Source: Actinophytocola algeriensis (GTDB lineage: Bacteria > Actinomycetota > Actinomycetes > Mycobacteriales > Pseudonocardiaceae). From it: a stretch of 64,000 bases of DNA. Each line of letters begins with the position of its first letter. Position 1 is the stretch's first letter. Positions 1 to 64,000 of this stretch are shown piece after piece. Made by a program: the position numbers and the translations under genes. The DNA lies in contig NZ_JACHJQ010000014.1 of the NCBI RefSeq assembly GCF_014203735.1, forward strand, positions 62,001-126,000, in the 5' to 3' direction. A model generated the notes under the pieces. It was given only the letters and a program-made list of their open reading frames with translations, made no database searches and was not told the origin of the DNA.

Positions 1-174
1 GCCGCGATCACCCGGCCGGCGTAGCTTCGCGCGGCCGGCCCGGAGCGGAGCGCCCGATGGGCGCATCCGCATCGATTCAAGTGCGCGTCGTCACCCGCCG
101 CGCGGTTTCGCCGCCGGTCACGAACCCGTACCTTCGAAACGTGAGGTGACCCCTACGCGTCGAGGAGAACAAGG

Positions 175-849
175 ATGGCGGACGCCGACATTGCCACGCC
201 CGACATCGCCGTCGCGCTGCCGACGATGCGCGTGTCGTACGAAGAGGGCACCCTGAGTGAGGCGGAGCTGGCCGACACCTGGCACCAGCAGCTCCAGTCA
301 TGGCTGGACGACGCCATCCGGGCGGGTGCGCCCGAGCCCAACGCCATGGTCCTGGCCACGGCGAACGCCGAGGGCATGCCGTCGTCACGCACCGTGCTCA
401 TGAAGGGCCTCGACGAGCGCGGCGTGGTGTTCTTCACCAACTACACGTCCACCAAGAGCCACGACCTGATGGCGACCCGCTTCGCGTCGGCGACGTTCCC
501 CTGGTACTCGCTGCACCGCCAGGCCACCGTCCGCGGCACCGTGGAGAAGGTAAGCCAGGCGGAGACCAAGACGTACTGGGCGTCGCGGCCGCGCGGCTCG
601 CAGCTCGGTGCGTGGGCGTCGCCGCAGTCGATCGTCGTCCGTGACCGGGGGACGCTCGAGAACGCACTCGCGAACGTCGAGCGCCGCTTCGCCGACGCCG
701 AAGAGGTACCGGTACCCCCGCACTGGGGCGGCTGGCGCATCCGGCCGGAGGTCGTGGAGTTCTGGCAGGGCCGCCGCGACCGCATGCACGACCGCCTCCG
801 CTTCAGGCTGAACCGCGACGGCTGGACCGTCGAGCGCGTCGGTCCGTAG
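175..849 (+). CDS. pdxH: Pyridoxamine 5'-phosphate oxidase
   Basis: FMN enzyme that oxidises pyridoxine or pyridoxamine 5'-phosphate to pyridoxal phosphate (PLP) in the cytosol. The 224 residues match the usual family length. Visible family landmarks are SSRTVLMKG and VFFTNYTSTKS in the FMN-binding half, and the C-terminal stretch PEVVEFWQGRRDRMHDR, the classic PdxH signature that contacts the phosphate of PLP. An AGGAGAACAAGG ribosome binding site sits directly before the ATG. The gene stands alone and is followed by a strong hairpin terminator. The stop codon lies inside an 18-bp tandem duplication. Identification is secure. Confidence 0.96.
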   Translation: MADADIATPDIAVALPTMRVSYEEGTLSEAELADTWHQQLQSWLDDAIRAGAPEPNAMVLATANAEGMPSSRTVLMKGLDERGVVFFTNYTSTKSHDLMATRFASATFPWYSLHRQATVRGTVEKVSQAETKTYWASRPRGSQLGAWASPQSIVVRDRGTLENALANVERRFADAEEVPVPPHWGGWRIRPEVVEFWQGRRDRMHDRLRFRLNRDGWTVERVGP

Positions 850-870
850 TACCGCGTCGGTCCGTAGTAC
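835..870. repeat. 18-bp tandem duplication across the pdxH stop codon
   Basis: The unit CGCGTCGGTCCGTAGTAC occurs twice back to back (835-852 and 853-870). The first copy contains the last codons and TAG stop of pdxH. Because 18 is a multiple of three, the second copy carries an identical in-frame stop. It looks like a recent slippage duplication. Confidence 0.9.
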
Positions 871-880
871 ACAGCACTCG

Positions 881-917
881 CGAAAGGCGCGTTCGGATGT
901 CCCGAACGCGCCTTTCG
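881..917. terminator. Hairpin terminator after pdxH
   Basis: Perfect 16-bp stem, CGAAAGGCGCGTTCGG at 881-896 with its complement at 902-917, closed by a 5-nt loop. It lies 32 bp after the pdxH stop. There is no long U tract, as is usual in actinomycetes. Confidence 0.85.
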
Positions 918-981
918 TGCTGTTCAGGGGTCGCGAAACTCACGCGCGCTCCAGTCGTTAGCGGGCCTAAGCTTTGACGTC

Positions 982-2235
982 GTGGGGGTAGCTACAACCA
1001 AACGGTCCAGGGTCGCCATCGACACGAGGCCGTTGCGCATACCCGCGTACCGCCGCCTCTGGGGCTCCACGGCGATCGTCGCGGTCGGGTCGCAGTTCAC
1101 GGTCGTCGCGGTGCCCAAGCAGATCTACGACCTCACCGGGTCCTCCGGCTTCGTCGGGCTCGCCGGGGCGTTCGGTCTCGTGCCCTTGCTGATCTTCGGG
1201 CTGTGGGGCGGGGCGATCGCGGACGCGTTCGACCGGCGCACGGTCATCCTCGTCACCAACGTCGGGGTCGCGGCCACGTCCGTCGCCTTCTGGGTGCAGG
1301 CCGTCGTCGGCGCCAACGTGTGGATCGTGCTGTCGCTGCTGGCCGTCCAGCAGGCGTTCGTCGCGATCAACATGCCCACCCGCACCGCCTCCGTCGCCCG
1401 GCTCGTGCCGCCCGACCTGATCGCCTCCGCGACCGCGCTCACCGCCACCGTCGGCTCGTTCGGCATGGTGTTCGGGCCGCTGCTCGCCGGTGCGCTGATG
1501 CCGTTCACCGGGCTGCCGATCCTCTACCTGGTCGACGCGATCGTGCTGGTCCTCGCGACCGTGATCGTCTCCGGGCTGCCGAAGATGGCGCCGCTCGACG
1601 GGGTCAGGCGCCGCGCAGGGCTCAAGGACATCGCCGACGGGTTCCGGTACGTCGCCGCCAAGAACGTCCTGCTCGCGAGCTTCCTGCTCGACATCATCGC
1701 CATGGTCGCGGGCATGCCGCGCGCGCTGTTCCCGGAGATGGCGGAGCGCACCTTCGGCGACCCGCACGGCGGCGGCATCGCGCTCGGCCTGCTCTACGCG
1801 TCCATCCCGATCGGCGCGCTGCTGTTCGGCCTGTTCTCCGGCTGGCTGTCCAACATCTCCCGGCACGGCGTCGGCGTGACCGCCTCGGTCATCGTGTGGG
1901 GGCTCGCGATCATCGGGTTCGGGCTGGCGGGCCACCTGTGGCTCGCGGTCACCTTCATGGTCATCGCGGGAGCCGCCGACATGGTCAGCATGGTGTACCG
2001 GAGCGCGATCCTGCAGACCGCCGTGACCGACGAGATGCGCGGCCGCATGCAGGGCGTCTTCACCGTCGTCGTCGCGGGCGGGCCGCGCATCGCCGATCTC
2101 CTGCACGGCTGGGGTGCCGCAGGCGTCGGCACCGCGGCGGCGGCCACGGGCGGTGGTGTGCTGGTCATCGTGCTGACGGTGCTCGCCGTGGTGTGCCTGC
2201 CCGCGTTCTGGCGTTATCGCGCCACAACCGGATAG
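982..2235 (+). CDS. MFS transporter, MFS_3/EntS-like exporter
   Basis: Inner-membrane major facilitator of 417 residues with about 12 predicted membrane helices. The loop between helices 2 and 3 has the family motif (GGAIADAFDRRTVIL), and the N-terminus IPAYRRLWGST is typical of the MFS_3 branch that includes the enterobactin exporter EntS. The substrate cannot be read from sequence. The start is GTG at 982. The gene follows the pdxH terminator and precedes an APC permease by about 60 bp. Drug or siderophore export is the family-based guess. Confidence 0.85.
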   Translation: MGVATTKRSRVAIDTRPLRIPAYRRLWGSTAIVAVGSQFTVVAVPKQIYDLTGSSGFVGLAGAFGLVPLLIFGLWGGAIADAFDRRTVILVTNVGVAATSVAFWVQAVVGANVWIVLSLLAVQQAFVAINMPTRTASVARLVPPDLIASATALTATVGSFGMVFGPLLAGALMPFTGLPILYLVDAIVLVLATVIVSGLPKMAPLDGVRRRAGLKDIADGFRYVAAKNVLLASFLLDIIAMVAGMPRALFPEMAERTFGDPHGGGIALGLLYASIPIGALLFGLFSGWLSNISRHGVGVTASVIVWGLAIIGFGLAGHLWLAVTFMVIAGAADMVSMVYRSAILQTAVTDEMRGRMQGVFTVVVAGGPRIADLLHGWGAAGVGTAAAATGGGVLVIVLTVLAVVCLPAFWRYRATTG

Positions 2236-2297
2236 TTAGTGAACTAGTAACGTCACCATCTGGTCAGGCCGGTGAAACTCGGGCATGCTCAAGCGCC

Positions 2298-3710
2298 ATG
2301 GTGACCGAGAACACAGCCGCGCCCGAGGAGCAACAGTCCTCCCTCAAGAGGGTCATGGGCTCGAAGCTCCTGTACTTCTTCGTAATCGGTGACATCCTCG
2401 GCACGGGCATCTACGCCCTGACCGGTACCGTCGCAGGCAGAGTCGGCGGTGCGCTGTGGCTCCCGTTCCTGCTCGCGTTCGTGGTGGCGTTCCTGACCGC
2501 GTTCGCCTACCTGGAACTCGTCGGCAAGTACCCGAAGGCCGCCGGTGCCGCGCTCTACACGAACCGGGCCTTCAAGAAACCGTTCGTGACCTTCCTCGTC
2601 GCGTTCGCGGTGATGTGCTCCGGCATCACGTCCGCGTCGGCCGCCGCGATGGCGTTCGGCGGGACCTACCTGCCTGCCGCGTTCGACTTCGAGGTCACCG
2701 ACACGACGAAGATCCTCGTCGCGGTCGCGTTCATCGTACTGCTCGCGATCGTCAACTTCGTCGGCGTCGCGCACTCGGTCAAGGCCAACGTGGTCCTCAC
2801 GATCATCGAGCTGTCCGGTCTCGCGATCATCATCTGCGTCGGCCTGTTCGCGGTCGGCGGCGGTGACGGCGAGCCGGGCAGGCTGCTGGAGGTCAACACC
2901 GCGGACCAGAGCTGGCTGCTCGCGATCACCGCGGCCACCTCGCTCGCGTTCTTCGCCATGGTCGGCTTCGAGGACTCGGTCAACATGGCCGAGGAGTGCC
3001 AGGACCCGCCCCGGATCTTCCCGAAGGCGCTGCTCGGCGGGCTCGCCACCGCCGCGGTGATCTACGTGCTGGTGGCCGTGACGTCCTCGCTGCTGGTCGC
3101 CGCGAGCGACCTGGCCGCCGCCGAGTCCGGTGCGCTGCTCAAGGTGATCGACGTCGGCGCACCCGGCTTCCCGCGCTGGATCTTCGAGTGGATCGGCGTG
3201 TTCGCGGTCATCAACTCCGCGCTGATCAACATGCTGATGGCCAGCCGCCTGCTGTACGGCATGGCGAACGAGCGCATCCTGCCGCGCGTGTTCGGCACCG
3301 TGCACCCGTTCCGCCGCACGCCGTGGGTGTCGATCCTCGTCACCAGCGGCATCGCGGTCCTGCTGCTGATCTTCGCGGGCACGGACGGCGTCAGCGCGCT
3401 CGGCGGTACGACCGCGTTGCTGCTGCTGTGCGTGTTCACCGTGGTCAACATCGCGGTACTGGTGCTGCGCAAGGAGAAGGTGGAGCACAACCATTTCAGG
3501 GCGCCGACGTGGGCGCCGGTGGTCGGCGCGGTCCTGTGCCTCTACCTGGTGCTGCCGGGCCTGTCCGGCAAGACCGCGCGCGACTACTACATCGGCGTCG
3601 GGCTGATCGTGCTCGGCATCGTGTTGTGGGGGATCAACTGGCTGGTACTGCGTTCGCGGGGTGAGCAGGACGCGGTGAAGGAGTTCGACCCGCAGTCCCT
3701 CAAGCACTGA
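2298..3710 (+). CDS. APC-family amino acid permease
   Basis: Amino acid-polyamine-organocation permease of 470 residues, about 12 membrane helices. The first helix carries IGDILGTGIYALTG, which matches the unwound substrate-binding segment of APC transporters (GxGIY). A second conserved segment, FAMVGFEDSVNMAEECQDP, corresponds to the helix 6 region. ATG at 2298 is chosen because the protein then begins with a short hydrophilic tail (MVTENTAAPEEQQ) before helix 1. The reading frame is open far upstream, but only inside the MFS gene. Substrate unknown. Confidence 0.9.
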   Translation: MVTENTAAPEEQQSSLKRVMGSKLLYFFVIGDILGTGIYALTGTVAGRVGGALWLPFLLAFVVAFLTAFAYLELVGKYPKAAGAALYTNRAFKKPFVTFLVAFAVMCSGITSASAAAMAFGGTYLPAAFDFEVTDTTKILVAVAFIVLLAIVNFVGVAHSVKANVVLTIIELSGLAIIICVGLFAVGGGDGEPGRLLEVNTADQSWLLAITAATSLAFFAMVGFEDSVNMAEECQDPPRIFPKALLGGLATAAVIYVLVAVTSSLLVAASDLAAAESGALLKVIDVGAPGFPRWIFEWIGVFAVINSALINMLMASRLLYGMANERILPRVFGTVHPFRRTPWVSILVTSGIAVLLLIFAGTDGVSALGGTTALLLLCVFTVVNIAVLVLRKEKVEHNHFRAPTWAPVVGAVLCLYLVLPGLSGKTARDYYIGVGLIVLGIVLWGINWLVLRSRGEQDAVKEFDPQSLKH

Positions 3711-3727
3711 CCGTAGGCTCTCCTGGC

Positions 3728-4633
3728 ATGACAGGAGAGCAGCTGGAGATCACGCACGGCCCCGCGCGGGCGGTCGTCAGGACCGCGGGCGCGGGGCTGC
3801 GCGCGTTCGAGGTGGCCGGGGTGCCGTACGTCGAGACCTACGACACCGCCGACGAGCCGCCGATGGGCGTGGGTGCCGTGCTGGTGCCGTGGCCCAACCG
3901 GGTGGCGGCCGCGACGTGGACCCGCGACGGCGAAACCCACCACCTCGAGGCGACGGAAGCCGCGCGGGGCAACGCGATCCACGGCCTGGTGCGCCGCGCG
4001 GAGTGGACCGTGACCGCGCACGACGAGTCGGCCGTGACGTTGCGGGTGGTGGTCGACGAGGCGCCGGGCTGGCCGTTTCCCTTTCGCACCAGCATTTCCT
4101 ACGCGCTGACCGGCGGCGGCCTCGAGATCACGCACGTGGTGGAGAACCGCGGCGAGCGGGACATGCCGTTCGGCGTCGGCACGCACCCGTACCCGCGGCC
4201 CGGCAACACCGACGTCGACGACTGCGTGCTCACGCTCGCCGCGCGCACGGTCCTGCCGGTGGACCTCGACACGATGATCCCCAACGGTGAACCCATCGAG
4301 GTCGCGGGCACGGAGTACGACTTCTCCTCGGGCAGGGCGCTGCGGGACGTGGAGCTGGACACCGCGTTCGGCGGCTGCAAGCCCGGCGACGACGGCCTGG
4401 TGCGGCACTCGGTGACCTACCCGGGCGGCGGTGTCGAGGTGTGGGCGGAGCCCGCGTTCGGATGGGTGCAGGTGTTCACGCCGGGCGAGTTCCCTGGCAA
4501 GGGCGCGCGTGCGGTCGCGATCGAGCCCATGACGTGCCCGCCGGACGCGCTCAACTCGGGCGTGGACCTGCTGTGGTTGTCGGCGGACGAGTCGTGGACG
4601 GGCCGCTGGGGCATCCGTCCGCTGGAAGCGTAG
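3728..4633 (+). CDS. Aldose 1-epimerase (galactose mutarotase) family
   Basis: Interconverts alpha and beta anomers of hexoses in the cytosol. 301 residues. GNAIHGLVRRAEW contains the catalytic His (NxIHG) of the mutarotase fold. A second His lies in FGVGTHPYPRPG, and the C-terminal catalytic Glu region is likely VAIEPMTCPPDALNSG. It follows the APC permease by 17 bp and lies 5 bp before the amidohydrolase, so these three may be cotranscribed. The exact sugar is not determinable. Confidence 0.9.
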   Translation: MTGEQLEITHGPARAVVRTAGAGLRAFEVAGVPYVETYDTADEPPMGVGAVLVPWPNRVAAATWTRDGETHHLEATEAARGNAIHGLVRRAEWTVTAHDESAVTLRVVVDEAPGWPFPFRTSISYALTGGGLEITHVVENRGERDMPFGVGTHPYPRPGNTDVDDCVLTLAARTVLPVDLDTMIPNGEPIEVAGTEYDFSSGRALRDVELDTAFGGCKPGDDGLVRHSVTYPGGGVEVWAEPAFGWVQVFTPGEFPGKGARAVAIEPMTCPPDALNSGVDLLWLSADESWTGRWGIRPLEA

Positions 4634-4638
4634 GTTGA

Positions 4639-5862
4639 GTGCCCGTGAGCATCGCGATTACAGGTGGATACGTCGTTCCCGTCGACGGTGAGCCCATCGA
4701 CGGCGGCACGGTCCTGGTCGACGACGGCGTGATCGTCGCGGTCGGCGCCCAGGCCGATGTGGACGTGCCGGACGACGCGGAGATCGTCGACGCGTCCGGC
4801 ACCTGGGTGCTGCCCGGTTTCGTCGAGTCGCACGGCCACGTCGGCGTCGCCGAGGAGGGCGACGGCTGGGCCGGTCTGGACGTCAACGAGATGACCGACC
4901 CGAACGGCGCGCGGCTGCGTGCGCTGGACGGCATCAACCCGGACGACGAGGGCTTCCGCGACGCGCTGGCGGGCGGGGTGACCACGGTCGTCGTGAAGCC
5001 GGGGTCCGGCAACCCGATCGGCGGCCAGACCGTGGCCGTGAAGTCGTGGGGCCGCACGGTGGACGACATGCTCGTGCGCCAGCCGGTGAGCGTGAAGAGC
5101 GCGCTGGGGGAGAACCCGAAGCGCGTGTACGGCGACAAGGACAAGCTGCCGTCGACCCGGCTCGGTGTGGCGGCGGTGATCCGCGACGCGTTCACCAAGG
5201 CGCAGGACTACCGCGCCGCCCGCGAGTGGGCGGCACGGGAGAGCACGCCGTTCGATCGCGACAACACGTCGGAGATCCTGGTCAAGGTGCTCGACGGCGA
5301 GCTGCCGTGGTGCCAGCACAGCCACCGCGCCGACGACATCGCGACCGCCATCCGGCTGTCCGAGGAGTTCGGCTACAAGCTGATCGTCAACCACGGCACC
5401 GAGGGCCACCTGATCGCGGACCTGTTGGCCGAGAAGGAGATCCCGGTCATCATCGGCCCGCTGATCGTGGGCCGGTCGAAGGTCGAGGTGCGCGAGCGCG
5501 CGATGCGCAACCCGGGCATCCTCGCGCGGGCGGGCGTGGAGATCGCGCTGACGACCGACCACCCCGTGGTGCCGATCGACTTCCTCGTGCACCAGGCCAC
5601 GTTCGCGGTGAAGGAAGGCCTCGACACCGAGACCGCGCTCCGGTCGATCACGGTCAACCCGGCGCGGATCATGAGCCTGGACGACCGGGTCGGCGCGCTG
5701 AAGCCCGGGCTGGACGCCGACATCGTGCTGTGGTCGGGGGACCCGCTGGACGTGATGAGCCGCGCGGTGCGGGTCTTCGTCAACGGCCGGTCCGTGTACC
5801 ACTTCGACGAAGCGGCCAACCGCGGGGTGACGGTGTCCCCGTTCTACCAAGACCAGCACTGA
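4639..5862 (+). CDS. Amidohydrolase, imidazolonepropionase-like
   Basis: Metal-dependent TIM-barrel hydrolase of 407 residues. It shows the expected order of metal ligands: SHGHVG (HxH) near residue 70, CQHSHRADD and IVNHGTEGH in the middle, and TTDHPVVP (Asp) near residue 310. The N-terminal beta-sandwich and C-terminal GALKPGLDADIVLW are typical of the family. Start is GTG at 4639, with a second GTG at 4645 possible. Substrate unknown: cyclic amides or peptides are the usual targets. Four 10-bp repeats overlap its stop. Confidence 0.88.
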   Translation: MPVSIAITGGYVVPVDGEPIDGGTVLVDDGVIVAVGAQADVDVPDDAEIVDASGTWVLPGFVESHGHVGVAEEGDGWAGLDVNEMTDPNGARLRALDGINPDDEGFRDALAGGVTTVVVKPGSGNPIGGQTVAVKSWGRTVDDMLVRQPVSVKSALGENPKRVYGDKDKLPSTRLGVAAVIRDAFTKAQDYRAAREWAARESTPFDRDNTSEILVKVLDGELPWCQHSHRADDIATAIRLSEEFGYKLIVNHGTEGHLIADLLAEKEIPVIIGPLIVGRSKVEVRERAMRNPGILARAGVEIALTTDHPVVPIDFLVHQATFAVKEGLDTETALRSITVNPARIMSLDDRVGALKPGLDADIVLWSGDPLDVMSRAVRVFVNGRSVYHFDEAANRGVTVSPFYQDQH

Positions 5863-5890
5863 CCAGCACCGACCAGCACTGACGAGCACC
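5851..5890. repeat. Four 10-bp tandem repeats over a stop codon
   Basis: The unit GACCAGCACY is repeated four times (5851, 5861, 5871 and 5881, the last with one change). The amidohydrolase stop TGA at 5860-5862 lies at the junction of the first two units. Confidence 0.85.
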
Positions 5891-5894
5891 GACC

Positions 5895-5957
5895 GCAGCG
5901 TGATGAAGGACCCCTTCGTCACGCTGCGGTTGACGAAGGACCCCTTCATCAACCGCA
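5895..5957. terminator. Two overlapping hairpins between convergent genes
   Basis: Hairpin 1 (5895-5927) has outer arms GCAGCGTGA/TCACGCTGC. Hairpin 2 (5925-5957) has outer arms TGCGGTTGA/TCAACCGCA. Both enclose the same core GAAGGACCCCTTC. They share three bases, so only one can form fully at a time. They lie between the convergent amidohydrolase and acyl-CoA dehydrogenase genes and should stop transcription from both sides. Confidence 0.8.
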
Positions 5958-5972
5958 GCCAACCGGGCGGGG

Positions 5973-7118
5973 TCAGGACTTGCGCAGCTCGCGGGCGATG
6001 ACCACGCGCTGGATCTGGTTGGTGCCCTCGAAGATCTGCGGGACCTTCGCCTCCCGCATGTAGCGCTCCACCGGGAAGTCGCGCGTGTAGCCCGCGCCGC
6101 CGAGGACCTGGACCGCGTCCGTGGTCACCTTCATCGCCGCGTCGGTCGCGATCAGCTTCGCCACGGAGGCCTGCCGGGTGAACGGCAGCCCCCGGTCGCG
6201 GCGCCGGGCCGCCTCCAGGTACGTCGCGCGTGCCGACTCGACGGCCGCCGCCATGTCGGCGAGCAGGAACTCGAGGCCCTGGAACTCGATGACCGGCCTG
6301 CCGAACTGCGACCGGCCCTTCGCGTAGGTGACGGCCTCGTCGAGCGCCGCCTGCGCCAGCCCGACCGCGCACGCCGCGATCCCGAGCCGGCCCGAGTTCA
6401 GCGACGACAGCGCGATCCGCAGGCCCGCGCCCTCCGCGCCCACCAGGCGCGCGGTGGGCACCGCCGCGTCCTCGAACAGCAGCTGCGTGGTCGGTGAGCC
6501 GGTCAGGCCCATCTTCCGCTCCGGCGGCGCGGCGGACAGCCCCGGCGTGTCGCCGGGCACCAGCAGGCACGAGACGCCGCGGCCACCATCGGGGGACGTG
6601 CGGACCATCGTCGTGTAGAAGTCGGCATGACCGCCGTGTGTTATCCACGCCTTCACGCCGTTGACCACATACTTGTCACCCGTGAGCACCGCGCGACACG
6701 TCAGCGCCGCCGCGTCCGAGCCGGCCTGGGGCTCCGACAGCGCGTACGCGCCCAGCAGCTCGCCGCCCAGCATGGCGGGCAGCAGCTCGGCGCGTTGCCG
6801 GTCGGTGCCGTACTCGGCCAGCGCGAAGCACGACATCACGTGCACCGACAGGCCGACGCCGACCGACATCCACGCGGTCGCGACCTCCTCGAGCACCTGC
6901 AGGTACACCTCGTACGACAGCCCGCCGCCGCCCCACTGCTCCGGGTACGGCAGCCCGAGCAGGCCGCTGCGCCCGAGGAGCCGGAACTGTTCGCGCGGGA
7001 ACCGGTGTTCCTCCTCGTACGACGACGCCAGGGGCGCCAGTTCGTCCCTGGCGATCTCCCTGGTCAGCTTGATGAGGTCTTCCGCGTCCCGGTTGGGGAG
7101 CAGTCGTTCGGCCGGCAT
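5973..7118 (-). CDS. Acyl-CoA dehydrogenase
   Basis: FAD enzyme that removes hydrogens at the alpha-beta positions of an acyl-CoA. 381 residues. Family signatures are [15 protein letters not shown] (FAD contact), ITHGGHADF, and the C-terminal [20 protein letters not shown], followed by [18 protein letters not shown], where EGT holds the catalytic Glu of the short-chain type. The start is placed at 7118 because GGAGGAG lies at the right spacing; the longer in-frame version to 7160 adds 14 unlikely residues. It is divergent from the PfkB kinase gene across a 20-bp palindrome. Confidence 0.92.
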
Positions 7119-7160
7119 GCCGTCTCCTCCGCAGGTCCATGCGTGGTTCAAGGCCATCAA

Positions 7161-7180
7161 ACAGTATGACGTCCTACTGT
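7161..7180. promoter_or_regulatory. 20-bp near-perfect palindrome, candidate operator
   Basis: ACAGTATGACGTCCTACTGT matches its own reverse complement at 18 of 20 positions (only the symmetric pair 7/14 differs). It lies between the divergent acyl-CoA dehydrogenase and PfkB kinase starts, 21 bp before the kinase ATG. The size and symmetry fit a TetR-type dimer site. No regulator gene is adjacent. Confidence 0.6.
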
Positions 7181-7201
7181 CGGGTAGTGAGGAAAATAGC
7201 G

Positions 7202-8152
7202 ATGATTCTTGTCGGCGGCGAAGCCCTCGTCGATCTGGTGCCCGCGCCGGGGACGGTGCCCGGCGAGCTGGGACCGCTCCTGCCGCTGCCCGGCGGCGGC
7301 CCGTACAACGTCGCGATCACCGTGGGGCGGCTCGGTGCACCCGTCCGGTTCCTGTCGCGACTGTCGACGGATTCCTTCGGGGACGCGCTACTCCGGCGAC
7401 TCGAACTGTCCGGTGTGGACACTTCGATGGTCCAACGTGGACCGGAGCCGACCACCCTCGCGGTCGCGGGCATCGCGGCCGACGGGTCGGCGCGCTACTC
7501 CTTCCACGTCGAGGGCACGGCCGACCGTGAGGTAGCACACCCCGGCCCGCTGCCCGCCGAGATCAAGATCGTGTCCTTGGGCACACTGTCGCTGCTCCTC
7601 GAGCCGGGCGCGAGTCGCTACGAACAGCTGCTGCGGGACCACAGTGGCTCCGGCGGGCTCACCGTGCTCGACCCGAACATCCGCCCCGCCATGGTGACCG
7701 ACGCCACTGCCTACCGCGCCCGCTTCGCGTCGTGGTTGCCGGACATCGGGTTGCTGAAACTGTCCATCGAGGACGCGGCGTGGCTCGCGGGCGGGAGCCA
7801 GGGCGGCGACACGGACAAGGCGGTGGCCGAGTGGCTGTCCCTCGGCCCGGCGGCAGTGGTCCTGACCAGGGGCGGCGACGGGATCGTGGTGCGCACGGCC
7901 GGCGGTGTCGAGGTCGAGGTGCCGACCGTGCCCACCGCGGTGGCCGACACCATCGGGGCGGGTGACACCGTGCACGGAGCGTTGTTGTCGTGGCTGTGTC
8001 ACAACGGGATAACCACGCCGGAAACACTGCGAACGGTGGACGCGGACGCGTGGCGCGCCGCGCTCACGTTCGCGGCGAGAGCGGCGTCGGTGACGGTTTC
8101 CCGGGCGGGAGCGGAACCGCCTTACGCTGCTGAGCTGGCTGTTCAGTCGTAA
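7202..8152 (+). CDS. PfkB-family carbohydrate kinase (fructokinase-like)
   Basis: Phosphorylates a sugar or nucleoside with ATP. 316 residues. The N-terminal [13 protein letters not shown] and [16 protein letters not shown] (PfkB signature 1) and the C-terminal [16 protein letters not shown] (signature 2, with the GAGD catalytic Asp) are intact. Start at ATG 7202 gives the standard N-terminus; the frame is open further upstream into the operator. Fructokinase is the closest subfamily by eye, but 2-keto-3-deoxygluconate or ribose-type sugars are possible. Confidence 0.88.
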
Positions 8153-8178
8153 AGTGCGGTGTCCCACACCGTTCGGCC

Positions 8179-8207
8179 TTACCCACCGGCGCTGGGCGCA
8201 CTAGCGT
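8179..8207 (+). promoter_or_regulatory. Possible promoter of citrate synthase
   Basis: TTACCC (8179-8184) and TAGCGT (8202-8207) are 17 bp apart, 37 bp before the gltA ATG. The match to the actinobacterial housekeeping consensus is modest, especially at -35. Confidence 0.35.
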
Positions 8208-8243
8208 TAAGAACACAAGACGAAATTGTTGAGAGGGATACGC

Positions 8244-9557
<1,314 letters not shown>

Positions 9558-9564
9558 TCAGCAT

Positions 9565-9619
9565 TGCCATGAAAGACGCTTTCGGGACACTCAACGTCAC
9601 GAAAGCGTCTTTCATGGCA
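9565..9619. terminator. Bidirectional hairpin between gltA and the ABC exporter operon
   Basis: Perfect 20-bp arms: TGCCATGAAAGACGCTTTCG at 9565-9584 and its complement at 9600-9619, around a 15-nt loop. It ends the convergent gltA and ABC-2 permease transcripts and overlaps the permease stop codon by eight bases. Confidence 0.88.
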
Positions 9620-10811
9620 CTCGGCGCAGTGCGGTCCGCAGTGTGACGCGGGAGCCGGGGCGCAGCAACGAATTCCGGTACATCCGCCCGCAGACCCGCG
9701 CCAGCACGGCGATCACGGCCACGGTCAGCACGAGCGCCAGCACGGTCTGCCAGACCGGCACGGCGGCGAGCGCGAGCCGGCCCGGCATGAGCAACGGCGA
9801 CAGCGGCGGCACCAGCGACAGCACGGTCGTCAGCGCACCGGAAGAGTCCCGCGACAGCACGGCGAACCCGAGCACGAACGCCACCAGCAGCGTCACGGTC
9901 ACCGGCATCAGCACCGACTGCACGTCCTCCTGCCGTGACACCAACGTCGCCACCGCCGCGAAAACCGTGGCGTACAACAGGAAACCGAGCACGTACCACA
10001 CGAGTCCCCACGCGAGCGCCGCCACCGCGGGCCCGGCCGACGCGAGCACCTCGGTCACCACCCCGACCACGAGCCCCACCAGCCCGACCACCACGAGCTG
10101 GAGAAGCCCGGCCAGCCCCAGCCCGGCAACCTTGCCGCTCAGCAGCTGACCTGGCCGGACCACGGGAAGCAGGAACTCCGGCACCCCAAGGGACTTCTCC
10201 GCCACCACCCCCTGCGCCACCAGCGACCCGTACAGCAGCAAAGCCAGGTACAGCAACGCGACCACGACCAGGGCCGTGGCGAGCCGGTCACCATCAGCCG
10301 GATCCGGCGACGACAACGCCTGCACGGTCACGTGCGCCTCGGCGACCGTGCGCAGCACGCCGTCGACGTCCAGAGCCGCCGAATCCTCCACCGCCGCGAG
10401 CTGCCCACGCAGCACCTGCTGGCGCACCAGTCCATTGAGGACACCGCGCAGCTCGTCGTCCAGGCCGTTCTCCACCAGCACGGCCAGCGCGGCCGGGGCG
10501 CCGCTCACCAGGGCGTCGAGCCTGCCGTCGGCGACCTGCGCGCGCCCGTCGGCGAGGTCGTTGACCTCCACGGTCCGCACGTCCCTGCCGACCTGGCGCG
10601 CCTCGTCGACCAGCTGCCCGGCGACGGCGATGGCCTGGCCGTTCAGCCCGATGGTGTCCCCGTGGTGGTCGTCGAACACGGTGCTCTGCGTGAGCACGAA
10701 CCCGGCGAGCACCAGCGCCGACAGCACGGTGCCCAGCACGAACGACCTCGTGCGCACCCGCGCGGCGAGTTCGCGGCGCGCCACCAGTGACACGGTCCTG
10801 CCCGTGCTCAT
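9612..10811 (-). CDS. ABC-2 type exporter permease, NatB-like
   Basis: Membrane subunit of an exporter. 399 residues: one N-terminal helix (about 22-42), a large extracytoplasmic domain (about 45-175), then five or six helices, the pattern of the NatB/ABC2_membrane_3 family. SLVARRELAARVRTRSF at the N-terminus is a typical cytoplasmic entry motif. It overlaps its upstream ATPase gene by 4 bp (ATGA), so the two are translationally coupled. The family exports sodium or drugs; the substrate here is unknown. Confidence 0.85.
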   Translation of the reverse strand: MSTGRTVSLVARRELAARVRTRSFVLGTVLSALVLAGFVLTQSTVFDDHHGDTIGLNGQAIAVAGQLVDEARQVGRDVRTVEVNDLADGRAQVADGRLDALVSGAPAALAVLVENGLDDELRGVLNGLVRQQVLRGQLAAVEDSAALDVDGVLRTVAEAHVTVQALSSPDPADGDRLATALVVVALLYLALLLYGSLVAQGVVAEKSLGVPEFLLPVVRPGQLLSGKVAGLGLAGLLQLVVVGLVGLVVGVVTEVLASAGPAVAALAWGLVWYVLGFLLYATVFAAVATLVSRQEDVQSVLMPVTVTLLVAFVLGFAVLSRDSSGALTTVLSLVPPLSPLLMPGRLALAAVPVWQTVLALVLTVAVIAVLARVCGRMYRNSLLRPGSRVTLRTALRRVP

Positions 10812-11665
10812 CCGGCCGCCACCACGTCACCGAACAGGTCGGCGAGCCGCGGCCGGATCCGGGTGAACCCGCGCACCGGCCCGGTCCTCAGCGCCGCGGC
10901 GAGCACCGCCTGGTCGTCGGTGCCCGCGTCGAGCGCGAGCCGGACCAGGCCGTCGTGGACCGCGAGCACCGTCACGCCGGGCAGGGCCGCTGCCCAGCCA
11001 CCCGGCGCGTGCGGTGCGTCGACCACCAGCTCCAGGCGGGCAGCGGCCAGGAGCCTGCCGACCGCGTCCTGCGCCACCACGCGTCCATTGTGGAGCACGC
11101 AGGCGCGGTCGCACAGCCGCTCCACCACGTCCAGGTCGTCACACGTGACGAGCACGCTCGCCCCGGCGCCAGCCCGCTCGCGGAGCACGTCGACGAGCAG
11201 GTTCGCGGTGGCCTCGTCGAGGCCGGTGAACGGCTCGTCGAGCACCAGCACGTCCGGGCCGGGCGTGAACACGGCCGCGAGCCGCAGCCGGGCCTGCTCG
11301 GCGGCGCTCAGCTGCCGCACCCGGTCCGCGCGCCGGTCCCGCAGACCGAACCGCGCCGCCCAGATCTCGGCCGCCCGCAGCGCCTCGTTGACGTCGGCGC
11401 CGTGCAGCCGCGCGAGGAACACGAGCTGGTCGAGTACCCGCATCCGCGGGTACAGGCCGCCGGTGGCGGGCAGGTAACCGACGCGTTCGCCCGAGCGGAG
11501 CACCTCGCCGTCGTCCGGCGGGAGCAGTCCGGCGGCGAGCCGCAGCACAGTCGTGGACCCGGCGCCCGCCAATCCGACGACCTCGCCGTGCCGAACCGTG
11601 AACGTGACGTCCTGGCAGGCCATCGCCGCCCCGAAGCGCTTGGCGACCCGGTCCAGCTCCAGCAC
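10808..11665 (-). CDS. ABC transporter ATP-binding subunit with degenerate catalytic motifs
   Basis: NatA-like cytoplasmic subunit, 285 residues, paired with the ABC-2 permease downstream. Its Walker A reads GLAGAGSTT: the family normally has GPNGAGKTT, so the lysine is replaced by Ser and about three residues are lost. The LSGGQ signature reads LSAAEQ, and the switch-loop His is replaced by Cys (VLVTCDDLD). Walker B (VLVLDEPFTGLD) is intact. The reading frame is otherwise clean. The protein should bind or hydrolyse ATP poorly; it may be regulatory, or partnered by another ATPase. Confidence 0.85.
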   Translation of the reverse strand: MLELDRVAKRFGAAMACQDVTFTVRHGEVVGLAGAGSTTVLRLAAGLLPPDDGEVLRSGERVGYLPATGGLYPRMRVLDQLVFLARLHGADVNEALRAAEIWAARFGLRDRRADRVRQLSAAEQARLRLAAVFTPGPDVLVLDEPFTGLDEATANLLVDVLRERAGAGASVLVTCDDLDVVERLCDRACVLHNGRVVAQDAVGRLLAAARLELVVDAPHAPGGWAAALPGVTVLAVHDGLVRLALDAGTDDQAVLAAALRTGPVRGFTRIRPRLADLFGDVVAAG

Positions 11666-11852
11666 GCCGCGCCTCCCTCGACTGGTGTCCGATACCAGTA
11701 TCCAGGCCCGCCCACCACGGAAGATTACGGGCCGTCTCCGGGGGATTACCTTTGAAAATTGTTCGCGGAACTACAACCTTCGGCGGAGTCGAAAAGCGTA
11801 GGTTCTGGCGAGGATGCAGATGATCCACGAAGGACCATTGGAGTAACGACGC

Positions 11853-12290
11853 ATGGACCCGGACAAGTGGTTCGCGCAGTACGACGAGAAGTTGAAGGCG
11901 GCTGCGGCCAGCGCGGACAAGGCGGAAAAGGCATTACGCACGGTTGGCGGGTCCGCCACCTCGCAGGACGGCGAGGTGACGGTCAGGGTGACCGCCAACG
12001 GTGCGCTCTCCGACCTGGTTCTGCGTCCTGGTGCGCGTGACTTCGAGCCGGAGCACCTCGCCAGGGTGATTCTCGAGACCAGCCGAGCGGCGCAGCGGGA
12101 CGTCGGTCAGCAGGTCGTGGACGTGATGACCAAGTTCGTCGGCGAGGGCGCGGCACTGGAGGCGGTGAAGGAGTACCTGCCAGAGGGCTACACGGGCGAC
12201 GGCAAGGACAAGCCGTTGGACCTGGTCGCGCACCGCGACACGAGGCCGGACGACGAGTACTTCGACAGCCCGCCAGAAGTGATCAAGTAA
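11853..12290 (+). CDS. YbaB/EbfC-like protein of a type VII-like locus
   Basis: 145 residues. The first 100 resemble the YbaB/EbfC fold (SQDGEVTVRVTANGALSDLVL followed by a helical region), known as nucleoid-associated DNA-binding dimers and often found next to WXG100/ESX genes in actinobacteria. The C-terminal 40 residues are charged and low in complexity. ATG at 11853 has GGAG about 12 bases upstream. It is the first gene of a three-gene unit. Its role may be as a chaperone or DNA-binding protein; the fold is clear, the job is not. Confidence 0.75.
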   Translation: MDPDKWFAQYDEKLKAAAASADKAEKALRTVGGSATSQDGEVTVRVTANGALSDLVLRPGARDFEPEHLARVILETSRAAQRDVGQQVVDVMTKFVGEGAALEAVKEYLPEGYTGDGKDKPLDLVAHRDTRPDDEYFDSPPEVIK

Positions 12291-12318
12291 GCAGTCCACA
12301 GAGTGATCGGCGGATCCC

Positions 12319-12639
12319 ATGGGTGATTTCAACGTAGACGTAGGCGAGGTGCGAACACACGCGGAGACGGTCGGCTCGATCGCCTCAGGCGTGCGTTCGG
12401 TCGCGGGCGCGGCGCAGGACAACGTGTCCGGCGGCGCCTTCGGCCAGATCGCGGAGTTCTTCGCCTCGGCCATCACGAGCGCGGCCGGCGAGGTCCGGCA
12501 GGCCATGAACGGCGCGAGCCAGACGGTCGACCAGGTGCAGTCGGGCCTCACGCAGGTCGCGGACGACTACGCGGCGACCGAGGACCACCACGTGCAGGTG
12601 TTCACCGTGCAGCAGGGCGCCGGAAAGGACTTCACGTGA
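12319..12639 (+). CDS. EspC/WXG100-like small helical protein
   Basis: 106 residues, predicted as a two-helix hairpin, similar in size and pattern to EspC-type (DUF2580) ESX secretion-associated proteins: an N-terminal FNVDVGEVRTHAETVGSIASG helix, a central Gly/Ala-rich turn, then a second helix ending DDYAATEDH. There is no strict WXG motif. The stop overlaps the next start (GTGA), so it is coupled to the M15 peptidase gene. Likely a secretion partner of that protein. Confidence 0.75.
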   Translation: MGDFNVDVGEVRTHAETVGSIASGVRSVAGAAQDNVSGGAFGQIAEFFASAITSAAGEVRQAMNGASQTVDQVQSGLTQVADDYAATEDHHVQVFTVQQGAGKDFT

Positions 12640-14060
12640 GTGAGACGCTGACGCAGCCGCGCACCACGACCGGCGCGAGCAACACGAACCAGGTGCAGAG
12701 CCTGTTCACGAACATCAAGTCGACGGCCGACGCCATGGAGAAGGGCGACGTCCTCGGCTCCGCCATGGGCGTCACCAACGTGGCGATGAACGTGCTCGAC
12801 ATCGCGGGCGACCCGCTCGGCGCCATCAGCTCGGCCGGTCTCGGCTGGGTGCTCGGCGCCGTGTCGTTCCTGCGGGAGCCGTTCGACATCCTCAAGGGCA
12901 ACTCGGGCGCGGTCTCCGGTTCCGCGCAGTCGTGGGGCTCCGCGTCGTCGAACCTGCTGTCGGTGGCCGGCCAGTACCGGTCCGCGTCGACCGCGCAGAC
13001 CCGGTCGTGGACCGGTGGCGCCGGCGACGGCTACCGCACCGCGAGCGGCAACCAGGCAGGCGGGCTCGAGGCGCTGTCGCAGGCCAGCCGCGCGGTGTCG
13101 GGGGCCATCCAGCAGGCGGGCAAGGCCGTCGCGCAGGCCAGGCAGAGCGTGATGGACCTCATCAGCGAGGCCGTGCAGAAGATCATCCAGATCTGCATCG
13201 AGGCGCTGTCGAAGTCGTGGCTGTCGTTCGGTGCCTCGATCGCGATGGGCATCGCGCAGTCGACGCAGAAGGCCGTGCAGACGGGCGCCAAGCTGGTCCA
13301 GGAGATCCAGAAGGTCGTCCAGACGCTGCAGAAGATCATCAAGACCGTGCAGCAGATCATGCAGGTCGTCCAGCAGGTCAAGCAGCTGCTGGACCAGATC
13401 GGCGGCAAGGCGAGCGGTCAGCAGGCGGTCACGCCGAGCGCGGCGCAGACCCAGTACAACCCGAACAACCAGTACTTCCAGGCCCAGGACCCGGGGCAGG
13501 TGCAGCGCGCCCAGTTCCAGCCGATCCCGGAGCACGTGCCGATCCCGCAGGTGCGGCCGGACAACGTGCAGCTCGCCGCGCAGAACGGGCCGGTGTCGCA
13601 GAACGGGTGGCCGGTGAACCCGCCGCTCGTCACGCGCGACGTCCCCGGCACGAACATCCGGCTGCGGGTGGCCGAGGGGCCGGCGGGTGACGTGCTCATC
13701 CACGTGGCCAGCGAGGTCAACCGGCGGGTGGAGAACGTCTCGCTGGACTCCGAAGCGGGCGAGCGCGACGACTGGGGTTACGCGGAACGCAACGTCCGCG
13801 GTGGCGAGGCGGTCTCCAACCACGCGAGTGGCACGGCGATCGACCTCAACGCGACGCGGCATCCGCTGAGCGTGCGGGACACGTTCACCCCGGAGCAGGC
13901 CGCGGAGATCCGCACGATCATGCGCGAGGTCGACGGGGTCGTCCGCTGGGGCGGCGACTACCAGAACCGCGCCGACGAGATGCACTTCGAGATCGTCGGC
14001 AGCCAGGCGGAGGTCGCCGCGGTGGCGGCCCGCCTCCGCGCGGCTCAGCAGCAGCAGTAA
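12636..14060 (+). CDS. WXG100-like protein fused to an M15 (VanY/CwlK-like) peptidase
   Basis: 474 residues, with no classical signal peptide. Residues 1-180 are Ala/Gly/Ser-rich helices with a WTGGAGDGY motif near 124, as in WXG100/PPE-like secreted proteins. Residues about 218-258 are a Gln/Val coiled coil. After a proline-rich linker, residues 335-465 form a zinc D-Ala-D-Ala carboxypeptidase-type domain: SNHASGTAIDLN supplies His and Asp ligands, and DEMHFEI the third His and general base. Start is GTG at 12636. Inferred role: a murein hydrolase or effector exported by a type VII-like system encoded elsewhere. Confidence 0.8.
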   Translation: MSETLTQPRTTTGASNTNQVQSLFTNIKSTADAMEKGDVLGSAMGVTNVAMNVLDIAGDPLGAISSAGLGWVLGAVSFLREPFDILKGNSGAVSGSAQSWGSASSNLLSVAGQYRSASTAQTRSWTGGAGDGYRTASGNQAGGLEALSQASRAVSGAIQQAGKAVAQARQSVMDLISEAVQKIIQICIEALSKSWLSFGASIAMGIAQSTQKAVQTGAKLVQEIQKVVQTLQKIIKTVQQIMQVVQQVKQLLDQIGGKASGQQAVTPSAAQTQYNPNNQYFQAQDPGQVQRAQFQPIPEHVPIPQVRPDNVQLAAQNGPVSQNGWPVNPPLVTRDVPGTNIRLRVAEGPAGDVLIHVASEVNRRVENVSLDSEAGERDDWGYAERNVRGGEAVSNHASGTAIDLNATRHPLSVRDTFTPEQAAEIRTIMREVDGVVRWGGDYQNRADEMHFEIVGSQAEVAAVAARLRAAQQQQ

Positions 14061-14067
14061 CCGGCAC

Positions 14068-15645
14068 TCACGAACGGGCCGGCCCACGACGGGCCGGCCC
14101 GTTCGCGTTCACGAGCTCCGCGACCCGTTCCCGCGCGGCCGCCGAGTGGGCGGGAACCAGGCCGAGGCGGGTGCGCCGGTGCAGGACGTCGTCGGCGTCC
14201 ATGGCGCCTTCCATGCGCACCGCCCATTCGACCTCGCCCGCCGTGATCGGCAGGTCCGGGGCCACCGGTGCCGGGTCGAGCGCGGCGACCGCCTCGGCTT
14301 CGGTGCCGTACTTGGCCACCAGCCGCGCCGGAGCGTCCACTGTGGACAGCAGAGTGCGTGGAGCCGCGCCGACCAGGGGAAGTCGTCGCGTGGTCGACGG
14401 GCCCGCCGTCAGGCCCCCGTGTGAAACCGCCGCGTCGACCGCGTGCTCAGCCATGCGGCGGTACGTCGTCAACTTGCCGCCCACGATCGTCAGCACGCCT
14501 TCCGGTGAGGTCAGCACCGCGTGCTTGCGGGACAGGTCGGCGCTGCGGCCCGGCGCGTCGAGCAGCGGCCGCAGTCCCGCGTAGCTGCCGAGCACGTCGC
14601 CCTTCGTCAGCGGCCGCGCCAGCACCGACGACGCCACGTCCAGCAGAAAGTCCACATCGGACTCCGGGGCCACCGGCTCGTCCGGGATGTCGCCGTCGAA
14701 CGGCTCGTCCGTCAAACCCAGGTACACCAGGCCATCCGTCTGCGGCAGCAGCAGCGCGAACCGCGAGTGCGACCCCGCGATCGGTACCGTCAGCGCGGCA
14801 CCGCCGAGTCCGGCCGCCGCCGCCGACACCACCAGGTGCGTGCCGAGCGACGGCCGCAACCGCACCGACGGCACCAGCTTGCCCGCCCACACGCCGGTCG
14901 CGTTGACCACCGTCCGCGCCCGCACCTCGATCAGCCGCGACCCGTCGCGCACCTCGGCCGACGTGCCGGTCAGCGCGGTCACCGGCGCGCGCGTCAGTAT
15001 CTTCGCGCCCAGCCCCGCCGCGGTCCGCGCCAGCGCGACCACGAGCCGCGCGTCGTCGGTGAGCTGCCCGTCGAACGACAGCAACCCGCCGCGCAGGTCA
15101 CCGCCGCGCAGCCCGGGTGCCAGCGCGAGTGCTTCCGGCGCCGAGACCTTGCGCGGCGGCGGCAGCAGTGTCGACGGCGTGCGCGCGGCCCGCCGCAACG
15201 CGTCCCCCGCCCGCAGCCCGGCCGCCATGAATGCCGCGCTGCCCCGGGAAACCGTGCGCTGCAAGGGGATCAGCTGCGGCAACGACCGCGACAGGTGTGG
15301 CGCGGTCGACGTCATGAGGATGCCGCGCTCGACCGCGCTCTCGTGCGCGAGCGCCACGTCGCCCTTCGCGAGGTACCGCAGCCCACCGTGCACCAGCTTG
15401 CTCGACCACCGCGAGGTGCCGAACGCCAGGTCGTGCGCCTCCAGCAGTGCCACCGACAGCCCGCGCGCGGCCGCGTCCAGCGCGATGCCCGCGCCGGTGA
15501 CGCCGCCGCCGACCACGAGCACGTCGACCACCTCGCCCGCCGCGAGCGCGGCCAGGTCCTCGTCCCGCCGTTCGGCGTTGAGCGCGGTGCTCACGGTCCT
15601 GGACGCGCTGTTCATGGGCGTGCTGTTCATGGACGCGCTGTTCAT
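14068..15645 (-). CDS. glpD: Glycerol-3-phosphate dehydrogenase, FAD-dependent
   Basis: Oxidises glycerol-3-phosphate to dihydroxyacetone phosphate at the membrane, feeding the quinone pool. 525 residues. The N-terminal dinucleotide-binding motif VLVVGGGVTGAGIALDAAARG and the GTSRWSSKLVHGGLRYL segment are diagnostic. The C-terminal domain includes VGGKLTTYRRMAEHAVD. Translation is coupled to the upstream TetR gene (ATGA at 15642-15645). Two further in-frame ATGs lie at 15630 and 15615, created by a 15-bp repeat. Its last codons form one arm of the terminator. Confidence 0.94.
   Translation of the reverse strand: MNSASMNSTPMNSASRTVSTALNAERRDEDLAALAAGEVVDVLVVGGGVTGAGIALDAAARGLSVALLEAHDLAFGTSRWSSKLVHGGLRYLAKGDVALAHESAVERGILMTSTAPHLSRSLPQLIPLQRTVSRGSAAFMAAGLRAGDALRRAARTPSTLLPPPRKVSAPEALALAPGLRGGDLRGGLLSFDGQLTDDARLVVALARTAAGLGAKILTRAPVTALTGTSAEVRDGSRLIEVRARTVVNATGVWAGKLVPSVRLRPSLGTHLVVSAAAAGLGGAALTVPIAGSHSRFALLLPQTDGLVYLGLTDEPFDGDIPDEPVAPESDVDFLLDVASSVLARPLTKGDVLGSYAGLRPLLDAPGRSADLSRKHAVLTSPEGVLTIVGGKLTTYRRMAEHAVDAAVSHGGLTAGPSTTRRLPLVGAAPRTLLSTVDAPARLVAKYGTEAEAVAALDPAPVAPDLPITAGEVEWAVRMEGAMDADDVLHRRTRLGLVPAHSAAARERVAELVNANGPARRGPARS
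14071..14105. terminator. GC-rich hairpin between the M15 peptidase gene and glpD
   Basis: Perfect 15-bp arms CGAACGGGCCGGCCC and its complement, with a 5-nt ACGAC loop. It sits 10 bp after the M15 gene. It lies inside the last codons of the convergent glpD gene, so it can serve both transcripts. Confidence 0.85.
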
Positions 15646-15648
15646 GGA
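15604..15648. repeat. Three 15-bp repeats creating three glpD start codons
   Basis: A 15-bp unit with core CTGTTCATGG is present at 15608, 15623 and 15638. On the minus strand each copy encodes an in-frame ATG, so glpD begins M-N-S three times. The first copy also provides the TetR stop. Confidence 0.85.
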
Positions 15649-16241
15649 CGCAGTGCGACGTCGAGCAGCCTGCCCAGCTCGGTCAGCAGGTCCTCCAGCT
15701 CGATATCGGAGGTCGACGGGCGGATCGCGAACGCGTACGGCTGGAGCAGCAGGAAGATCGTGCGGGCCTGGATCGCCGGGTCGGCCGTGCGGATCGACCC
15801 GTCCGCCTGCCCGGCGGCGAGCTGCGCGCGCAGGTAGTCCTCGGTCATGCGCTGGCTCGTGCCGATGCGTTCCATGATGTAGGGCAGCAGCAGCTCGGCG
15901 TCGCGTTCGATCACCGCGTGCATCAGCGGGTTCACGGCCAGCGCGCGGATCGTGTGCACTGACGCGACCACGAGCTGCCCCCTGGCGGTCGCCTCCTCGC
16001 GCGCGGCCTCGTTCGCGGCCGCCAGGATCTTGCCGAACTCACGGGTGATCAGCGAGGACAGCATGCCGCGCACGTCGGGGAACCGGCGGTACAGGGTCAT
16101 CCGGCTGACGCCCGCTGTTCTCGCGACATCGCTCAGCGTGGTCCGGCGTACGCCGACCGCGAGCACGCACTCCATGGCCGCGTCGAGCAACAGGTCGTCC
16201 GCGACGCGGTTGGGTGACGTTGTGTGACGGATGGACGTCAT
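15642..16241 (-). CDS. TetR-family regulator upstream of glpD
   Basis: 199 residues. The N-terminal helix-turn-helix (about 30-60) reads TTLSDVARTAGVSRMTLYRRF, typical of TetR repressors. The C-terminal ligand-binding part is not recognisable to a substrate. It overlaps glpD by 4 bp and is divergent from the FAD oxidase gene, the same arrangement as Rv2250c in Mycobacterium tuberculosis (established gene order from memory). It probably represses both flanking units through the inverted repeat at 16222-16250. Confidence 0.88.
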   Translation of the reverse strand: MTSIRHTTSPNRVADDLLLDAAMECVLAVGVRRTTLSDVARTAGVSRMTLYRRFPDVRGMLSSLITREFGKILAAANEAAREEATARGQLVVASVHTIRALAVNPLMHAVIERDAELLLPYIMERIGTSQRMTEDYLRAQLAAGQADGSIRTADPAIQARTIFLLLQPYAFAIRPSTSDIELEDLLTELGRLLDVALRP

Positions 16242-16250
16242 GTGTCACAC
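16222..16250. promoter_or_regulatory. Inverted repeat, candidate TetR operator
   Basis: GTGTGAC (16222-16228) and GTCACAC (16244-16250) are perfect complements around a 15-nt spacer. The element covers the TetR start codon and ends 7 bp before the GTG of the divergent flavoprotein. This position suits control of both genes. Confidence 0.55.
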
Positions 16251-16257
16251 TATACCC

Positions 16258-17898
16258 GTGACCAACAACAGTGACCACCTTGTTCGTCGTGGGTGGACGC
16301 CGGACGGCGGGCAGGACGCCATCCTGCCCCCTCATGCCACCCGCTGGCTAGCGTCGCGGACAGGTCTTGACGCGAGTCCTACGCCCGTTGCCCCGGACTC
16401 CACCCTCACCGTGCCGGAGTCCGCGCTGCCCGAGCAGGCGTACAAGGCGCTGACCCAGGTGGTCGGGGAGCGGCACGTGCTGACCGGCCGGGACGACCGG
16501 CTCGGCCGCTCCGGCGGACTGTCCTATTTGGACCTCCTGCGGCACAGGGGAACCGGGGAGATCGCGGTGCCGGACGCGGTCGTCGTGCCCGCGGACCCGG
16601 CCGAGGTGCAGCAGGTCGTCGAGGTGTGCGCGGCCAACGGGATCGGGCTCGTGCCGTTCGGCGGCGGCACGTCGGTCGTCGGCGGGGTCGCCGCGCTGCG
16701 CGGTGACAAGGCCGCGGTCGTGGTGCTGGACCTGGTGCGGCTCGACAGGCTCGTGTCGGTGGACCCGGTGTCGCGGCTCGCCGTGTTCCAGGCCGGGGTG
16801 GTGGCCCCCGAGGCGGAGCGGCTGCTCGCCGCGCACGGGCTGACGCTCGGCCACGTGCCGCAGTCCTTCGAGCGCGCCACCATCGGCGGCTTCGCCGCCA
16901 CCCGCTCGTCCGGTCAGGCGTCGTCCGGCTACGGGCGGTTCGAGGACATGGTCGAGGGCGTGCGTGTCGCGACCCCGCGCGGCGAGTGGCGCCTCGGCGT
17001 GGCGCCCGCGTCGGCGGCCGGACCTGACCTGCGTCAGCTGGTCGTCGGCAGCGAGGGCGCGTTCGGCGTGATCACCGAGGTGACCGTGCGGGTGCGGGAG
17101 CTGCCGACCGTGCGCCGCTACGAGGGTTTCGTGCTCGACGGCTGGGACGCTGGTGCCACCGCGGTGCGTGAGCTGGCGCAGGCACGCGTGCTCGCGGACG
17201 TCACCCGCCTGTCCGACCCGCACGAGACCGACGTCGCGCTCGCGTTGTCAGGTGGCTGGAAGACCGCGCTCGTGCGGAAGTACGTGCGGGCACGGGGAGT
17301 TCTCGAGCCCTGCCTGCTGATCCTGGGCTGGGAGTGCACCTCGACCGAGGAACTCGCGCTGCGCCGCCGTGCCACGATGCGGGTGCTGCGCAGGCTGCGG
17401 CCGGTGTCGCTCGGCACCGCGGCGGGGGAGTCGTGGCGGCACGGCCGGTTCGGCGGTCCCCGGCAGCGGGACGCGTTGATGGACAACGGAGTCTGCGTCG
17501 AGACGCTCGAGACCGCCACCTACTGGTCCACTTTGGCCACGCTGCGCACGGAGGTGCGGGCCGCGCTGATCGGGTCGCTGTCCGCGCCCGGCCGCACGCC
17601 GATCGTCGCGTGCCACATCTCGCACGCCTACGAGACCGGCGCGTCGCTGTACTTCACGACGATCGTGCCGCGCGACCACGACGACCCGGAAGGTCAGTGG
17701 CAGCGCGTGAAAGCGGCCGCGTGCGCGGCCATTTCGGACAGTGCACTCGGGACCATCTCGCACCACCACGCGGTCGGCGTCGACCACGCGCCGTACCTGG
17801 GCAGGGAGATCGGCGACCTCGGGATCGACGTGCTGGCCGGGGTCAAGCAGACGCTCGACCCCGACGGCGTGCTCAATCCCGGGAAACTGATCCGGTAG
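16258..17898 (+). CDS. FAD-binding oxidase, alkyl-dihydroxyacetonephosphate synthase-like
   Basis: Vanillyl-alcohol-oxidase-type flavoprotein of 546 residues from GTG 16258. The N-terminal RRGWTPDGG and LPPHATRWL are typical of AGPS-like proteins. The FAD domain shows PADPAEVQQVVEVCAANGI, PFGGGTSVVGG and GATRSSGQASSGYG-like elements; the C-terminus has ISHHHAVGVDHAPYLGREIG (active-site His run) and LDPDGVLNPGKL. True AGPS makes ether lipids; bacterial homologues such as Rv2251 have no proven activity. With only 16 bp to the TetR start, the mRNA may be leaderless; an ATG at 16231 is also possible. Confidence 0.85.
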   Translation: MTNNSDHLVRRGWTPDGGQDAILPPHATRWLASRTGLDASPTPVAPDSTLTVPESALPEQAYKALTQVVGERHVLTGRDDRLGRSGGLSYLDLLRHRGTGEIAVPDAVVVPADPAEVQQVVEVCAANGIGLVPFGGGTSVVGGVAALRGDKAAVVVLDLVRLDRLVSVDPVSRLAVFQAGVVAPEAERLLAAHGLTLGHVPQSFERATIGGFAATRSSGQASSGYGRFEDMVEGVRVATPRGEWRLGVAPASAAGPDLRQLVVGSEGAFGVITEVTVRVRELPTVRRYEGFVLDGWDAGATAVRELAQARVLADVTRLSDPHETDVALALSGGWKTALVRKYVRARGVLEPCLLILGWECTSTEELALRRRATMRVLRRLRPVSLGTAAGESWRHGRFGGPRQRDALMDNGVCVETLETATYWSTLATLRTEVRAALIGSLSAPGRTPIVACHISHAYETGASLYFTTIVPRDHDDPEGQWQRVKAAACAAISDSALGTISHHHAVGVDHAPYLGREIGDLGIDVLAGVKQTLDPDGVLNPGKLIR

Positions 17899-18316
17899 GC
17901 CTGCGCACCACACCCGACCACACGATCGCGAGCGCGCCCGCGAAGAACATCGGCCACGAGTACGCGAGGCGCGTCGCGATCGCGCTCTCACACGTGCCGA
18001 CGTACGTGGCGAGCACGTCCTCGTCCGGCCCGTCCAGCCGCGTGGCCAGTGGGCCGGTCTCGACGCCGCCGATCGTGTTGCCGCACGAGACGTGGCCGGG
18101 AGCGGCCGCGTCCGCGTTCGCCACCCGCACGGGCAGCAACGCGAGCAGCAGGCCCAGCAGCAGCGCCGCGACCGCGAGGACCGTGAAGAACGTGCGCGGC
18201 GTCATCATGATCTTCGTGAGCGGGTCGGCAGGCGGTCCGTCGGTCATCGGCTCGGCATAGGTGGGCACCGGTTGCCGCACCGTCTGCTGTGACGCGAGGT
18301 CGGGCTCGGTGTTCAT
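17873..18316 (-). CDS. Small membrane protein, unknown function
   Basis: 147 residues with two predicted membrane helices (about 37-60 and 117-135) around an extracytoplasmic loop containing two Cys residues (HVSCGNTIGG and YVGTCESA) that could form a disulphide. No family recognised. ATG at 18316 is chosen; the frame is open to 18364. Its 3' end overlaps the convergent flavoprotein gene by 26 bp. Confidence 0.65.
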   Translation of the reverse strand: MNTEPDLASQQTVRQPVPTYAEPMTDGPPADPLTKIMMTPRTFFTVLAVAALLLGLLLALLPVRVANADAAAPGHVSCGNTIGGVETGPLATRLDGPDEDVLATYVGTCESAIATRLAYSWPMFFAGALAIVWSGVVRRPTGSVSRD

Positions 18317-18370
18317 GGTCCAAGCCTGCCTGTTCGGCGTGCGCGTGAACAGGGAAACGGGCAAATATCG

Positions 18371-19015
18371 TTACCGGGGGAAGTACGCGCTGGTCTCGAT
18401 CCGGCCGCTGTCGCAGACCGGGCCGAACTCGAAGTCCACCTCGAACGGGGCGGTCTCGTCGGGTGGGATCACGTTGATGCTCGACGCGGCGGGCTGGCAC
18501 GGGCCGTCCGCCGGCTCGTCACCGGTCGCGACGACACCCCAGTGCAGGATCTTGCCCGCCGCGGCGCCCGGCCGCAGCCGCACCAGCGTCGGCACTGGTC
18601 CCAGCGTGCGCTCCGCCTGTGTCGGCAGGACGTTCTTCGACGCGTCGAGCAGATCCAGGCTGCCGTAACCCCACAGCGTGCACGTCTGCTGACTCTTGTT
18701 GCGCACCACCAGGGTCACGTACCGGCTGCCCGCGGCCGCGTTCTGCGGCTCGACCGTCCCGGCCAGCATTCCCGCCGTGCAGCGGTTCTCCTGGGCAGGC
18801 GGGGACGACTCGCCGCCGGTCGCCGACGACGGGAGTGGCGCCTCGGACGTCGGGGACGTCGGGGACGTCGGGGACGTCGAGGTCGCCGAGGTTGTCGTGG
18901 TCGTCGCGGTCAACCGGGGTGACGTGTCCCCGGCGGCGCCGGGTCTGGCACCGCACCCGCTCAGCGCCACGATCGCCAGTGCGGCGACCACGCAGAGTCG
19001 GCTATGTCGGGCCAC
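18371..19015 (-). CDS. Lipoprotein with DUF4232-like domain
   Basis: 214 residues. A signal peptide ends in the lipobox LSGC, so Cys 21 should be lipidated and the protein anchored outside the membrane. A Thr/Ser/Pro linker (about 32-70) contains an SPT tripeptide repeat. The folded part has four Cys residues and the pattern of DUF4232 (YVTLVVRNKSQQTCTLWGYG...), a family of secreted actinobacterial proteins of unknown function. Confidence 0.8.
   Translation of the reverse strand: MARHSRLCVVAALAIVALSGCGARPGAAGDTSPRLTATTTTTSATSTSPTSPTSPTSEAPLPSSATGGESSPPAQENRCTAGMLAGTVEPQNAAAGSRYVTLVVRNKSQQTCTLWGYGSLDLLDASKNVLPTQAERTLGPVPTLVRLRPGAAAGKILHWGVVATGDEPADGPCQPAASSINVIPPDETAPFEVDFEFGPVCDSGRIETSAYFPR
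18845..18880. repeat. Four 9-bp repeats in the lipoprotein linker
   Basis: GGACGTCGG is repeated four times (last copy one change), encoding the SPT tripeptide run on the minus strand. Unit length is a multiple of three, so copy number can vary without frameshift. Confidence 0.85.
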
Positions 19016-19019
19016 GCCC

Positions 19020-20087
19020 TCACCTCCGAGACGGATCCGCGGTACCCCACGGGGCCGTTAGCATACGCAATCCCGCGATTGGCCCGGTCCACACGTACGT
19101 CCAGCACAAACGCCCGCCTGGTAACGCAACGCGCACGCGCGAGTACTCGTCACCCTCGTATTCGTCCAAAATGGACAGAGCGCTGGCGGGTTGTGCCAGG
19201 TCCACCGCCCAACCGGACACGCCGGGCCCGTCTCCCAGTCGTAGCGCGGGATAGCCGAGCCCGGTGTCGAACAAGGTGCCGGGAAGTGCTGTGGCATGCG
19301 GTTTCCCGGTCGCGTGCGGCTCGAGCCGCCACCAGTCCGACGCGTCCGGGCGGAGCGTGCCGTAGACGAAAACGCGGCCGGGGAAGTCTTCCGGCGCTGG
19401 CGGGCCGTTGATCTCACGCACGGTGAGCCCGTCGGTACTCGCTGGTGTGCCGACCAGGGCGGCGGCACCGGACTGCGGAACGTCCAGGCAGCGCACGGGT
19501 TTCCCGCGTTCGCCGCCGGCCAGCAGCGGCAGGCGGCGCGGCGCGGCGGCGACGTACGCGAGTGGACCATCGACGACCGTCCCGTTGGTCAGCCGGACCT
19601 CACCGGTGTCCACACGGGCCAGACGGTAGCGCTCACCTCGGCCCTCGCACCGGTCGAGCACCGCGACCTGGTCGAGCGTGGCGAACCAGATCGCGTGGTC
19701 CTCGGTGTTGCCGGGCAGCGCGGCGAGCGTCGCGGGCCGCTGGTCGTCGACCACGCGCAACCCGCTCGCCCAGACCGCGGCGAGATCCGTGCAGCGCGCG
19801 CGGAACAGCACGGCCGGGCCGTCGAGACCCAGCGCGTCCCGCAACCACGTGATCTTCGACGGGCACGCGTTCGAGCCGTAACAGAGCACCGGCACGCGTT
19901 CGCGGAGCGGTACGGCGTTCCGTGTCGCGAGCCAGTCGTCGAGGTCCCGGCCGTCGGCGCGCCAGCCCGACGACGCCACCGGGTCGGGGGTCAGCTCCCA
20001 CCCGGTGGCGTCGTCGTGCACGTAGGAAACCGGTGGGCGGCGGCCCGGATAGGGCACCGCCGGGTAGTCCTCGTCGGCGAAGCTCAC
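19020..20087 (-). CDS. Gamma-glutamylcyclotransferase-like protein with two GGCT domains
   Basis: 355 residues. The N-terminal half has VLCYGSNACPSK with a later VLDRCEGRGERYRLARV. The C-terminal half has VFVYGTLRPDASDWW with LDEYEGDEYSRVRV. Each pair matches the YGS/T substrate loop and the catalytic Glu of the GGCT/AIG2 fold. Two complete sets imply a tandem fusion. The family cyclises gamma-glutamyl amino acids or related amides; the substrate is unknown. The gene ends 4 bp before the lipoprotein start, so the two may be cotranscribed. Confidence 0.8.
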   Translation of the reverse strand: MSFADEDYPAVPYPGRRPPVSYVHDDATGWELTPDPVASSGWRADGRDLDDWLATRNAVPLRERVPVLCYGSNACPSKITWLRDALGLDGPAVLFRARCTDLAAVWASGLRVVDDQRPATLAALPGNTEDHAIWFATLDQVAVLDRCEGRGERYRLARVDTGEVRLTNGTVVDGPLAYVAAAPRRLPLLAGGERGKPVRCLDVPQSGAAALVGTPASTDGLTVREINGPPAPEDFPGRVFVYGTLRPDASDWWRLEPHATGKPHATALPGTLFDTGLGYPALRLGDGPGVSGWAVDLAQPASALSILDEYEGDEYSRVRVALPGGRLCWTYVWTGPIAGLRMLTAPWGTADPSRR

Positions 20088-20099
20088 GCCCCTACCGTG

Positions 20100-21386
20100 T
20101 CAGAGGCGCGGCAGCTTCTTCCACGGCGGCGCGATGATGTAAGCCACGCCACCCGGACCGCCGGAGATGCCGCCCGACGCGTTGTGGCGCTTGGTGCGCA
20201 GCCAGATGTTCGCGAACTGGTCGCGCTTGTAGACATTCCGGACGGCTTCGTTGCTGCTGGAAGCGGGGTCGTTCGCGATGATGTCGCCGTTCTCGGTGAA
20301 CCCGACGACAACCATGATGTGGCCCGCCGTGCCGTAGCCGGCGCCGTCCAGCTCGCTCGCGAGGAACGACTGCGAGGTGATCACCGGGATGCCCGCCTTG
20401 ATGTACTTCTCGAGGTCGGTGATCGAGGACAGGCGGGTGATGTGCCCGTTGAGTCCGAAGGAGGCGGCGTAGGCGGTGTTGAACGGCCAGTTGCCGGTGC
20501 CGTCGTAGTCGTGGTCGTAGGTGAAGCGGGCGGCGTGCGGGACCGTCGGGTCGGCGAGGTTCGGGTCGACCCAGTCCAGGTCCTCGTCGCTGGGCTTCTT
20601 GCCCCAGTACTCGATCACCATCTCCGTCGAGGTCGGGCTGCACCACGCCTCGCCGCCACCGCCGTACTCCGGGTACTCGCCGGCATGGGTGTTCTGCGAG
20701 TAGCGCGGCACCGGCAGCTCGGTGCCCCACGCGCCCGCCGACGGTCCGGCGGGGACGGTGAACCGGTCGGGGATGTTCGAGGTCATCGCCCCGACCATGC
20801 CCAGCCGAGGCGTGCTGTGCGTGCCCCGTTCCCGGTAGAGGGTGACGCGGAGCTGGTAGGACGAGATCGGCTGCTCGGCGACGAACGTGTCCACGTCGAC
20901 GTACCCGACGGCGTCCTCCTGGCCGGGCACGGTCGTGCGGATGACGTCGCTGTCACCCAGCGCCCAGCGGGCCATCGTGTACCAGCTGCTCTTGGTGCCG
21001 GCGCTGGTCGTGCCCTGCATCTCGACCTGGAGCCAGGTGTTCTTGGGGGTCTTGGCGTTCCACGAGGCGACGAGCTGGGTGGCGTCGAAGCCCTGCCGGT
21101 ACTTCGGCGACGTCCACCGGCCGAACTCGTAGGTGCGGGTCGTGCCGAGATCGGGCTCGGTGTGCTCGACGGTACCCACCGGCCGGGCGATGACCAGCCC
21201 GCCCGGTGTGGGGAGCAGCCCCTCGGACTGGCCCCTGAGGAAGTCGGACATGGACCGCCACTGCCGGAAGTCGACCGGCGCACCGGTGGCCGGCGCGGCC
21301 GCCACGGGCGCGGGGGACAGCGACATGACGAGAGCGACTCCAAGCCCGGCGGCAACCGTGCCAAGACGTGACGAGTGTGCGCGCAT
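20100..21386 (-). CDS. Secreted C39-like cysteine peptidase
   Basis: 428 residues with a Sec signal peptide (cleavage probably after VAAAPA near 34). Residues 40-220 form a beta-rich domain of unknown type. Residues 225-428 fit peptidase C39_2: ELPVPRYSQNTHAGEYPEYGG precedes the nucleophile in GEAWCSPTSTEM, His is in AGHIMVVVGF and Asp in IANDPAS. C39_2 proteins are distinct from bacteriocin-exporter C39 domains and are usually secreted. Substrate unknown. It has its own 185-bp upstream region. Confidence 0.85.
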   Translation of the reverse strand: MRAHSSRLGTVAAGLGVALVMSLSPAPVAAAPATGAPVDFRQWRSMSDFLRGQSEGLLPTPGGLVIARPVGTVEHTEPDLGTTRTYEFGRWTSPKYRQGFDATQLVASWNAKTPKNTWLQVEMQGTTSAGTKSSWYTMARWALGDSDVIRTTVPGQEDAVGYVDVDTFVAEQPISSYQLRVTLYRERGTHSTPRLGMVGAMTSNIPDRFTVPAGPSAGAWGTELPVPRYSQNTHAGEYPEYGGGGEAWCSPTSTEMVIEYWGKKPSDEDLDWVDPNLADPTVPHAARFTYDHDYDGTGNWPFNTAYAASFGLNGHITRLSSITDLEKYIKAGIPVITSQSFLASELDGAGYGTAGHIMVVVGFTENGDIIANDPASSSNEAVRNVYKRDQFANIWLRTKRHNASGGISGGPGGVAYIIAPPWKKLPRL

Positions 21387-21571
21387 GCGAATGATTTTCC
21401 TGTGCAGCCTAGATCATGTAAACAGGTGCCAATTGCCCGACGGGGCGGGTTGTGCACAGGATGGGCACATGTTGGGCCGGTTTTGTCGACTTTGACCGCT
21501 ATGCCGGATTTTCCGACGACGGTGGCCGGTGGGTTCGTGAGGTGTCGGGGTGCAGTCGAGTCGAGCCCGGG

Positions 21572-22141
21572 TCAGCTCAGGTCTTCCTCTTCCAGTTCCT
21601 TCAGGAAGTCCGACCAGAACTGCTCCACGCACCGCTCGTAGCGGATCCCCAGCTCAATCGTCTTGACCTGCCACCGGTCCGCATAGTCCACGATCTCCGT
21701 GCGCTGGTCCTCGTACGCGTCCGCGCGCTCGCGGTGCGACTCGTGCCGGTCCCTGGCCAGCTGCAGCAGGTCCTTCCGCGTGCCGAAGTTCAGGAAGAAC
21801 AGCTTCAGCAGACCGAGATCGCGCACCTCGGTCTGGTCCACCGTCGGCGACGACAGCCATTCGCGCAGTGCCTCGCGGCCCGGGGGCAGGATCGAGTAGG
21901 TGCGCCGTCTGCGGCCGCCCTCCTCGACCTCTTCCGCCACGTACCCGTCGGCCACCAGGCGGGCCGGCTCGTCGTACAGCTGGGAGTGTGCGAAGGCCCA
22001 GAAGTTGCCGATCGTGTTGGCGACCCACTGCTTCAGGTCGTAGCTCGTCGCAGGCGAGTAGCTCAGCATGCCAAGCACGACGTACGACGTCGCGGTCAAC
22101 TTCCGTGTACGAGGTTCCGGCACGCGGCCGACGATACCCAT
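21572..22141 (-). CDS. PadR-family transcriptional regulator
   Basis: 189 residues. The N-terminal winged helix (about 8-90) starts TATSYVVLGMLSYSPATSYDLKQWV, typical of PadR. The C-terminal helical domain (Vir_act_alpha_C) runs from about 95. Effector unknown. It precedes the C39-like peptidase gene on the same strand, but 185 bp apart. Nearest likely target is unclear. Confidence 0.88.
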   Translation of the reverse strand: MGIVGRVPEPRTRKLTATSYVVLGMLSYSPATSYDLKQWVANTIGNFWAFAHSQLYDEPARLVADGYVAEEVEEGGRRRRTYSILPPGREALREWLSSPTVDQTEVRDLGLLKLFFLNFGTRKDLLQLARDRHESHRERADAYEDQRTEIVDYADRWQVKTIELGIRYERCVEQFWSDFLKELEEEDLS

Positions 22142-22186
22142 CCCGGACAGTCGGTGGCGACCATTTGGCCTACCCCGTATGGGGTA

Positions 22187-22576
22187 TCACAGCACCGCTT
22201 GGCTCTGCGTAACCCTTGCCACCAGCCGTTTTTCGTCATCCACAACGTCGGATTCGACTACGATGATCCGCCGACCGACATGGAGCGGACGGGCTATCGC
22301 GGTCGCGTACCCCGACCGCACGGCACGGAGGAAGTTGGTCTTCGACTCGATCGTCGTCGTGCCCTCCGCGCCGGACGGCAGGTTGAGGAACGCGCACAGG
22401 GCGCCGATGTTGTCCGCCAGCGCCATCAGCACGCCGCCGTTGAGGGCGCCGCCCGAGGTGCACAGCGGCTCGGACCACGCCACCCTGCCGCGTACCTCGG
22501 CCGCGTCCGCGGCGAGCACCTCGATGCCGAGGTGCGCCGCGAACGGGACGAGTTTCCCCAGGTCGATGGTGGTCAT
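22187..22576 (-). CDS. Hotdog-fold thioesterase (PaaI/DUF4442-like)
   Basis: 129 residues, the length of a single hotdog domain. GGALNGGVLMALADNIGALCAF is the long central helix with the Asn/Gly entry seen in PaaI-like thioesterases; the catalytic carboxylate is probably Asp in ALAD. The start (ATG at 22576) overlaps the stop of the acyl-CoA ligase gene (ATGA), so it probably hydrolyses a CoA ester from the same pathway. Confidence 0.85.
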   Translation of the reverse strand: MTTIDLGKLVPFAAHLGIEVLAADAAEVRGRVAWSEPLCTSGGALNGGVLMALADNIGALCAFLNLPSGAEGTTTIESKTNFLRAVRSGYATAIARPLHVGRRIIVVESDVVDDEKRLVARVTQSQAVL

Positions 22577-24210
22577 GTCAGGTGTGCGATGTCCAGCGAG
22601 CCGTCCGCGGCCGCCGCCCGCAGGCGCTTCTTGTCGAACTTGCCGACCGACGTCTTCGGCACCTCGTCGATGAACGTCCAGTTCTCCGGCAGCTGCCACT
22701 TCGCGACCTTGTCCGACAGGAACGACTGCAGCTCGGCGGGCGTGGTCTTCTCCCCGGAGCGCAGCACCACCGCCACCAGCGGCCGCTCGGACCACTTCTC
22801 GTCCGGCACGCCGATGACCGCGGCCTCTGCGACCGCCGGGTGGGACATCACGGCGTTCTCCAGGTCCACCGACGAGATCCACTCGCCACCGGACTTGATG
22901 ATGTCCTTCGACCGGTCGGTCAACCGCAGGAAGCCGTCCGGGGTGATCGCGCCGACGTCGCCGGTGCGCAGCCAGCCGTCCGGCGAGAACTTCTCGGAGC
23001 CCTCCTGACCAGGCTCGACGCGGTAGTACGCCGCCGCGACCCACGGGCCGGCGCACTCCAGCTCACCGACGGCCTCGTTGTCCCACGGCAACTCGTTGCC
23101 GTCGTCGTCCACCAGCCGCGCCCGCACCGACGCGGGGAACCGGCCCTGCAGGATCCGGTACTCCCACGCGTCCTCCGGCGACAGCCCGGCCGGCGGCCGG
23201 GACACCGAACCGAGCGGTGAGGTCTCGGTCATGCCCCACGCGTGGATGATCGTGACGCCGAGCTTGTCGAACGCCGCCATCAGCGACGGCGGGCACGCGG
23301 AACCACCGACGACAGCACGCCCGAGCGGCGCCAGGTCCTGCGGTTTCTGGTCCAGCAGCGCGAGCAGGCCCTGCCAGATCGTCGGCACCGCGCCGGCCAT
23401 CGTCGGCTTCTCCGCGGCGATCATCGCGGCCAGCGGCTCCGGTTGCAGGAACCGGTCGGGCATGATCAGCGACGCACCCACCATGAGCGCCGCGTAGGGC
23501 AGTCCCCACGACATCGCGTGGAACTGCGGGACGATCACCAGGGCCCGGTCTGCCTGCGACAACGCCATCGAGTCGGTCATGCAGACCTGCATCGAGTGCA
23601 GCCAGATCGACCGGTGCGTGTAGACGACGCCCTTCGGGTCGCCGGTGGTGCCGGACGTGTAGCACATCGCGGCGGCCGCGTTCTCGTCCACGACCGGCCA
23701 CTCGAACTCGTCGGGCTGCCCGTCCAGCAGCTCGGCGTAGGAGTGCACGGTCACCCCCTCGGGGGCCTGCAGCGACGACGGGTCGCCGTTGACGACCACG
23801 ACGTGCCTGACCGTCTCGAACGTCGGCAGGACCTTCGCGAGCAGCGGCACCAGCGTGCCGTCGACCAGCACCACGTGGTCCTCGGCGTGGTTCGCGACGT
23901 AGGTCAGCTGCTCGGGGAACAGCCGGATGTTGAGCGTGTGCAGGACCGCACCCATGGCGGGCACCGCGAGGTAGGCGACGAGGTGCTCGTTGTTGTTCCA
24001 CATGAAGGTGCCGACGCGCTGGTCGGACGTGACGCCGAGACCGCGCAGCGCGTGCGCGAGCCGCGCCGCCTCCTGCCCGACCTCGGCGAACGTGCTCCGG
24101 CGCGCCTCGGCCCCGGTCCAGGTGACGACCTCGGCGCCTCCGTGGATGCGACTGCCGTGGCGAAGAAGGTTCGCGATGGACAGTTGACCGTCCTGCATGG
24201 TGCCCAACAT
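22573..24210 (-). CDS. Long-chain-fatty-acid-CoA ligase (AMP-forming)
   Basis: 545 residues of the ANL superfamily. Motifs are in order: P-loop MCYTSGTTGDPKGV, IHAWGMTETSPLGS, WLRTGDVGAITPDGFLRLTDRSKDIIKSGGEW, and C-terminal catalytic Lys in KTSVGKFDKKRLR. It resembles the medium/long-chain FadD group used in beta-oxidation. Translationally coupled to the downstream thioesterase. Start ATG 24210; a Met four codons later is possible. Confidence 0.92.
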   Translation of the reverse strand: MLGTMQDGQLSIANLLRHGSRIHGGAEVVTWTGAEARRSTFAEVGQEAARLAHALRGLGVTSDQRVGTFMWNNNEHLVAYLAVPAMGAVLHTLNIRLFPEQLTYVANHAEDHVVLVDGTLVPLLAKVLPTFETVRHVVVVNGDPSSLQAPEGVTVHSYAELLDGQPDEFEWPVVDENAAAAMCYTSGTTGDPKGVVYTHRSIWLHSMQVCMTDSMALSQADRALVIVPQFHAMSWGLPYAALMVGASLIMPDRFLQPEPLAAMIAAEKPTMAGAVPTIWQGLLALLDQKPQDLAPLGRAVVGGSACPPSLMAAFDKLGVTIIHAWGMTETSPLGSVSRPPAGLSPEDAWEYRILQGRFPASVRARLVDDDGNELPWDNEAVGELECAGPWVAAAYYRVEPGQEGSEKFSPDGWLRTGDVGAITPDGFLRLTDRSKDIIKSGGEWISSVDLENAVMSHPAVAEAAVIGVPDEKWSERPLVAVVLRSGEKTTPAELQSFLSDKVAKWQLPENWTFIDEVPKTSVGKFDKKRLRAAAADGSLDIAHLT

Positions 24211-24478
24211 CGCTGTTCAGCTCCCGTGTACTGGTGGGTACGTTGGCCCGAACATTAGTGCCGGAACAGCGTTCGTGAATACGGGTAACGCTGTGTGTCG
24301 GACCCCCGGAAGGTGGGTTACCTGCGGTTTCGGCGCGAACTCTTCGCGTGTCGCGCGTATGTTGCAGGTCGTAGATGTGTTTACTGGCAGCGGCGCCGCG
24401 GGGGAGCGGTCCAGGTTTCACCTGGTCGTCGGCCTGCGCGGGACGCGCCAGCAGTCGGATTAGGAAGGAAACACCACG

Positions 24479-24790
24479 GTGGCTCTGCCCACGTTGACTC
24501 CAGAGCAGCGCGCAGACGCGCTGGCCAAGGCGGCGGAGGCGCGCAAGGCGCGCTCCGAGCTGTTGGCGTCGATCAAGTCCGGCGAGCGGACCATCGCGTC
24601 GGTGCTTGGCAAGGCGAAGGAAGACAAGACCATCGGCAAGACCAAGGTCGCCGCGCTGCTGAAGGCGGTGCCGGGCCTGGGTGCCGTCAAGGTGGCCGCG
24701 CTGCTCGAGCAGACCGGCATCGACCCGGACCGGCGTGCCGCCGGCCTCGGCGACCGCCAGCGCTCCGCGCTGATCGACGCGCTGAACTGA
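24479..24790 (+). CDS. mihF: Actinobacterial integration host factor
   Basis: 103-residue basic DNA-binding protein of the mIHF/sIHF family, which bends DNA and shapes the nucleoid. It is all alpha-helical with a helix-two-turn-helix: the core ERTIASVLGKAKEDKTIGK is followed by VAALLKAVPGLGAVKVAALL. GTG start with GGAAGGAAACACCAC before it, and a strong terminator after it. In mycobacteria and streptomycetes this gene lies between pyrF and gmk; here it stands alone. Confidence 0.92.
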   Translation: MALPTLTPEQRADALAKAAEARKARSELLASIKSGERTIASVLGKAKEDKTIGKTKVAALLKAVPGLGAVKVAALLEQTGIDPDRRAAGLGDRQRSALIDALN

Positions 24791-24800
24791 CACACGCCTC

Positions 24801-24837
24801 TTCAGGGCCCGCGGGTGCACTGCTCGCGGGCCCTGAA
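24801..24837. terminator. Hairpin terminator after mihF
   Basis: Perfect 13-bp stem TTCAGGGCCCGCG (24801-24813) with its complement at 24825-24837 and an 11-nt loop. Confidence 0.88.
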
Positions 24838-24898
24838 CGTGTTCAAAATCCTACCCGCGAGTGAGTTTGGCGGCCGGTTCGGTGGGCATGATGGTGGG

Positions 24899-26026
24899 GT
24901 GATCGAGGACTATCGCCCCGGCTCGTTCCTGCTGACGTCCCCCCGCCGGGCGGTGCTGGCGACCGGCGAACGACAGATCGTCACCGAACCCGACCCGGAC
25001 GAGCTGGCCAAGCGGGTCACGAAGCTCCTGGTCGACTCCGACACCCCGGTCGCGGTGGGCGCGCTCCCGTTCGACACCGACGCGGCACCCCACATCGTGC
25101 TGCCGGAGGCGGCCCGCTGGTCGGGCCCGCTGCCCGCGAGTCCCCGCGAGCCCGTCGGCGCCGCCGTGTCCGTCGAGCCGGTGCCCTCCCGCGCCGGCTA
25201 CGCGCGGGCCGTGGCCGCAGCCGTCGACTCCCTGCGCGCCGGTGAGCTGCGCAAAGTGGTGCTGGCCCGATCGCTGCGGCTGACCATGGCCGCCCCGGTA
25301 GACGTGCGCACGCTGCTCGCGAACCTCGTGTCCGACAACGCCTCGGGCTTCACGTACGCCGTGGACCTGCCGTGCGCGTCCGGCCGCCGCACCCTCGTTG
25401 GCGCGACCCCGGAGATGCTGGTGTCCCGCACCGGCATGACCGTCGTCGCGAACCCCCTCGCCGGGTCGATCCCGCGCGAGCAGGACCCCGAAGCAGACCG
25501 CGCGGCCGGCGAGTCGCTCCTGGCGTCGGCGAAGGACCGCGACGAACACCGCGTGGTGGTCGAGGCGGTGGCCGAGGGGCTGCGCCCGTTCTGCCGCACC
25601 CTCGCCGTGCCCGCCGAGCCGTCGCTGGTCAAGACCACCGCGGTGTGGCACCTGTCGACCCGCATCGAGGGCGAGCTGCGCGACCCGGGCATCACGTCAC
25701 TGCGGCTGGCGAGCGCACTGCACCCGACCCCCGCCGTCTGTGGCACCCCGGCCGCCGCGGCCCGCTCGACGATCACCGCACTGGAGCCGTTCGACCGCGG
25801 GTTCTACGCGGGCGCCGTCGGCTGGTGCGACGCCGACGGCGACGGCGAGTGGGTGGTCGGCATCCGCTGCGGCGAGCTGACCGAACCGGTCACCGGCCCG
25901 TCGACCATGACCCTGTACTCGGGCGCCGGCATCATGCCCGCCTCCGTGCCGGAACTGGAGGTCACGGAGACCTCGGCGAAGTTCCGGACCCTGCTGCGCG
26001 CGATGGGCCTACACCTGGACGGCTAG
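24899..26026 (+). CDS. dhbC: Isochorismate synthase (DhbC/EntC type)
   Basis: Converts chorismate to isochorismate with Mg2+, for catecholate siderophores or menaquinone. 375 residues of the chorismate-utilising fold. Visible motifs: LRKVVLARSL (Lys general base), LVGATPEMLVSR, NPLAGSIPREQDP, SALHPTPAVCGTP, RGFYAGAVGW and TLYSGAGIMPASVPELE. GTG 24899 gives the expected N-terminus. It lacks dhbA/B/E partners here but is convergent with a PPTase gene, overlapping it by 18 bp, which favours a siderophore link. Menaquinone (MenF) is the alternative. Confidence 0.9.
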   Translation: MIEDYRPGSFLLTSPRRAVLATGERQIVTEPDPDELAKRVTKLLVDSDTPVAVGALPFDTDAAPHIVLPEAARWSGPLPASPREPVGAAVSVEPVPSRAGYARAVAAAVDSLRAGELRKVVLARSLRLTMAAPVDVRTLLANLVSDNASGFTYAVDLPCASGRRTLVGATPEMLVSRTGMTVVANPLAGSIPREQDPEADRAAGESLLASAKDRDEHRVVVEAVAEGLRPFCRTLAVPAEPSLVKTTAVWHLSTRIEGELRDPGITSLRLASALHPTPAVCGTPAAAARSTITALEPFDRGFYAGAVGWCDADGDGEWVVGIRCGELTEPVTGPSTMTLYSGAGIMPASVPELEVTETSAKFRTLLRAMGLHLDG

Positions 26027-26716
26027 CCGCGCGATGAGGTCGGCCGCGTCGCGTTCGGTGACGGCCGGTGCCTCGCCGCCGAACACGGCGACACTGGCGC
26101 GGTACCCGTCGCCCGGCGTCAGGTCCGCCATGTGCACGGTCGCGACGTCGACCTCGGCCGCGTCGGAGGCGACGACCCGCGGCGGCTGGTCGTGCGCGGT
26201 GAGCGTCAGCTTGCTCATCGGCACGGTCATCCCCTTCCCGGTGGCCTTGACGACGGCTTCCTTGCGGGACCAGTAGGTGAAGAAGGCGCCCGTGCGGTCC
26301 GCACGGGGAACGCTCTCGAAGGTGGCCAGCTCGGCTGGCGAGAACGCGATCCCGGCAAGCCCGTCGATCTCGGCGTCCCGCACCTCCTCGACGTCCACCC
26401 CGACCGGCGCGTTGTCGGTGACGGCGAGCGCGACCCAGTCCCCGGAGTGCGAGATCGACACCTCGATGCCCTCGACCTTCGGCTTGCCGTGGGGCTTGCC
26501 GCAGTCGAAGCAGGAGCTGTCGATGGTGATGTCCCTCGGCTGTTTGCCCAGCTCAGCGGCCGCCACGCCGCGGATCAGCGCGCGGCCGGTGAGGAAGCGC
26601 CGCTTGTCGGCGTCCCGGCGGTAGTTGCCGTACCGCGTCCGCTCGATGTCGTCGAGGAGGTCGAGGAGCGCCGCCGTCTCGGCAGCCGGGTGCGCCCACC
26701 ACACGTCGCATCGCAT
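26009..26716 (-). CDS. Sfp-type 4'-phosphopantetheinyl transferase
   Basis: Loads the phosphopantetheine arm from CoA onto carrier proteins of NRPS/PKS or fatty acid synthases. 235 residues. Mg2+-binding GVDVEEV and WSRKEAVVKATGKGM are the two hallmark motifs, and VSISHSGDWVALAV lies before them. ATG 26716 is chosen because MRCDVWWAHP is the usual N-terminus. It overlaps the convergent isochorismate synthase gene by 18 bp and lies 53 bp after the VWA protein gene. Confidence 0.92.
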   Translation of the reverse strand: MRCDVWWAHPAAETAALLDLLDDIERTRYGNYRRDADKRRFLTGRALIRGVAAAELGKQPRDITIDSSCFDCGKPHGKPKVEGIEVSISHSGDWVALAVTDNAPVGVDVEEVRDAEIDGLAGIAFSPAELATFESVPRADRTGAFFTYWSRKEAVVKATGKGMTVPMSKLTLTAHDQPPRVVASDAAEVDVATVHMADLTPGDGYRASVAVFGGEAPAVTERDAADLIARLAVQV

Positions 26717-26769
26717 GCCCCGATCATGCCGCACGGGGCCTGGACATCCGCTCGTATCGGGCCAGCCCG

Positions 26770-28461
26770 TCAGCCGCCCGGTTCGGGTTCGCAGGCCGGG
26801 GGCTGGCACAGCACGCGGGACAGCGCCGCGTAGAAGATGTCACCGATCTTGGTCGGGTCCGGGGTGGTGAAGGCCTGACCACCGGTCGCGCCGGCGATGG
26901 CCTGCAGCTCACCAACGTCGATGTCCGGCCCGATGCCGATGCCGACGATCCGGATGGGACGCGCGAGGTCCTGGAGTTTCGCCAGCTCGGCCAGCAACTG
27001 GTCGCGGCTGATGCTGTTCGCGTCCTCGTTGCGGCCGTCGGTCATCACGATGAGCGTGTTGATCCGGCCGGGTTCGAAGTTCTGCCGCGACGCCTGGTAC
27101 GCCGCCAGCGTGCTGTCGTACAGGCCGGTCGCGCCGTTCTGCAGGGCCTGCACCTGGCGCAGCTTCGCGAACGCGCCCGAGCTGACCTGCTCGGCGATCG
27201 GGGCCACCGGCAGCAGTTCCTTGTAGTCCTTGTCGCCGTCGAGGTTGGTCGAGAACAGCCAGACGCCGATCTTGGTGGTCGGCTTCATCAGGCCGATGCC
27301 CAGCTCCGCCGCCTGCAGCGTCACGGCCATCCGGTTGCGGCCCGTGCCGGGGACCGGTTCGGCCATCGAGCCAGACACGTCCAGCAGCACCTGCACGCGA
27401 CCGCTGAGGTTCACGCCGGACCACTCGTTCAGCAGCCGGTCCACTTCGTCCGGTGCGGGCAGCTCGGCGGGGGTCGCCTTCGCCGACGACGTGCGTTCCT
27501 CGGTGCCGCGCTTGCGCAGCATCTCGCCGTCCGGCGTGCGGAAACCCGCGTCCGACAACGCGTCCGCGGTCGTCTGTGTCATGAGCACGGTCAGGAACTT
27601 CTCGGCCGCGGTCCGTTTCTCCGCGGGCAGGTCCGGCAGGAGGACGTACGGGTAGTCCAGCGCGGGCACCGCGGGCTGCGCGTACACCGCCACCATCGGC
27701 ACCGCGTTCGGCTTCGCGTTCTGGCGCAGCACCGCCGCCTCCGACACGAAGAACCCGTCCAGCGGCGTCTCTTCCGACGCCGAGCCGGGCAGCCTGGCGA
27801 ACAGGTCGTTCACCGACGGCAGCGCGTTCGGCGACAGCCGCCGCAGCTGCGTGGTGATCGCCGCCGCCGGGTCGGGCTCGGCCTTGAGCAGCGCGTGCAC
27901 GCCGTACAGCACGGAGACGCCGACCGGCTCGAGGGCCGGGTCGGGCATGCCGAGTTGCAGTGCACCAACGCCCAGCGCGTCACCCCACGTCAGCGCCTTG
28001 CCGGGCCAGCCGACCTGCTTCGCCACGTCCTCGGTCAGTCCCAGCACGACCGGCGAGCTCGCGATCGACGTGCCGCTGACCGCCGAGGCGAACGCGCCGC
28101 GGGCCTCGGCGCGCTGCAGCCACACCGTCGAGTCCGGGATCCACACGTCCGGCTGCTCTGTCCCGTCCGACACCACCAGCGACTCGGCGGTCGCGGCGGA
28201 CTCCCGGTTGGACACCTGCACCGAATAACAGGTGTCCTCAGTGGACAGATCGCGGGCCGTGCGCGCGATCACCGGTGCGATGTCCGGTGACGCGGTCACG
28301 TTGAGCCGCGTAGTGGTTTCGCAACTCGTCGTGCTCAACCGGTCGGACAGGAAATCGAACGTGAACCACCCGAGTAAGCCGAGCACCAGCAGTGCGCACA
28401 GTGCGATCACGGGAGATCTGCCACGCCATCCACGAGACTTCGCGGAGGAGTGCCGCCCCAT
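26770..28461 (-). CDS. Membrane protein with substrate-binding-like and VWA domains
   Basis: 563 residues. A basic N-terminus (MGRHSSAK) and one membrane helix (about 20-43) anchor an external protein. Residues about 50-320 resemble a type 2 periplasmic binding domain (LNVTASPDIAPVIARTA, QPDVWIPDSTVW). Residues about 350-545 are a von Willebrand A domain with a full MIDAS set: DVSGSM near 360, a Thr, and VMTDGRNED. It ends in a Cys/Pro tail. Function is unknown: such proteins may sense or bind an extracytoplasmic ligand. Confidence 0.82.
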   Translation of the reverse strand: MGRHSSAKSRGWRGRSPVIALCALLVLGLLGWFTFDFLSDRLSTTSCETTTRLNVTASPDIAPVIARTARDLSTEDTCYSVQVSNRESAATAESLVVSDGTEQPDVWIPDSTVWLQRAEARGAFASAVSGTSIASSPVVLGLTEDVAKQVGWPGKALTWGDALGVGALQLGMPDPALEPVGVSVLYGVHALLKAEPDPAAAITTQLRRLSPNALPSVNDLFARLPGSASEETPLDGFFVSEAAVLRQNAKPNAVPMVAVYAQPAVPALDYPYVLLPDLPAEKRTAAEKFLTVLMTQTTADALSDAGFRTPDGEMLRKRGTEERTSSAKATPAELPAPDEVDRLLNEWSGVNLSGRVQVLLDVSGSMAEPVPGTGRNRMAVTLQAAELGIGLMKPTTKIGVWLFSTNLDGDKDYKELLPVAPIAEQVSSGAFAKLRQVQALQNGATGLYDSTLAAYQASRQNFEPGRINTLIVMTDGRNEDANSISRDQLLAELAKLQDLARPIRIVGIGIGPDIDVGELQAIAGATGGQAFTTPDPTKIGDIFYAALSRVLCQPPACEPEPGG

Positions 28462-28548
28462 GTCCGTCGACCTCCAAGCTGGCACGCTGGTCTGCCGGGT
28501 GGGAGCACTGTACCGAGAACCCCCCAGTCTTCAAGAGATCACGAGAAC

Positions 28549-30348
28549 TCAGGTGTAGAGCGCGTCGACCTCGTTCGAGAAGTCCTTCATGATGACGTTT
28601 CGCTTGAGCTTCAGCGACGGGGTCAGGTAGCCGTTCTCCGGATTGAACTCGGTGTCGAGAATCCGGAACTTTCGCACCGACTCCGCTTTCGACACGGCGA
28701 GATTTCCCTCGTCGACGGCTTTCTGGATCTCCGCGTTCAGGTCGCTGTCCTCGGCGAGGTCGCCGACCGTCGCCTTCTCGTCCTTACCGGCCGTGGTCTT
28801 CCAGTAGCCGAAGTAGTCCTGGTCGATGGTGATCAGCGCGGCGATGTACTTCTGGCCGTCGCCGACGACCAGTGCCTGACCGACGAGCGGGTGCGCGGCG
28901 ATCCGGTCCTCGATCACCGACGGCGCGACGTTCTTGCCGCCGCTGGTCACCAGGATCTCCTTCTTGCGTCCCGTGATCTTCAGGAAGCCGTCGTCGTCCA
29001 GTTCGCCGAGGTCACCGGTCGCGAACCAGCCGTCGTCGTCGATGGACTCGCTCGTCGCGGTCTCGTTCTGCCAGTACCTGGTGAACACGCCATCGCCGCG
29101 CAGCTGGATCTCGTGATCGTCGGTGATCCGCACGGCCGTGCCCGGCAGCGGCCGCCCGACCGTCCCCGGCTTCGCGCCGAACGGCGAGTTCACGAACGAC
29201 GCCGCGGTCGACTCGGTGAGGCCGTAGCCCTCGTACACGGTGATGCCGACGCCGCGGAAGAAGTGCGTGAGCCGCAGCCCGAGCGCGGCGCCGCCGGAGA
29301 TCGCGTACTTGACCTGCCCGCCGAGCGCGGCCCGCAGCTTCGAGTACACGAGCTTGTCGAACACCGCGTGCTTGACCTTCAGACCCAGCCCGGCCTTGCC
29401 GTCCGCCTCGCTCCACGCGATCGCGGTGGCCGCGGCGGCGTCGAAGATCTTGCCCTTGCCGCCCGCGTGCGCCTTCTGCCGCGCGCCGTTGTACACCTTC
29501 TCCAGCACGTACGGCACGGACAGGATGAACGTCGGCTTGAACGCGGCCAGGTTGTCGGTCAGCGTCTTCACGTCCGCCCAGTGGCCGAGCGTCGCGCGTG
29601 CGATCACGGCGCCCACCTCGACCATCCGCCCGAACACGTGCGCGAGCGGCAGGAACAGCAGCGTCGACGGGCTGTCCACGGTGCCGTCGCCCTTGAACAG
29701 CGCGGCGAGGTACTCGACGGCGTTGTTGCAGGACGCGAACAGGTTGCGGTGCGTGAGCGTCACGCCCTTGGGCCTGCCGGTGGTGCCGGAGGTGTAGATC
29801 AGGGTGGCGAGGTCGTCGACCTCGACCGCCGTGCGGCGCTCCTCGACGGCCGAGTCGTCGAGCGCCCTGCCCGCCCCGACGAGCGACTCGACGGCCTCGT
29901 CGTCGATGCGCCACACGTGCTCGAGCGCGCCCAGCTTGTCGCGGACCTGGTCGACGCGCTGCGCCAGCTCGGCGTTCTCGGCGACGACGCCGACCGCGCC
30001 GGAGTCGGACATGATCCACTCGATCTGCTCGGCGGAGGAGGTGACGTAGATCGGCACCGAGGCCGCGCCCGCGGCCCAGATGGCGAAGTCGAACAGCGTC
30101 CACTCGTAGCAGTTCGCCGACAGGATCGCGATCCGGTCGCCGGGCCGCACACCCTCCGCGATCAGGCCTTTCGCGACCTCGACGACCTCGGTGCGGAACT
30201 GCGCGGCCGTCACCTCCCGCCACGCGCCGCCGACCTTGCGCCGGAACACGACGCTGTCGGGGGCCTCGTCGGCGTTGGTGAACACGACGTCCGCCAGGCC
30301 ACCGCTGTCGGGCACGGCCGCGAGCTGGGGGACAGCGAGTTCGCGCAT
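28549..30348 (-). CDS. Long-chain acyl-CoA ligase, FadD15-like
   Basis: 599-residue AMP-forming ligase of the long-chain (FACS) type. Motifs: TLIYTSGTTGRPKGVTLTH, YEGYGLTESTAASFVN, WFATGDLGELDDDGFLKITGRKKEI and the C-terminal LTPSLKLKRNVIMK, which is the FACS-type ending with the catalytic Lys. It resembles mycobacterial FadD15. It starts 138 bp after the serine protease region on the same strand, separated by a terminator. Confidence 0.92.
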   Translation of the reverse strand: MRELAVPQLAAVPDSGGLADVVFTNADEAPDSVVFRRKVGGAWREVTAAQFRTEVVEVAKGLIAEGVRPGDRIAILSANCYEWTLFDFAIWAAGAASVPIYVTSSAEQIEWIMSDSGAVGVVAENAELAQRVDQVRDKLGALEHVWRIDDEAVESLVGAGRALDDSAVEERRTAVEVDDLATLIYTSGTTGRPKGVTLTHRNLFASCNNAVEYLAALFKGDGTVDSPSTLLFLPLAHVFGRMVEVGAVIARATLGHWADVKTLTDNLAAFKPTFILSVPYVLEKVYNGARQKAHAGGKGKIFDAAAATAIAWSEADGKAGLGLKVKHAVFDKLVYSKLRAALGGQVKYAISGGAALGLRLTHFFRGVGITVYEGYGLTESTAASFVNSPFGAKPGTVGRPLPGTAVRITDDHEIQLRGDGVFTRYWQNETATSESIDDDGWFATGDLGELDDDGFLKITGRKKEILVTSGGKNVAPSVIEDRIAAHPLVGQALVVGDGQKYIAALITIDQDYFGYWKTTAGKDEKATVGDLAEDSDLNAEIQKAVDEGNLAVSKAESVRKFRILDTEFNPENGYLTPSLKLKRNVIMKDFSNEVDALYT

Positions 30349-30431
30349 GGTCTGCTCCTCGGTACGAGTGCGCCGCCGTCACCAGCGACGCTACCTCACA
30401 GTAACTTGGAGTATCTTGCACGCGCACGCGG

Positions 30432-30470
30432 CTGAGGGCCACCCCCGGTGATCACGGGGGCGGCCCTCAG
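30432..30470. terminator. Hairpin after the secreted serine protease gene
   Basis: Outer arms CTGAGGGCC (30432-30440) and GGCCCTCAG (30462-30470), with an inner CCCCCG/CGGGGG pair. It lies 17 bp beyond the protease stop on the minus strand. Confidence 0.8.
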
Positions 30471-30486
30471 CGCTTGACCGAACGGG

Positions 30487-33310
<2,824 letters not shown>

Positions 33311-33570
33311 GCGTTCCTCCCGCAGGGGACGCCGGCACGGTGGCCGGCGCTGGAGGTTGATGTTCAGTTGTCGGCCGCACACCGCCCGAACCCCGCCGTC
33401 GAGGTGCCCTCACGGTCGGCATACGCCCGTTGACTGATAGTTCCCTCGCGAGACCCGCCTTCACAAGAGGGCGGCCTTCCCAGTTCACAGACAGGGACGG
33501 CCACGGCCCCCGATCACCAGCGTAGGCGCGAGCACCGACAGTCCGGCGGAGCTGTCCACAGCTGACGTGG

Positions 33571-33647
33571 TTGTCCACAGGTTCCCGCCGCACGCGGCGG
33601 AATCGTCGGTGGCGTCGGGTAACGTGGTTCGAGGGGGCCGGAGGCCA
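33571..33647. repeat. 77-bp direct repeat, copy A
   Basis: Matches copy B (33832-33908) at about 68 of 77 positions by eye. It begins with the 9-mer TTGTCCACA and ends with an identical 26-nt block finishing in GGGGGCCGGAGGCCA. Not recognised as a known element. Confidence 0.8.
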
Positions 33648-33831
33648 GGCGCGGCTTTGCGCGGCGCGCCAACTGTTCCGCGCCCATCATCGCCTGCTGT
33701 TCGCGGCTTCGCGTTGTGTGGCAACGATTTCGCGACCGCTGTTCGCCAGGTGGTTCGTCGCCGCCCGGCAACCGTCCACGAAATGCCCGCGGCGGCATTG
33801 TTCGCACACCACGGAACTGCCCGCCAGGCAG

Positions 33832-33908
33832 TTGTCCACAACCTCGCGCCGCGAGCGGCGGAATTGTCGGTGGCGTCCGGTAGCGTGGTTCGAGGGGGCC
33901 GGAGGCCA
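33832..33908. repeat. 77-bp direct repeat, copy B
   Basis: Second copy, exactly 261 bp after copy A, ending 7 bp before the gabD2 stop. Differences are scattered, with the 3' third nearly invariant. Confidence 0.8.
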
Positions 33909-33914
33909 CACCTG

Positions 33915-35468
33915 CTACCGCAGCCGCGTCTTCTTCATCAACCGCAACGACGCCGCCATGAACCGCGAATAAGCCCCGTGCGGCAGCCACCGAGGCGGGT
34001 TCAACAGGTCAACCCGTTGCGCCGCAACGGACTGCACCTCCGTGTACCGCAGCAAACCCTCCGCGCCGTGCCGACGCCCGAGCCCCGAAGCACCCATCCC
34101 GCCCATCGGCGCGTCCGTCGAGCCGAACGCCGACGCGTACCCGTCGTTGACGTTCACCGTCCCCGTGCGCAGCCGTGCCGCCACTCGCCCTGCCCGGACC
34201 AGATCCCGCCCGTACACACTCGCGTTCAAACCGTAATCCGTGTCGTTCGCCAGTGACACGGCCTCGTCCTCCGTCGCGTACGGGTACAGCGACACCACCG
34301 GCCCGAACGTCTCCGACGCGTGGCACAGCATGTCCGGCGTGACATCCGTCAGCACCGTCGGCTCGTAGAAGTACGGTCCCAGGTCCGGCCGCGGCCGCCC
34401 GCCCGCGAGCACCGTCGCACCCTTCGCCCGCGCGTCGTCCACGTGCTCCGACACCGTCTTCAGCGCGCGCCGCGACGTCAGCGACCCGAGGTCCGCGCCA
34501 TACGAGTAGCCGGCCGACTGCCGCAGCCGCCCCACCTCCGCCACGAACGCGTCCGCGAACCGGTCGAAGATCGCGTCCGGCACGTAGATCCGTTCCAGCG
34601 AAAGGCACAGCTGCCCCGCGTTCGCGAAACACCCGCGCACCGCCGACCGCGCCGACGCCTCGATGTCCGCGTCGTCCAGCACGATCATCGGGTTCTTGCC
34701 GCCCAGCTCCAGCGAGCACCCGATCAGCCGCTCACCCGCGCGCGCCGCGATCAGCGCACCCGTGCGCGTCGAACCCGTGAACCCTATGTAGTCGCAGGTG
34801 TCCACGACCGCGCCACCGATCGTGGGACCGTCACCCAGCACCACCTGCAGCAGACCTTCCGGCAGACCCGCCCGGTACAACAGGTCGGCACCGAACAGCG
34901 GGCTCAGCGCGGTCTGGCTGTCCGGCTTCAGCACCACCCCGTTGCCCGCGATCAGCGCCGGGATGAGGTCACCGAGCGCGAGCGCGAACGGGTAGTTCCA
35001 CGGCGAGATGATCCCGACGACACCCTTCGGCTGCCGCAGCTCGGTGAGCTTGATCGCGGCAGGCATGAGGCCGGCCCGCTTCACGGGGCGCAACAGCTTC
35101 CGCGCGGTGCGCAGGTAGTAGCTCGTCACCAGCGCCGGCTCGCACAGCTCCTCGAACGCGTCCCGCCTGGCCTTGCCGGTCTCGGCCTGCAGCAGGTCGG
35201 CGACGATTTCGCGGTCCCGGATCAGCAGTGCGTGGAAGCGGTGGAACACGCGGAGCCGGTCCTCGACGGACCGCGCCGCCCACTCCTGCCGCGCGCGGGC
35301 CGCCCGCTCGTAGGCGGTGTGCACGTCGGTGACCGCCGACTGCGGCAGCACGGCCAGCTCGCCGCCCGTGAAGACCTCCGTCGACGTGTAGGTGTCCGAA
35401 GTGGACGCACACACGCGGGCGCGCAGGGTGTCGAGGAGCGTGTCGGTCAGCGCGGGCGGCCTGCTCAT
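33915..35468 (-). CDS. gabD2: Succinate-semialdehyde dehydrogenase, GabD2-like
   Basis: NADP-linked aldehyde dehydrogenase that oxidises succinate semialdehyde to succinate. 517 residues, the length of M. tuberculosis GabD2. Motifs: GVVGIISPWNYPFALA, FTGSTRTGALIA, catalytic Glu in SLELGGKNPMIVL and catalytic Cys in NAGQLCLS. Its start overlaps the upstream SDR gene stop by 4 bp (ATGA), so these two are coupled. Other aldehydes are possible substrates. Confidence 0.9.
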   Translation of the reverse strand: MSRPPALTDTLLDTLRARVCASTSDTYTSTEVFTGGELAVLPQSAVTDVHTAYERAARARQEWAARSVEDRLRVFHRFHALLIRDREIVADLLQAETGKARRDAFEELCEPALVTSYYLRTARKLLRPVKRAGLMPAAIKLTELRQPKGVVGIISPWNYPFALALGDLIPALIAGNGVVLKPDSQTALSPLFGADLLYRAGLPEGLLQVVLGDGPTIGGAVVDTCDYIGFTGSTRTGALIAARAGERLIGCSLELGGKNPMIVLDDADIEASARSAVRGCFANAGQLCLSLERIYVPDAIFDRFADAFVAEVGRLRQSAGYSYGADLGSLTSRRALKTVSEHVDDARAKGATVLAGGRPRPDLGPYFYEPTVLTDVTPDMLCHASETFGPVVSLYPYATEDEAVSLANDTDYGLNASVYGRDLVRAGRVAARLRTGTVNVNDGYASAFGSTDAPMGGMGASGLGRRHGAEGLLRYTEVQSVAAQRVDLLNPPRWLPHGAYSRFMAASLRLMKKTRLR

Positions 35469-36331
35469 TCGCCGATCTCCCGGTCGGTCGTCGGTGCGCT
35501 CGCGGCGGCGCGGGCCTCGTACGCGCGCCGCGCTTCCGGTGACGCTCCGAGCAGGATCTGGTCACCCTTGAGTGTGCGCGACACCCATTCGGCTGCCGCG
35601 CGGGGGAGCAGGCGCGTGAACCGGAACGTGGCGTCGATCGACCGCGGCACGAACACCTCGAACCTGGGGTACCGCAGCGTCTTCACGATCGCCTCGGCGA
35701 CGTCCGAGGTCTCGACCGTCTTGATGAACCGCGCGTCGGTGAGGCCCGAGGCGAGCTCGGTGCGCACGATGGCGGGCATCACGACGGAGATCTCGACACC
35801 CGAACCGCGCAGCTCGGCGCGGACGGCCTCGGAGTAGCCGACGACGCCGTGCTTGGTCGCGCAGTAGGTGGCGCCACCGGGGAAGCCCGCCTTGCCCGCC
35901 GCGGAAGCGATGTTGACGACGTGCCCGGTCCGCCGGGGCCGCATGCGCAGCGCCGCCTCGCGGGTGCCGTGGATGACGGCGTGCAGGTTGATCGCGAGCT
36001 GGTGCGCGGTGGTCCGGTCGTCCTCGTCCTCGAACGGGCCGAGCGGCATGATCCCCGCGTTGTTGATGAGCACGTCGATGGGCCCGAGCTGCTTCTCGAC
36101 GTCGTCGAGGAACCGCGTGAACCCGCCGCGGTCGGTCACGTCGAGTGGCAGGGCGACGGCGTCGCCGCCGATCTCGTCGGCCGTCCCCTTGGCGACGTCG
36201 AGGTCGAGATCGCCGATGGCCACCGAAGCCCCGGCTTTGACCAGCGCGGATGCGGTGGCCGCGCCGATCCCGCGCCCGCCGCCGGTGATGACGACAACCT
36301 TGCCGGCCAGTGAACGAGGACGCCGCGCCAT
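35465..36331 (-). CDS. Short-chain dehydrogenase/reductase
   Basis: 288 residues of the classical SDR family. NAD(P) site VITGGGRGIGAAT, NNAG motif INNAGIMPLG, and catalytic YCATKHG (YxxxK) are intact with the Ser in VNIASAAG. An Asp after strand 2 (GDLDLDV) suggests NAD preference. It is coupled to gabD2, so it may act on an alcohol or hydroxy-acid in the same pathway. Substrate unknown. Confidence 0.9.
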   Translation of the reverse strand: MARRPRSLAGKVVVITGGGRGIGAATASALVKAGASVAIGDLDLDVAKGTADEIGGDAVALPLDVTDRGGFTRFLDDVEKQLGPIDVLINNAGIMPLGPFEDEDDRTTAHQLAINLHAVIHGTREAALRMRPRRTGHVVNIASAAGKAGFPGGATYCATKHGVVGYSEAVRAELRGSGVEISVVMPAIVRTELASGLTDARFIKTVETSDVAEAIVKTLRYPRFEVFVPRSIDATFRFTRLLPRAAAEWVSRTLKGDQILLGASPEARRAYEARAAASAPTTDREIGE

Positions 36332-36412
36332 CTGAAACTCCCGACATACAATCCAGCAGGAATGTTTCCCCGAGCATCCCAGTCCCCCTGGGGCTGCGCA
36401 AGGGCGTGCCGG

Positions 36413-36442
36413 GAGCCGCGATCCGGCTCCGGATCGCGGCTC
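36413..36442. terminator. Hairpin upstream of the SDR gene
   Basis: Perfect 13-bp arms GAGCCGCGATCCG (36413-36425) and complement (36430-36442) with a GCTC loop. It should end the minus-strand transcript of the small membrane protein before the SDR-gabD2 promoter. Confidence 0.85.
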
Positions 36443-36486
36443 AGGGGTTGTCGTCGGCGGTGCGTGTGCCGGTCACGCGCGCGGGG

Positions 36487-36645
36487 TCAGGCACGGGCGA
36501 GCAGGTCGGTGGCGACGCGCTCGGTGTCCATGTTCTTGACGTCGGTGCTGCCGTGCAGGTGCGGGTGCTCCGGGTTGTGCTTGTTGTTGCGGTTCAGGCC
36601 GTAGGTGACGAGGGCGGCGATGAGGGCGATGACCAGAAGTTCCAT
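36487..36645 (-). CDS. Small membrane protein, 52 residues
   Basis: One N-terminal helix (MELLVIALIAALVTYGL) then a His/Asn-rich hydrophilic tail (NRNNKHNPEHPHLHG). No family recognised. The ribosome binding site is weak. A hairpin follows at the right place, which supports transcription. Could be a real small transmembrane protein. Confidence 0.5.
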   Translation of the reverse strand: MELLVIALIAALVTYGLNRNNKHNPEHPHLHGSTDVKNMDTERVATDLLARA

Positions 36646-36737
36646 GGCACTAAGTTTGCGCTCGTCGTGTTGCTGCCAACAGTGGCAGTCCGGACGTTGT
36701 ACGACAAAATCCTGCCAGCAGTGCCTGCGGGGCGCGA

Positions 36738-37226
36738 TCAGGACGCGATCGGCACCCACTCCTCCTCCGCCTCCTCCTGGTACAGCAACCGCAGGTCGGC
36801 CGTGCACGCCGGCCACCGCTCGCCCTCGACCTCGACGGCCACGGCCAGCACCGCCTCGGTGAACCCGCGGGCCCGCACGTCGGCCGACCGCAGCTCGGCC
36901 GACACCCGCACCCGTGCGCCGACCGTCACCGGCGCGGCGAACCGCACCCGGTCGAAACCCTTGTGCACCACCACGACCGGCCCGTCGACGGTGAACACGT
37001 CGGCCAGGAGGGGCAGGATCAGGGAAAGCGTGTACATCCCGTGCGCGACGGGCCCGCCGAACGGCCCGGACCGGGCGCGCTCGGGGTCGATGTGAATCCA
37101 CTGGAGGTCACCGGTGAGCGCGGCGAACACGTCGACGTCGTGCTGGAGCACGGTTTGGTACGGCGACGTGCCCAGCTCCGTCCCCGCCGCGTCGACCAGT
37201 TCACCCGGTGTGGAGAACGTCCTCAT
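36738..37226 (-). CDS. MaoC-like (R)-specific enoyl-CoA hydratase
   Basis: 162 residues with a single hotdog domain. The catalytic Asp/His dyad is visible in DLQWIHIDPERA and the hydratase-2 motif GGPVAHGMYTLSL. It would hydrate trans-2-enoyl-CoA/ACP. The start codon overlaps the TGA of a desaturase remnant (ATGA), so it once followed a fatty acid desaturase gene in an operon. Confidence 0.88.
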   Translation of the reverse strand: MRTFSTPGELVDAAGTELGTSPYQTVLQHDVDVFAALTGDLQWIHIDPERARSGPFGGPVAHGMYTLSLILPLLADVFTVDGPVVVVHKGFDRVRFAAPVTVGARVRVSAELRSADVRARGFTEAVLAVAVEVEGERWPACTADLRLLYQEEAEEEWVPIAS

Positions 37227-37435
37227 GACCGTGCCGCCTCACTCACCTCGCCGAGGTGCCGCGCCACCTCCCGGTGGGAGGCCACGACGCCGACCTCGCG
37301 GTGCGGAATCCCGTGCGCATCGCAGTACCCACGAACGATAGGCCGCGCGAGGGGTAGGTTCGCTCGAGCCATGCTAGGGAAAACGTGGTGAAGAGCCGAG
37401 GCGGTGACTTGACGGAGTACCTTGCGGGCGTGGGG
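37223..37435 (-). pseudogene. C-terminal remnant of a fatty acid (acyl-CoA) desaturase
   Basis: About 70 open codons on the minus strand read ...LHHVFPSMARANLPLARPIV and then RGYCDAHGIPHREV. This matches the C-terminus of membrane fatty acid desaturases, whose third His box is QxEHHLFPSMPRPNL followed by a segment ending near HGIPY. The His box has lost its Gln/Glu, and a short RQVTASA stretch precedes it where about 20 residues would be expected, so there is an internal deletion. A TGA (37436-37438) and no further homology cut off the rest. The stop still overlaps the MaoC start. Confidence 0.65.
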
Positions 37436-37532
37436 TCACCCGCATTACCGGAATCGCCGCTCCGGGCCTGGTGAGGCGATTGCGGTCAGCCGGCACGTGC
37501 CGTTTCGCGGGGTAGAAACAGCGCGGACGTCC

Positions 37533-37540
37533 GGTATGTT
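37533..37540. promoter_or_regulatory. ARE-like half-site upstream of the first gamma-butyrolactone receptor
   Basis: GGTATGTT, preceded by CC, is the same half-site as in the full ARE at 38312-38333. It lies about 50 bp before the GTG of the first receptor. The opposing half (around AACAGCGC) is degenerate. Confidence 0.4.
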
Positions 37541-37588
37541 CGTCGGCATGGACACGGTCGTCGCCTCCTTCGTCGTCCGGGGCCTGCC

Positions 37589-38254
37589 GTGACAAAGCAG
37601 TCGAGGTCCGAGAACACGCGGCTGCACCTGGTGCGGTCCGCAGCGGAGTTGTTTGACCGCAACGGGTTTTCGGGGGCGACGTTGGAGGACGTGTCGCGGT
37701 CCGCCGGGGTGACCAAGGGCGCGTTCTACTTTCATTTCTCGTCGAAGGACGAACTGGCCGGGGCCATTCAGGCTGAGGCGTGCGGGTTGTTGCGCGCCGC
37801 GGTGTATCGGGTGGTGGGGTCGCCGGTGCCTGCCTTGCAGGGGGTGGTGAACGTGACGCACGAGTTGGCTTGGTGGTTGACGTCCGAGCCGTTGGTGCGT
37901 GCTTCGTTCCGCACCGCTCGTGAATGCGGCCACCGGGGAAAGCCGTTCCTGGATTTCTACGGCGAATGGCTGGCGGCGATCGAGACGTTGCTACTGGCGG
38001 CCGAGCGTGCGGGCGACCTTCGCGCGGACATCGACGTCGAAGAGGTGACCACACTCGTCCTCGCCGTGTCGTCCGGGCTGGAAATGGTGTGGTGGACGGG
38101 AATCCGGGACGGCGACCTCGGCGATGCCGTGACCGGCACGTGGCGCACGCTGCTGCCGGGGATCGCGTCGGAGTCAGCGCTGGCCGCCGTGCGAGCCGAA
38201 GGCGCCGAACGAAAATCAGGCGACGTGTGCAGCTCTTGTGCGCCAGGGGGTTGA
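37589..38254 (+). CDS. Gamma-butyrolactone receptor-like TetR regulator (first copy)
   Basis: 221 residues, ArpA/ScbR family. The N-terminal HTH (ATLEDVSRSAGVTKGAFYFHFSSKDELA) has the family's hallmark GVTKGAxYFHFxSK. Such receptors repress antibiotic and developmental genes until a gamma-butyrolactone binds. GTG 37589 overlaps the stop of a 14-codon leader ORF starting at 37548. The C-terminus carries an unusual Cys pair (VCSSCAPGG). It lies 196 bp before a second receptor. Confidence 0.88.
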   Translation: MTKQSRSENTRLHLVRSAAELFDRNGFSGATLEDVSRSAGVTKGAFYFHFSSKDELAGAIQAEACGLLRAAVYRVVGSPVPALQGVVNVTHELAWWLTSEPLVRASFRTARECGHRGKPFLDFYGEWLAAIETLLLAAERAGDLRADIDVEEVTTLVLAVSSGLEMVWWTGIRDGDLGDAVTGTWRTLLPGIASESALAAVRAEGAERKSGDVCSSCAPGG

Positions 38255-38311
38255 ACCGAGCGCGCGCCTGGGCATGGTGCCATCCTTCGAACAACCTGGT
38301 CGCGAGGAACG

Positions 38312-38333
38312 AAACCTACCACCCGGTATGTTT
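38312..38333. promoter_or_regulatory. Autoregulatory element (ARE)-like operator
   Basis: The 22-bp site has the symmetric pattern AAAC-N-TACC-N4-GGTA-N-GTTT, matching the known gamma-butyrolactone receptor boxes. It sits between the two receptor genes, just upstream of a possible promoter (TTCGTT 38339, TAGGCT 38361, 16 bp apart) for the second one. Confidence 0.75.
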
Positions 38334-38450
38334 TCGACTTCGTTCGCGGGAGATCTGAGCTAGGCTGAGGGCCGTTGGACGGTTGGCGCGCGCGTCTCCG
38401 AGGCCCTGCGGGTCCCGCTTCGGTGACGCCATTCGCGGCTGGAGGCTGGA

Positions 38451-39086
38451 GTGGCAAGACAGGAACGCGCGGAACGAACCCGGAACGCGATCCTCGACGC
38501 GGCAGCGGCCGTGTTCGACGAGTTCGGCTTCAACGGGGCCAGCCTGTCCGACATCCTCGCGAAGGCGGGGGTCACGAAGGGCGCGCTGTACTTCCACTTC
38601 TCCTCGAAGGAGGACTTGGCGCACGCGCTGGTGAGCGAACAGTCCATCGTGGGCCAGTCCCTGCCGACCGAGCCGCCAACCGGCATCCAGACCGCCATCG
38701 ACCTCTGCCACGACATGGCGAACTCGTTGCGCTCCAGCGTCCGCGTCCGGGCCGGCATCCGCCTCGTGATCGAGACCGGCACCTTCGCCGACCCCGCGCC
38801 GGACGCCTACGCGGACTGGATCCGGACAGTGCGCGACTACATGGTGGCCGCCCAGGAACGCGGCGACCTCAAGGCCGACCTCGACCCGTACGTCATCGCC
38901 CGCTGGGTGATCGCGTCGTTCACGGGGATCCAGATCTCCTCGCAGGTGCTGTCCGGCCGCGAGGACATCCACGAGCGGGTGACGGAGATGTGGCGCATCG
39001 CCCTGCCGGGTCTCGTTCCCCCGAGACGCGTGGCCCGCTTCGTCCCGGCGGGCACGGCCGGTTACGGCGCCAAGGACATCGCCTGA
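38451..39086 (+). CDS. Gamma-butyrolactone receptor-like TetR regulator (second copy)
   Basis: 211 residues with the strongest ArpA/ScbR match in the window: RTRNAILDAAAAVFDEFGFNGASL, then AKAGVTKGALYFHFSSKEDLA. Start is GTG 38451 behind GGAGGCTGGA. The C-terminal domain (to about 195) is the usual ligand-binding fold, with QVLSGREDIHERV near the end. The upstream ARE suggests autoregulation. No AfsA-type synthase gene lies in the window. Confidence 0.92.
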   Translation: MARQERAERTRNAILDAAAAVFDEFGFNGASLSDILAKAGVTKGALYFHFSSKEDLAHALVSEQSIVGQSLPTEPPTGIQTAIDLCHDMANSLRSSVRVRAGIRLVIETGTFADPAPDAYADWIRTVRDYMVAAQERGDLKADLDPYVIARWVIASFTGIQISSQVLSGREDIHERVTEMWRIALPGLVPPRRVARFVPAGTAGYGAKDIA

Positions 39087-39090
39087 TCCT

Positions 39091-39132
39091 GGGGCCGGGT
39101 GCCACGCTTCGTGGTGGCGCGCACCCGGCCCC
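39091..39132. terminator. Hairpin after the second receptor gene
   Basis: Perfect 12-bp arms GGGGCCGGGTGC (39091-39102) and complement (39121-39132), loop of 18 nt. It lies between convergent genes. Confidence 0.8.
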
Positions 39133-39159
39133 CGTGTCCGGTCACGGCTCGCAGGCGGT

Positions 39160-39822
39160 TCAGCCCTCGACCACGGCGAGCGCGAAACCGTCGTAGCCCT
39201 TGTCGCCGACCGTCTGGACCATCGTCGCCGACACCCGGGGGTCCTTCGCCAGCAGCGAACCCAGCTGGCGAGTGCCGACGACGGACGGATCGGTGCTGGT
39301 CGCGTCGACCACCTGACCGCTGCGGACCACGTTGTCGACGATGATCACGCTGCCCGGCCGCGAGTGGTCGAGCGCCCATTCGACGTACCGCGGGTTGTTG
39401 ACCTTGTCGGCGTCGATGAAGAACAGGTCGAACGGGGCCTCGCCGGCGATCGCGGGCAGGGAGTCGAGCGCGGCGCCGACCTTCACCTCGACGCGGTCGG
39501 CGAGACCGGCGGCCGCGATGTTCGCCGTCGCGACCTCCGCGTGCAGCGGCTCGTACTCGAGCGTGATCAGCTTGCCGTCCCGCGGCAGCGCGCGGGCCAG
39601 CCAGATGGTGCTGTAGCCGGCGAGGGTGCCGATCTCGAGGATCTTGCGCGCGCCGTGGACGCGGGCGATCAGGTGCAGCAACTTGCCCTGGGTCGGCGAG
39701 ACCGCGATCTGCGGCAGCCCGGCTTTGTCGCTCGCCGCCAGCGCGTTGTCCAGTGCGTCGTCCGCGCCGATCAGCAGGCCGGAGATGTAGTCGTCGACTT
39801 CGGTCCACACGCGTTGTGTCAT
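39160..39822 (-). CDS. SAM-dependent O-methyltransferase (class I, CCoAOMT-like)
   Basis: 220 residues. The SAM site KILEIGTLAGYSTIWLARAL and the metal/SAM acidic motif FFIDADKVNNPRYVEWAL plus IIVDNVVRSGQV match the caffeoyl-CoA-type, cation-dependent O-methyltransferases common in actinobacteria. ATG 39822 (MTQRVWTEVDDY) is the conserved N-terminus; a longer form to 39849 would overlap the MarR gene. It follows the MarR gene by 7 bp. Confidence 0.9.
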   Translation of the reverse strand: MTQRVWTEVDDYISGLLIGADDALDNALAASDKAGLPQIAVSPTQGKLLHLIARVHGARKILEIGTLAGYSTIWLARALPRDGKLITLEYEPLHAEVATANIAAAGLADRVEVKVGAALDSLPAIAGEAPFDLFFIDADKVNNPRYVEWALDHSRPGSVIIVDNVVRSGQVVDATSTDPSVVGTRQLGSLLAKDPRVSATMVQTVGDKGYDGFALAVVEG

Positions 39823-39829
39823 GCCGCCA

Positions 39830-40279
39830 TTATTCGCGGTTGAGCTCACGCTCGAACGCGCCGAGCGTGTCGACGAACACGCGCCGCTGCTCGTCGGTGA
39901 GCGGCTCGAGCGCGACCTGCCACGCCTGGGCGGACGCCGACAGCCACGCCTCGACGGCCGCCGTGCGGTCCTCGGCGATGCTCACGATCGTCCGCCGCCG
40001 GTCGGTCTCGTCCTCGCGCCGGACGAGCAGGCCCTTCTTGCTCAGCTCGCTGATCATCAGGCTGACCGTCGCGGGCGCGACCTCGAGGCGGCTGGCCAGC
40101 TCGTTGACCGGCATGGGTCCGTCGAACTGCAGGTACGCGAACAGCGAGAGGTGGCGCGGAGCCAGTGAGAACGACGCCAGCTCCGGCGGGATCGGGGAGC
40201 GTTTGACGCGGCCGACCACCCGCGGGAGGAGCAGCAGGAGGGCGCGCACCGCCTCGGTGAGGCCAAGGCCCGTTGACAT
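39830..40279 (-). CDS. MarR-family regulator
   Basis: 149 residues. Winged-helix core PMPVNELASRLEVAPATVSLMISEL and wing EDETDRRRTIVSI. It is divergent from an MFS exporter gene across a 17-bp palindrome, the usual layout for a repressor of a drug exporter, and is in a unit with an O-methyltransferase. Confidence 0.9.
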   Translation of the reverse strand: MSTGLGLTEAVRALLLLLPRVVGRVKRSPIPPELASFSLAPRHLSLFAYLQFDGPMPVNELASRLEVAPATVSLMISELSKKGLLVRREDETDRRRTIVSIAEDRTAAVEAWLSASAQAWQVALEPLTDEQRRVFVDTLGAFERELNRE

Positions 40280-40299
40280 ACCTTTGTCTTCCTAATAGA

Positions 40300-40316
40300 T
40301 TTGCTTGCAAAGCAAA
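40300..40316. promoter_or_regulatory. 17-bp palindrome, candidate MarR operator
   Basis: TTTGCTTGCAAAGCAAA is a perfect inverted repeat (TTTGCTT/AAGCAAA around GCA) between the divergent marR and MFS genes. It is unusually AT-rich for this genome and also resembles a minimal MarR box. Confidence 0.75.
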
Positions 40317-40341
40317 GTTGTTCCGGCTGGGGAAGGTTACC

Positions 40342-41622
40342 GTGGCGGACCGGTGGGGGTTGGTGGTCGCGGCGAGCCTCGCGATCTTCGTGGCGCAGCT
40401 CGACGCGACGATCGTGAACGTGGCGCTGCCGTCGATCGCCGACGCGGCGGTGGGGCAGTGGGTGGTGCTCGGCTACCTCATGCCGATCATCGGGCTCGCG
40501 TTGTGCGCGGGCCGCTGGGTGGACGCGAGTGATCCGGGTCGGGCGCTTCGGTTGGCGTGCCTGGGTTTCGCGGTATTCACCGTCGCCTGTGGACTGTCGC
40601 CTTCGGTTGGCTGGTTGATCGCGGCGCGGGTCGGGCAGGGAGTGTTCGCCGTGGTGCTGCTGGCGCTCGCGCCGATGCTGACGACGGTCGCGGTCGCGCC
40701 CGCGCGGCGGGCGCGGGCGTTCGGGATCTCGATGCTGTTCGGCACGGCGGGCGGGATGACCGGGCCGGTGCTCGGCGGGTGGCTGGTCGAGTCGTTCGGG
40801 TGGCCCTGGATCTTCTACGTGACCGTGCCGGTGCTGGTGGCGATCGTGGTGCTGTCGAGGCGGTCGCTGCCCGTCGGCGACCGCCTCGCGTGGCCGTCGC
40901 GGCGGTGGCTGGCCGAGGCGGCGACGTTCGGCGGCGGCGCGGCGAGTGTCCTGTTGGGACTGTTGCTGAGCCCGTGGTTACTGGTGGGCGCGGTGTTGCT
41001 GGTGGTGTGGTGGCGGGGCGCGGCGTCGGCGCCGGTGCGGGCGCTGCTGTCGACGAGGGGTGTGCTGGGGCCGCACGTCGCGCTCGTGTTCGTCTACACG
41101 GGACTGTTCCTGGTGACGTTCCTGGTGCCGTTCTTCCTGCGTGATCCCAGTACGGCGGGGCTCGTGCTGCTGGCGTTCCCGGTGTCGGCGCTGGTGACGG
41201 CGTACGGGGCGGGGTTGGTCGCGGACCGGGTGGGGACCAGGGTGGTCGCGCTGTGCGGGGCCGGGGTGATCGCGGCGGGGCTGGCGTCGCTGGTGGTGGC
41301 GACGGCGGCGCCCGAGGACCTCGCGTGGCGGCTGGCGCTGGCAGGGGCCGGGTTCGGGTTGTTCAACGGGCAGGTGCAGGTGTTCCTGATGGGCAACGCG
41401 CCGAGGGAGTGGCTGGGCGTGACGGCGGCGACGTCGAACCTGGTGCGGCAGGTGGGGATCGCGGCCGGGTCGGCGACGGGGGCGGCGCTGTGGTCACTGG
41501 CGGGTGACGCGTCGGCGCTGAGGACGGGCTTCGCGGTGGCACTGGGACTGACGGTGCTGTGCGGCGCGACATTGCTGCGAAGCACTGCGAAACCGCTGGT
41601 CAGCGCGTCCCCAGGACAGTAA
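40342..41622 (+). CDS. MFS drug exporter (DHA2-like)
   Basis: 426 residues, about 12 helices. VAQLDATIVNVALPSIA in helix 1 is the DHA2 signature (LDxTIVNVALP), and the helix 5 motif GGMTGPVLGGWLVESFGWPWIF is motif C of drug:proton antiporters. GTG 40342 has GGGGAAGG upstream. Controlled, probably, by the divergent MarR protein. Substrate unknown. Confidence 0.88.
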   Translation: MADRWGLVVAASLAIFVAQLDATIVNVALPSIADAAVGQWVVLGYLMPIIGLALCAGRWVDASDPGRALRLACLGFAVFTVACGLSPSVGWLIAARVGQGVFAVVLLALAPMLTTVAVAPARRARAFGISMLFGTAGGMTGPVLGGWLVESFGWPWIFYVTVPVLVAIVVLSRRSLPVGDRLAWPSRRWLAEAATFGGGAASVLLGLLLSPWLLVGAVLLVVWWRGAASAPVRALLSTRGVLGPHVALVFVYTGLFLVTFLVPFFLRDPSTAGLVLLAFPVSALVTAYGAGLVADRVGTRVVALCGAGVIAAGLASLVVATAAPEDLAWRLALAGAGFGLFNGQVQVFLMGNAPREWLGVTAATSNLVRQVGIAAGSATGAALWSLAGDASALRTGFAVALGLTVLCGATLLRSTAKPLVSASPGQ

Positions 41623-41624
41623 CC

Positions 41625-41696
41625 AAACCCCCACCCTGTCCCGGGGGCGTCCCGCCTTGCCAGCTTACCGGCTGGGGGCGACAACGGGTGGGGTTT
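41625..41696. terminator. Long-stem structured element after the MFS gene
   Basis: AAACCCCCACCC (41625-41636) pairs with GGGTGGGGTTT (41686-41696) with one bulge. Inside lie a CCAGC/GCTGG hairpin and further GC-rich pairs. It starts 2 bp after the MFS stop. Most likely a terminator, but the size is unusual. Confidence 0.4.
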
Positions 41697-41706
41697 CGGG
41701 TGCGCC

Positions 41707-41734
41707 TGTGGATAACTCGTGCGGCTGTGGATAA
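41707..41734. promoter_or_regulatory. Pair of exact DnaA-box sequences
   Basis: TGTGGATAA (reverse of TTATCCACA) occurs at 41707-41715 and 41726-41734, in the same orientation, 19 bp apart. A weaker third copy follows at 41746. The region is non-coding. Confidence 0.5.
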
Positions 41735-41907
41735 CCGGGATGGCCTGTGGGACAAGGACATCGTCACGTCGAGTGCCGGATGCGCGTTGGCCGGGTGACA
41801 CCCGTTGTTGTGGCAATGCCGGTGGTCACGTAACCGAGGGTGTGGCAAGATCCCACCTGCTCGTCGCGGGGTACGGGTCTGGGTTCCGGTCTTCCGTGGG
41901 GGCGTTC

Positions 41908-44406
41908 ATGCGTGCGGTTCGTTGGTTTGTCGTGCTGGTTCTCGTCCTGACCCTGTTCCCGGTGGGGAACGCCGCCGCACAGGACGCACCGCCCGGCGCG
42001 ACCTACACACCACTGGCCACGCCACAACGGATCCTCGACACGCGTACCCCCGTCGGTGGGCACCAGCGCAAGATCGCGGCCGGGGAGACCGTCGCGCTCG
42101 CCGTGCCGGGGTTGCCCGCCGACGCGACCGCGGTCGTCGTCAACCTCACCGGTACCGGCGGCTCGACGTCGACCTTCCTCAGCATGTTCCCCGACCAGTA
42201 CGCCGGCACATCGACGCTCAACCTCGCCGCGGGTCAGACGGCCGCGGCGGGTGCGTTCGTGACCCTCGGCGCGGACCGGCGGATCCGGGTCCTCAACCGC
42301 AACGGGACGATCGACGCCGTCGTCGACCTCGTCGGGTACTTCGCGAAGGACGGGACCGGGTTCACCACCGCCACGGCCAGCCGGATCCTCGACACGCGGG
42401 CCACGACGGCGATCGGCCCCGGCGCGACCCGCACCCTCGCCGTGCGCGGTGCGGGCGGCGTGCCCGCCGACGCCACGGCCGTGCTGCTGAACGTCACCGG
42501 TGTCGAGCCCACGGCCAGCACCTTCCTGCGCGTCACCCCGGACGGCCAGGCGGGCACCTCCACCGTCAACCTGGCCGCGAACGTCAACCGCGCCAACACG
42601 ACCGTCACGCGGATCGATGCCGACGGCGCGGTCCGGATCACCAACAACAGCGGCAACACCCACGTGCTGGTCGACGTCCTCGGCTGGTTCTCCCCGAGCG
42701 GCACCGGCCGCTACGTGCCGCTCGCCAGCCCGCGGCGCGTGCTCGACACGCGCGAGGGCACCGACGGCCCGATCGCCGCTCGCACCACCCGCCAGGCCTA
42801 CTTCGCCACCGAGGGCGGCGTGCCGAACTTCCCGACCATCGCCACCCTGTTCACCCTCACCGGCGTGCAGCCGACCGCCAGCACCTACCTCACCGCGTGG
42901 GGCTCCGGCACGGCACGGCCGCAGGTCTCCACCCTGAGCGTCGCCGCTCGGGCCACCGTGCCCAACACCGCGGTGGCCGGCGGCACGGCCGTGAACGTGT
43001 ACAACCACGCCGGCTCGTCGCACGCGCTGGTGGACGCGGTCGGCTACTTCTACACGCCGACCCGGCCCGACCCCACCCTGCCGGGCGCGCCGACCATCTC
43101 CTCCGTGCGCAACGACGGCACGCGGGTCTCCCTGAACTGGACCACGCCGGACAACGGCGGCCTGCCGCTCACCGGCTACACGGTCACGCTCCAGCCCGGC
43201 GCCCGCCGCGTCACCGTGCCCGGCTGGCAGAACAGCGCCACCGTCGACGGGCTCACGAGCGGCGGCCGCTACACGCTCACCGTCACCGCCACGAACCTCG
43301 CGGGCGACGGCCCGGCGTCCGCCGCCAAGCAGATCGGCCCGCCGGCCTGGATGACGCGGGTCGACACCACCGCGACCGGCCAGTCCGACCCGGACCCGAG
43401 GTCGTGGCTCGGCGACGTGTCCGCCGACGGGCGGTACGTGCTGCTCTCGGCCCAGACGAACAGCGTGCTGGTGCCCGCCCCGTACCGCACCGCCGAGTCG
43501 CAGGGCAGGTACCAGGTCCGCAAGGACCGGCAGACGGGCGCGGTGGAGATCACCAGCGTCGGGGCCGACGGCGTGCCCGCGCCCTCCGGCTGGTCGGCAC
43601 TGGCGCCGGACAACCGCACGCTGGTGTTCCTCACGACGAGCGGCATCCACGTCCGCGACCTCGTCGCCGGGACCACGCGCACGGTGGTGGCCGAGCGGGG
43701 CACGGGCGGCCACACGCTGAGCGGGAACGGCCGCTGGCTGTACTGGACGTTCCAGCGCACGCTGTACCGGTACGACCTGCAGGCAGGCCAGGCCGAGACG
43801 TTGCTGTCGTGCACGGACCCGGCCACCGGCTGCCACCTCGCCTCCGCGCCGGTGGTCTCCGACGACGGCGCGACCGTGGTGTTCGACTACAGCCCGGCGC
43901 CGGGCACGTCGGCGCGGGCGGCGCTGCTCGACCCCGTGACCAAGGAACTGCGCATGCTGGTCGAGACCGACCACACCGGCGCTCTGGTGCTGAGCGGCGA
44001 CGGCACCACGCTGTTCTACCGGTGCGACAACTGCGGGACGCACACGATCAAGAAGGTCGGCACCGCGCCCGGCTCCACCCCGGTGCCGGTCGGGGAGTGG
44101 TCGCCCGAGTACACCATGACCGTGAGCCCGACCGCGTCGTCGACCGACGGCCGGGTGCTGAGCTACTTCCGCCAGCGCCGCGACGGGTACTGGTTCATCT
44201 CCGCCCCCGGGTACGTACTGGACACAGTGGACGGCCGGGAGGCGATGCTGCCGCAGCTCCGGGAGATCTCCTACCTGCGAGGCCCGGTGATGAGTGCGGA
44301 CGGCAGCACCGCCGTCGCCGAGGAGGACTGCCAGTGGCAGGAGGAGTGCGGGGCCACCGGCGTCTACGCGGTGTCGGTGCCCGAACTCCTCAGTTCTTCG
44401 GGCTGA
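41908..44406 (+). CDS. Large secreted protein: three RILDTR modules, Fn3 and beta-propeller
   Basis: 832 residues from ATG 41908; signal peptide ends near NAAAQ (about 24). Three ~115-residue modules begin [17 protein letters not shown] and SPRRVLDTR (about 35, 158 and 275) and end VDLVGYF, VDVLGWF or VDAVGYF. Then a fibronectin III domain (about 391-480) and a C-terminal half with repeated [13 protein letters not shown]-, [10 protein letters not shown]-, [11 protein letters not shown]-, [10 protein letters not shown]- blades, as in TolB/WD40-like propellers. Function unknown; probably a surface or extracellular binding protein. Confidence 0.8.
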
Positions 44407-44827
44407 GGACGAAGACGGGGATCTCGCGCTCCGTCTTCTTCTGGTAGTTCGCGTAGTCGGGGAACGCCGCCACGGCGATCTCCCACCACCTGGCCTTCTC
44501 GTCACCGGTCACCTCGCGGGCGACCATGTCCTGCTTCTCCGGGCCGTCCTGCAGTTCGACCTCGGGATTGGACTTGACGTTGTAGTACCAGACCGGGTGC
44601 TTCGGGGCACCACCCAGCGAGGCGACGACGGCGTACTCGCCGCCGTTCTCCACGCGCATGAGCGGCGTCTTGCGGATCTTCCCCGACTTGGCGCCCTTCG
44701 TGGTCAGGACGACCACCGGCTTGCCCATCAGCGTCGTGCCGCGGGTGCCGCCGGAACTCTCGTACTCTTCGACCTGGTCGCGGGCCCGGTCGGACGGGCT
44801 CGGTTCGTATTCACCGTGCAGAGGCAT
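44390..44827 (-). CDS. Deazaflavin (F420)-dependent nitroreductase family protein
   Basis: 145 residues, the typical length of the Ddn/Rv3547 family. [25 protein letters not shown] and [24 protein letters not shown] are the signature elements for F420 binding. It reduces substrates with F420H2; the natural target is unknown. The 3' end overlaps the convergent propeller gene by 17 bp. Confidence 0.92.
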
Positions 44828-44866
44828 GCCTCAAGTCAACACGAATCCGGGCCCGTCCGCAGTCCG

Positions 44867-45895
44867 TCAGATCCGGTCACGCACCCACATGCCCGCGGGC
44901 TTGAGGCGGGACGTGCCCGCGAACGGGCCGCTCGGGCACGTGCCCTCGGTGAACACGGCACCGCTGCGGAAATCGTCCGAGAAGTTCCAGTTCGTCCAGC
45001 TGATCCCCTTCTGCGCGGCCAGGTCCAGGTACCGCTGCGCCATCGCGAAGTCGTTCGGGCCGTCACCCGTGTACTCCTGCGTGCCGAACTCGGTGATGAA
45101 CATCGGGACCCGGTCGGCGGCGCGGGACAGCGCGTTCAGGTACTCGTCGCCGTGCGAGGCCGCGTAGAAGTGGAACGTGTACATGATGTTCGACGCGTTC
45201 ACCGGGTTGTTGACCACTTCGGACTCGTTCGCGCCGTCCGAGACGCCCAGCGACGACCACGCGCGGGTGCCGACGAGGACCGGGGTCTCCGGGTCGATCG
45301 CGCGGATCACCGGGATCAGCTGCTCGGCGTAGCTCTTGATCCGCGACCACGACACGCCGCTCGGCTCGTTCGCGATCTCGTACAGCAGGTTGGTCTTGGT
45401 GCCGTGCCGCCGCGCGATCTCGGAGAAGAACGTCTTGGCCCGCGACAGGTTGTAGTGCGGGTCGCCCGGGTTGAGCATGTGCCAGTCGACGATCGCGTAC
45501 ATGCCGCGCGCGGTCACCTTGTCGATGATCGACGACACCAGGTTCGTGTACCCGGCCGGGTCGGTCTCGTAGCCGCCCTCCTGGACGTACATCGAGATGC
45601 GCATGACCGACGCGCCCCAGTCGCCCGCGAGCGCGTCGAGCGAGGCGTCGTTGACGCACTGGCGGTACCACTGGAGGCCGTGGGTGCTCATGCCGCGCAG
45701 CTGCACGGCCTGGCGGTTCTTGTTGCACAGCTTCACGCCGCACACCTTCAGCTGGCCGTTGGTGGCGGCGAAGGACGCGGTGGCCTCGGCGGCCGCGGGT
45801 GCGGGTTCGGCTGGCGCTGCGGGCGCCGTGCCTGCCGGGACCACGAAACCCGCCGCCAGCAGTGGCAGCAGGAGCGCGGACAGTTTTCTCAACAC
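44867..45895 (-). CDS. Secreted GH5 endoglucanase (cellulase)
   Basis: 342 residues. GTG 45895 is preferred because AAGGAG lies before it and the signal peptide (LRKLSALLLPLLAAGFVVPAG) starts there. GH5 landmarks: STHGLQWY, acid/base Glu in YEIANEPSG (about 175) and nucleophile Glu in MFITEFGTQ (about 267). Pattern fits GH5_2 (cellulase). It is the last gene of the saccharide operon, supplying external oligosaccharides for the ABC importer. Confidence 0.9.
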   Translation of the reverse strand: MLRKLSALLLPLLAAGFVVPAGTAPAAPAEPAPAAAEATASFAATNGQLKVCGVKLCNKNRQAVQLRGMSTHGLQWYRQCVNDASLDALAGDWGASVMRISMYVQEGGYETDPAGYTNLVSSIIDKVTARGMYAIVDWHMLNPGDPHYNLSRAKTFFSEIARRHGTKTNLLYEIANEPSGVSWSRIKSYAEQLIPVIRAIDPETPVLVGTRAWSSLGVSDGANESEVVNNPVNASNIMYTFHFYAASHGDEYLNALSRAADRVPMFITEFGTQEYTGDGPNDFAMAQRYLDLAAQKGISWTNWNFSDDFRSGAVFTEGTCPSGPFAGTSRLKPAGMWVRDRI

Positions 45896-45918
45896 AGGGA
45901 TCTCCTTCTTGGCAGGGG

Positions 45919-46893
45919 TCAAGCGGTGGACCATGTGCGCAGTCGTCCCGCGGCACCCGGCGTCGTGCCGAGTGCGTCGAGACCGAGCAGTGCCGCACCG
46001 ACCACGGGCGGGTCGGTGACGACGGTGATCTCCGCCAGCGGCGTGGCGTCGGCCAGCCGGTCGCGGATCGTGTCGTGCAGCAGTGGGTCGCGGCCGCGGA
46101 GCACGCCGCCGCCGAGCACCACGGTCGCGGGGGACGCGACCAGCTCGAGGCGCCGCAGTGCCGCGATCGCGAGCAGCGCCACCTCCTCTCCTTGTCTGAC
46201 CACAATGGACCGGGCGACCGGGTCGCCCGCGCGGGACGTCGCGAACAGGACCGGGGCCAGCTCACCGAGCCGCGCGCCGATCCCGGGGTCGAGGTGCGCG
46301 GCGGCGGCGACGGCCGTGGCGGACCGCAGCCCGAAGTGCCCGGCGATCGCGCCGGTGAGCGCGGTGGCGGGGCCGCGGCCGTCCTCGGCGCGGGACGCGT
46401 GCCACAGCGCGATCGGGCCCAGGTCGTCGCCGCCGCCCCAGTCGCCGGTGATGGTGCCGAGCGCGGGGAACCGGACCGTGCGGCCGTCGGCGGCGCGGCC
46501 AACGCAGTTGATGCCCGCGCCGCACACGACCGCCACCGCGTCGGGGTCCGGGGTCCCGGCCCGCAGCAACGCGAGCGTGTCGTTGTCCACAAGGGACTTG
46601 TCGGCCCAGCCCGCCGCGGTGACGGCGTCGGCGAGCATGGTCAGCTCGACCGGCAGGTCGGCGCCCGCGAGGTAGACGGCGGCGAGCGCGATCCGGTCCG
46701 CCGACGAGAGCCCCGCGTTGTCGCGGGCCTGTGCCACCAGTGTGTTCAGCCGGTCCATGGCGATGCCGAGACCGCCCGCGGTCTGGTGGTTGCTGCCCGG
46801 GCCGAGGGCGTGGCCGAGCACGGCCCCGGTGTCGTCGCAGACCAGGACCTGGGTCTTGGAGTTGCCGCCGTCGATGGCAAGTAACAAACTCAC
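45919..46893 (-). CDS. BadF/BadG-type kinase (N-acetylglucosamine kinase-like)
   Basis: 324 residues of the ASKHA superfamily. The phosphate 1 motif LLLAIDGGNSKTQVLVCDD is at the N-terminus, followed by GPGSNHQTAGG, and GAGINCVGRAADG and GDWGGGDDLG are the conserved central elements. Family members phosphorylate GlcNAc or glucosamine. GTG start at 46893. Lies between GH4 and GH5 genes, so it may phosphorylate the imported sugar. Confidence 0.88.
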   Translation of the reverse strand: MSLLLAIDGGNSKTQVLVCDDTGAVLGHALGPGSNHQTAGGLGIAMDRLNTLVAQARDNAGLSSADRIALAAVYLAGADLPVELTMLADAVTAAGWADKSLVDNDTLALLRAGTPDPDAVAVVCGAGINCVGRAADGRTVRFPALGTITGDWGGGDDLGPIALWHASRAEDGRGPATALTGAIAGHFGLRSATAVAAAAHLDPGIGARLGELAPVLFATSRAGDPVARSIVVRQGEEVALLAIAALRRLELVASPATVVLGGGVLRGRDPLLHDTIRDRLADATPLAEITVVTDPPVVGAALLGLDALGTTPGAAGRLRTWSTA

Positions 46894-46975
46894 GGCTCCC
46901 CTTCGCAGGCTCCGGGGAGCCGCTCGTGGTCGACCTGTGCTCCCTGATCCGCTCCGCAGGCTCCGCAGGCTCCGC

Positions 46976-48214
46976 TCATCGGACCCACGGCAGGAACTCG
47001 GCGTTGGCGGCCAGTAGCCGCTCGGTCAGCCCGCGGGCCTTGTCGACCTGGCCGACGAGCGGGTGTGCGAGCAGCGCGCGGAACACCCGCTCCTCGCCGC
47101 CCTTCAGCGCCGCCTCGACGGCCAGCTCCTCGTACCCCGACACGTGGGACACGAGCCCGGCGAGGTCGGGGGTGAGCGGTGCGGTCGGCAGCGGGGTCGC
47201 GCCCGTGCCGTCGACGAGACACGACACCTCGACCACCGCCTCGTCCGGCAGGTTCGGCAGCGTGCCGCGGTTGCGGACGTTGACCGCGTGCGTGCCCGGC
47301 GTGCCGTGCAGCGACGCGAGCAGCCCGATCGCGGCCTCCGAGTAGAACGCGCCACCGCGCTCGGACAACAGCTCGGGTTTCGTGTCCAGCCCCGGGTCCT
47401 GGTACATGGTGAGCAGGTCGCGTTCGATCTCCGCGACCCGGGCACCGCGGGCCTGCGACGTGCGCTGTTCGGCGACGACCGCGTCGTGGCAGTAGAAGTA
47501 CCGCAGGTAGTACGACGGCAGTGTGCCGGTGAGCAGCAGGTACTCGCCGGGCAGGTCGAGGTGTTCTGCCAGGTAGTCGCCGTGTTTCGCGATCAGCTCC
47601 GGCAGCCGGTCGACACCGTCCACAGTGGCCGACCGCTCCCAGGTCAGGTGGTTGAGGCCGACGTGGTCGAGCAGCACCTCGTCCGGTTCGACGGACAGCA
47701 ACCGGGCCAGGCGGCGCTGCAGCCCGATCGCGACGTTGCACAGCCCGACCGCGCGGTGGCCGGCGTCGAGCAGTGCACGGGTGACGATGCCGACCGGGTT
47801 GGTGAACGCCACGAGCCACGCGTCCGACGGCGCGCGGCGGGCGATGTCGAGCACCACCGGCACCGTGCGCAACGCCTTCGCGAGCCCGCCCGCGCCGGTG
47901 GTCTCCTGCCCGACGCACCCGTGGTCGAGGGGGAACGTCTCGTCGCTGACCCGGGTTTGCTGCCCACCGACCCGCAACTGCAGCAGCACCACGTTCGCGC
48001 CGGCGAGTCCGGCGTCCAGATCGGACGTCCACTCCAGACGGGTGGGACTCCCGTAACGTGCCAGTATCCGGCGGCCGAACTCACCCACGATCGCCAGGCG
48101 CGCGGCGGCCGGGTCGATCAGCACCACCTCGTCCACGGTGAACGGCAGCCGGGCGAACCCGTCTACCAGCTCCGGTGTGTAGGTCGACCCGCCCCCGACG
48201 ACAGCGACCCTCAT
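46976..48214 (-). CDS. GH4 6-phospho-beta-glucosidase-like hydrolase
   Basis: 412 residues. NAD site VVGGGSTYTPELVDGF, then GQETTGAGGLAKALRTVP, NPVGIVT, LCNVAIG (metal Cys) and GLNHLTW (metal His). GH4 enzymes use NAD+ and Mn2+ and cut by redox-elimination, normally on 6-phosphorylated disaccharides. It starts 7 bp after the MalG-type permease gene. Because the ABC importer does not phosphorylate, the substrate route is unclear. Confidence 0.9.
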   Translation of the reverse strand: MRVAVVGGGSTYTPELVDGFARLPFTVDEVVLIDPAAARLAIVGEFGRRILARYGSPTRLEWTSDLDAGLAGANVVLLQLRVGGQQTRVSDETFPLDHGCVGQETTGAGGLAKALRTVPVVLDIARRAPSDAWLVAFTNPVGIVTRALLDAGHRAVGLCNVAIGLQRRLARLLSVEPDEVLLDHVGLNHLTWERSATVDGVDRLPELIAKHGDYLAEHLDLPGEYLLLTGTLPSYYLRYFYCHDAVVAEQRTSQARGARVAEIERDLLTMYQDPGLDTKPELLSERGGAFYSEAAIGLLASLHGTPGTHAVNVRNRGTLPNLPDEAVVEVSCLVDGTGATPLPTAPLTPDLAGLVSHVSGYEELAVEAALKGGEERVFRALLAHPLVGQVDKARGLTERLLAANAEFLPWVR

Positions 48215-48221
48215 GCCCCGC

Positions 48222-49079
48222 TCACCCCTTGACCCCTGTCAGCGTCACGCCCTGCACGAATGCCTTCTGCGCGAAGAAGAACACGATGACCACCGGCGCC
48301 ATCACGAGCAGCGTCGCGGCCATCACGAGGTTCCACTCCACGTGGTGCAGCGTCTTGAACTGCGACAACGCGATCGACAACGTCCAGTTCGCCTGGTCCT
48401 CGCTCGTGTACAGCAGTGGCCCGTAGTAGTCGTTCCACGCGTAGAAGAACTGGAAGATCGCGGTCGCCGCGATGCCCGGCTTCGCCATCGGGACCACCAC
48501 GCGCAACAGCACCTGCCACTCCGAGCAGCCGTCGATCCGCGCCGCGTCGAGCACGGTGCCCGGAATCGTCATCAGGAACTGCCGCAACAGGAAGATCGAG
48601 AACGCGTCACCGACGAGCATCGGCAGGATCAGCGGCCACAGCGTCCCGGTCAGGCCCGCGTTCGACCACATCAGGTACAGCGGCACGGTCACGACCTGCG
48701 GTGGCAGCATCATCATGCAGATCACCACGACGAACACCGCCGTGCTGCCGCGCCACTTCAGCTTCGCGAGCGCGTAGGCGGCCGGGATGCTCGACAACAG
48801 CATGAACCCGGTCGCCAGCAACGCGTACGTCATCGTGTTCACGAGGTAGTCGAACATCGGCATCTTCGTGAAGATGTCGACGAAGTTCCCCGGGTGCCAC
48901 GTCGTCGGCCACAGGTTCGACGTCAGTGCCTGGTCGCTCGTCATGAACGACATCAGGACCACGAACAGGAACGGCGCCACGAAGATGGCTGCCGCCGCGA
49001 TCGCGACGCTGTTGCGCGCCACCACGACGAGCCAGGACTCGCGCACCATCGTGCCCCGGCGAGGGAGCGTCACGGTCAT
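48222..49079 (-). CDS. Carbohydrate ABC transporter permease (MalG type)
   Basis: 285 residues, six membrane helices. The EAA loop reads DAARIDGCSEWQVLLRVVVPMAKPG. It overlaps the other permease gene by 4 bp (ATGA). Together with 49076-50059 it forms the membrane pore of a CUT1-family sugar importer. No ATPase gene is near, so a shared MsiK-like ATPase elsewhere is likely. Confidence 0.92.
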   Translation of the reverse strand: MTVTLPRRGTMVRESWLVVVARNSVAIAAAAIFVAPFLFVVLMSFMTSDQALTSNLWPTTWHPGNFVDIFTKMPMFDYLVNTMTYALLATGFMLLSSIPAAYALAKLKWRGSTAVFVVVICMMMLPPQVVTVPLYLMWSNAGLTGTLWPLILPMLVGDAFSIFLLRQFLMTIPGTVLDAARIDGCSEWQVLLRVVVPMAKPGIAATAIFQFFYAWNDYYGPLLYTSEDQANWTLSIALSQFKTLHHVEWNLVMAATLLVMAPVVIVFFFAQKAFVQGVTLTGVKG

Positions 49080-50059
49080 CGCGCACCTCCCGTGAACGCG
49101 CGGAACCGCCGCAGCAGCACCACCGTGACCCCGAACGCCACCACGAACAGCACGACCGCGAGCGCGTTCGCGTAACCCATGTCGTAGTAGCGGAACCCGG
49201 ACACGTACAGGTGCAGGGGATAGGTCAGCGTCGAGTTCTCCGGGTACCCGAACGTCGACGAGATCCCGCCACCGGTCGTGGCCGTGCCGGAAGCGACACT
49301 CGCCGCGACCGCCGCCTGCGTGAAGTACTGCAACGTCTGGATCACCCCCGTGACCGCCGCGAACACCAGCACCGGCGACAGCGACGGGAAGGTCACGTGC
49401 CAGAACCGCTGCCACGCGTTCGCGCCGTCGATGGCCGCCGCCTCGTACAACGGTTTCGGCACATCCAGCAGCGCGGCCAGGAAGATCACCATCAGGTCGC
49501 CGACGGCCCACGTGCCGAGCAGCACCAGCGACGGCTTCGACCAGTCCGGCGAGTCGAACCACAGTGGACCGTCCACTCCGAACCAGCTCAGCACCTCGTT
49601 CACCGGCCCGGTCGCCGGGTTGAACAGGAACACGAACGCGATCGTCGCCGCGACCGGCGGTGCGAGCGCGGGCAGGTAGAAGATCGTGCGGAAGAACCCG
49701 CCGCCGCGCTTCAGCGACACCAGCAGCATCGACGTCAGCAGCGCGGCCAGCATCCGCGCCGGGACGAGGATCAGCACGAACCACACCGTGTTCAGCGCCG
49801 CCTGCCCGGCCACGCTGTCCTGGGTGAACAGGTACGTGTAGTTCCGCAGCCCCACCCACCGCGGGACCGTGAGCAGGTCGAACCGCGTGAACGAGAAGTA
49901 CACGGCGGCCAGCAGCGGGTAGAGGAAGAACACCCCGATCCCGAGCAACGCGGGCGCCATGAAGCTCAGCACGGTGAGCCGGTGGCGCCACCGGCGCGCG
50001 GGTCGCCGTCGCGGCGGCTTGTCCGCCACGGAGGCAGGCCGCTCCAGCAGGGCGGTCAC
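49076..50059 (-). CDS. Carbohydrate ABC transporter permease (MalF type)
   Basis: 327 residues, six helices. EAA loop YEAAAIDGANAWQRFWHVTFP is typical. The cytoplasmic Arg-rich N-terminus precedes helix 1. Start is GTG 50059, one base after the SBP stop. The frame is open further upstream into the binding protein gene, but that extension has no support. Confidence 0.9.
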   Translation of the reverse strand: MTALLERPASVADKPPRRRPARRWRHRLTVLSFMAPALLGIGVFFLYPLLAAVYFSFTRFDLLTVPRWVGLRNYTYLFTQDSVAGQAALNTVWFVLILVPARMLAALLTSMLLVSLKRGGGFFRTIFYLPALAPPVAATIAFVFLFNPATGPVNEVLSWFGVDGPLWFDSPDWSKPSLVLLGTWAVGDLMVIFLAALLDVPKPLYEAAAIDGANAWQRFWHVTFPSLSPVLVFAAVTGVIQTLQYFTQAAVAASVASGTATTGGGISSTFGYPENSTLTYPLHLYVSGFRYYDMGYANALAVVLFVVAFGVTVVLLRRFRAFTGGAR

Positions 50060-50060
50060 G

Positions 50061-51389
50061 TCAGCGCCCGAGGTCGAGCGCCTGGTCGATGCGCGTGTCG
50101 AGGTCCGCCAAGCCACTCGCCAGGTCCTTGTTCGCGCCGGACAGGTAGCCGTCGACGTACTCCTGCGCCATCTCGACGTACTTCGGGCCGGACGCGTTCG
50201 GTGGCGTGGTCGAGGTCTCCGGGTGCTCGAAGATGTCGAGGAACACCTTGAACTTCTCGTCCACCTGCAGGTCCGGGGATGCCAGCGCGTCGGAGGTGGT
50301 CGGCACGTTCTTGATCGCGTTGGACAGGCCGACGATCGAGCCGGTCTCGGTGGTGAGGTACTCGATCAGCGCCCAGGAGGCCTCGGGGTTCTTCGAGTTC
50401 GCCGAGATGCCCGCGACGTTGCCGGTGACGAACCCGGCACCGTACCGGTCGGCCTGGTCGTCGGCCACCGGAAGGGGAGCGGTGCCGAAGTCCACGTCCG
50501 GCGCCTGGTCGGTCAGGAACGCGACGCGGTACTCGCCGTCGACGGACATCGCGAGCTTGCCCTTGTGGAACGCGTTGTCCGCGCTCCACTCGTCACCGAG
50601 CCCGGCGGTGAACTTCTGCAGGTTGTCGTAGCCGTACCAGTCGACGAGGTCCTTGTGCCACTTCAGCATCGCCTGCCACTGAGGGTCCGTGCCGATGGCG
50701 GACTTCTCGTCGGCGGTCAGCCACTTCGCGTCCCAGCCGGGCACGATGTGCTGCGGTGTGTGCTCGTAGAAGTTCAGCAGTGGTACGTAACCGGCGACCT
50801 CGATGGTGCCGTCGGGTGCGCGCTTGGTGAGCTTCTTCGCCATGTCGGCCAGCTCGGTCATGGTCTTCGGCGGCTCGGTGTACCCGGCCTGCGCGAGCAG
50901 CGTCTTGTTGTAGTACAGGCCGTACACGTCCGCGAGGAACGGCATGGCGCAGCGGCGGTCGTGGTAGCTCGTGTACGACCGGACCGTCGCCGGGAACTGC
51001 TCGAGGTCGATCTCGTCCCGCTCGATGTACGGCGTCAGGTCGCGCCACGCGCCGGACGAGCAGAACTTGCCGACGATGTCGGTGGAGTACGACAGGCCGA
51101 CGTCCGGGCCCTTGCCGGACGAGATGGCCTGCAGCATCTTCGCGTCGTCCTGGCCCGCGGTGACCCGCACGTCGATGTCCGGGTGCGCGTCGGAGAACTG
51201 CGCGATCGCGTCGTCGATGGCCTTCGCCTCGCGGTCGGTGAAGAAGTGCCAGAACTCGATGGAACCCTTGGCTTCCTGTCCCGAGGGCGCGACGTCGTCG
51301 GACGCCTCGGTGCCGGGGGTGCAGGCGGCGAGGAACAAGGTCGCTGCCGCGGCCAGAGCTGTACCGGCAAAGCAGGGGCGGCGGGACAT
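50061..51389 (-). CDS. Extracellular sugar-binding lipoprotein (CUT1)
   Basis: 442 residues. The lipobox LAAC follows a signal peptide and anchors it to the membrane. Domain features: IEFWHFFTDREAK, GPDVGLSYSTDI, DVYGLYYNKTLLAQAGY and the C-terminal GFVTGNVAGISANSKNPEASW, all common in type 1 solute-binding proteins. It delivers an oligosaccharide to the permease pair. It starts 9 bp after the ROK regulator's stop. Confidence 0.92.
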   Translation of the reverse strand: MSRRPCFAGTALAAAATLFLAACTPGTEASDDVAPSGQEAKGSIEFWHFFTDREAKAIDDAIAQFSDAHPDIDVRVTAGQDDAKMLQAISSGKGPDVGLSYSTDIVGKFCSSGAWRDLTPYIERDEIDLEQFPATVRSYTSYHDRRCAMPFLADVYGLYYNKTLLAQAGYTEPPKTMTELADMAKKLTKRAPDGTIEVAGYVPLLNFYEHTPQHIVPGWDAKWLTADEKSAIGTDPQWQAMLKWHKDLVDWYGYDNLQKFTAGLGDEWSADNAFHKGKLAMSVDGEYRVAFLTDQAPDVDFGTAPLPVADDQADRYGAGFVTGNVAGISANSKNPEASWALIEYLTTETGSIVGLSNAIKNVPTTSDALASPDLQVDEKFKVFLDIFEHPETSTTPPNASGPKYVEMAQEYVDGYLSGANKDLASGLADLDTRIDQALDLGR

Positions 51390-51398
51390 GGGTGCCTC

Positions 51399-52496
51399 CT
51401 AGCGGCGGGAGAGCAGTGCGGTGCGGACCGCGGTGAGGGTGGTGTCGAGTGCGCCGAGCAGGACGGCGTCCTCGGTGAGACCGGTGGCGGCGATCTCGGT
51501 GTCCAGCACGGAAAGCTCACGCAGCGCGGCGCCGACGGCCGCGGCGAGCGGTGCGCCGCCCGCCTGGCCGACCTCGCCGGCGAGTACGACCATGGCGGGG
51601 TCGAGCACGGCGACGACGGCGGCGATGCCGTACGCGACGCGGGACGCGAGCGGGGCCAGCAGCCGCTCGTCGGTCGCGGCGGTGGCGGCCCGGTCGGCGG
51701 TGATGCCGTGCTCCCTGGCCAGTTCGAGGATGGCCGGGCCGCCGACCAGGTCCTGGAAGTCGCCGTCGGGCCCGGTGGGCATGTAGCCGACCTCGCCCGC
51801 GCCGCCGCGCGCACCGCGGATGATCCGGCCGCCGAGGTCGATGCCGAGGCCGAGACCCTCCTCACCCAGCCACAACAGGGCGAAGCTGTCGGCGTCCTTC
51901 GCGATGCCGCGGGACCGCTCGGCCGTGGCGGCCAGGTTCACGTCGTTGTCGACGGAGAGCTCGGTCCCGAGTGCCGTGCGGATGTCGTCGATCAGGCCGG
52001 GCCGCGACCAGCCGGGCAGGTGGACGAACCGGATCGTGCCGTCGTGGTGGGCGCCGGGGACGCCGAGTTGCACGTGGTCGAGGCGGTCGACCTTCGCCGC
52101 TCTGCTCGCCTTGCGCACCGCGTCGGTGACCGAGCGGACCGGGTCCTCGCCCAGTGCGGTCGTCACGCGGGCGCGGACCTCGCCGGACAGGTCGCAGATG
52201 GCGGTGACGAGCGTGGAGTCCTTCTCCTGCAGCGACACCGCGGCGGCGTAGGCGGCGTCGGGGTTCACGTCGTAGATGTCGGCGTTCGGGCCGGGGCCGC
52301 CGCTCGTGCGGCCGACGACCAGCGCCAGGCCGGCGTCCTGCAGGCGGCGCATCACGTCGGAGGTGGTCGGCTTGGCGAGGCCGGTCAGTTCCCGCAGGTC
52401 ACCTCGGGTGAGCGGGCCGCGGTCGAGCAGCAGGCGCAGCGCCGCGGACTCGTTGATCCCGCGGAGCAGACGGGAGGAACCGGCCTGTTGTGTCAC
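51399..52496 (-). CDS. ROK-family transcriptional regulator
   Basis: 365 residues: N-terminal winged HTH (LTRGDLRELTGLAKPTTSDVMRRL, about 28-52), then a ROK sugar-kinase-like domain with GLGIDLGGRIIRGARGGAGEVGYMP. The Cys-rich zinc motif of many ROK proteins is absent. GTG start at 52496. First gene of the saccharide operon and preceded by a palindrome; probably an autoregulating repressor relieved by the sugar. Confidence 0.9.
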   Translation of the reverse strand: MTQQAGSSRLLRGINESAALRLLLDRGPLTRGDLRELTGLAKPTTSDVMRRLQDAGLALVVGRTSGGPGPNADIYDVNPDAAYAAAVSLQEKDSTLVTAICDLSGEVRARVTTALGEDPVRSVTDAVRKASRAAKVDRLDHVQLGVPGAHHDGTIRFVHLPGWSRPGLIDDIRTALGTELSVDNDVNLAATAERSRGIAKDADSFALLWLGEEGLGLGIDLGGRIIRGARGGAGEVGYMPTGPDGDFQDLVGGPAILELAREHGITADRAATAATDERLLAPLASRVAYGIAAVVAVLDPAMVVLAGEVGQAGGAPLAAAVGAALRELSVLDTEIAATGLTEDAVLLGALDTTLTAVRTALLSRR

Positions 52497-52513
52497 GCCC
52501 GTACCCTTCGACG

Positions 52514-52542
52514 CAATGGTTAGGCAATCTGTCTAACTATTG
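52514..52542. promoter_or_regulatory. Inverted repeat, candidate ROK operator
   Basis: CAAT-N-GTTAG (52514-52523) and CTAAC-N-ATTG (52533-52542) are complementary arms around a 9-nt spacer. It lies 18 bp before the ROK gene start. Confidence 0.65.
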
Positions 52543-52585
52543 GTTCGCAAGGTACGGGCGTGAGCTGACTCACGTCAAGAGACGA

Positions 52586-53068
52586 TCAGGGGGTGTGCGT
52601 CGCGAGGTCCTCGACGATCCTGCACGCGTCGGCCACCGGGTCGAGCGAGTTCGCGTGTGCCGCGACCGTGCCGAGCAGGGCTTTGAACTGCTTGCGGTCG
52701 GCGGCGGTCAGGCTGGACAGCACGTGCGTCTCGGCGTGCGCGAGGCGGCGGTCGAGTTCGGCGAGACGCGCGCGGCCGGTCTCCGTGGCGACGACGAGCC
52801 GCGTGCGGCGGTCACCCGGTGCGGGTTTGCGGGCCACGAGGTCGGCGCGTTCGAGGTCGTCGAGCAGGTAGGTCATGACCGTGCGGTCGATGCCGAGCCG
52901 CTGGCAGAGCGCGGACTGGCTCTCCGGCTGCTCCTCGGTGGCCGCCTTCAGGATCTGGTAGCCGCGGTGGCTGCCGGGCAGGTCGCCGACCGCCACGTCC
53001 GTCGCCTTGACGTAGGCGCGGAAAACCGTGCCGAGAGTCCAGCCCAGGTCGCCGTCGAGTGCCGCCAT
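52586..53068 (-). CDS. MarR-family regulator
   Basis: 160 residues. Winged helix QSALCQRLGIDRTVMTYLLDDLE and wing PAPGDRRTRLVVATE fit MarR. Divergent from the LLM-hemerythrin gene with a 63-bp shared control region containing two palindromic boxes. Likely represses both directions. Confidence 0.9.
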   Translation of the reverse strand: MAALDGDLGWTLGTVFRAYVKATDVAVGDLPGSHRGYQILKAATEEQPESQSALCQRLGIDRTVMTYLLDDLERADLVARKPAPGDRRTRLVVATETGRARLAELDRRLAHAETHVLSSLTAADRKQFKALLGTVAAHANSLDPVADACRIVEDLATHTP

Positions 53069-53087
53069 CCCACGATGATAGCCGACA

Positions 53088-53114
53088 CAGAACGTCTGTC
53101 CGGCAGAACATCTG
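53088..53114. promoter_or_regulatory. Two CAGA-N3-TCTG boxes, candidate MarR operator
   Basis: CAGAACGTCTG (53088-53098) and CAGAACATCTG (53104-53114) are each palindromic and are repeated directly, 16 bp apart. They fill the middle of the divergent promoter region. Confidence 0.7.
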
Positions 53115-53131
53115 TGTGTAATATCGTCGGC

Positions 53132-54706
53132 ATGTCAGACTACGGCCACGAACTCGAGTTCGGTGTCTTCCTGCCGCCCGCCGCCGACCAGTTCGGCGAG
53201 GCGCTCCGCCTCGCGCGTCTCGCCGACGCGTCCGGGCTGGAGCTGGTCAGCCTCCAGGACCACCCGTACCAGGAGCGGTTCCTGGACACGTGGACGTCGC
53301 TGGCGGTCATCGCCGCCGCGACCGAGAACGTGCGGGTGTTCCCCAACGTCGCGAACCTGCCGCTGCGCCCGCCATCGGTGCTCGCCCGCAGTGCGGCGAG
53401 CCTCGACATCATCACCGGCGGCCGCGTCGAGCTGGGGCTCGGCGCGGGTGCGTTCTGGGACGCGATCGTCGCGATGGGCGGCCCGCGCCGCACCGCGGGC
53501 GAGTCGATCGACGCGCTCGCCGAGGCCATCGAGGTGATCCGCGCGCTGTGGACACCCGGCCGCGGCGCGAAGTTCGAGGGCAAGCACTACACACTGAAGG
53601 GCGCGCACCCCGGCCCGTTCCCCGCGCACGACATCGGGATCTGGCTCGGTGCCTACAAGCCACGCATGCTGCGCCTGGTCGGCCGGACCGCGGACGGCTG
53701 GCTGCCATCGAGCCCGTACGCGCCGCCGGAGCAGCTGACGGACATGAACCGGATCATCGACGAGGCCGCTGCCGCGGCCGGGCGTTCGCCGGCCGACATC
53801 CGCAGGCTCTACAACATCAGCGGCAGCTTCTCCGGCAGCGGCAAGGAGTTCCTGCGCGGTCCGGTGCCGGTGTGGGTCGAGCAGCTCGCCGAGCTCGCGC
53901 TCACCGAGGGGACGAGCGGGTTCGTGCTCATGGTCGACGCCGGTGGCGACGACGACCTGCGCCGCTTCGCCGAGGAGGTCGCGCCGGGGGTGCGTGAGCT
54001 GGTCGACCAGGAACGGAACCTGGGCACGGCCACCACCGGCACTGCCGCCACCACGACCACCGCCGCGCCGCCGGCCGAGGCGCGGCCGGTGGCCGGGTTA
54101 CCGGAGAACCTGGGCGTCACCCCGACACCGGACGACGGCACCCGGCTGTCGCAGGAGCGGCTGTGGGACGAGTCGGTGCGGCCGACCGGTCCCGCGCCCT
54201 CGGCCGACGCGGTCTACACGGCCACCGGGCGTGCCGGCGGCCAGCAGCTGATCGACATCCACGACCACCTGCGTGCCGAGCTGTCGCGGGTGCGGTCGCT
54301 GGTCAAGCAGGTCGCGGACGGCGCACTCGACGTTGGCGCCGCCCGCTCGGAGATCAACACGATGACCATGCGGCAGAACAACTGGACGCTGGGCGCGTTC
54401 TGCGAGAGCTACTGCAGGCTCGTCACCGTGCACCACACCCTCGAGGACCGGCAGCTGTACCCGCAGCTGCGCCGCGGCGACGCCCGGCTCGCCCCGGTGC
54501 TCGACCGGCTGACCGAGGAGCACCACGTCATCCACGACGTCCTGGAACGCGTGGACGCGGCGCTCGTCGCGACGGTCAGCGACCCGTCGGGCATCGTGGA
54601 GCTGTCGGCGGCCGTGGACCTGCTGACCGACACACTTCTGTCCCATTTGTCCTATGAGGAGCGTGAGCTGGTCGAACCCATGGCGCGGCTGCCCATCAGG
54701 CACTGA
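53132..54706 (+). CDS. LLM-class flavin oxidoreductase fused to a hemerythrin-like domain
   Basis: 524 residues from ATG 53132. Residues 1-295 are a luciferase-like monooxygenase (FGVFLPPAADQFGEALRLARLADASGLE, GRVELGLGAGAFWDA, GRTADGWLPSSPY), which uses reduced FMN or F420. A Thr/Ala linker (about 296-315) leads to a C-terminal hemerythrin-type four-helix bundle (about 370-520) with iron-ligand His in IDIHDHL, VHHTLEDRQLYP, EEHHVIHDVL and LSHLSYEERELVEP. A diiron or haem-free oxygen sensor or store beside an oxidase is plausible. The final codons overlap the erythromycin-esterase-like gene. Confidence 0.85.
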   Translation: MSDYGHELEFGVFLPPAADQFGEALRLARLADASGLELVSLQDHPYQERFLDTWTSLAVIAAATENVRVFPNVANLPLRPPSVLARSAASLDIITGGRVELGLGAGAFWDAIVAMGGPRRTAGESIDALAEAIEVIRALWTPGRGAKFEGKHYTLKGAHPGPFPAHDIGIWLGAYKPRMLRLVGRTADGWLPSSPYAPPEQLTDMNRIIDEAAAAAGRSPADIRRLYNISGSFSGSGKEFLRGPVPVWVEQLAELALTEGTSGFVLMVDAGGDDDLRRFAEEVAPGVRELVDQERNLGTATTGTAATTTTAAPPAEARPVAGLPENLGVTPTPDDGTRLSQERLWDESVRPTGPAPSADAVYTATGRAGGQQLIDIHDHLRAELSRVRSLVKQVADGALDVGAARSEINTMTMRQNNWTLGAFCESYCRLVTVHHTLEDRQLYPQLRRGDARLAPVLDRLTEEHHVIHDVLERVDAALVATVSDPSGIVELSAAVDLLTDTLLSHLSYEERELVEPMARLPIRH

Positions 54707-55811
54707 CGTGGAGGACCGCGTCCGCGCCGTCGACGGTGGCCTGGTCGAGCGGGAAGTAGCCCTGCGCCGGGGTGGGGTCGGTGCGGACGCGGCCCGACTC
54801 GACCTCCTCGATCAGGCCCCAGCCGCTGATCCGCTGCTGCAGCAGGCCTTCGAACGTGCCGGGCTCGGGTTCCGCCAGCCCGATCCCGGCGCTGGCACCC
54901 AGACTGCCCGCGACGAACCGGTACTGGTCGCCCAGCAGTTCGCTCACGATCGCGCCCGCGCCGAACCACTCGAGGTCCATGCCCCAGGTGTCCATCGTGG
55001 ACGGATGGCGCTGCAGGTGGCGGTTGTGCGCGAACACCAGCGTCGGTCCCCGCGACGCCTCGATTTCGCGGATGTCCAGCAGGTTCCGCGCCATCATCGC
55101 GTCGCGGACGCCGAGCAGGCGGGACGTGCGCGTGGCCTGGTCGAGCGGTGCCGCCGACTGCCGGTGGTAGCGCAGGAGACCGATGCCCGCGGTGAGGTGC
55201 GTGTGCGCCCGGTACCACTCGGCCAGGGAGGTCTTCGCGATCAGTTCCGGCGCGCGGGTGTACAGCGCGGTGAGCAGATCGTCGGCGAGCAGCCGCAGCC
55301 GGTCCGCCTCGGGCGACGCGCCGGGTGACTCCGTCGCGTCCATGACCGCTTCGGTGCGGCTCCAGCGTTCGTCGTCGCCCGCGGCGAGGTCCGTGTCCAG
55401 GCCGAGGTAGTCGCGGGCGTGTTCGAGGTAGCGGCGCGGGCTGGGTGCGCTGACCATCTCCAGTGGCAGGTCGAAGCCGTGGAACGCCAGCTTCTCGTGC
55501 GCTGGACGGGTTTCGTTGTACTCGCGCAGCCAGCACACCAGCTGCCGGTTGGCGTCCAGCTCGCCAAGCCCGTGTGAGAAACCGTTGCGTAGCACCGGGT
55601 CCAGGTCGCCTGAGCCACTTCGGACGAACTCGTCGACGGTGAGCCCGGCCACCCGGTCGCTCTCGATGGCGATCGACCGGAAGCCGAGCTCGGCCAGCCG
55701 GGCGAACAGACCATTCCGGATCCGCGCGAACGCGGGTTCGAGGTGCGTGGGTTCTCCGTAGGCCAGCACGGAGGTCGCTGCCGTGCGGAACGCGCCGATG
55801 TCCTGAGTCAT
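54696..55811 (-). CDS. Erythromycin esterase-like protein
   Basis: 371 residues of the EreA/EreB family fold. Conserved points: AYGEPTHLEPAF (His), SIAIESDR (Glu), LAFHGFDLP and FAHNRHLQR. True Ere enzymes open the macrolide lactone ring; many homologues have other, unknown substrates. ATG 55811 is the start of the conserved region (MTQDIGAFRTAATS); the open frame further upstream runs through the repeat-peptide region and is not needed. RBS AAAGGC is weak. Its 3' end overlaps the LLM gene. Confidence 0.82.
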   Translation of the reverse strand: MTQDIGAFRTAATSVLAYGEPTHLEPAFARIRNGLFARLAELGFRSIAIESDRVAGLTVDEFVRSGSGDLDPVLRNGFSHGLGELDANRQLVCWLREYNETRPAHEKLAFHGFDLPLEMVSAPSPRRYLEHARDYLGLDTDLAAGDDERWSRTEAVMDATESPGASPEADRLRLLADDLLTALYTRAPELIAKTSLAEWYRAHTHLTAGIGLLRYHRQSAAPLDQATRTSRLLGVRDAMMARNLLDIREIEASRGPTLVFAHNRHLQRHPSTMDTWGMDLEWFGAGAIVSELLGDQYRFVAGSLGASAGIGLAEPEPGTFEGLLQQRISGWGLIEEVESGRVRTDPTPAQGYFPLDQATVDGADAVLHVSA

Positions 55812-55902
55812 GCCTTTGAATCGTATCGTTGAACTTCCACGTTGAGACTTCGTCGCGCTGACCTGTCCCGGCCCACGGCAAAGGCTCAACCAGGGCAAAG
55901 AA

Positions 55903-55941
55903 AAGGGCGTTCGTCGTGCCCCCTGCACGGCGAACGCCCTT
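55903..55941 (-). terminator. Strong intrinsic terminator after the repeat-peptide gene
   Basis: Stem AAGGGCGTTCG/CGAACGCCCTT plus an inner CGTGC/GCACG pair, followed on the minus strand by TTTTCTTT. This is the clearest rho-independent terminator in the window. It begins 17 bp after the peptide stop and ends 92 bp before the esterase-like ATG. Confidence 0.92.
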
Positions 55942-55957
55942 GTCTCGCTGACCGCGG

Positions 55958-56053
55958 TCAGCGCCAGTCTGCCGGGCGGCCGGTACGCCAGTCGGCGGGA
56001 CGGCCCCTGCGCCAGTCGGCAGGGCGGCCTTGAACGGTGGAAGTTGCAGACAT
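55958..56053 (-). CDS. 31-residue peptide with three GRPADWR repeats
   Basis: Minus-strand ATG at 56053, with AAAAGGAGACGCC immediately upstream (AAGGAG at ideal spacing). The product starts MSATSTVQ and continues as three tandem GRPADWR units, separated by R and T, with Arg as the last residue. Between repeats the codons differ at five third-base positions (Arg CGC/CGT, Pro CCT/CCC/CCG, Ala GCC/GCA) and never change the amino acid, which indicates selection on the peptide. A strong terminator follows at 55903-55941. No maturation enzyme is next to it. Two readings: a multi-core peptide precursor, or the leader of an attenuator controlling the downstream erythromycin-esterase-like gene. Confidence 0.75.
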   Translation of the reverse strand: MSATSTVQGRPADWRRGRPADWRTGRPADWR

Positions 56054-56161
56054 GGCGTCTCCTTTTGGGTGCTGTGAACCGGGGGGCGATCACTCTTTTG
56101 GAGCACGACACTCGGTTGCCGAGCCGTTACAGTTGGGGACCTCCGTTGAAGGGAAACGGCG

Positions 56162-57547
56162 GTGCACGGCGTGGATCATCCCGACCCCGTGCAGGGGTGG
56201 AAGCGGCTCTCACCACGCCGTTGGCATATATGGTCCCTGCCCCGGTCCGTGCTGGTATACGTCTTAACGGTCGAAATCGCCGCGGCAGGCATCGTAGCGG
56301 GCACCGTGAACCTGACCCCGGTCACCCGCCAGGACTGGATCTGGTTCGGTCTGCTCGTACTGGCCGCGGTCGCGCACCTCGAAGCGTCGAGCGGGATCGA
56401 GCGGATCCGGGAGATCAGCTCGGAAGGCTCGCCGCACAACCACCTCCAGTCGGTGTGGTTCTTCGCGAGCGTGCTGCTCCTGCCGCCACCACTGATCGCC
56501 GCCCTCATCCTGATCAGTTACACACATTCGTGGCTCCGGGTCTACCAGCGGCGGGCGCTCACGCACCGCAAGGCCTTCTCCGCGGCGACGGTCGTGCTCG
56601 CCTGCGCCGCCGCCTACGCCGTGCTCACCGCGATCTACCCCGGCACCGAGTCCTTCGCGCTCGCGCTCGACGGGCCGCTCGCGCTCGCCGCCATCACCGC
56701 GGCCGGTGCGCTGTACCGGCTCGTGAACTACGGGCTCGTGGTGCTGGTGCTCATCGCCACCAACCCGGACCGCCCGGCGCGCAAGGCACTCGGGCACGCC
56801 AGCGACCAGTTGATGATCGCGGGCGCGGTCGGGCTCGCCACCGGCATCGCCGTCGTGATGACCACGCGGCCGTGGTGGACACCGCTGCTGATCGTCACCG
56901 TGCTCGCGCTGCACACCGGGTTGCTGCTGCCGCAGTTCCGGGACGCGTCCCGCACCGACGCCAAGACCGGCCTGTTCGAGCCGACGTTCTGGGCCGAGCT
57001 GACGAGCGACGAGCTGGACCGGGCGAAGCGGCTCGGCGGCACGCTCGGTGTGCTGCTGCTGGACCTCGACCACTTCAAGCGGGTCAACGACGGCTACGGG
57101 CACCTGGCGGGCGACATGGTGCTGCGCGCGGTCGCCGACGCGATCAAGCATTCGGTGCGCGGGCACGACATGGTGGGCCGGTACGGCGGCGAGGAGTTCG
57201 CCATCGTGGTGCCCGGCATGGAGGTCGACGACGTGCGCGGCGCGGCCGAGCGGGTGCGGGCGGCGATCGCCGGGCTGATGGTGACCGTGCCGGACCTCGA
57301 CGGGGACACCCGGGTCGTCAGCGGGCTCACGGCGTCCGTCGGTGCCGCGGTGTACCCGGACCACGGGGCCGACCGGACGTCGCTGCTGCTGGCCGCGGAC
57401 GCCGCACTGTACGACGCGAAGACCGCGGGCCGTGACTGCACGCGGATCGCGGGCGAGACCCGGAAGGATGTGCCGGAGGCGCGCAAACCGGGGCAGTACA
57501 GCCCGCGGCTAGGTCTCGTTCGCGACGACACGGACAAGGTCTCGTAG
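56162..57547 (+). CDS. Membrane diguanylate cyclase (GGDEF)
   Basis: 461 residues. Five to six membrane helices (about 28-250) form a sensor of unknown ligand. The GGDEF domain (about 266-435) has DAKTGLFEP, LDLDHFKRVNDGYGHLAGD and an intact active site GGEEF (about 342). RGHD lies five residues before it and fits the inhibitory I-site (RxxD). It makes cyclic di-GMP, which in streptomycetes controls development through BldD. GTG start at 56162. Overlaps the convergent LysR gene by 39 bp. Confidence 0.92.
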   Translation: MHGVDHPDPVQGWKRLSPRRWHIWSLPRSVLVYVLTVEIAAAGIVAGTVNLTPVTRQDWIWFGLLVLAAVAHLEASSGIERIREISSEGSPHNHLQSVWFFASVLLLPPPLIAALILISYTHSWLRVYQRRALTHRKAFSAATVVLACAAAYAVLTAIYPGTESFALALDGPLALAAITAAGALYRLVNYGLVVLVLIATNPDRPARKALGHASDQLMIAGAVGLATGIAVVMTTRPWWTPLLIVTVLALHTGLLLPQFRDASRTDAKTGLFEPTFWAELTSDELDRAKRLGGTLGVLLLDLDHFKRVNDGYGHLAGDMVLRAVADAIKHSVRGHDMVGRYGGEEFAIVVPGMEVDDVRGAAERVRAAIAGLMVTVPDLDGDTRVVSGLTASVGAAVYPDHGADRTSLLLAADAALYDAKTAGRDCTRIAGETRKDVPEARKPGQYSPRLGLVRDDTDKVS

Positions 57548-58423
57548 CCACCGCTGTGCCGGGTCGTCGTCGAGGCGGGGGTGCCACGACATCAGGTACG
57601 GCATGGCCTCGACCTCCTCCGGTGCCGCCACCACACGCAGCCCCGGATCGTCCAGTGTGGACGCGAGGCGGGACGGGATCGTCGCCACCAGAAGGGTTTC
57701 CGGGACCGCGAGGACCGCGGCCGTGTGGTAGGGCACCGACAGCACCGCGTTGCGGTGGGTGCCGAGCTCGGTGAGCCGTCTGTCCACCGCGGACTGTTCG
57801 CCCCGCAGCACGTCCACGACCGCGTGCGCGGCGCCGACGAACTCCTCCAGCGTCAGCGCGTCCCGGTCCGCCAGTGGGTTGTCCGCCGCCATCAGGCACA
57901 CGAACCGCTCCTCGAACAACAGCTCGCTGTGCAGCGACGGGTCGACCGCCACCGCCGCGAACGTGAGGTCCACCAGCCCGTGCGACACGTCCTCGAACAC
58001 GCCGTCGTGCCACGCGTTGAACGTCATCGACACCCCGGGCGCGGCGCGGAACACGCGGCGCAGCAGCCCCGGCCCGAGCACGGAGGTCATGTAGTCGGTG
58101 GCCATCAGCCGGAACCGGTCGGTCGCCGTGCCGGGGTCGAAGTGCTCGCCGCCGAACAGGATCTCCAGGCGGGGGAGCACGGTCGCGAGCTCGCGCTGGA
58201 CGCGTTCCGCGCGCGGGGTCAGCTGGTAGCCGTCCCGCGTGCGGACCAGCAACTCGTCGTCGAGGACGTGCCGGAGCCGTTGCAGTGCCCGGCTCGTCGC
58301 GGGTTGCGACAGGCCGATCCGGTCGGCCGCGCGGGACACGTGCCGCTCCTCGAGCAGCGCGGCCAGCGCGACCAACAGGTTCAGGTCGACTCGTTGCAAC
58401 TGGGTCGTGCGCACGACCTGCAC
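57509..58423 (-). CDS. LysR-family transcriptional regulator
   Basis: 304 residues. HTH: LVALAALLEERHVSRAADRIGLSQPATSRALQRLRHVL near the N-terminus; a LysR substrate-binding fold follows (about 100-300). The nearest same-strand genes upstream are the two SDRs, and it lies 4 bp after the frameshifted SDR, so it may be coregulated with them rather than divergent. Confidence 0.92.
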   Translation of the reverse strand: MQVVRTTQLQRVDLNLLVALAALLEERHVSRAADRIGLSQPATSRALQRLRHVLDDELLVRTRDGYQLTPRAERVQRELATVLPRLEILFGGEHFDPGTATDRFRLMATDYMTSVLGPGLLRRVFRAAPGVSMTFNAWHDGVFEDVSHGLVDLTFAAVAVDPSLHSELLFEERFVCLMAADNPLADRDALTLEEFVGAAHAVVDVLRGEQSAVDRRLTELGTHRNAVLSVPYHTAAVLAVPETLLVATIPSRLASTLDDPGLRVVAAPEEVEAMPYLMSWHPRLDDDPAQRWLRDLVRVVANET

Positions 58424-58427
58424 GATC

Positions 58428-59274
58428 TCACGCCACGGGGTGCAGCAGGTCCGCCAGGCCGATGCGGCGCAGGAAGTCCTCGCGGATCCGGTCGGCGACC
58501 GCGTTCACGACCGCGGCGCCGTCGTCCGACGGGTCGATGTGGACGCGGAACGGGCGGGTGCCCTTCGGAGCGCCGACGACCCGCACGATGGCCTTCGCGA
58601 CCTCGGCGACATCGGCGGTCGGCGGCTCCAGCGCGGCGAGCGCGGCGCCGACCTGGTCCATGAGGCCGGGGTAGCGCGACTCGTACTCGGCCGCCACCGC
58701 CGTGTCCGCCGGGGTGCCGCTGTGCGCGAAGTGGTTGGTGCCACTGGTGAACGCGCCCGGCACGATGATCGACGTCTCGATGCCGAACCGTGCCAGCTCC
58801 AGCGCGTAGCTCGCCGCGAGCGCGTCCATCGCCGCCTTGGCCGCGAAGTACGGCGCCAGGTAGGGCGGGGTGCCGCCGCGGGTGCTGGAGCTGCCGACCC
58901 ACACGACGAGCCCGTCGCCGCGCTCGCGCATCGCGGGCAGCAGTGCCCGGTTGACGCGTTGCGCGCCGAGGACGTTCGTGTCGTACAGCGACGCGTACTG
59001 CTCGGGCGTGAACGCCTCCGCCGGCCCGGTCACCATGTGGCCCGCGTTGTGGACGATCACGTCCAGGCCGGGCAGGTCCAGCGCGGCGACCGACTCGTCG
59101 GACGTGACGTCGAGGTCGACCGGGTGCATGCCCGTACGCGCGGGCCTCCTCGGCTTGCGGTCTCCCGGCGGCGTTGCGCATGCCCGCGTAGACGGTGTGC
59201 CCGGCGTCGGCCAGTGCGCGCGCGGTGAGGGCACCGAAACCGCTCGAGGCGCCGGTGATCAGGATCGTCGACAT
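58428..59274 (-). pseudogene. Short-chain dehydrogenase with a single-base frameshift
   Basis: The N-terminus (ILITGASSGFGALTARALADAG, nucleotide site) is in one frame and the rest (VDLDVTSDE, VHNAGHM, catalytic PYFAAKAAM with Tyr-xxx-Lys) in the next. Removing one G from the run at 59131-59133 (CCC on the plus strand) joins the halves as EEARAYG-MHPVDLDV. Either a true mutation or a sequencing error. Start ATG 59274 overlaps the stop of the neighbouring SDR gene by one base (TGATG). If functional, it would be a typical SDR of about 281 residues. Confidence 0.8.
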
Positions 59275-60023
59275 CACGCGATGCCTCCGTTCGCATACAG
59301 GACCTGGCCGTTGACCCACCGGGCCGGGCCGGCGAGGAACGCCACGACCTCGGCGATGTCGTCCGGTTCGCCAAGGCGTTCCAGCGGCGCCGCCTTCGCG
59401 AGGCCGTCGATGACCTCCTGGGGCTTGCCGTCGAGGAACAGCGCGGTCGCGGTCGGTCCTGGCGCCACCGCGTTCACCGTGATGTCCCTGCCGCGCAGCT
59501 CGCGGGCGAGGATCAGCGTCATCGTGTCGACCGCGCCCTTGCTCGCGCCGTAGGGCGTGTAGCCCGGCTGGCGCAGCCGCGTCACGGAGCTGGAGAAGTT
59601 GATGATCGCGCCGCCGCGGCGCACGCGCCGGGCCGCCTGCTGCGACACCGCGAACGTGCCGCGCACGTTGGTGCGCAGGATCCGGTCCAGCTCGTCGAGG
59701 GAGAGCTCGACCAGCGGGGTCGGGTTGTTCATGATGCCCGCCGCGTTGACGACCACGTCGACGCCGCCGAACTCCTGCTCGGTCCGGTCGAACAGCGCCG
59801 CGACGGCCTGCTCGTCGGCCACGTCCGCCTGGACCGCGATCGCGCGGCCGCCCTTCGCCGTGACCTCCTCGACGGCCGCGTCCGCGTCCGCCGCACGTCC
59901 CGCGTAGACCACGACGACCGCGAAGCCGTCCTGTGCCAGCCGCGACACCGCCTGCCTGCCGATGCCCCGCGACCCGCCGGTCACGATGGCAACCCTCCGC
60001 TGTGTTGCCTGTGTTTCGGTCAT
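59274..60023 (-). CDS. Short-chain dehydrogenase/reductase
   Basis: 249 residues, classical SDR. TGGSRGIGRQAVSRLAQDG nucleotide-binding motif, VNAAGIMNN (NNAG variant), NFSSSV and YTPYGASKGAVDTM (YxxxK) are present. The C-terminus (VLYANGGIA) fits the 3-oxoacyl-reductase-like group. First gene of a unit with the frameshifted SDR and LysR. Confidence 0.9.
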   Translation of the reverse strand: MTETQATQRRVAIVTGGSRGIGRQAVSRLAQDGFAVVVVYAGRAADADAAVEEVTAKGGRAIAVQADVADEQAVAALFDRTEQEFGGVDVVVNAAGIMNNPTPLVELSLDELDRILRTNVRGTFAVSQQAARRVRRGGAIINFSSSVTRLRQPGYTPYGASKGAVDTMTLILARELRGRDITVNAVAPGPTATALFLDGKPQEVIDGLAKAAPLERLGEPDDIAEVVAFLAGPARWVNGQVLYANGGIA

Positions 60024-60078
60024 GGCATCAGCCTGCGCCCCACCGGACTATGTGTCCAATGCAACCTTCTGATGCTGA

Positions 60079-61356
60079 CTATGCGCGCGATGCATTCAGG
60101 GTGTGGGCGTGGCCGCCCGCCGTCCGCCAGGTCCAGCCGATCGCCAGCACCGCCAGCACGCCGAGCAGCCCGGCGGACCCCACGACCTGGTGCGGTGCGG
60201 CGACTTCCGCGGCCAGGCCCGCGAGCATCACCCCGAGGCCCTGCGCCACCCGCAACGCGGTCACGGCGAGCCCGAACGCCTGGCCGCGCCGCTCGTCCGG
60301 CACCGCCAGCACGAACGACGTCGACGCGATCACCTGGTAGGCGCTGCCGGCACCGGACGCCACGAACAACAGCACCACCAGCACGAGGTGCGGGTCGGTG
60401 AAGCACACCACGAGCGGCACGCACGCCCCGAGCGCGAGCGGCGACAGCAACCGCAGCCGCGCCGGCAGCGGAAGCCGCGCGACGAGCAGCATCCCGGCCG
60501 CGGCACCAGCCGCGTACGCGGCGAACATGAACCCGACCAGGACCGCGCCGCCGCCGAGCGCGTCCGCGTACGGCACGGCCAGCGCCTCGCCGGCGATGTA
60601 GAACCCGGACGCGCACGCGAACAGCACGAGCGCCCGCAGTCGCAGGTCGGTCCACACAAGGCCGGCGCCGTGGGTGAGGTCGGTCCACCACGTCCGCCGC
60701 GCCGCGGACCCGCTCGGCCCGTCCGCCTCCGGCACCGGGCGCGGCCGCACCAGCCACCACACCAGCGTCGCCGACAACAGGAACGTGCCTGCGTCCGCGA
60801 GCAGTACACCGCTCGTGCCGATCGTCGCGACGAGCGCGCCACCACCGGCGAACCCGAGCACCATCGCGGCCTGCGTGACGGTCTGCATCACCGCCTGGCC
60901 CGCCGGGTAGTGGTCCTCGCCCAGCACGGCGGGCAGCAGCGCGCCGCGGGCCGCGTTGGCCGGCGCGCCGATCAGCTGCACGGCCACCAGCAGCACGCAC
61001 ACCACCCACAACGGCGCGCCCGGCACCGCCATCGCCGCGACCAGCAGCATGCGGGTGAGGTCGACGGTCACCATCAACCCACGGCGCGGGTGCCGGTCGG
61101 CGAGACCGGACAGCAGCGGGCCGCCGACGAGGTCGGGCAGGAACGTCAGGCCGTACGTGAGCGCGGTCCACGCGGGTGAACCGGTGCGGTCGAACACGAG
61201 CACGGACAGGGCGACCCGGGCGAACTGGTCGCCGACGATCGACACCGAATGGGCGAAGAAAAGCGCGCGAAACTCGGACTTTCCGAATAACGCGCGGTAT
61301 CTGACCGGCGAGTCGGTAGCCACGAGGCCTCCCCAGTACCCGCTACTTTCCGCCAT
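60079..61356 (-). CDS. MFS transporter
   Basis: 425 residues, about 12 helices. Starts with ALFGKSEFRALFFAHSVSIVGDQFARVALSVLVFDRTGS, as in the MFS_3 family; the conserved loop GLADRHPRRGLMVTVDLTR is present. Divergent from the DGPF/ECF42 unit. Substrate unknown. Confidence 0.88.
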   Translation of the reverse strand: MAESSGYWGGLVATDSPVRYRALFGKSEFRALFFAHSVSIVGDQFARVALSVLVFDRTGSPAWTALTYGLTFLPDLVGGPLLSGLADRHPRRGLMVTVDLTRMLLVAAMAVPGAPLWVVCVLLVAVQLIGAPANAARGALLPAVLGEDHYPAGQAVMQTVTQAAMVLGFAGGGALVATIGTSGVLLADAGTFLLSATLVWWLVRPRPVPEADGPSGSAARRTWWTDLTHGAGLVWTDLRLRALVLFACASGFYIAGEALAVPYADALGGGAVLVGFMFAAYAAGAAAGMLLVARLPLPARLRLLSPLALGACVPLVVCFTDPHLVLVVLLFVASGAGSAYQVIASTSFVLAVPDERRGQAFGLAVTALRVAQGLGVMLAGLAAEVAAPHQVVGSAGLLGVLAVLAIGWTWRTAGGHAHTLNASRA

Positions 61357-61445
61357 CGTCCAGATACGAACCGTACTACGGGTGAACCTCCTTCGACAGG
61401 TCCGACTGCCACCGCAAGGCCATCGTTACGTGAGACGATTGCCGC

Positions 61446-61784
61446 ATGCGGTACCTCTTGCTCATCGGCGGTGAGGACGACGGTTCCGACCGTTCGTCAC
61501 AGGACGTGTGCGGTGAGGACGACTCGACCGCGTGGGCCGAGGAGATGACCCGGCGGCGGGTGCTGCTGACCGGTGAGGTGCTGCGGCCGCCGTCGGACGC
61601 GACGACCGTGCGGGTGCGCGACGGTGAGGTGCTGCTGTCGGACGGGCCGTTCGCGGAGACCAAGGAACAGATGGGCGGGTTCAGCGTGATCGAGTGCGCG
61701 AACCTGGACGAGGCGCTGGAGATCGCCGCGGCGCACCCGGTGGCCAAGTACGGCATGGTCGAGGTACGGCCGATCTGGGAGTGA
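61446..61784 (+). CDS. DGPF (YCII-related) domain protein
   Basis: 112 residues. The diagnostic motif [21 protein letters not shown] is present. Proteins of this kind are characteristic partners of ECF42 sigma factors (established association). It overlaps the sigma gene by 4 bp (GTGA), which confirms the link. The function is unknown; it may sense or buffer a signal. Confidence 0.92.
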
Positions 61785-63010
61785 GCAACGACGTCGCGGC
61801 CGCGGTGTCGGTCGCCTTCCGGGACGAGTGGGGTCAGGTCGTCGCCACGCTGATCGGGCTGACGGGCGACTTCGACCTCGCGGAGGAGTGCGCGCAGGAC
61901 GCGTTCGCGCAGGCGCTGGACCGGTGGCCGAGGGACGGGATCCCGCGCAGGCCGGGCGCGTGGCTCACCACGACCGCCCGCAACCGCGCGCTGGACCGGT
62001 TGCGGCGCGAGAAGGTCGGCGCGGAGAAGCTGCGCGAGCTGGCGGCGGTGCCCGCCCTGCTGGTCGCCGGTGACGAGCCGCCGCCGGAGATCCACGACGA
62101 GCGGTTGCGGCTGATCTTCACGTGCTGCCACCCGGCGCTGGCGTTCGAGGCCCGCGTTGCGCTCACGCTGCGCACACTCGCCGGCCTCACGACAGGCGAG
62201 ATCGCGCGGGCGTTCATGGTGCCCGAGGCCACGATGGCCCAGCGGCTGGTGCGCGCGAAACGCAAGATCCGCAACGCGGGCATCCCGTACCGGGTGCCGC
62301 CGGCGGAGTTGCTGCCCGCGCGGTTGACCGCCGTGCTCGGCGTGGTGTACCTGCTGTTCAACGAGGGTTACGCCGCGTCGGAGGGCGAGGACCTGGTGCG
62401 GCGCACCCTGTCCGAGGAGGCGATCCGGCTGGGCCGGGTGCTCGTGTCGCAGCTGCCGGACGAACCGGAAGCCATGGGGCTGCTGGCGTTGATGCTGCTG
62501 CACGACGCCCGCACACCCGCGCGGGTGTCGGCGTCCGGCGAGCTGGTGACGCTGGAGGACCAGGACCGCGGCCTCTGGAACGGGGCGGCGATCGCGGCGG
62601 GCACCACGCTGCTGGAAACCGCGCTGCGCACCGGGAAGCCGGGCCCGTACCAGGTGCAGGCGGCGATCGCGGCGTGCCACGCGACGGCGAAGACGGCGGC
62701 GGACACCGACTGGGCGCAGATCGCGTACCTGTACCTGGAGCTGGGGAAGTACGTGCCGTCCCCGGTGGTGGCGCTGAACCACGCGGTGGCGGTCGCGATG
62801 GCCGACGGCCCGGCAGCCGGGCTGGCGCTGGTGGACTCGCTCACCGGTCTCGACGGCTACCACCTGCTGCCCGCGACCAGGGCGGACCTGCTGCGCCGCC
62901 TTGGCCGCACGGGCGAAGCAGCCGCCGAGTACCAGGCCGCGCTGGCACTGGCCACGTCTGACGTGGAGAAACGGTACCTGTCGAGGAGATTGGCCGAAGT
63001 GTCTTCGTAG
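61781..63010 (+). CDS. ECF42-type RNA polymerase sigma factor
   Basis: 409 residues. Sigma region 2 ([34 protein letters not shown]) and region 4 ([34 protein letters not shown]) are followed by the long C-terminal extension (about 180-409, DUF6596/TPR-like) that defines ECF42. GTG start at 61781, coupled to the DGPF gene. There is no anti-sigma gene; the extension is thought to control activity in this group. Likely target is the downstream operon at 63075, which has a matching promoter. Confidence 0.93.
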
Positions 63011-63013
63011 GGG

Positions 63014-63040
63014 TGTCGATCCGGCCGGTCCCGGTTCGTC
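63014..63040 (+). promoter_or_regulatory. ECF42-type promoter
   Basis: TGTCGA (63014-63019) and CGTC (63037-63040) are 17 bp apart, matching the ECF42 motif TGTCGA/CG[A/T]C as I recall it. It lies 34 bp before the TIGR03086 gene and just after the sigma gene stop. Confidence 0.65.
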
Positions 63041-63074
63041 GGTGGACTGAACCGGTTCGAAGGAGGACTCCACG

Positions 63075-63584
63075 ATGTTGGCGAAGGCGTACGACGCGAC
63101 GGCGGAGGTGCTGGACCAGGTGACCGACTGGTCGGCCCCAAGCCCGTGCCAGGGCTGGACGGTCCACGACGTCGCGACGCACCTGGTGAACGTGATGTGC
63201 ACGTTCGCCGCGGCGGTCGACGGCGGCCCCGACTCCTACAGCCCCGACTCCCATGACGTCGCAGGCGGGTACCGGAAAGCGGCGGCGCGGTGCCTGGCGG
63301 TGTTCGAGGACCCGGCGGTACTGGCCGCGTCGCACCCGTTCCCGCTCGGCCCGACGCCGGGCTCGGTGATCGCGCAAATCAGTGTGTCGGAGTCGCTGGT
63401 GCACGGGTGGGACGTGGCCCGCGGCGCCGGTGTGCCGTACGCGCCCGCGCAGGAGGTGGTCGCGGCGATGCTGGTGGCGTCGGAGGAAAACCCGCCGCCG
63501 GAGGGCTTGTTCGGGCCACCGGTGCCGCCGTCGTCCGACGACCCGTTGACGGTGCTGCTGGCCCGCCTGGGGAGGGCCGCGTGA
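63075..63584 (+). CDS. TIGR03086-family metal-binding (DinB/maleylpyruvate isomerase-like) protein
   Basis: 169 residues. WTVHDVATHLVNVM and SESLVHGWDVARGAG supply His residues of a DinB-type four-helix metal site, as in mycothiol-dependent isomerases. The substrate is unknown. GAAGGAGG lies before the ATG at 63075. Overlaps the next gene by 4 bp and is likely under the ECF42 sigma factor. Confidence 0.88.
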   Translation: MLAKAYDATAEVLDQVTDWSAPSPCQGWTVHDVATHLVNVMCTFAAAVDGGPDSYSPDSHDVAGGYRKAAARCLAVFEDPAVLAASHPFPLGPTPGSVIAQISVSESLVHGWDVARGAGVPYAPAQEVVAAMLVASEENPPPEGLFGPPVPPSSDDPLTVLLARLGRAA

Positions 63585-64000
63585 GCGTCTCGACGTTCGG
63601 GTCGCCCGACGACCCCGCGGTGCTGCTGATCCACGGTGCCGGCGCGTCGATGGACTGGTGGGCCCCGGAGTTCTGCCGCATGCTGGTGGACCGCTACGTG
63701 ATCCGCTACGACCACCGCGACACCGGCGACGCCCCGAGCTACCCACCTGGCGAGCCCGGCTACACGGGAACGGACCTGGTGACGGACGCGGTGTCGGTGC
63801 TGGATTCCCTTTCCGTCGCGGCGGCGCACGTGGTCGGCATCTCGATGGGCGGCGGCATCGCACAGGAAATTGCCCTGTACCACCCGAGCCGGGTCCTGTC
63901 CCTGACGGTGATGTCCACCACGGCGGGCGCGGGCGACGCGGACCTGCCGGGCGTGACCCCGGTCGATTTCCCGCCGGAGCCGGACTGGGCGGACGAGTCC
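63581..64000 (+). CDS. Alpha/beta hydrolase (partial, cut by window edge)
   Basis: 140 codons visible from GTG 63581, open to the edge. LLIHGAGASMDWW (oxyanion region), YDHRDTGDAPSYPPGEPGYT and nucleophile elbow VGISMGGGIAQEIAL are present; the acid and His lie beyond the window. It is coupled to the TIGR03086 gene by a 4-bp overlap, so both are probably in the ECF42 regulon. Close to the 3-oxoadipate enol-lactonase/epoxide-hydrolase-like group. Confidence 0.9.
   Translation, partial: MSVSTFGSPDDPAVLLIHGAGASMDWWAPEFCRMLVDRYVIRYDHRDTGDAPSYPPGEPGYTGTDLVTDAVSVLDSLSVAAAHVVGISMGGGIAQEIALYHPSRVLSLTVMSTTAGAGDADLPGVTPVDFPPEPDWADES

Follow-up and report, generated by a model that had tools for sequence, protein, structure and literature searches.

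Comparison across actinobacterial genomes shows that a 31-codon gene of Actinophytocola algeriensis, located at positions 55958..56053 (minus strand) of the 64,000-nucleotide stretch of DNA analysed here (the window), belongs to what turns out to be a broad actinobacterial family of predicted Trp-centred mini-peptides, made either as repeats within one protein or as rows of separate genes of 6-8 codons. Judged from these comparisons, the mini-peptides appear to be translated and multi-copy, and to be inherited together with a membrane diguanylate cyclase and, in many cases, an MFS transporter. The family is apparently new to description: no such peptide system was described in the titles and abstract openings of the open-licence literature matches listed.

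Results

The mini-peptide gene of A. algeriensis

Translation of the minus strand from 56053 to 55958 gave MSATSTVQGRPADWRRGRPADWRTGRPADWR, followed by a stop codon. This is the ORF with three GRPADWR units that the initial annotation had placed at exactly this interval, without giving its strand. Between the three 7-codon units there are five third-codon changes (R, P twice, A and R), none of which alters a residue; the annotation was right about the five silent changes but had spread them over five codon positions, where there are four. Its AAGGAG ribosome-binding site (56059..56064, minus strand) was found 5 nt before the ATG, and the terminator-like hairpin that it had noted 3' of the ORF was borne out by the sequence and by RNAfold: the hairpin begins about 17 nt past the stop codon, runs as a long stem from about 55941 to 55904 (minus strand) and is followed by TTTTCTTT. 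The 70 nt after the stop folded with a z-score of -4.5, and the 261-nt segment as a whole folded only slightly better than its own shuffles (z = -1.6). A simple terminator scan of positions 54500-57500 did not report the hairpin at 55904-55941. Rfam gave only sub-threshold matches in the same interval, so that no known RNA element was found there; a match to the c-di-GMP-II-GCG riboswitch at 56818-56908 (minus strand), antisense inside the neighbouring GGDEF gene, scored 27.3 bits against a threshold of 47.9 and is probably due to chance. Pfam and NCBIfam returned nothing above a curated cut-off for the window peptide and seven relatives, the best sub-cut-off family match among these peptides being to a thr leader, in one relative (E 0.0073).

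Homologues of the peptide and their downstream genes

Among 390 genomes from the family to which the window belongs, seven matches were obtained at E <= 0.001, the window's own counted among them; one of the seven, in G205, had no such motif at its locus. Six relatives carried the motif opposite the same GGDEF gene, namely G003 and G004, which belong to the window's genus and encode the peptides MSSTKNTGRPAEWRTGRPAEWR and MFATVTTKTGRPRDHRTGRPTEWR respectively, and four genomes of genus g7, each with two or three RPNDWR units. The G004 locus came from a further same-genus match outside the seven at E <= 0.001. The homologues and conserved neighbour that the initial annotation had proposed looking for were thus both found, and the order of ribosome site, ORF and hairpin recurs in relatives as well. 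A DNA pattern scan of one genome per species (84,980 species, a set from which the window's own record may be missing) detected five loci, two of them in Actinophytocola records and the other three in Saccharothrix records, and no tblastn homologue was present on plasmids at E <= 1.

The gene downstream of the peptide ORF differed between these loci. It is a macrolide-esterase-like gene of the erythromycin-esterase family in the window (54696-55811, minus strand; PF05139), a luciferase-like/hemerythrin gene in G003 and G004, and elsewhere a gene for a SARP regulator, a multicopper oxidase or, in two cases, an ABC-F protein (names that, except for PF05139, are our own reading). In the window, the esterase gene sits between the peptide gene and a luciferase-like/hemerythrin gene, the direct follower in G003 and G004, as if it had been inserted. 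An attenuation leader had been among the roles suggested by the initial annotation, and the layout of the window, with a leader-sized ORF, a hairpin and a same-strand esterase-family gene, is consistent with leader control of the latter. However, all six closest relatives have another gene at this place, and in all but one of them it is oriented against the ORF. Because the downstream gene varies in this manner, the family as a whole does not serve as a leader for the esterase gene, and we find an attenuation role at that gene scarcely credible.

A wider family of Trp mini-peptides

The membrane N-terminus of the GGDEF protein served as the anchor for a wider search. It matched 224 of the 390 family genomes at E <= 1e-30 and, in a class-wide sample of 394 genomes, 30, the window's own included. 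Opposite many of these GGDEF relatives lay very small ORFs, preceded by ribosome sites and built from repeats of a Trp unit, of types including GRPNDWR, GRPSEWR, RPNDWQ, GRPTDWS, STDWTF, GNEWTF, GNEWFA, PTDWTR, SEWH, GSEWH, SNNWYR, RENTW and DSNWVR; one 49-residue ORF held six copies of the STDWT unit. In family f22, perhaps the Micromonosporaceae, the units were mostly encoded by separate 7-codon genes (MRDNTWT, MRDTTWS, MRGNSWD, MRANSWD), arranged in rows of 2-8 with a ribosome-like site before each. A second GGDEF locus in the window's own genome carries a pair of 6-codon genes (MTNKDW and MMNKDW), with GGGAGGAGG preceding each; no peptide was found at the two other GGDEF paralogues of this genome (L167 and L168). 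Paralogous GGDEF genes within single genomes carried peptides of their own (G070, G075, G563, G491), and peptide type tracked GGDEF clade, as judged by eye.

Across the family the consensus is about R-[GPDS]-[NTS]-[EDNTH]-W-[TRS], and the residues that follow Trp vary widely between units. Some units have lost the Trp (GRPNDRR in G058, GRPRDHR in G004, GRPNAGR in G001), and only one copy of the peptide is present in G115 and in G408. Two deep GGDEF paralogues, L108 (G316) and L109 (G322), had mini-ORFs such as MRNKHWH (in L109, with a GTG-start counterpart in L108), a further type of Trp peptide. Relatives encode each unit as a separate gene, so that the functional product is probably not the chain but the short unit, a Trp peptide some 6-8 residues in length.

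Linkage of the peptides to GGDEF loci

We analyzed 135 regions opposite GGDEF relatives, made up of the 30 best family matches, 60 regions hand-chosen for genera and paralogues, 29 class matches, 13 second copies and three paralogues from the window's own genome. A strict scanner, which requires a ribosome-like site, detected peptides in 93 of the 135 (65 with a repeated-Trp ORF and 30 with a mini-ORF row, two having both), in what is a non-random sample where close relatives are counted singly and presence and absence are uncorrected for phylogeny. By comparison, each of ten dinucleotide shuffles gave 0-2 of 135 and the reverse strand 1 of 135. Among control upstream regions 3 of 178 were positive, two of them being genuine loci of this kind that had slipped past the filter. 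One false positive, L155_G256, is included in the 93 and in the pS/pN values below, and was omitted from the unit survey, the folding, spacing and ribosome-site counts and the 58-locus MFS counts. The 42 scanner negatives include real members, with ORFs longer than 80 residues (G100, G087), degenerate repeats (G004, G001) or single copies (G115, G408), and many are distant GGDEF homologues at which no peptide was found (e.g. L160-L165).

Whole-genome scans for the codons of individual motifs gave the same picture. MRDNTW codons matched 38 times in 7 of 22 f22 genomes, in 38 of 38 cases beside a GGDEF gene; STDWTF codons matched 41 times in 9 of 24 genomes, with 39 of the 41 beside a GGDEF relative; and tandem GNEW pairs matched 37 times in 7 of 8 genomes, all 37 beside a GGDEF relative, positions being compared by eye throughout. 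Reversed control patterns gave zero matches in these scans. The two STDWTF matches away from GGDEF relatives were single ones, at G232:C3:293826 and G244:C154:3651. Thus, the motifs occur almost only at GGDEF loci in the three genome groups scanned.

Partner genes: a diguanylate cyclase and an MFS transporter

The gene divergent from the window ORF (56162..57547, plus strand) encodes a predicted membrane diguanylate cyclase (PF00990, 7e-37), in which about six hydrophobic segments, by hydropathy, precede a GGDEF domain. The part of the window protein that holds the GGEEF active site and the RxxD (RGHD) I-site reads VRGHDMVGRYGGEEF, and both motifs are conserved in the alignment of relatives. 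On this basis the neighbour has the predicted active site and I-site of a diguanylate cyclase. Of 14 relatives scanned, 2 gave a weak MASE9 match at the N-terminus (best E 8e-4), which in one member scored 19.8 bits where the gathering cut-off is 24.3; the proteins resemble MASE-type membrane diguanylate cyclases in joining a multi-pass N-terminus to a GGDEF domain, with weak sequence similarity. Matches of the N-terminal profile in the PDB (endothelin receptor, E 0.18 and up) were weak and taken as chance.

An MFS transporter gene (60079..61356, minus strand; PF07690, 3e-27; TIGR00900, 6e-43) is found in the window at a distance of 2.5 kb from the GGDEF gene, with a LysR gene and two SDR genes in between. 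It is H+ antiporter-, EntS- and MefA-like, its matches to TIGR00900, EntS and MefA all falling below the curated cut-offs. Gene clustering of 25 regions (24 of 10 kb and the 13.5-kb region of the window) placed a GGDEF gene in 25 of 25 and an MFS gene in 19 of 25, to which tblastn added one further region, G111. All other clusters were found in at most 2 of the 25 regions, save two, in three and four regions, that were confined to the window's genus. The initial annotation had therefore missed the conserved partners of the ORF, the divergent GGDEF gene and the MFS gene, and its remark that no modifying enzyme is adjacent extends to the family, in so far as none recurs across genera in these 25 regions.

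Presence of the peptide and of the MFS gene was compared in 58 loci, each taken with roughly 1.5 kb of sequence to either side, a few of them truncated at contig ends. Both were present in 35 loci, the peptide alone in five and the MFS gene alone in three, while 15 loci had neither (Fisher p = 3e-7, with no correction for phylogeny). In two of the five peptide-alone loci (the window and G003) an MFS gene is present further away, and at the three MFS-alone loci (G004, G001, G395) peptides are present in degenerate or single form, which escapes the scanner. Two same-genus GGDEF orthologues, L130 (G002) and L182 (G005), had no recognisable peptide and no MFS gene within about 10 kb, a possible joint loss. 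In the paralogue L166 of the window's own genome (L166:3832-6576, minus strand), MFS and GGDEF parts share one open frame of 914 residues; we did not accept this as a fusion, since the linker is antisense to two good 6-codon mini-ORFs and the open frame may therefore be accidental.

Evidence for translation and selection

In the poly-repeat regions, unit spacings of up to 45 nt, which fall inside the ORFs, were measured in any frame and had ten different lengths, and all 163 of them were multiples of three. Six longer spacings (54, 72 three times and 70 twice, the last not a multiple of three) belonged to two loci, G615 and G089b, whose small ORFs are separate; the G615 locus, L143, holds a run of N, so that the four copies counted there may be two plus two. 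Spacings between the mini-ORFs of arrays were distributed over the three frames as 48/27/24. When the poly-repeat search was repeated without the requirement for a ribosome-like site, 68 of the 70 ORFs found had a 4-nt site and 59 of 70 a 5-nt site, compared with 361 and 185, respectively, of the 976 ATGs in the same regions.

The initial annotation had argued from the silent differences of the window repeats that the peptide is under selection at the amino-acid level, and the mostly synonymous differences in relatives agree with this. For the codons before Trp, within-gene comparison gave a pS of 0.48 and a pN of 0.028 in 63 poly-repeat regions, and 0.19 and 0.028 in 30 array regions, with pN lowered by construction, as units were selected as repeats of a Trp-containing triplet. 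In MRGNSWD arrays the Ser codon was either AGC or TCC, which are two base changes apart, and Ser was kept.

A promoter-like motif and a folded 3' region

A candidate promoter with the two-box layout of ECF sigma promoters, GTAAC-N16-GTC, lies at 56107..56130 (minus strand) in the window. The motif GTAA-N17-GTC was found in 47 of 135 regions, compared with a mean of 1.4 and a maximum of 3 in shuffles, and GTAAC-N16-GTC in 18 of 135, where four other spacings tried gave 0-3. By group, the wider motif was nearly absent from genus g25 (1 of 24 regions) and from family f22 (1 of 30), and was present in 45 of the 81 regions elsewhere. The motif looks like an ECF sigma promoter. The BldN site is CGTAAC-N16-CGTTGA (PMC2375139); BldN-type promoters are alike in their GTAA-type upstream and GTC/GTT-type downstream boxes, but the spacing of the family motif is one base shorter, and a BldN-type promoter was rejected on this difference.

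The 70 nt past the stop codon had a median folding z of -3.2 in 62 poly-repeat regions, with 68% below -2, whereas control segments further on (61 regions) had a median of -0.15, with 8% below -2. Taken together, comparison with relatives shows the peptide gene as a separate small unit with its own ribosome site, hairpin and often two-box motif, situated opposite a putative diguanylate cyclase and usually near an MFS gene.

Discussion

Secreted and regulatory peptides and a ribosomally synthesised, modified product (RiPP) were all considered by the initial annotation; each still stands, with a secreted or signal peptide as the option that we now favour. Since the transporter and the membrane sensor enzyme are the constant partners of the peptide, an exported and sensed signal is the reading they point to: the Trp unit would be released as a short peptide, the MFS protein would export it, and the membrane N-terminus of the diguanylate cyclase would sense it and so alter c-di-GMP. 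We hold this sequence of events to be plausible, if tentatively. Copy number is raised by repeating the unit within one ORF, as in the window, or by repeating whole 7-codon genes with their own ribosome sites, and the module might couple a dose-dependent peptide to a c-di-GMP-controlled developmental or biofilm switch. Still more tentatively, we propose that the mini-genes and repeat precursors form a bacterial peptide-hormone-like system, in which the Trp peptide, exported by the MFS protein, would set c-di-GMP through sensing by the diguanylate cyclase. Peptide quorum-sensing modules likewise hold genes for a peptide, a transporter and a membrane sensor together, and all three are co-located here, the MFS protein being a candidate exporter; the difference is that the predicted sensor is a diguanylate cyclase and the predicted exporter an MFS protein. 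No signal peptide or processing protease was apparent with the peptide genes in an unsystematic look. In eukaryotic repeat precursors such as yeast alpha-factor and FMRFamide, near-identical short units are separated by variable spacers within one precursor; the Trp family differs from these in being bacterial, in having no signal peptide or clear protease site that we saw and in its alternative rows of mini-genes.

The same linkage to GGDEF and MFS genes would also fit peptides that stay inside the cell as small regulators binding the membrane diguanylate cyclase or the MFS protein, with repeats that merely raise the dose, and the lack of an apparent signal sequence agrees with such a role. 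Very short unmodified peptides are, however, usually degraded in the cytosol, and the recurrence of an exporter-type MFS protein would by itself be left unexplained; we regard intracellular regulators as rather unlikely. Action at the RNA level, in which translation of many Trp codons or mini-ORFs would act as a sensor or as a sink for ribosomes or tRNA, could draw on the Trp codon of nearly every unit, the mini-ORF rows and the hairpin after the stop. Yet the residues around Trp are kept through synonymous changes, rows of mini-ORFs replace fused ORFs between lineages, so that initiation events change while the peptide unit is kept, and there is no consistent downstream gene for control in cis, all of which makes this reading improbable. 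It is more improbable still that the repeat binds and buffers c-di-GMP: RPAD and RPND resemble an RxxD motif, and a diguanylate cyclase is adjacent, but the STDWTF, GNEWTF and SEWH types occupy the same position without RxxD and G003 has RPAE, and we rejected a c-di-GMP-binding RxxD peptide on these grounds.

A RiPP precursor whose modifying enzyme is encoded elsewhere in the genome is, in our estimate, unlikely. In its favour, the tiny, multi-copy, aromatic precursors resemble those of the biarylitides, the nearest known system in gene size: bytA precursors have five residues and an 18-bp gene, with six copies in one strain (PMC13417212). Likeness extends to genes so short, at some five codons, that automatic detection misses them, to multiple copies in some strains and to an aromatic residue. 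Against it, biarylitide precursors are MxYxY/H-like, with aromatics at positions 3 and 5, and are accompanied by a cytochrome P450 (PMC13417212), whereas the Trp family has one Trp, no recurrent enzyme and GGDEF and MFS partners. The units found (MRDNTWT, MRGNSWD, MTNKDW, GRPADWR and others) lack the MxYxY/H pattern, fused multi-repeat forms are common, unlike in biarylitides, and clustering of the 25 regions gave no recurrent P450 gene, GGDEF and MFS being the sole clusters that recur across many genera. The residues after Trp are, moreover, highly variable.

Genes of seven codons are below the reach of usual gene prediction, and comparison can reveal them. If the exported-signal reading is true, these loci would represent a new broad class of translated mini-genes in actinobacteria, with single genes among the smallest known (the 6-codon MTNKDW and MMNKDW). 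The input signals of most membrane diguanylate cyclases are unknown, and the Trp peptides would then be candidates for such a signal in one group of these enzymes.
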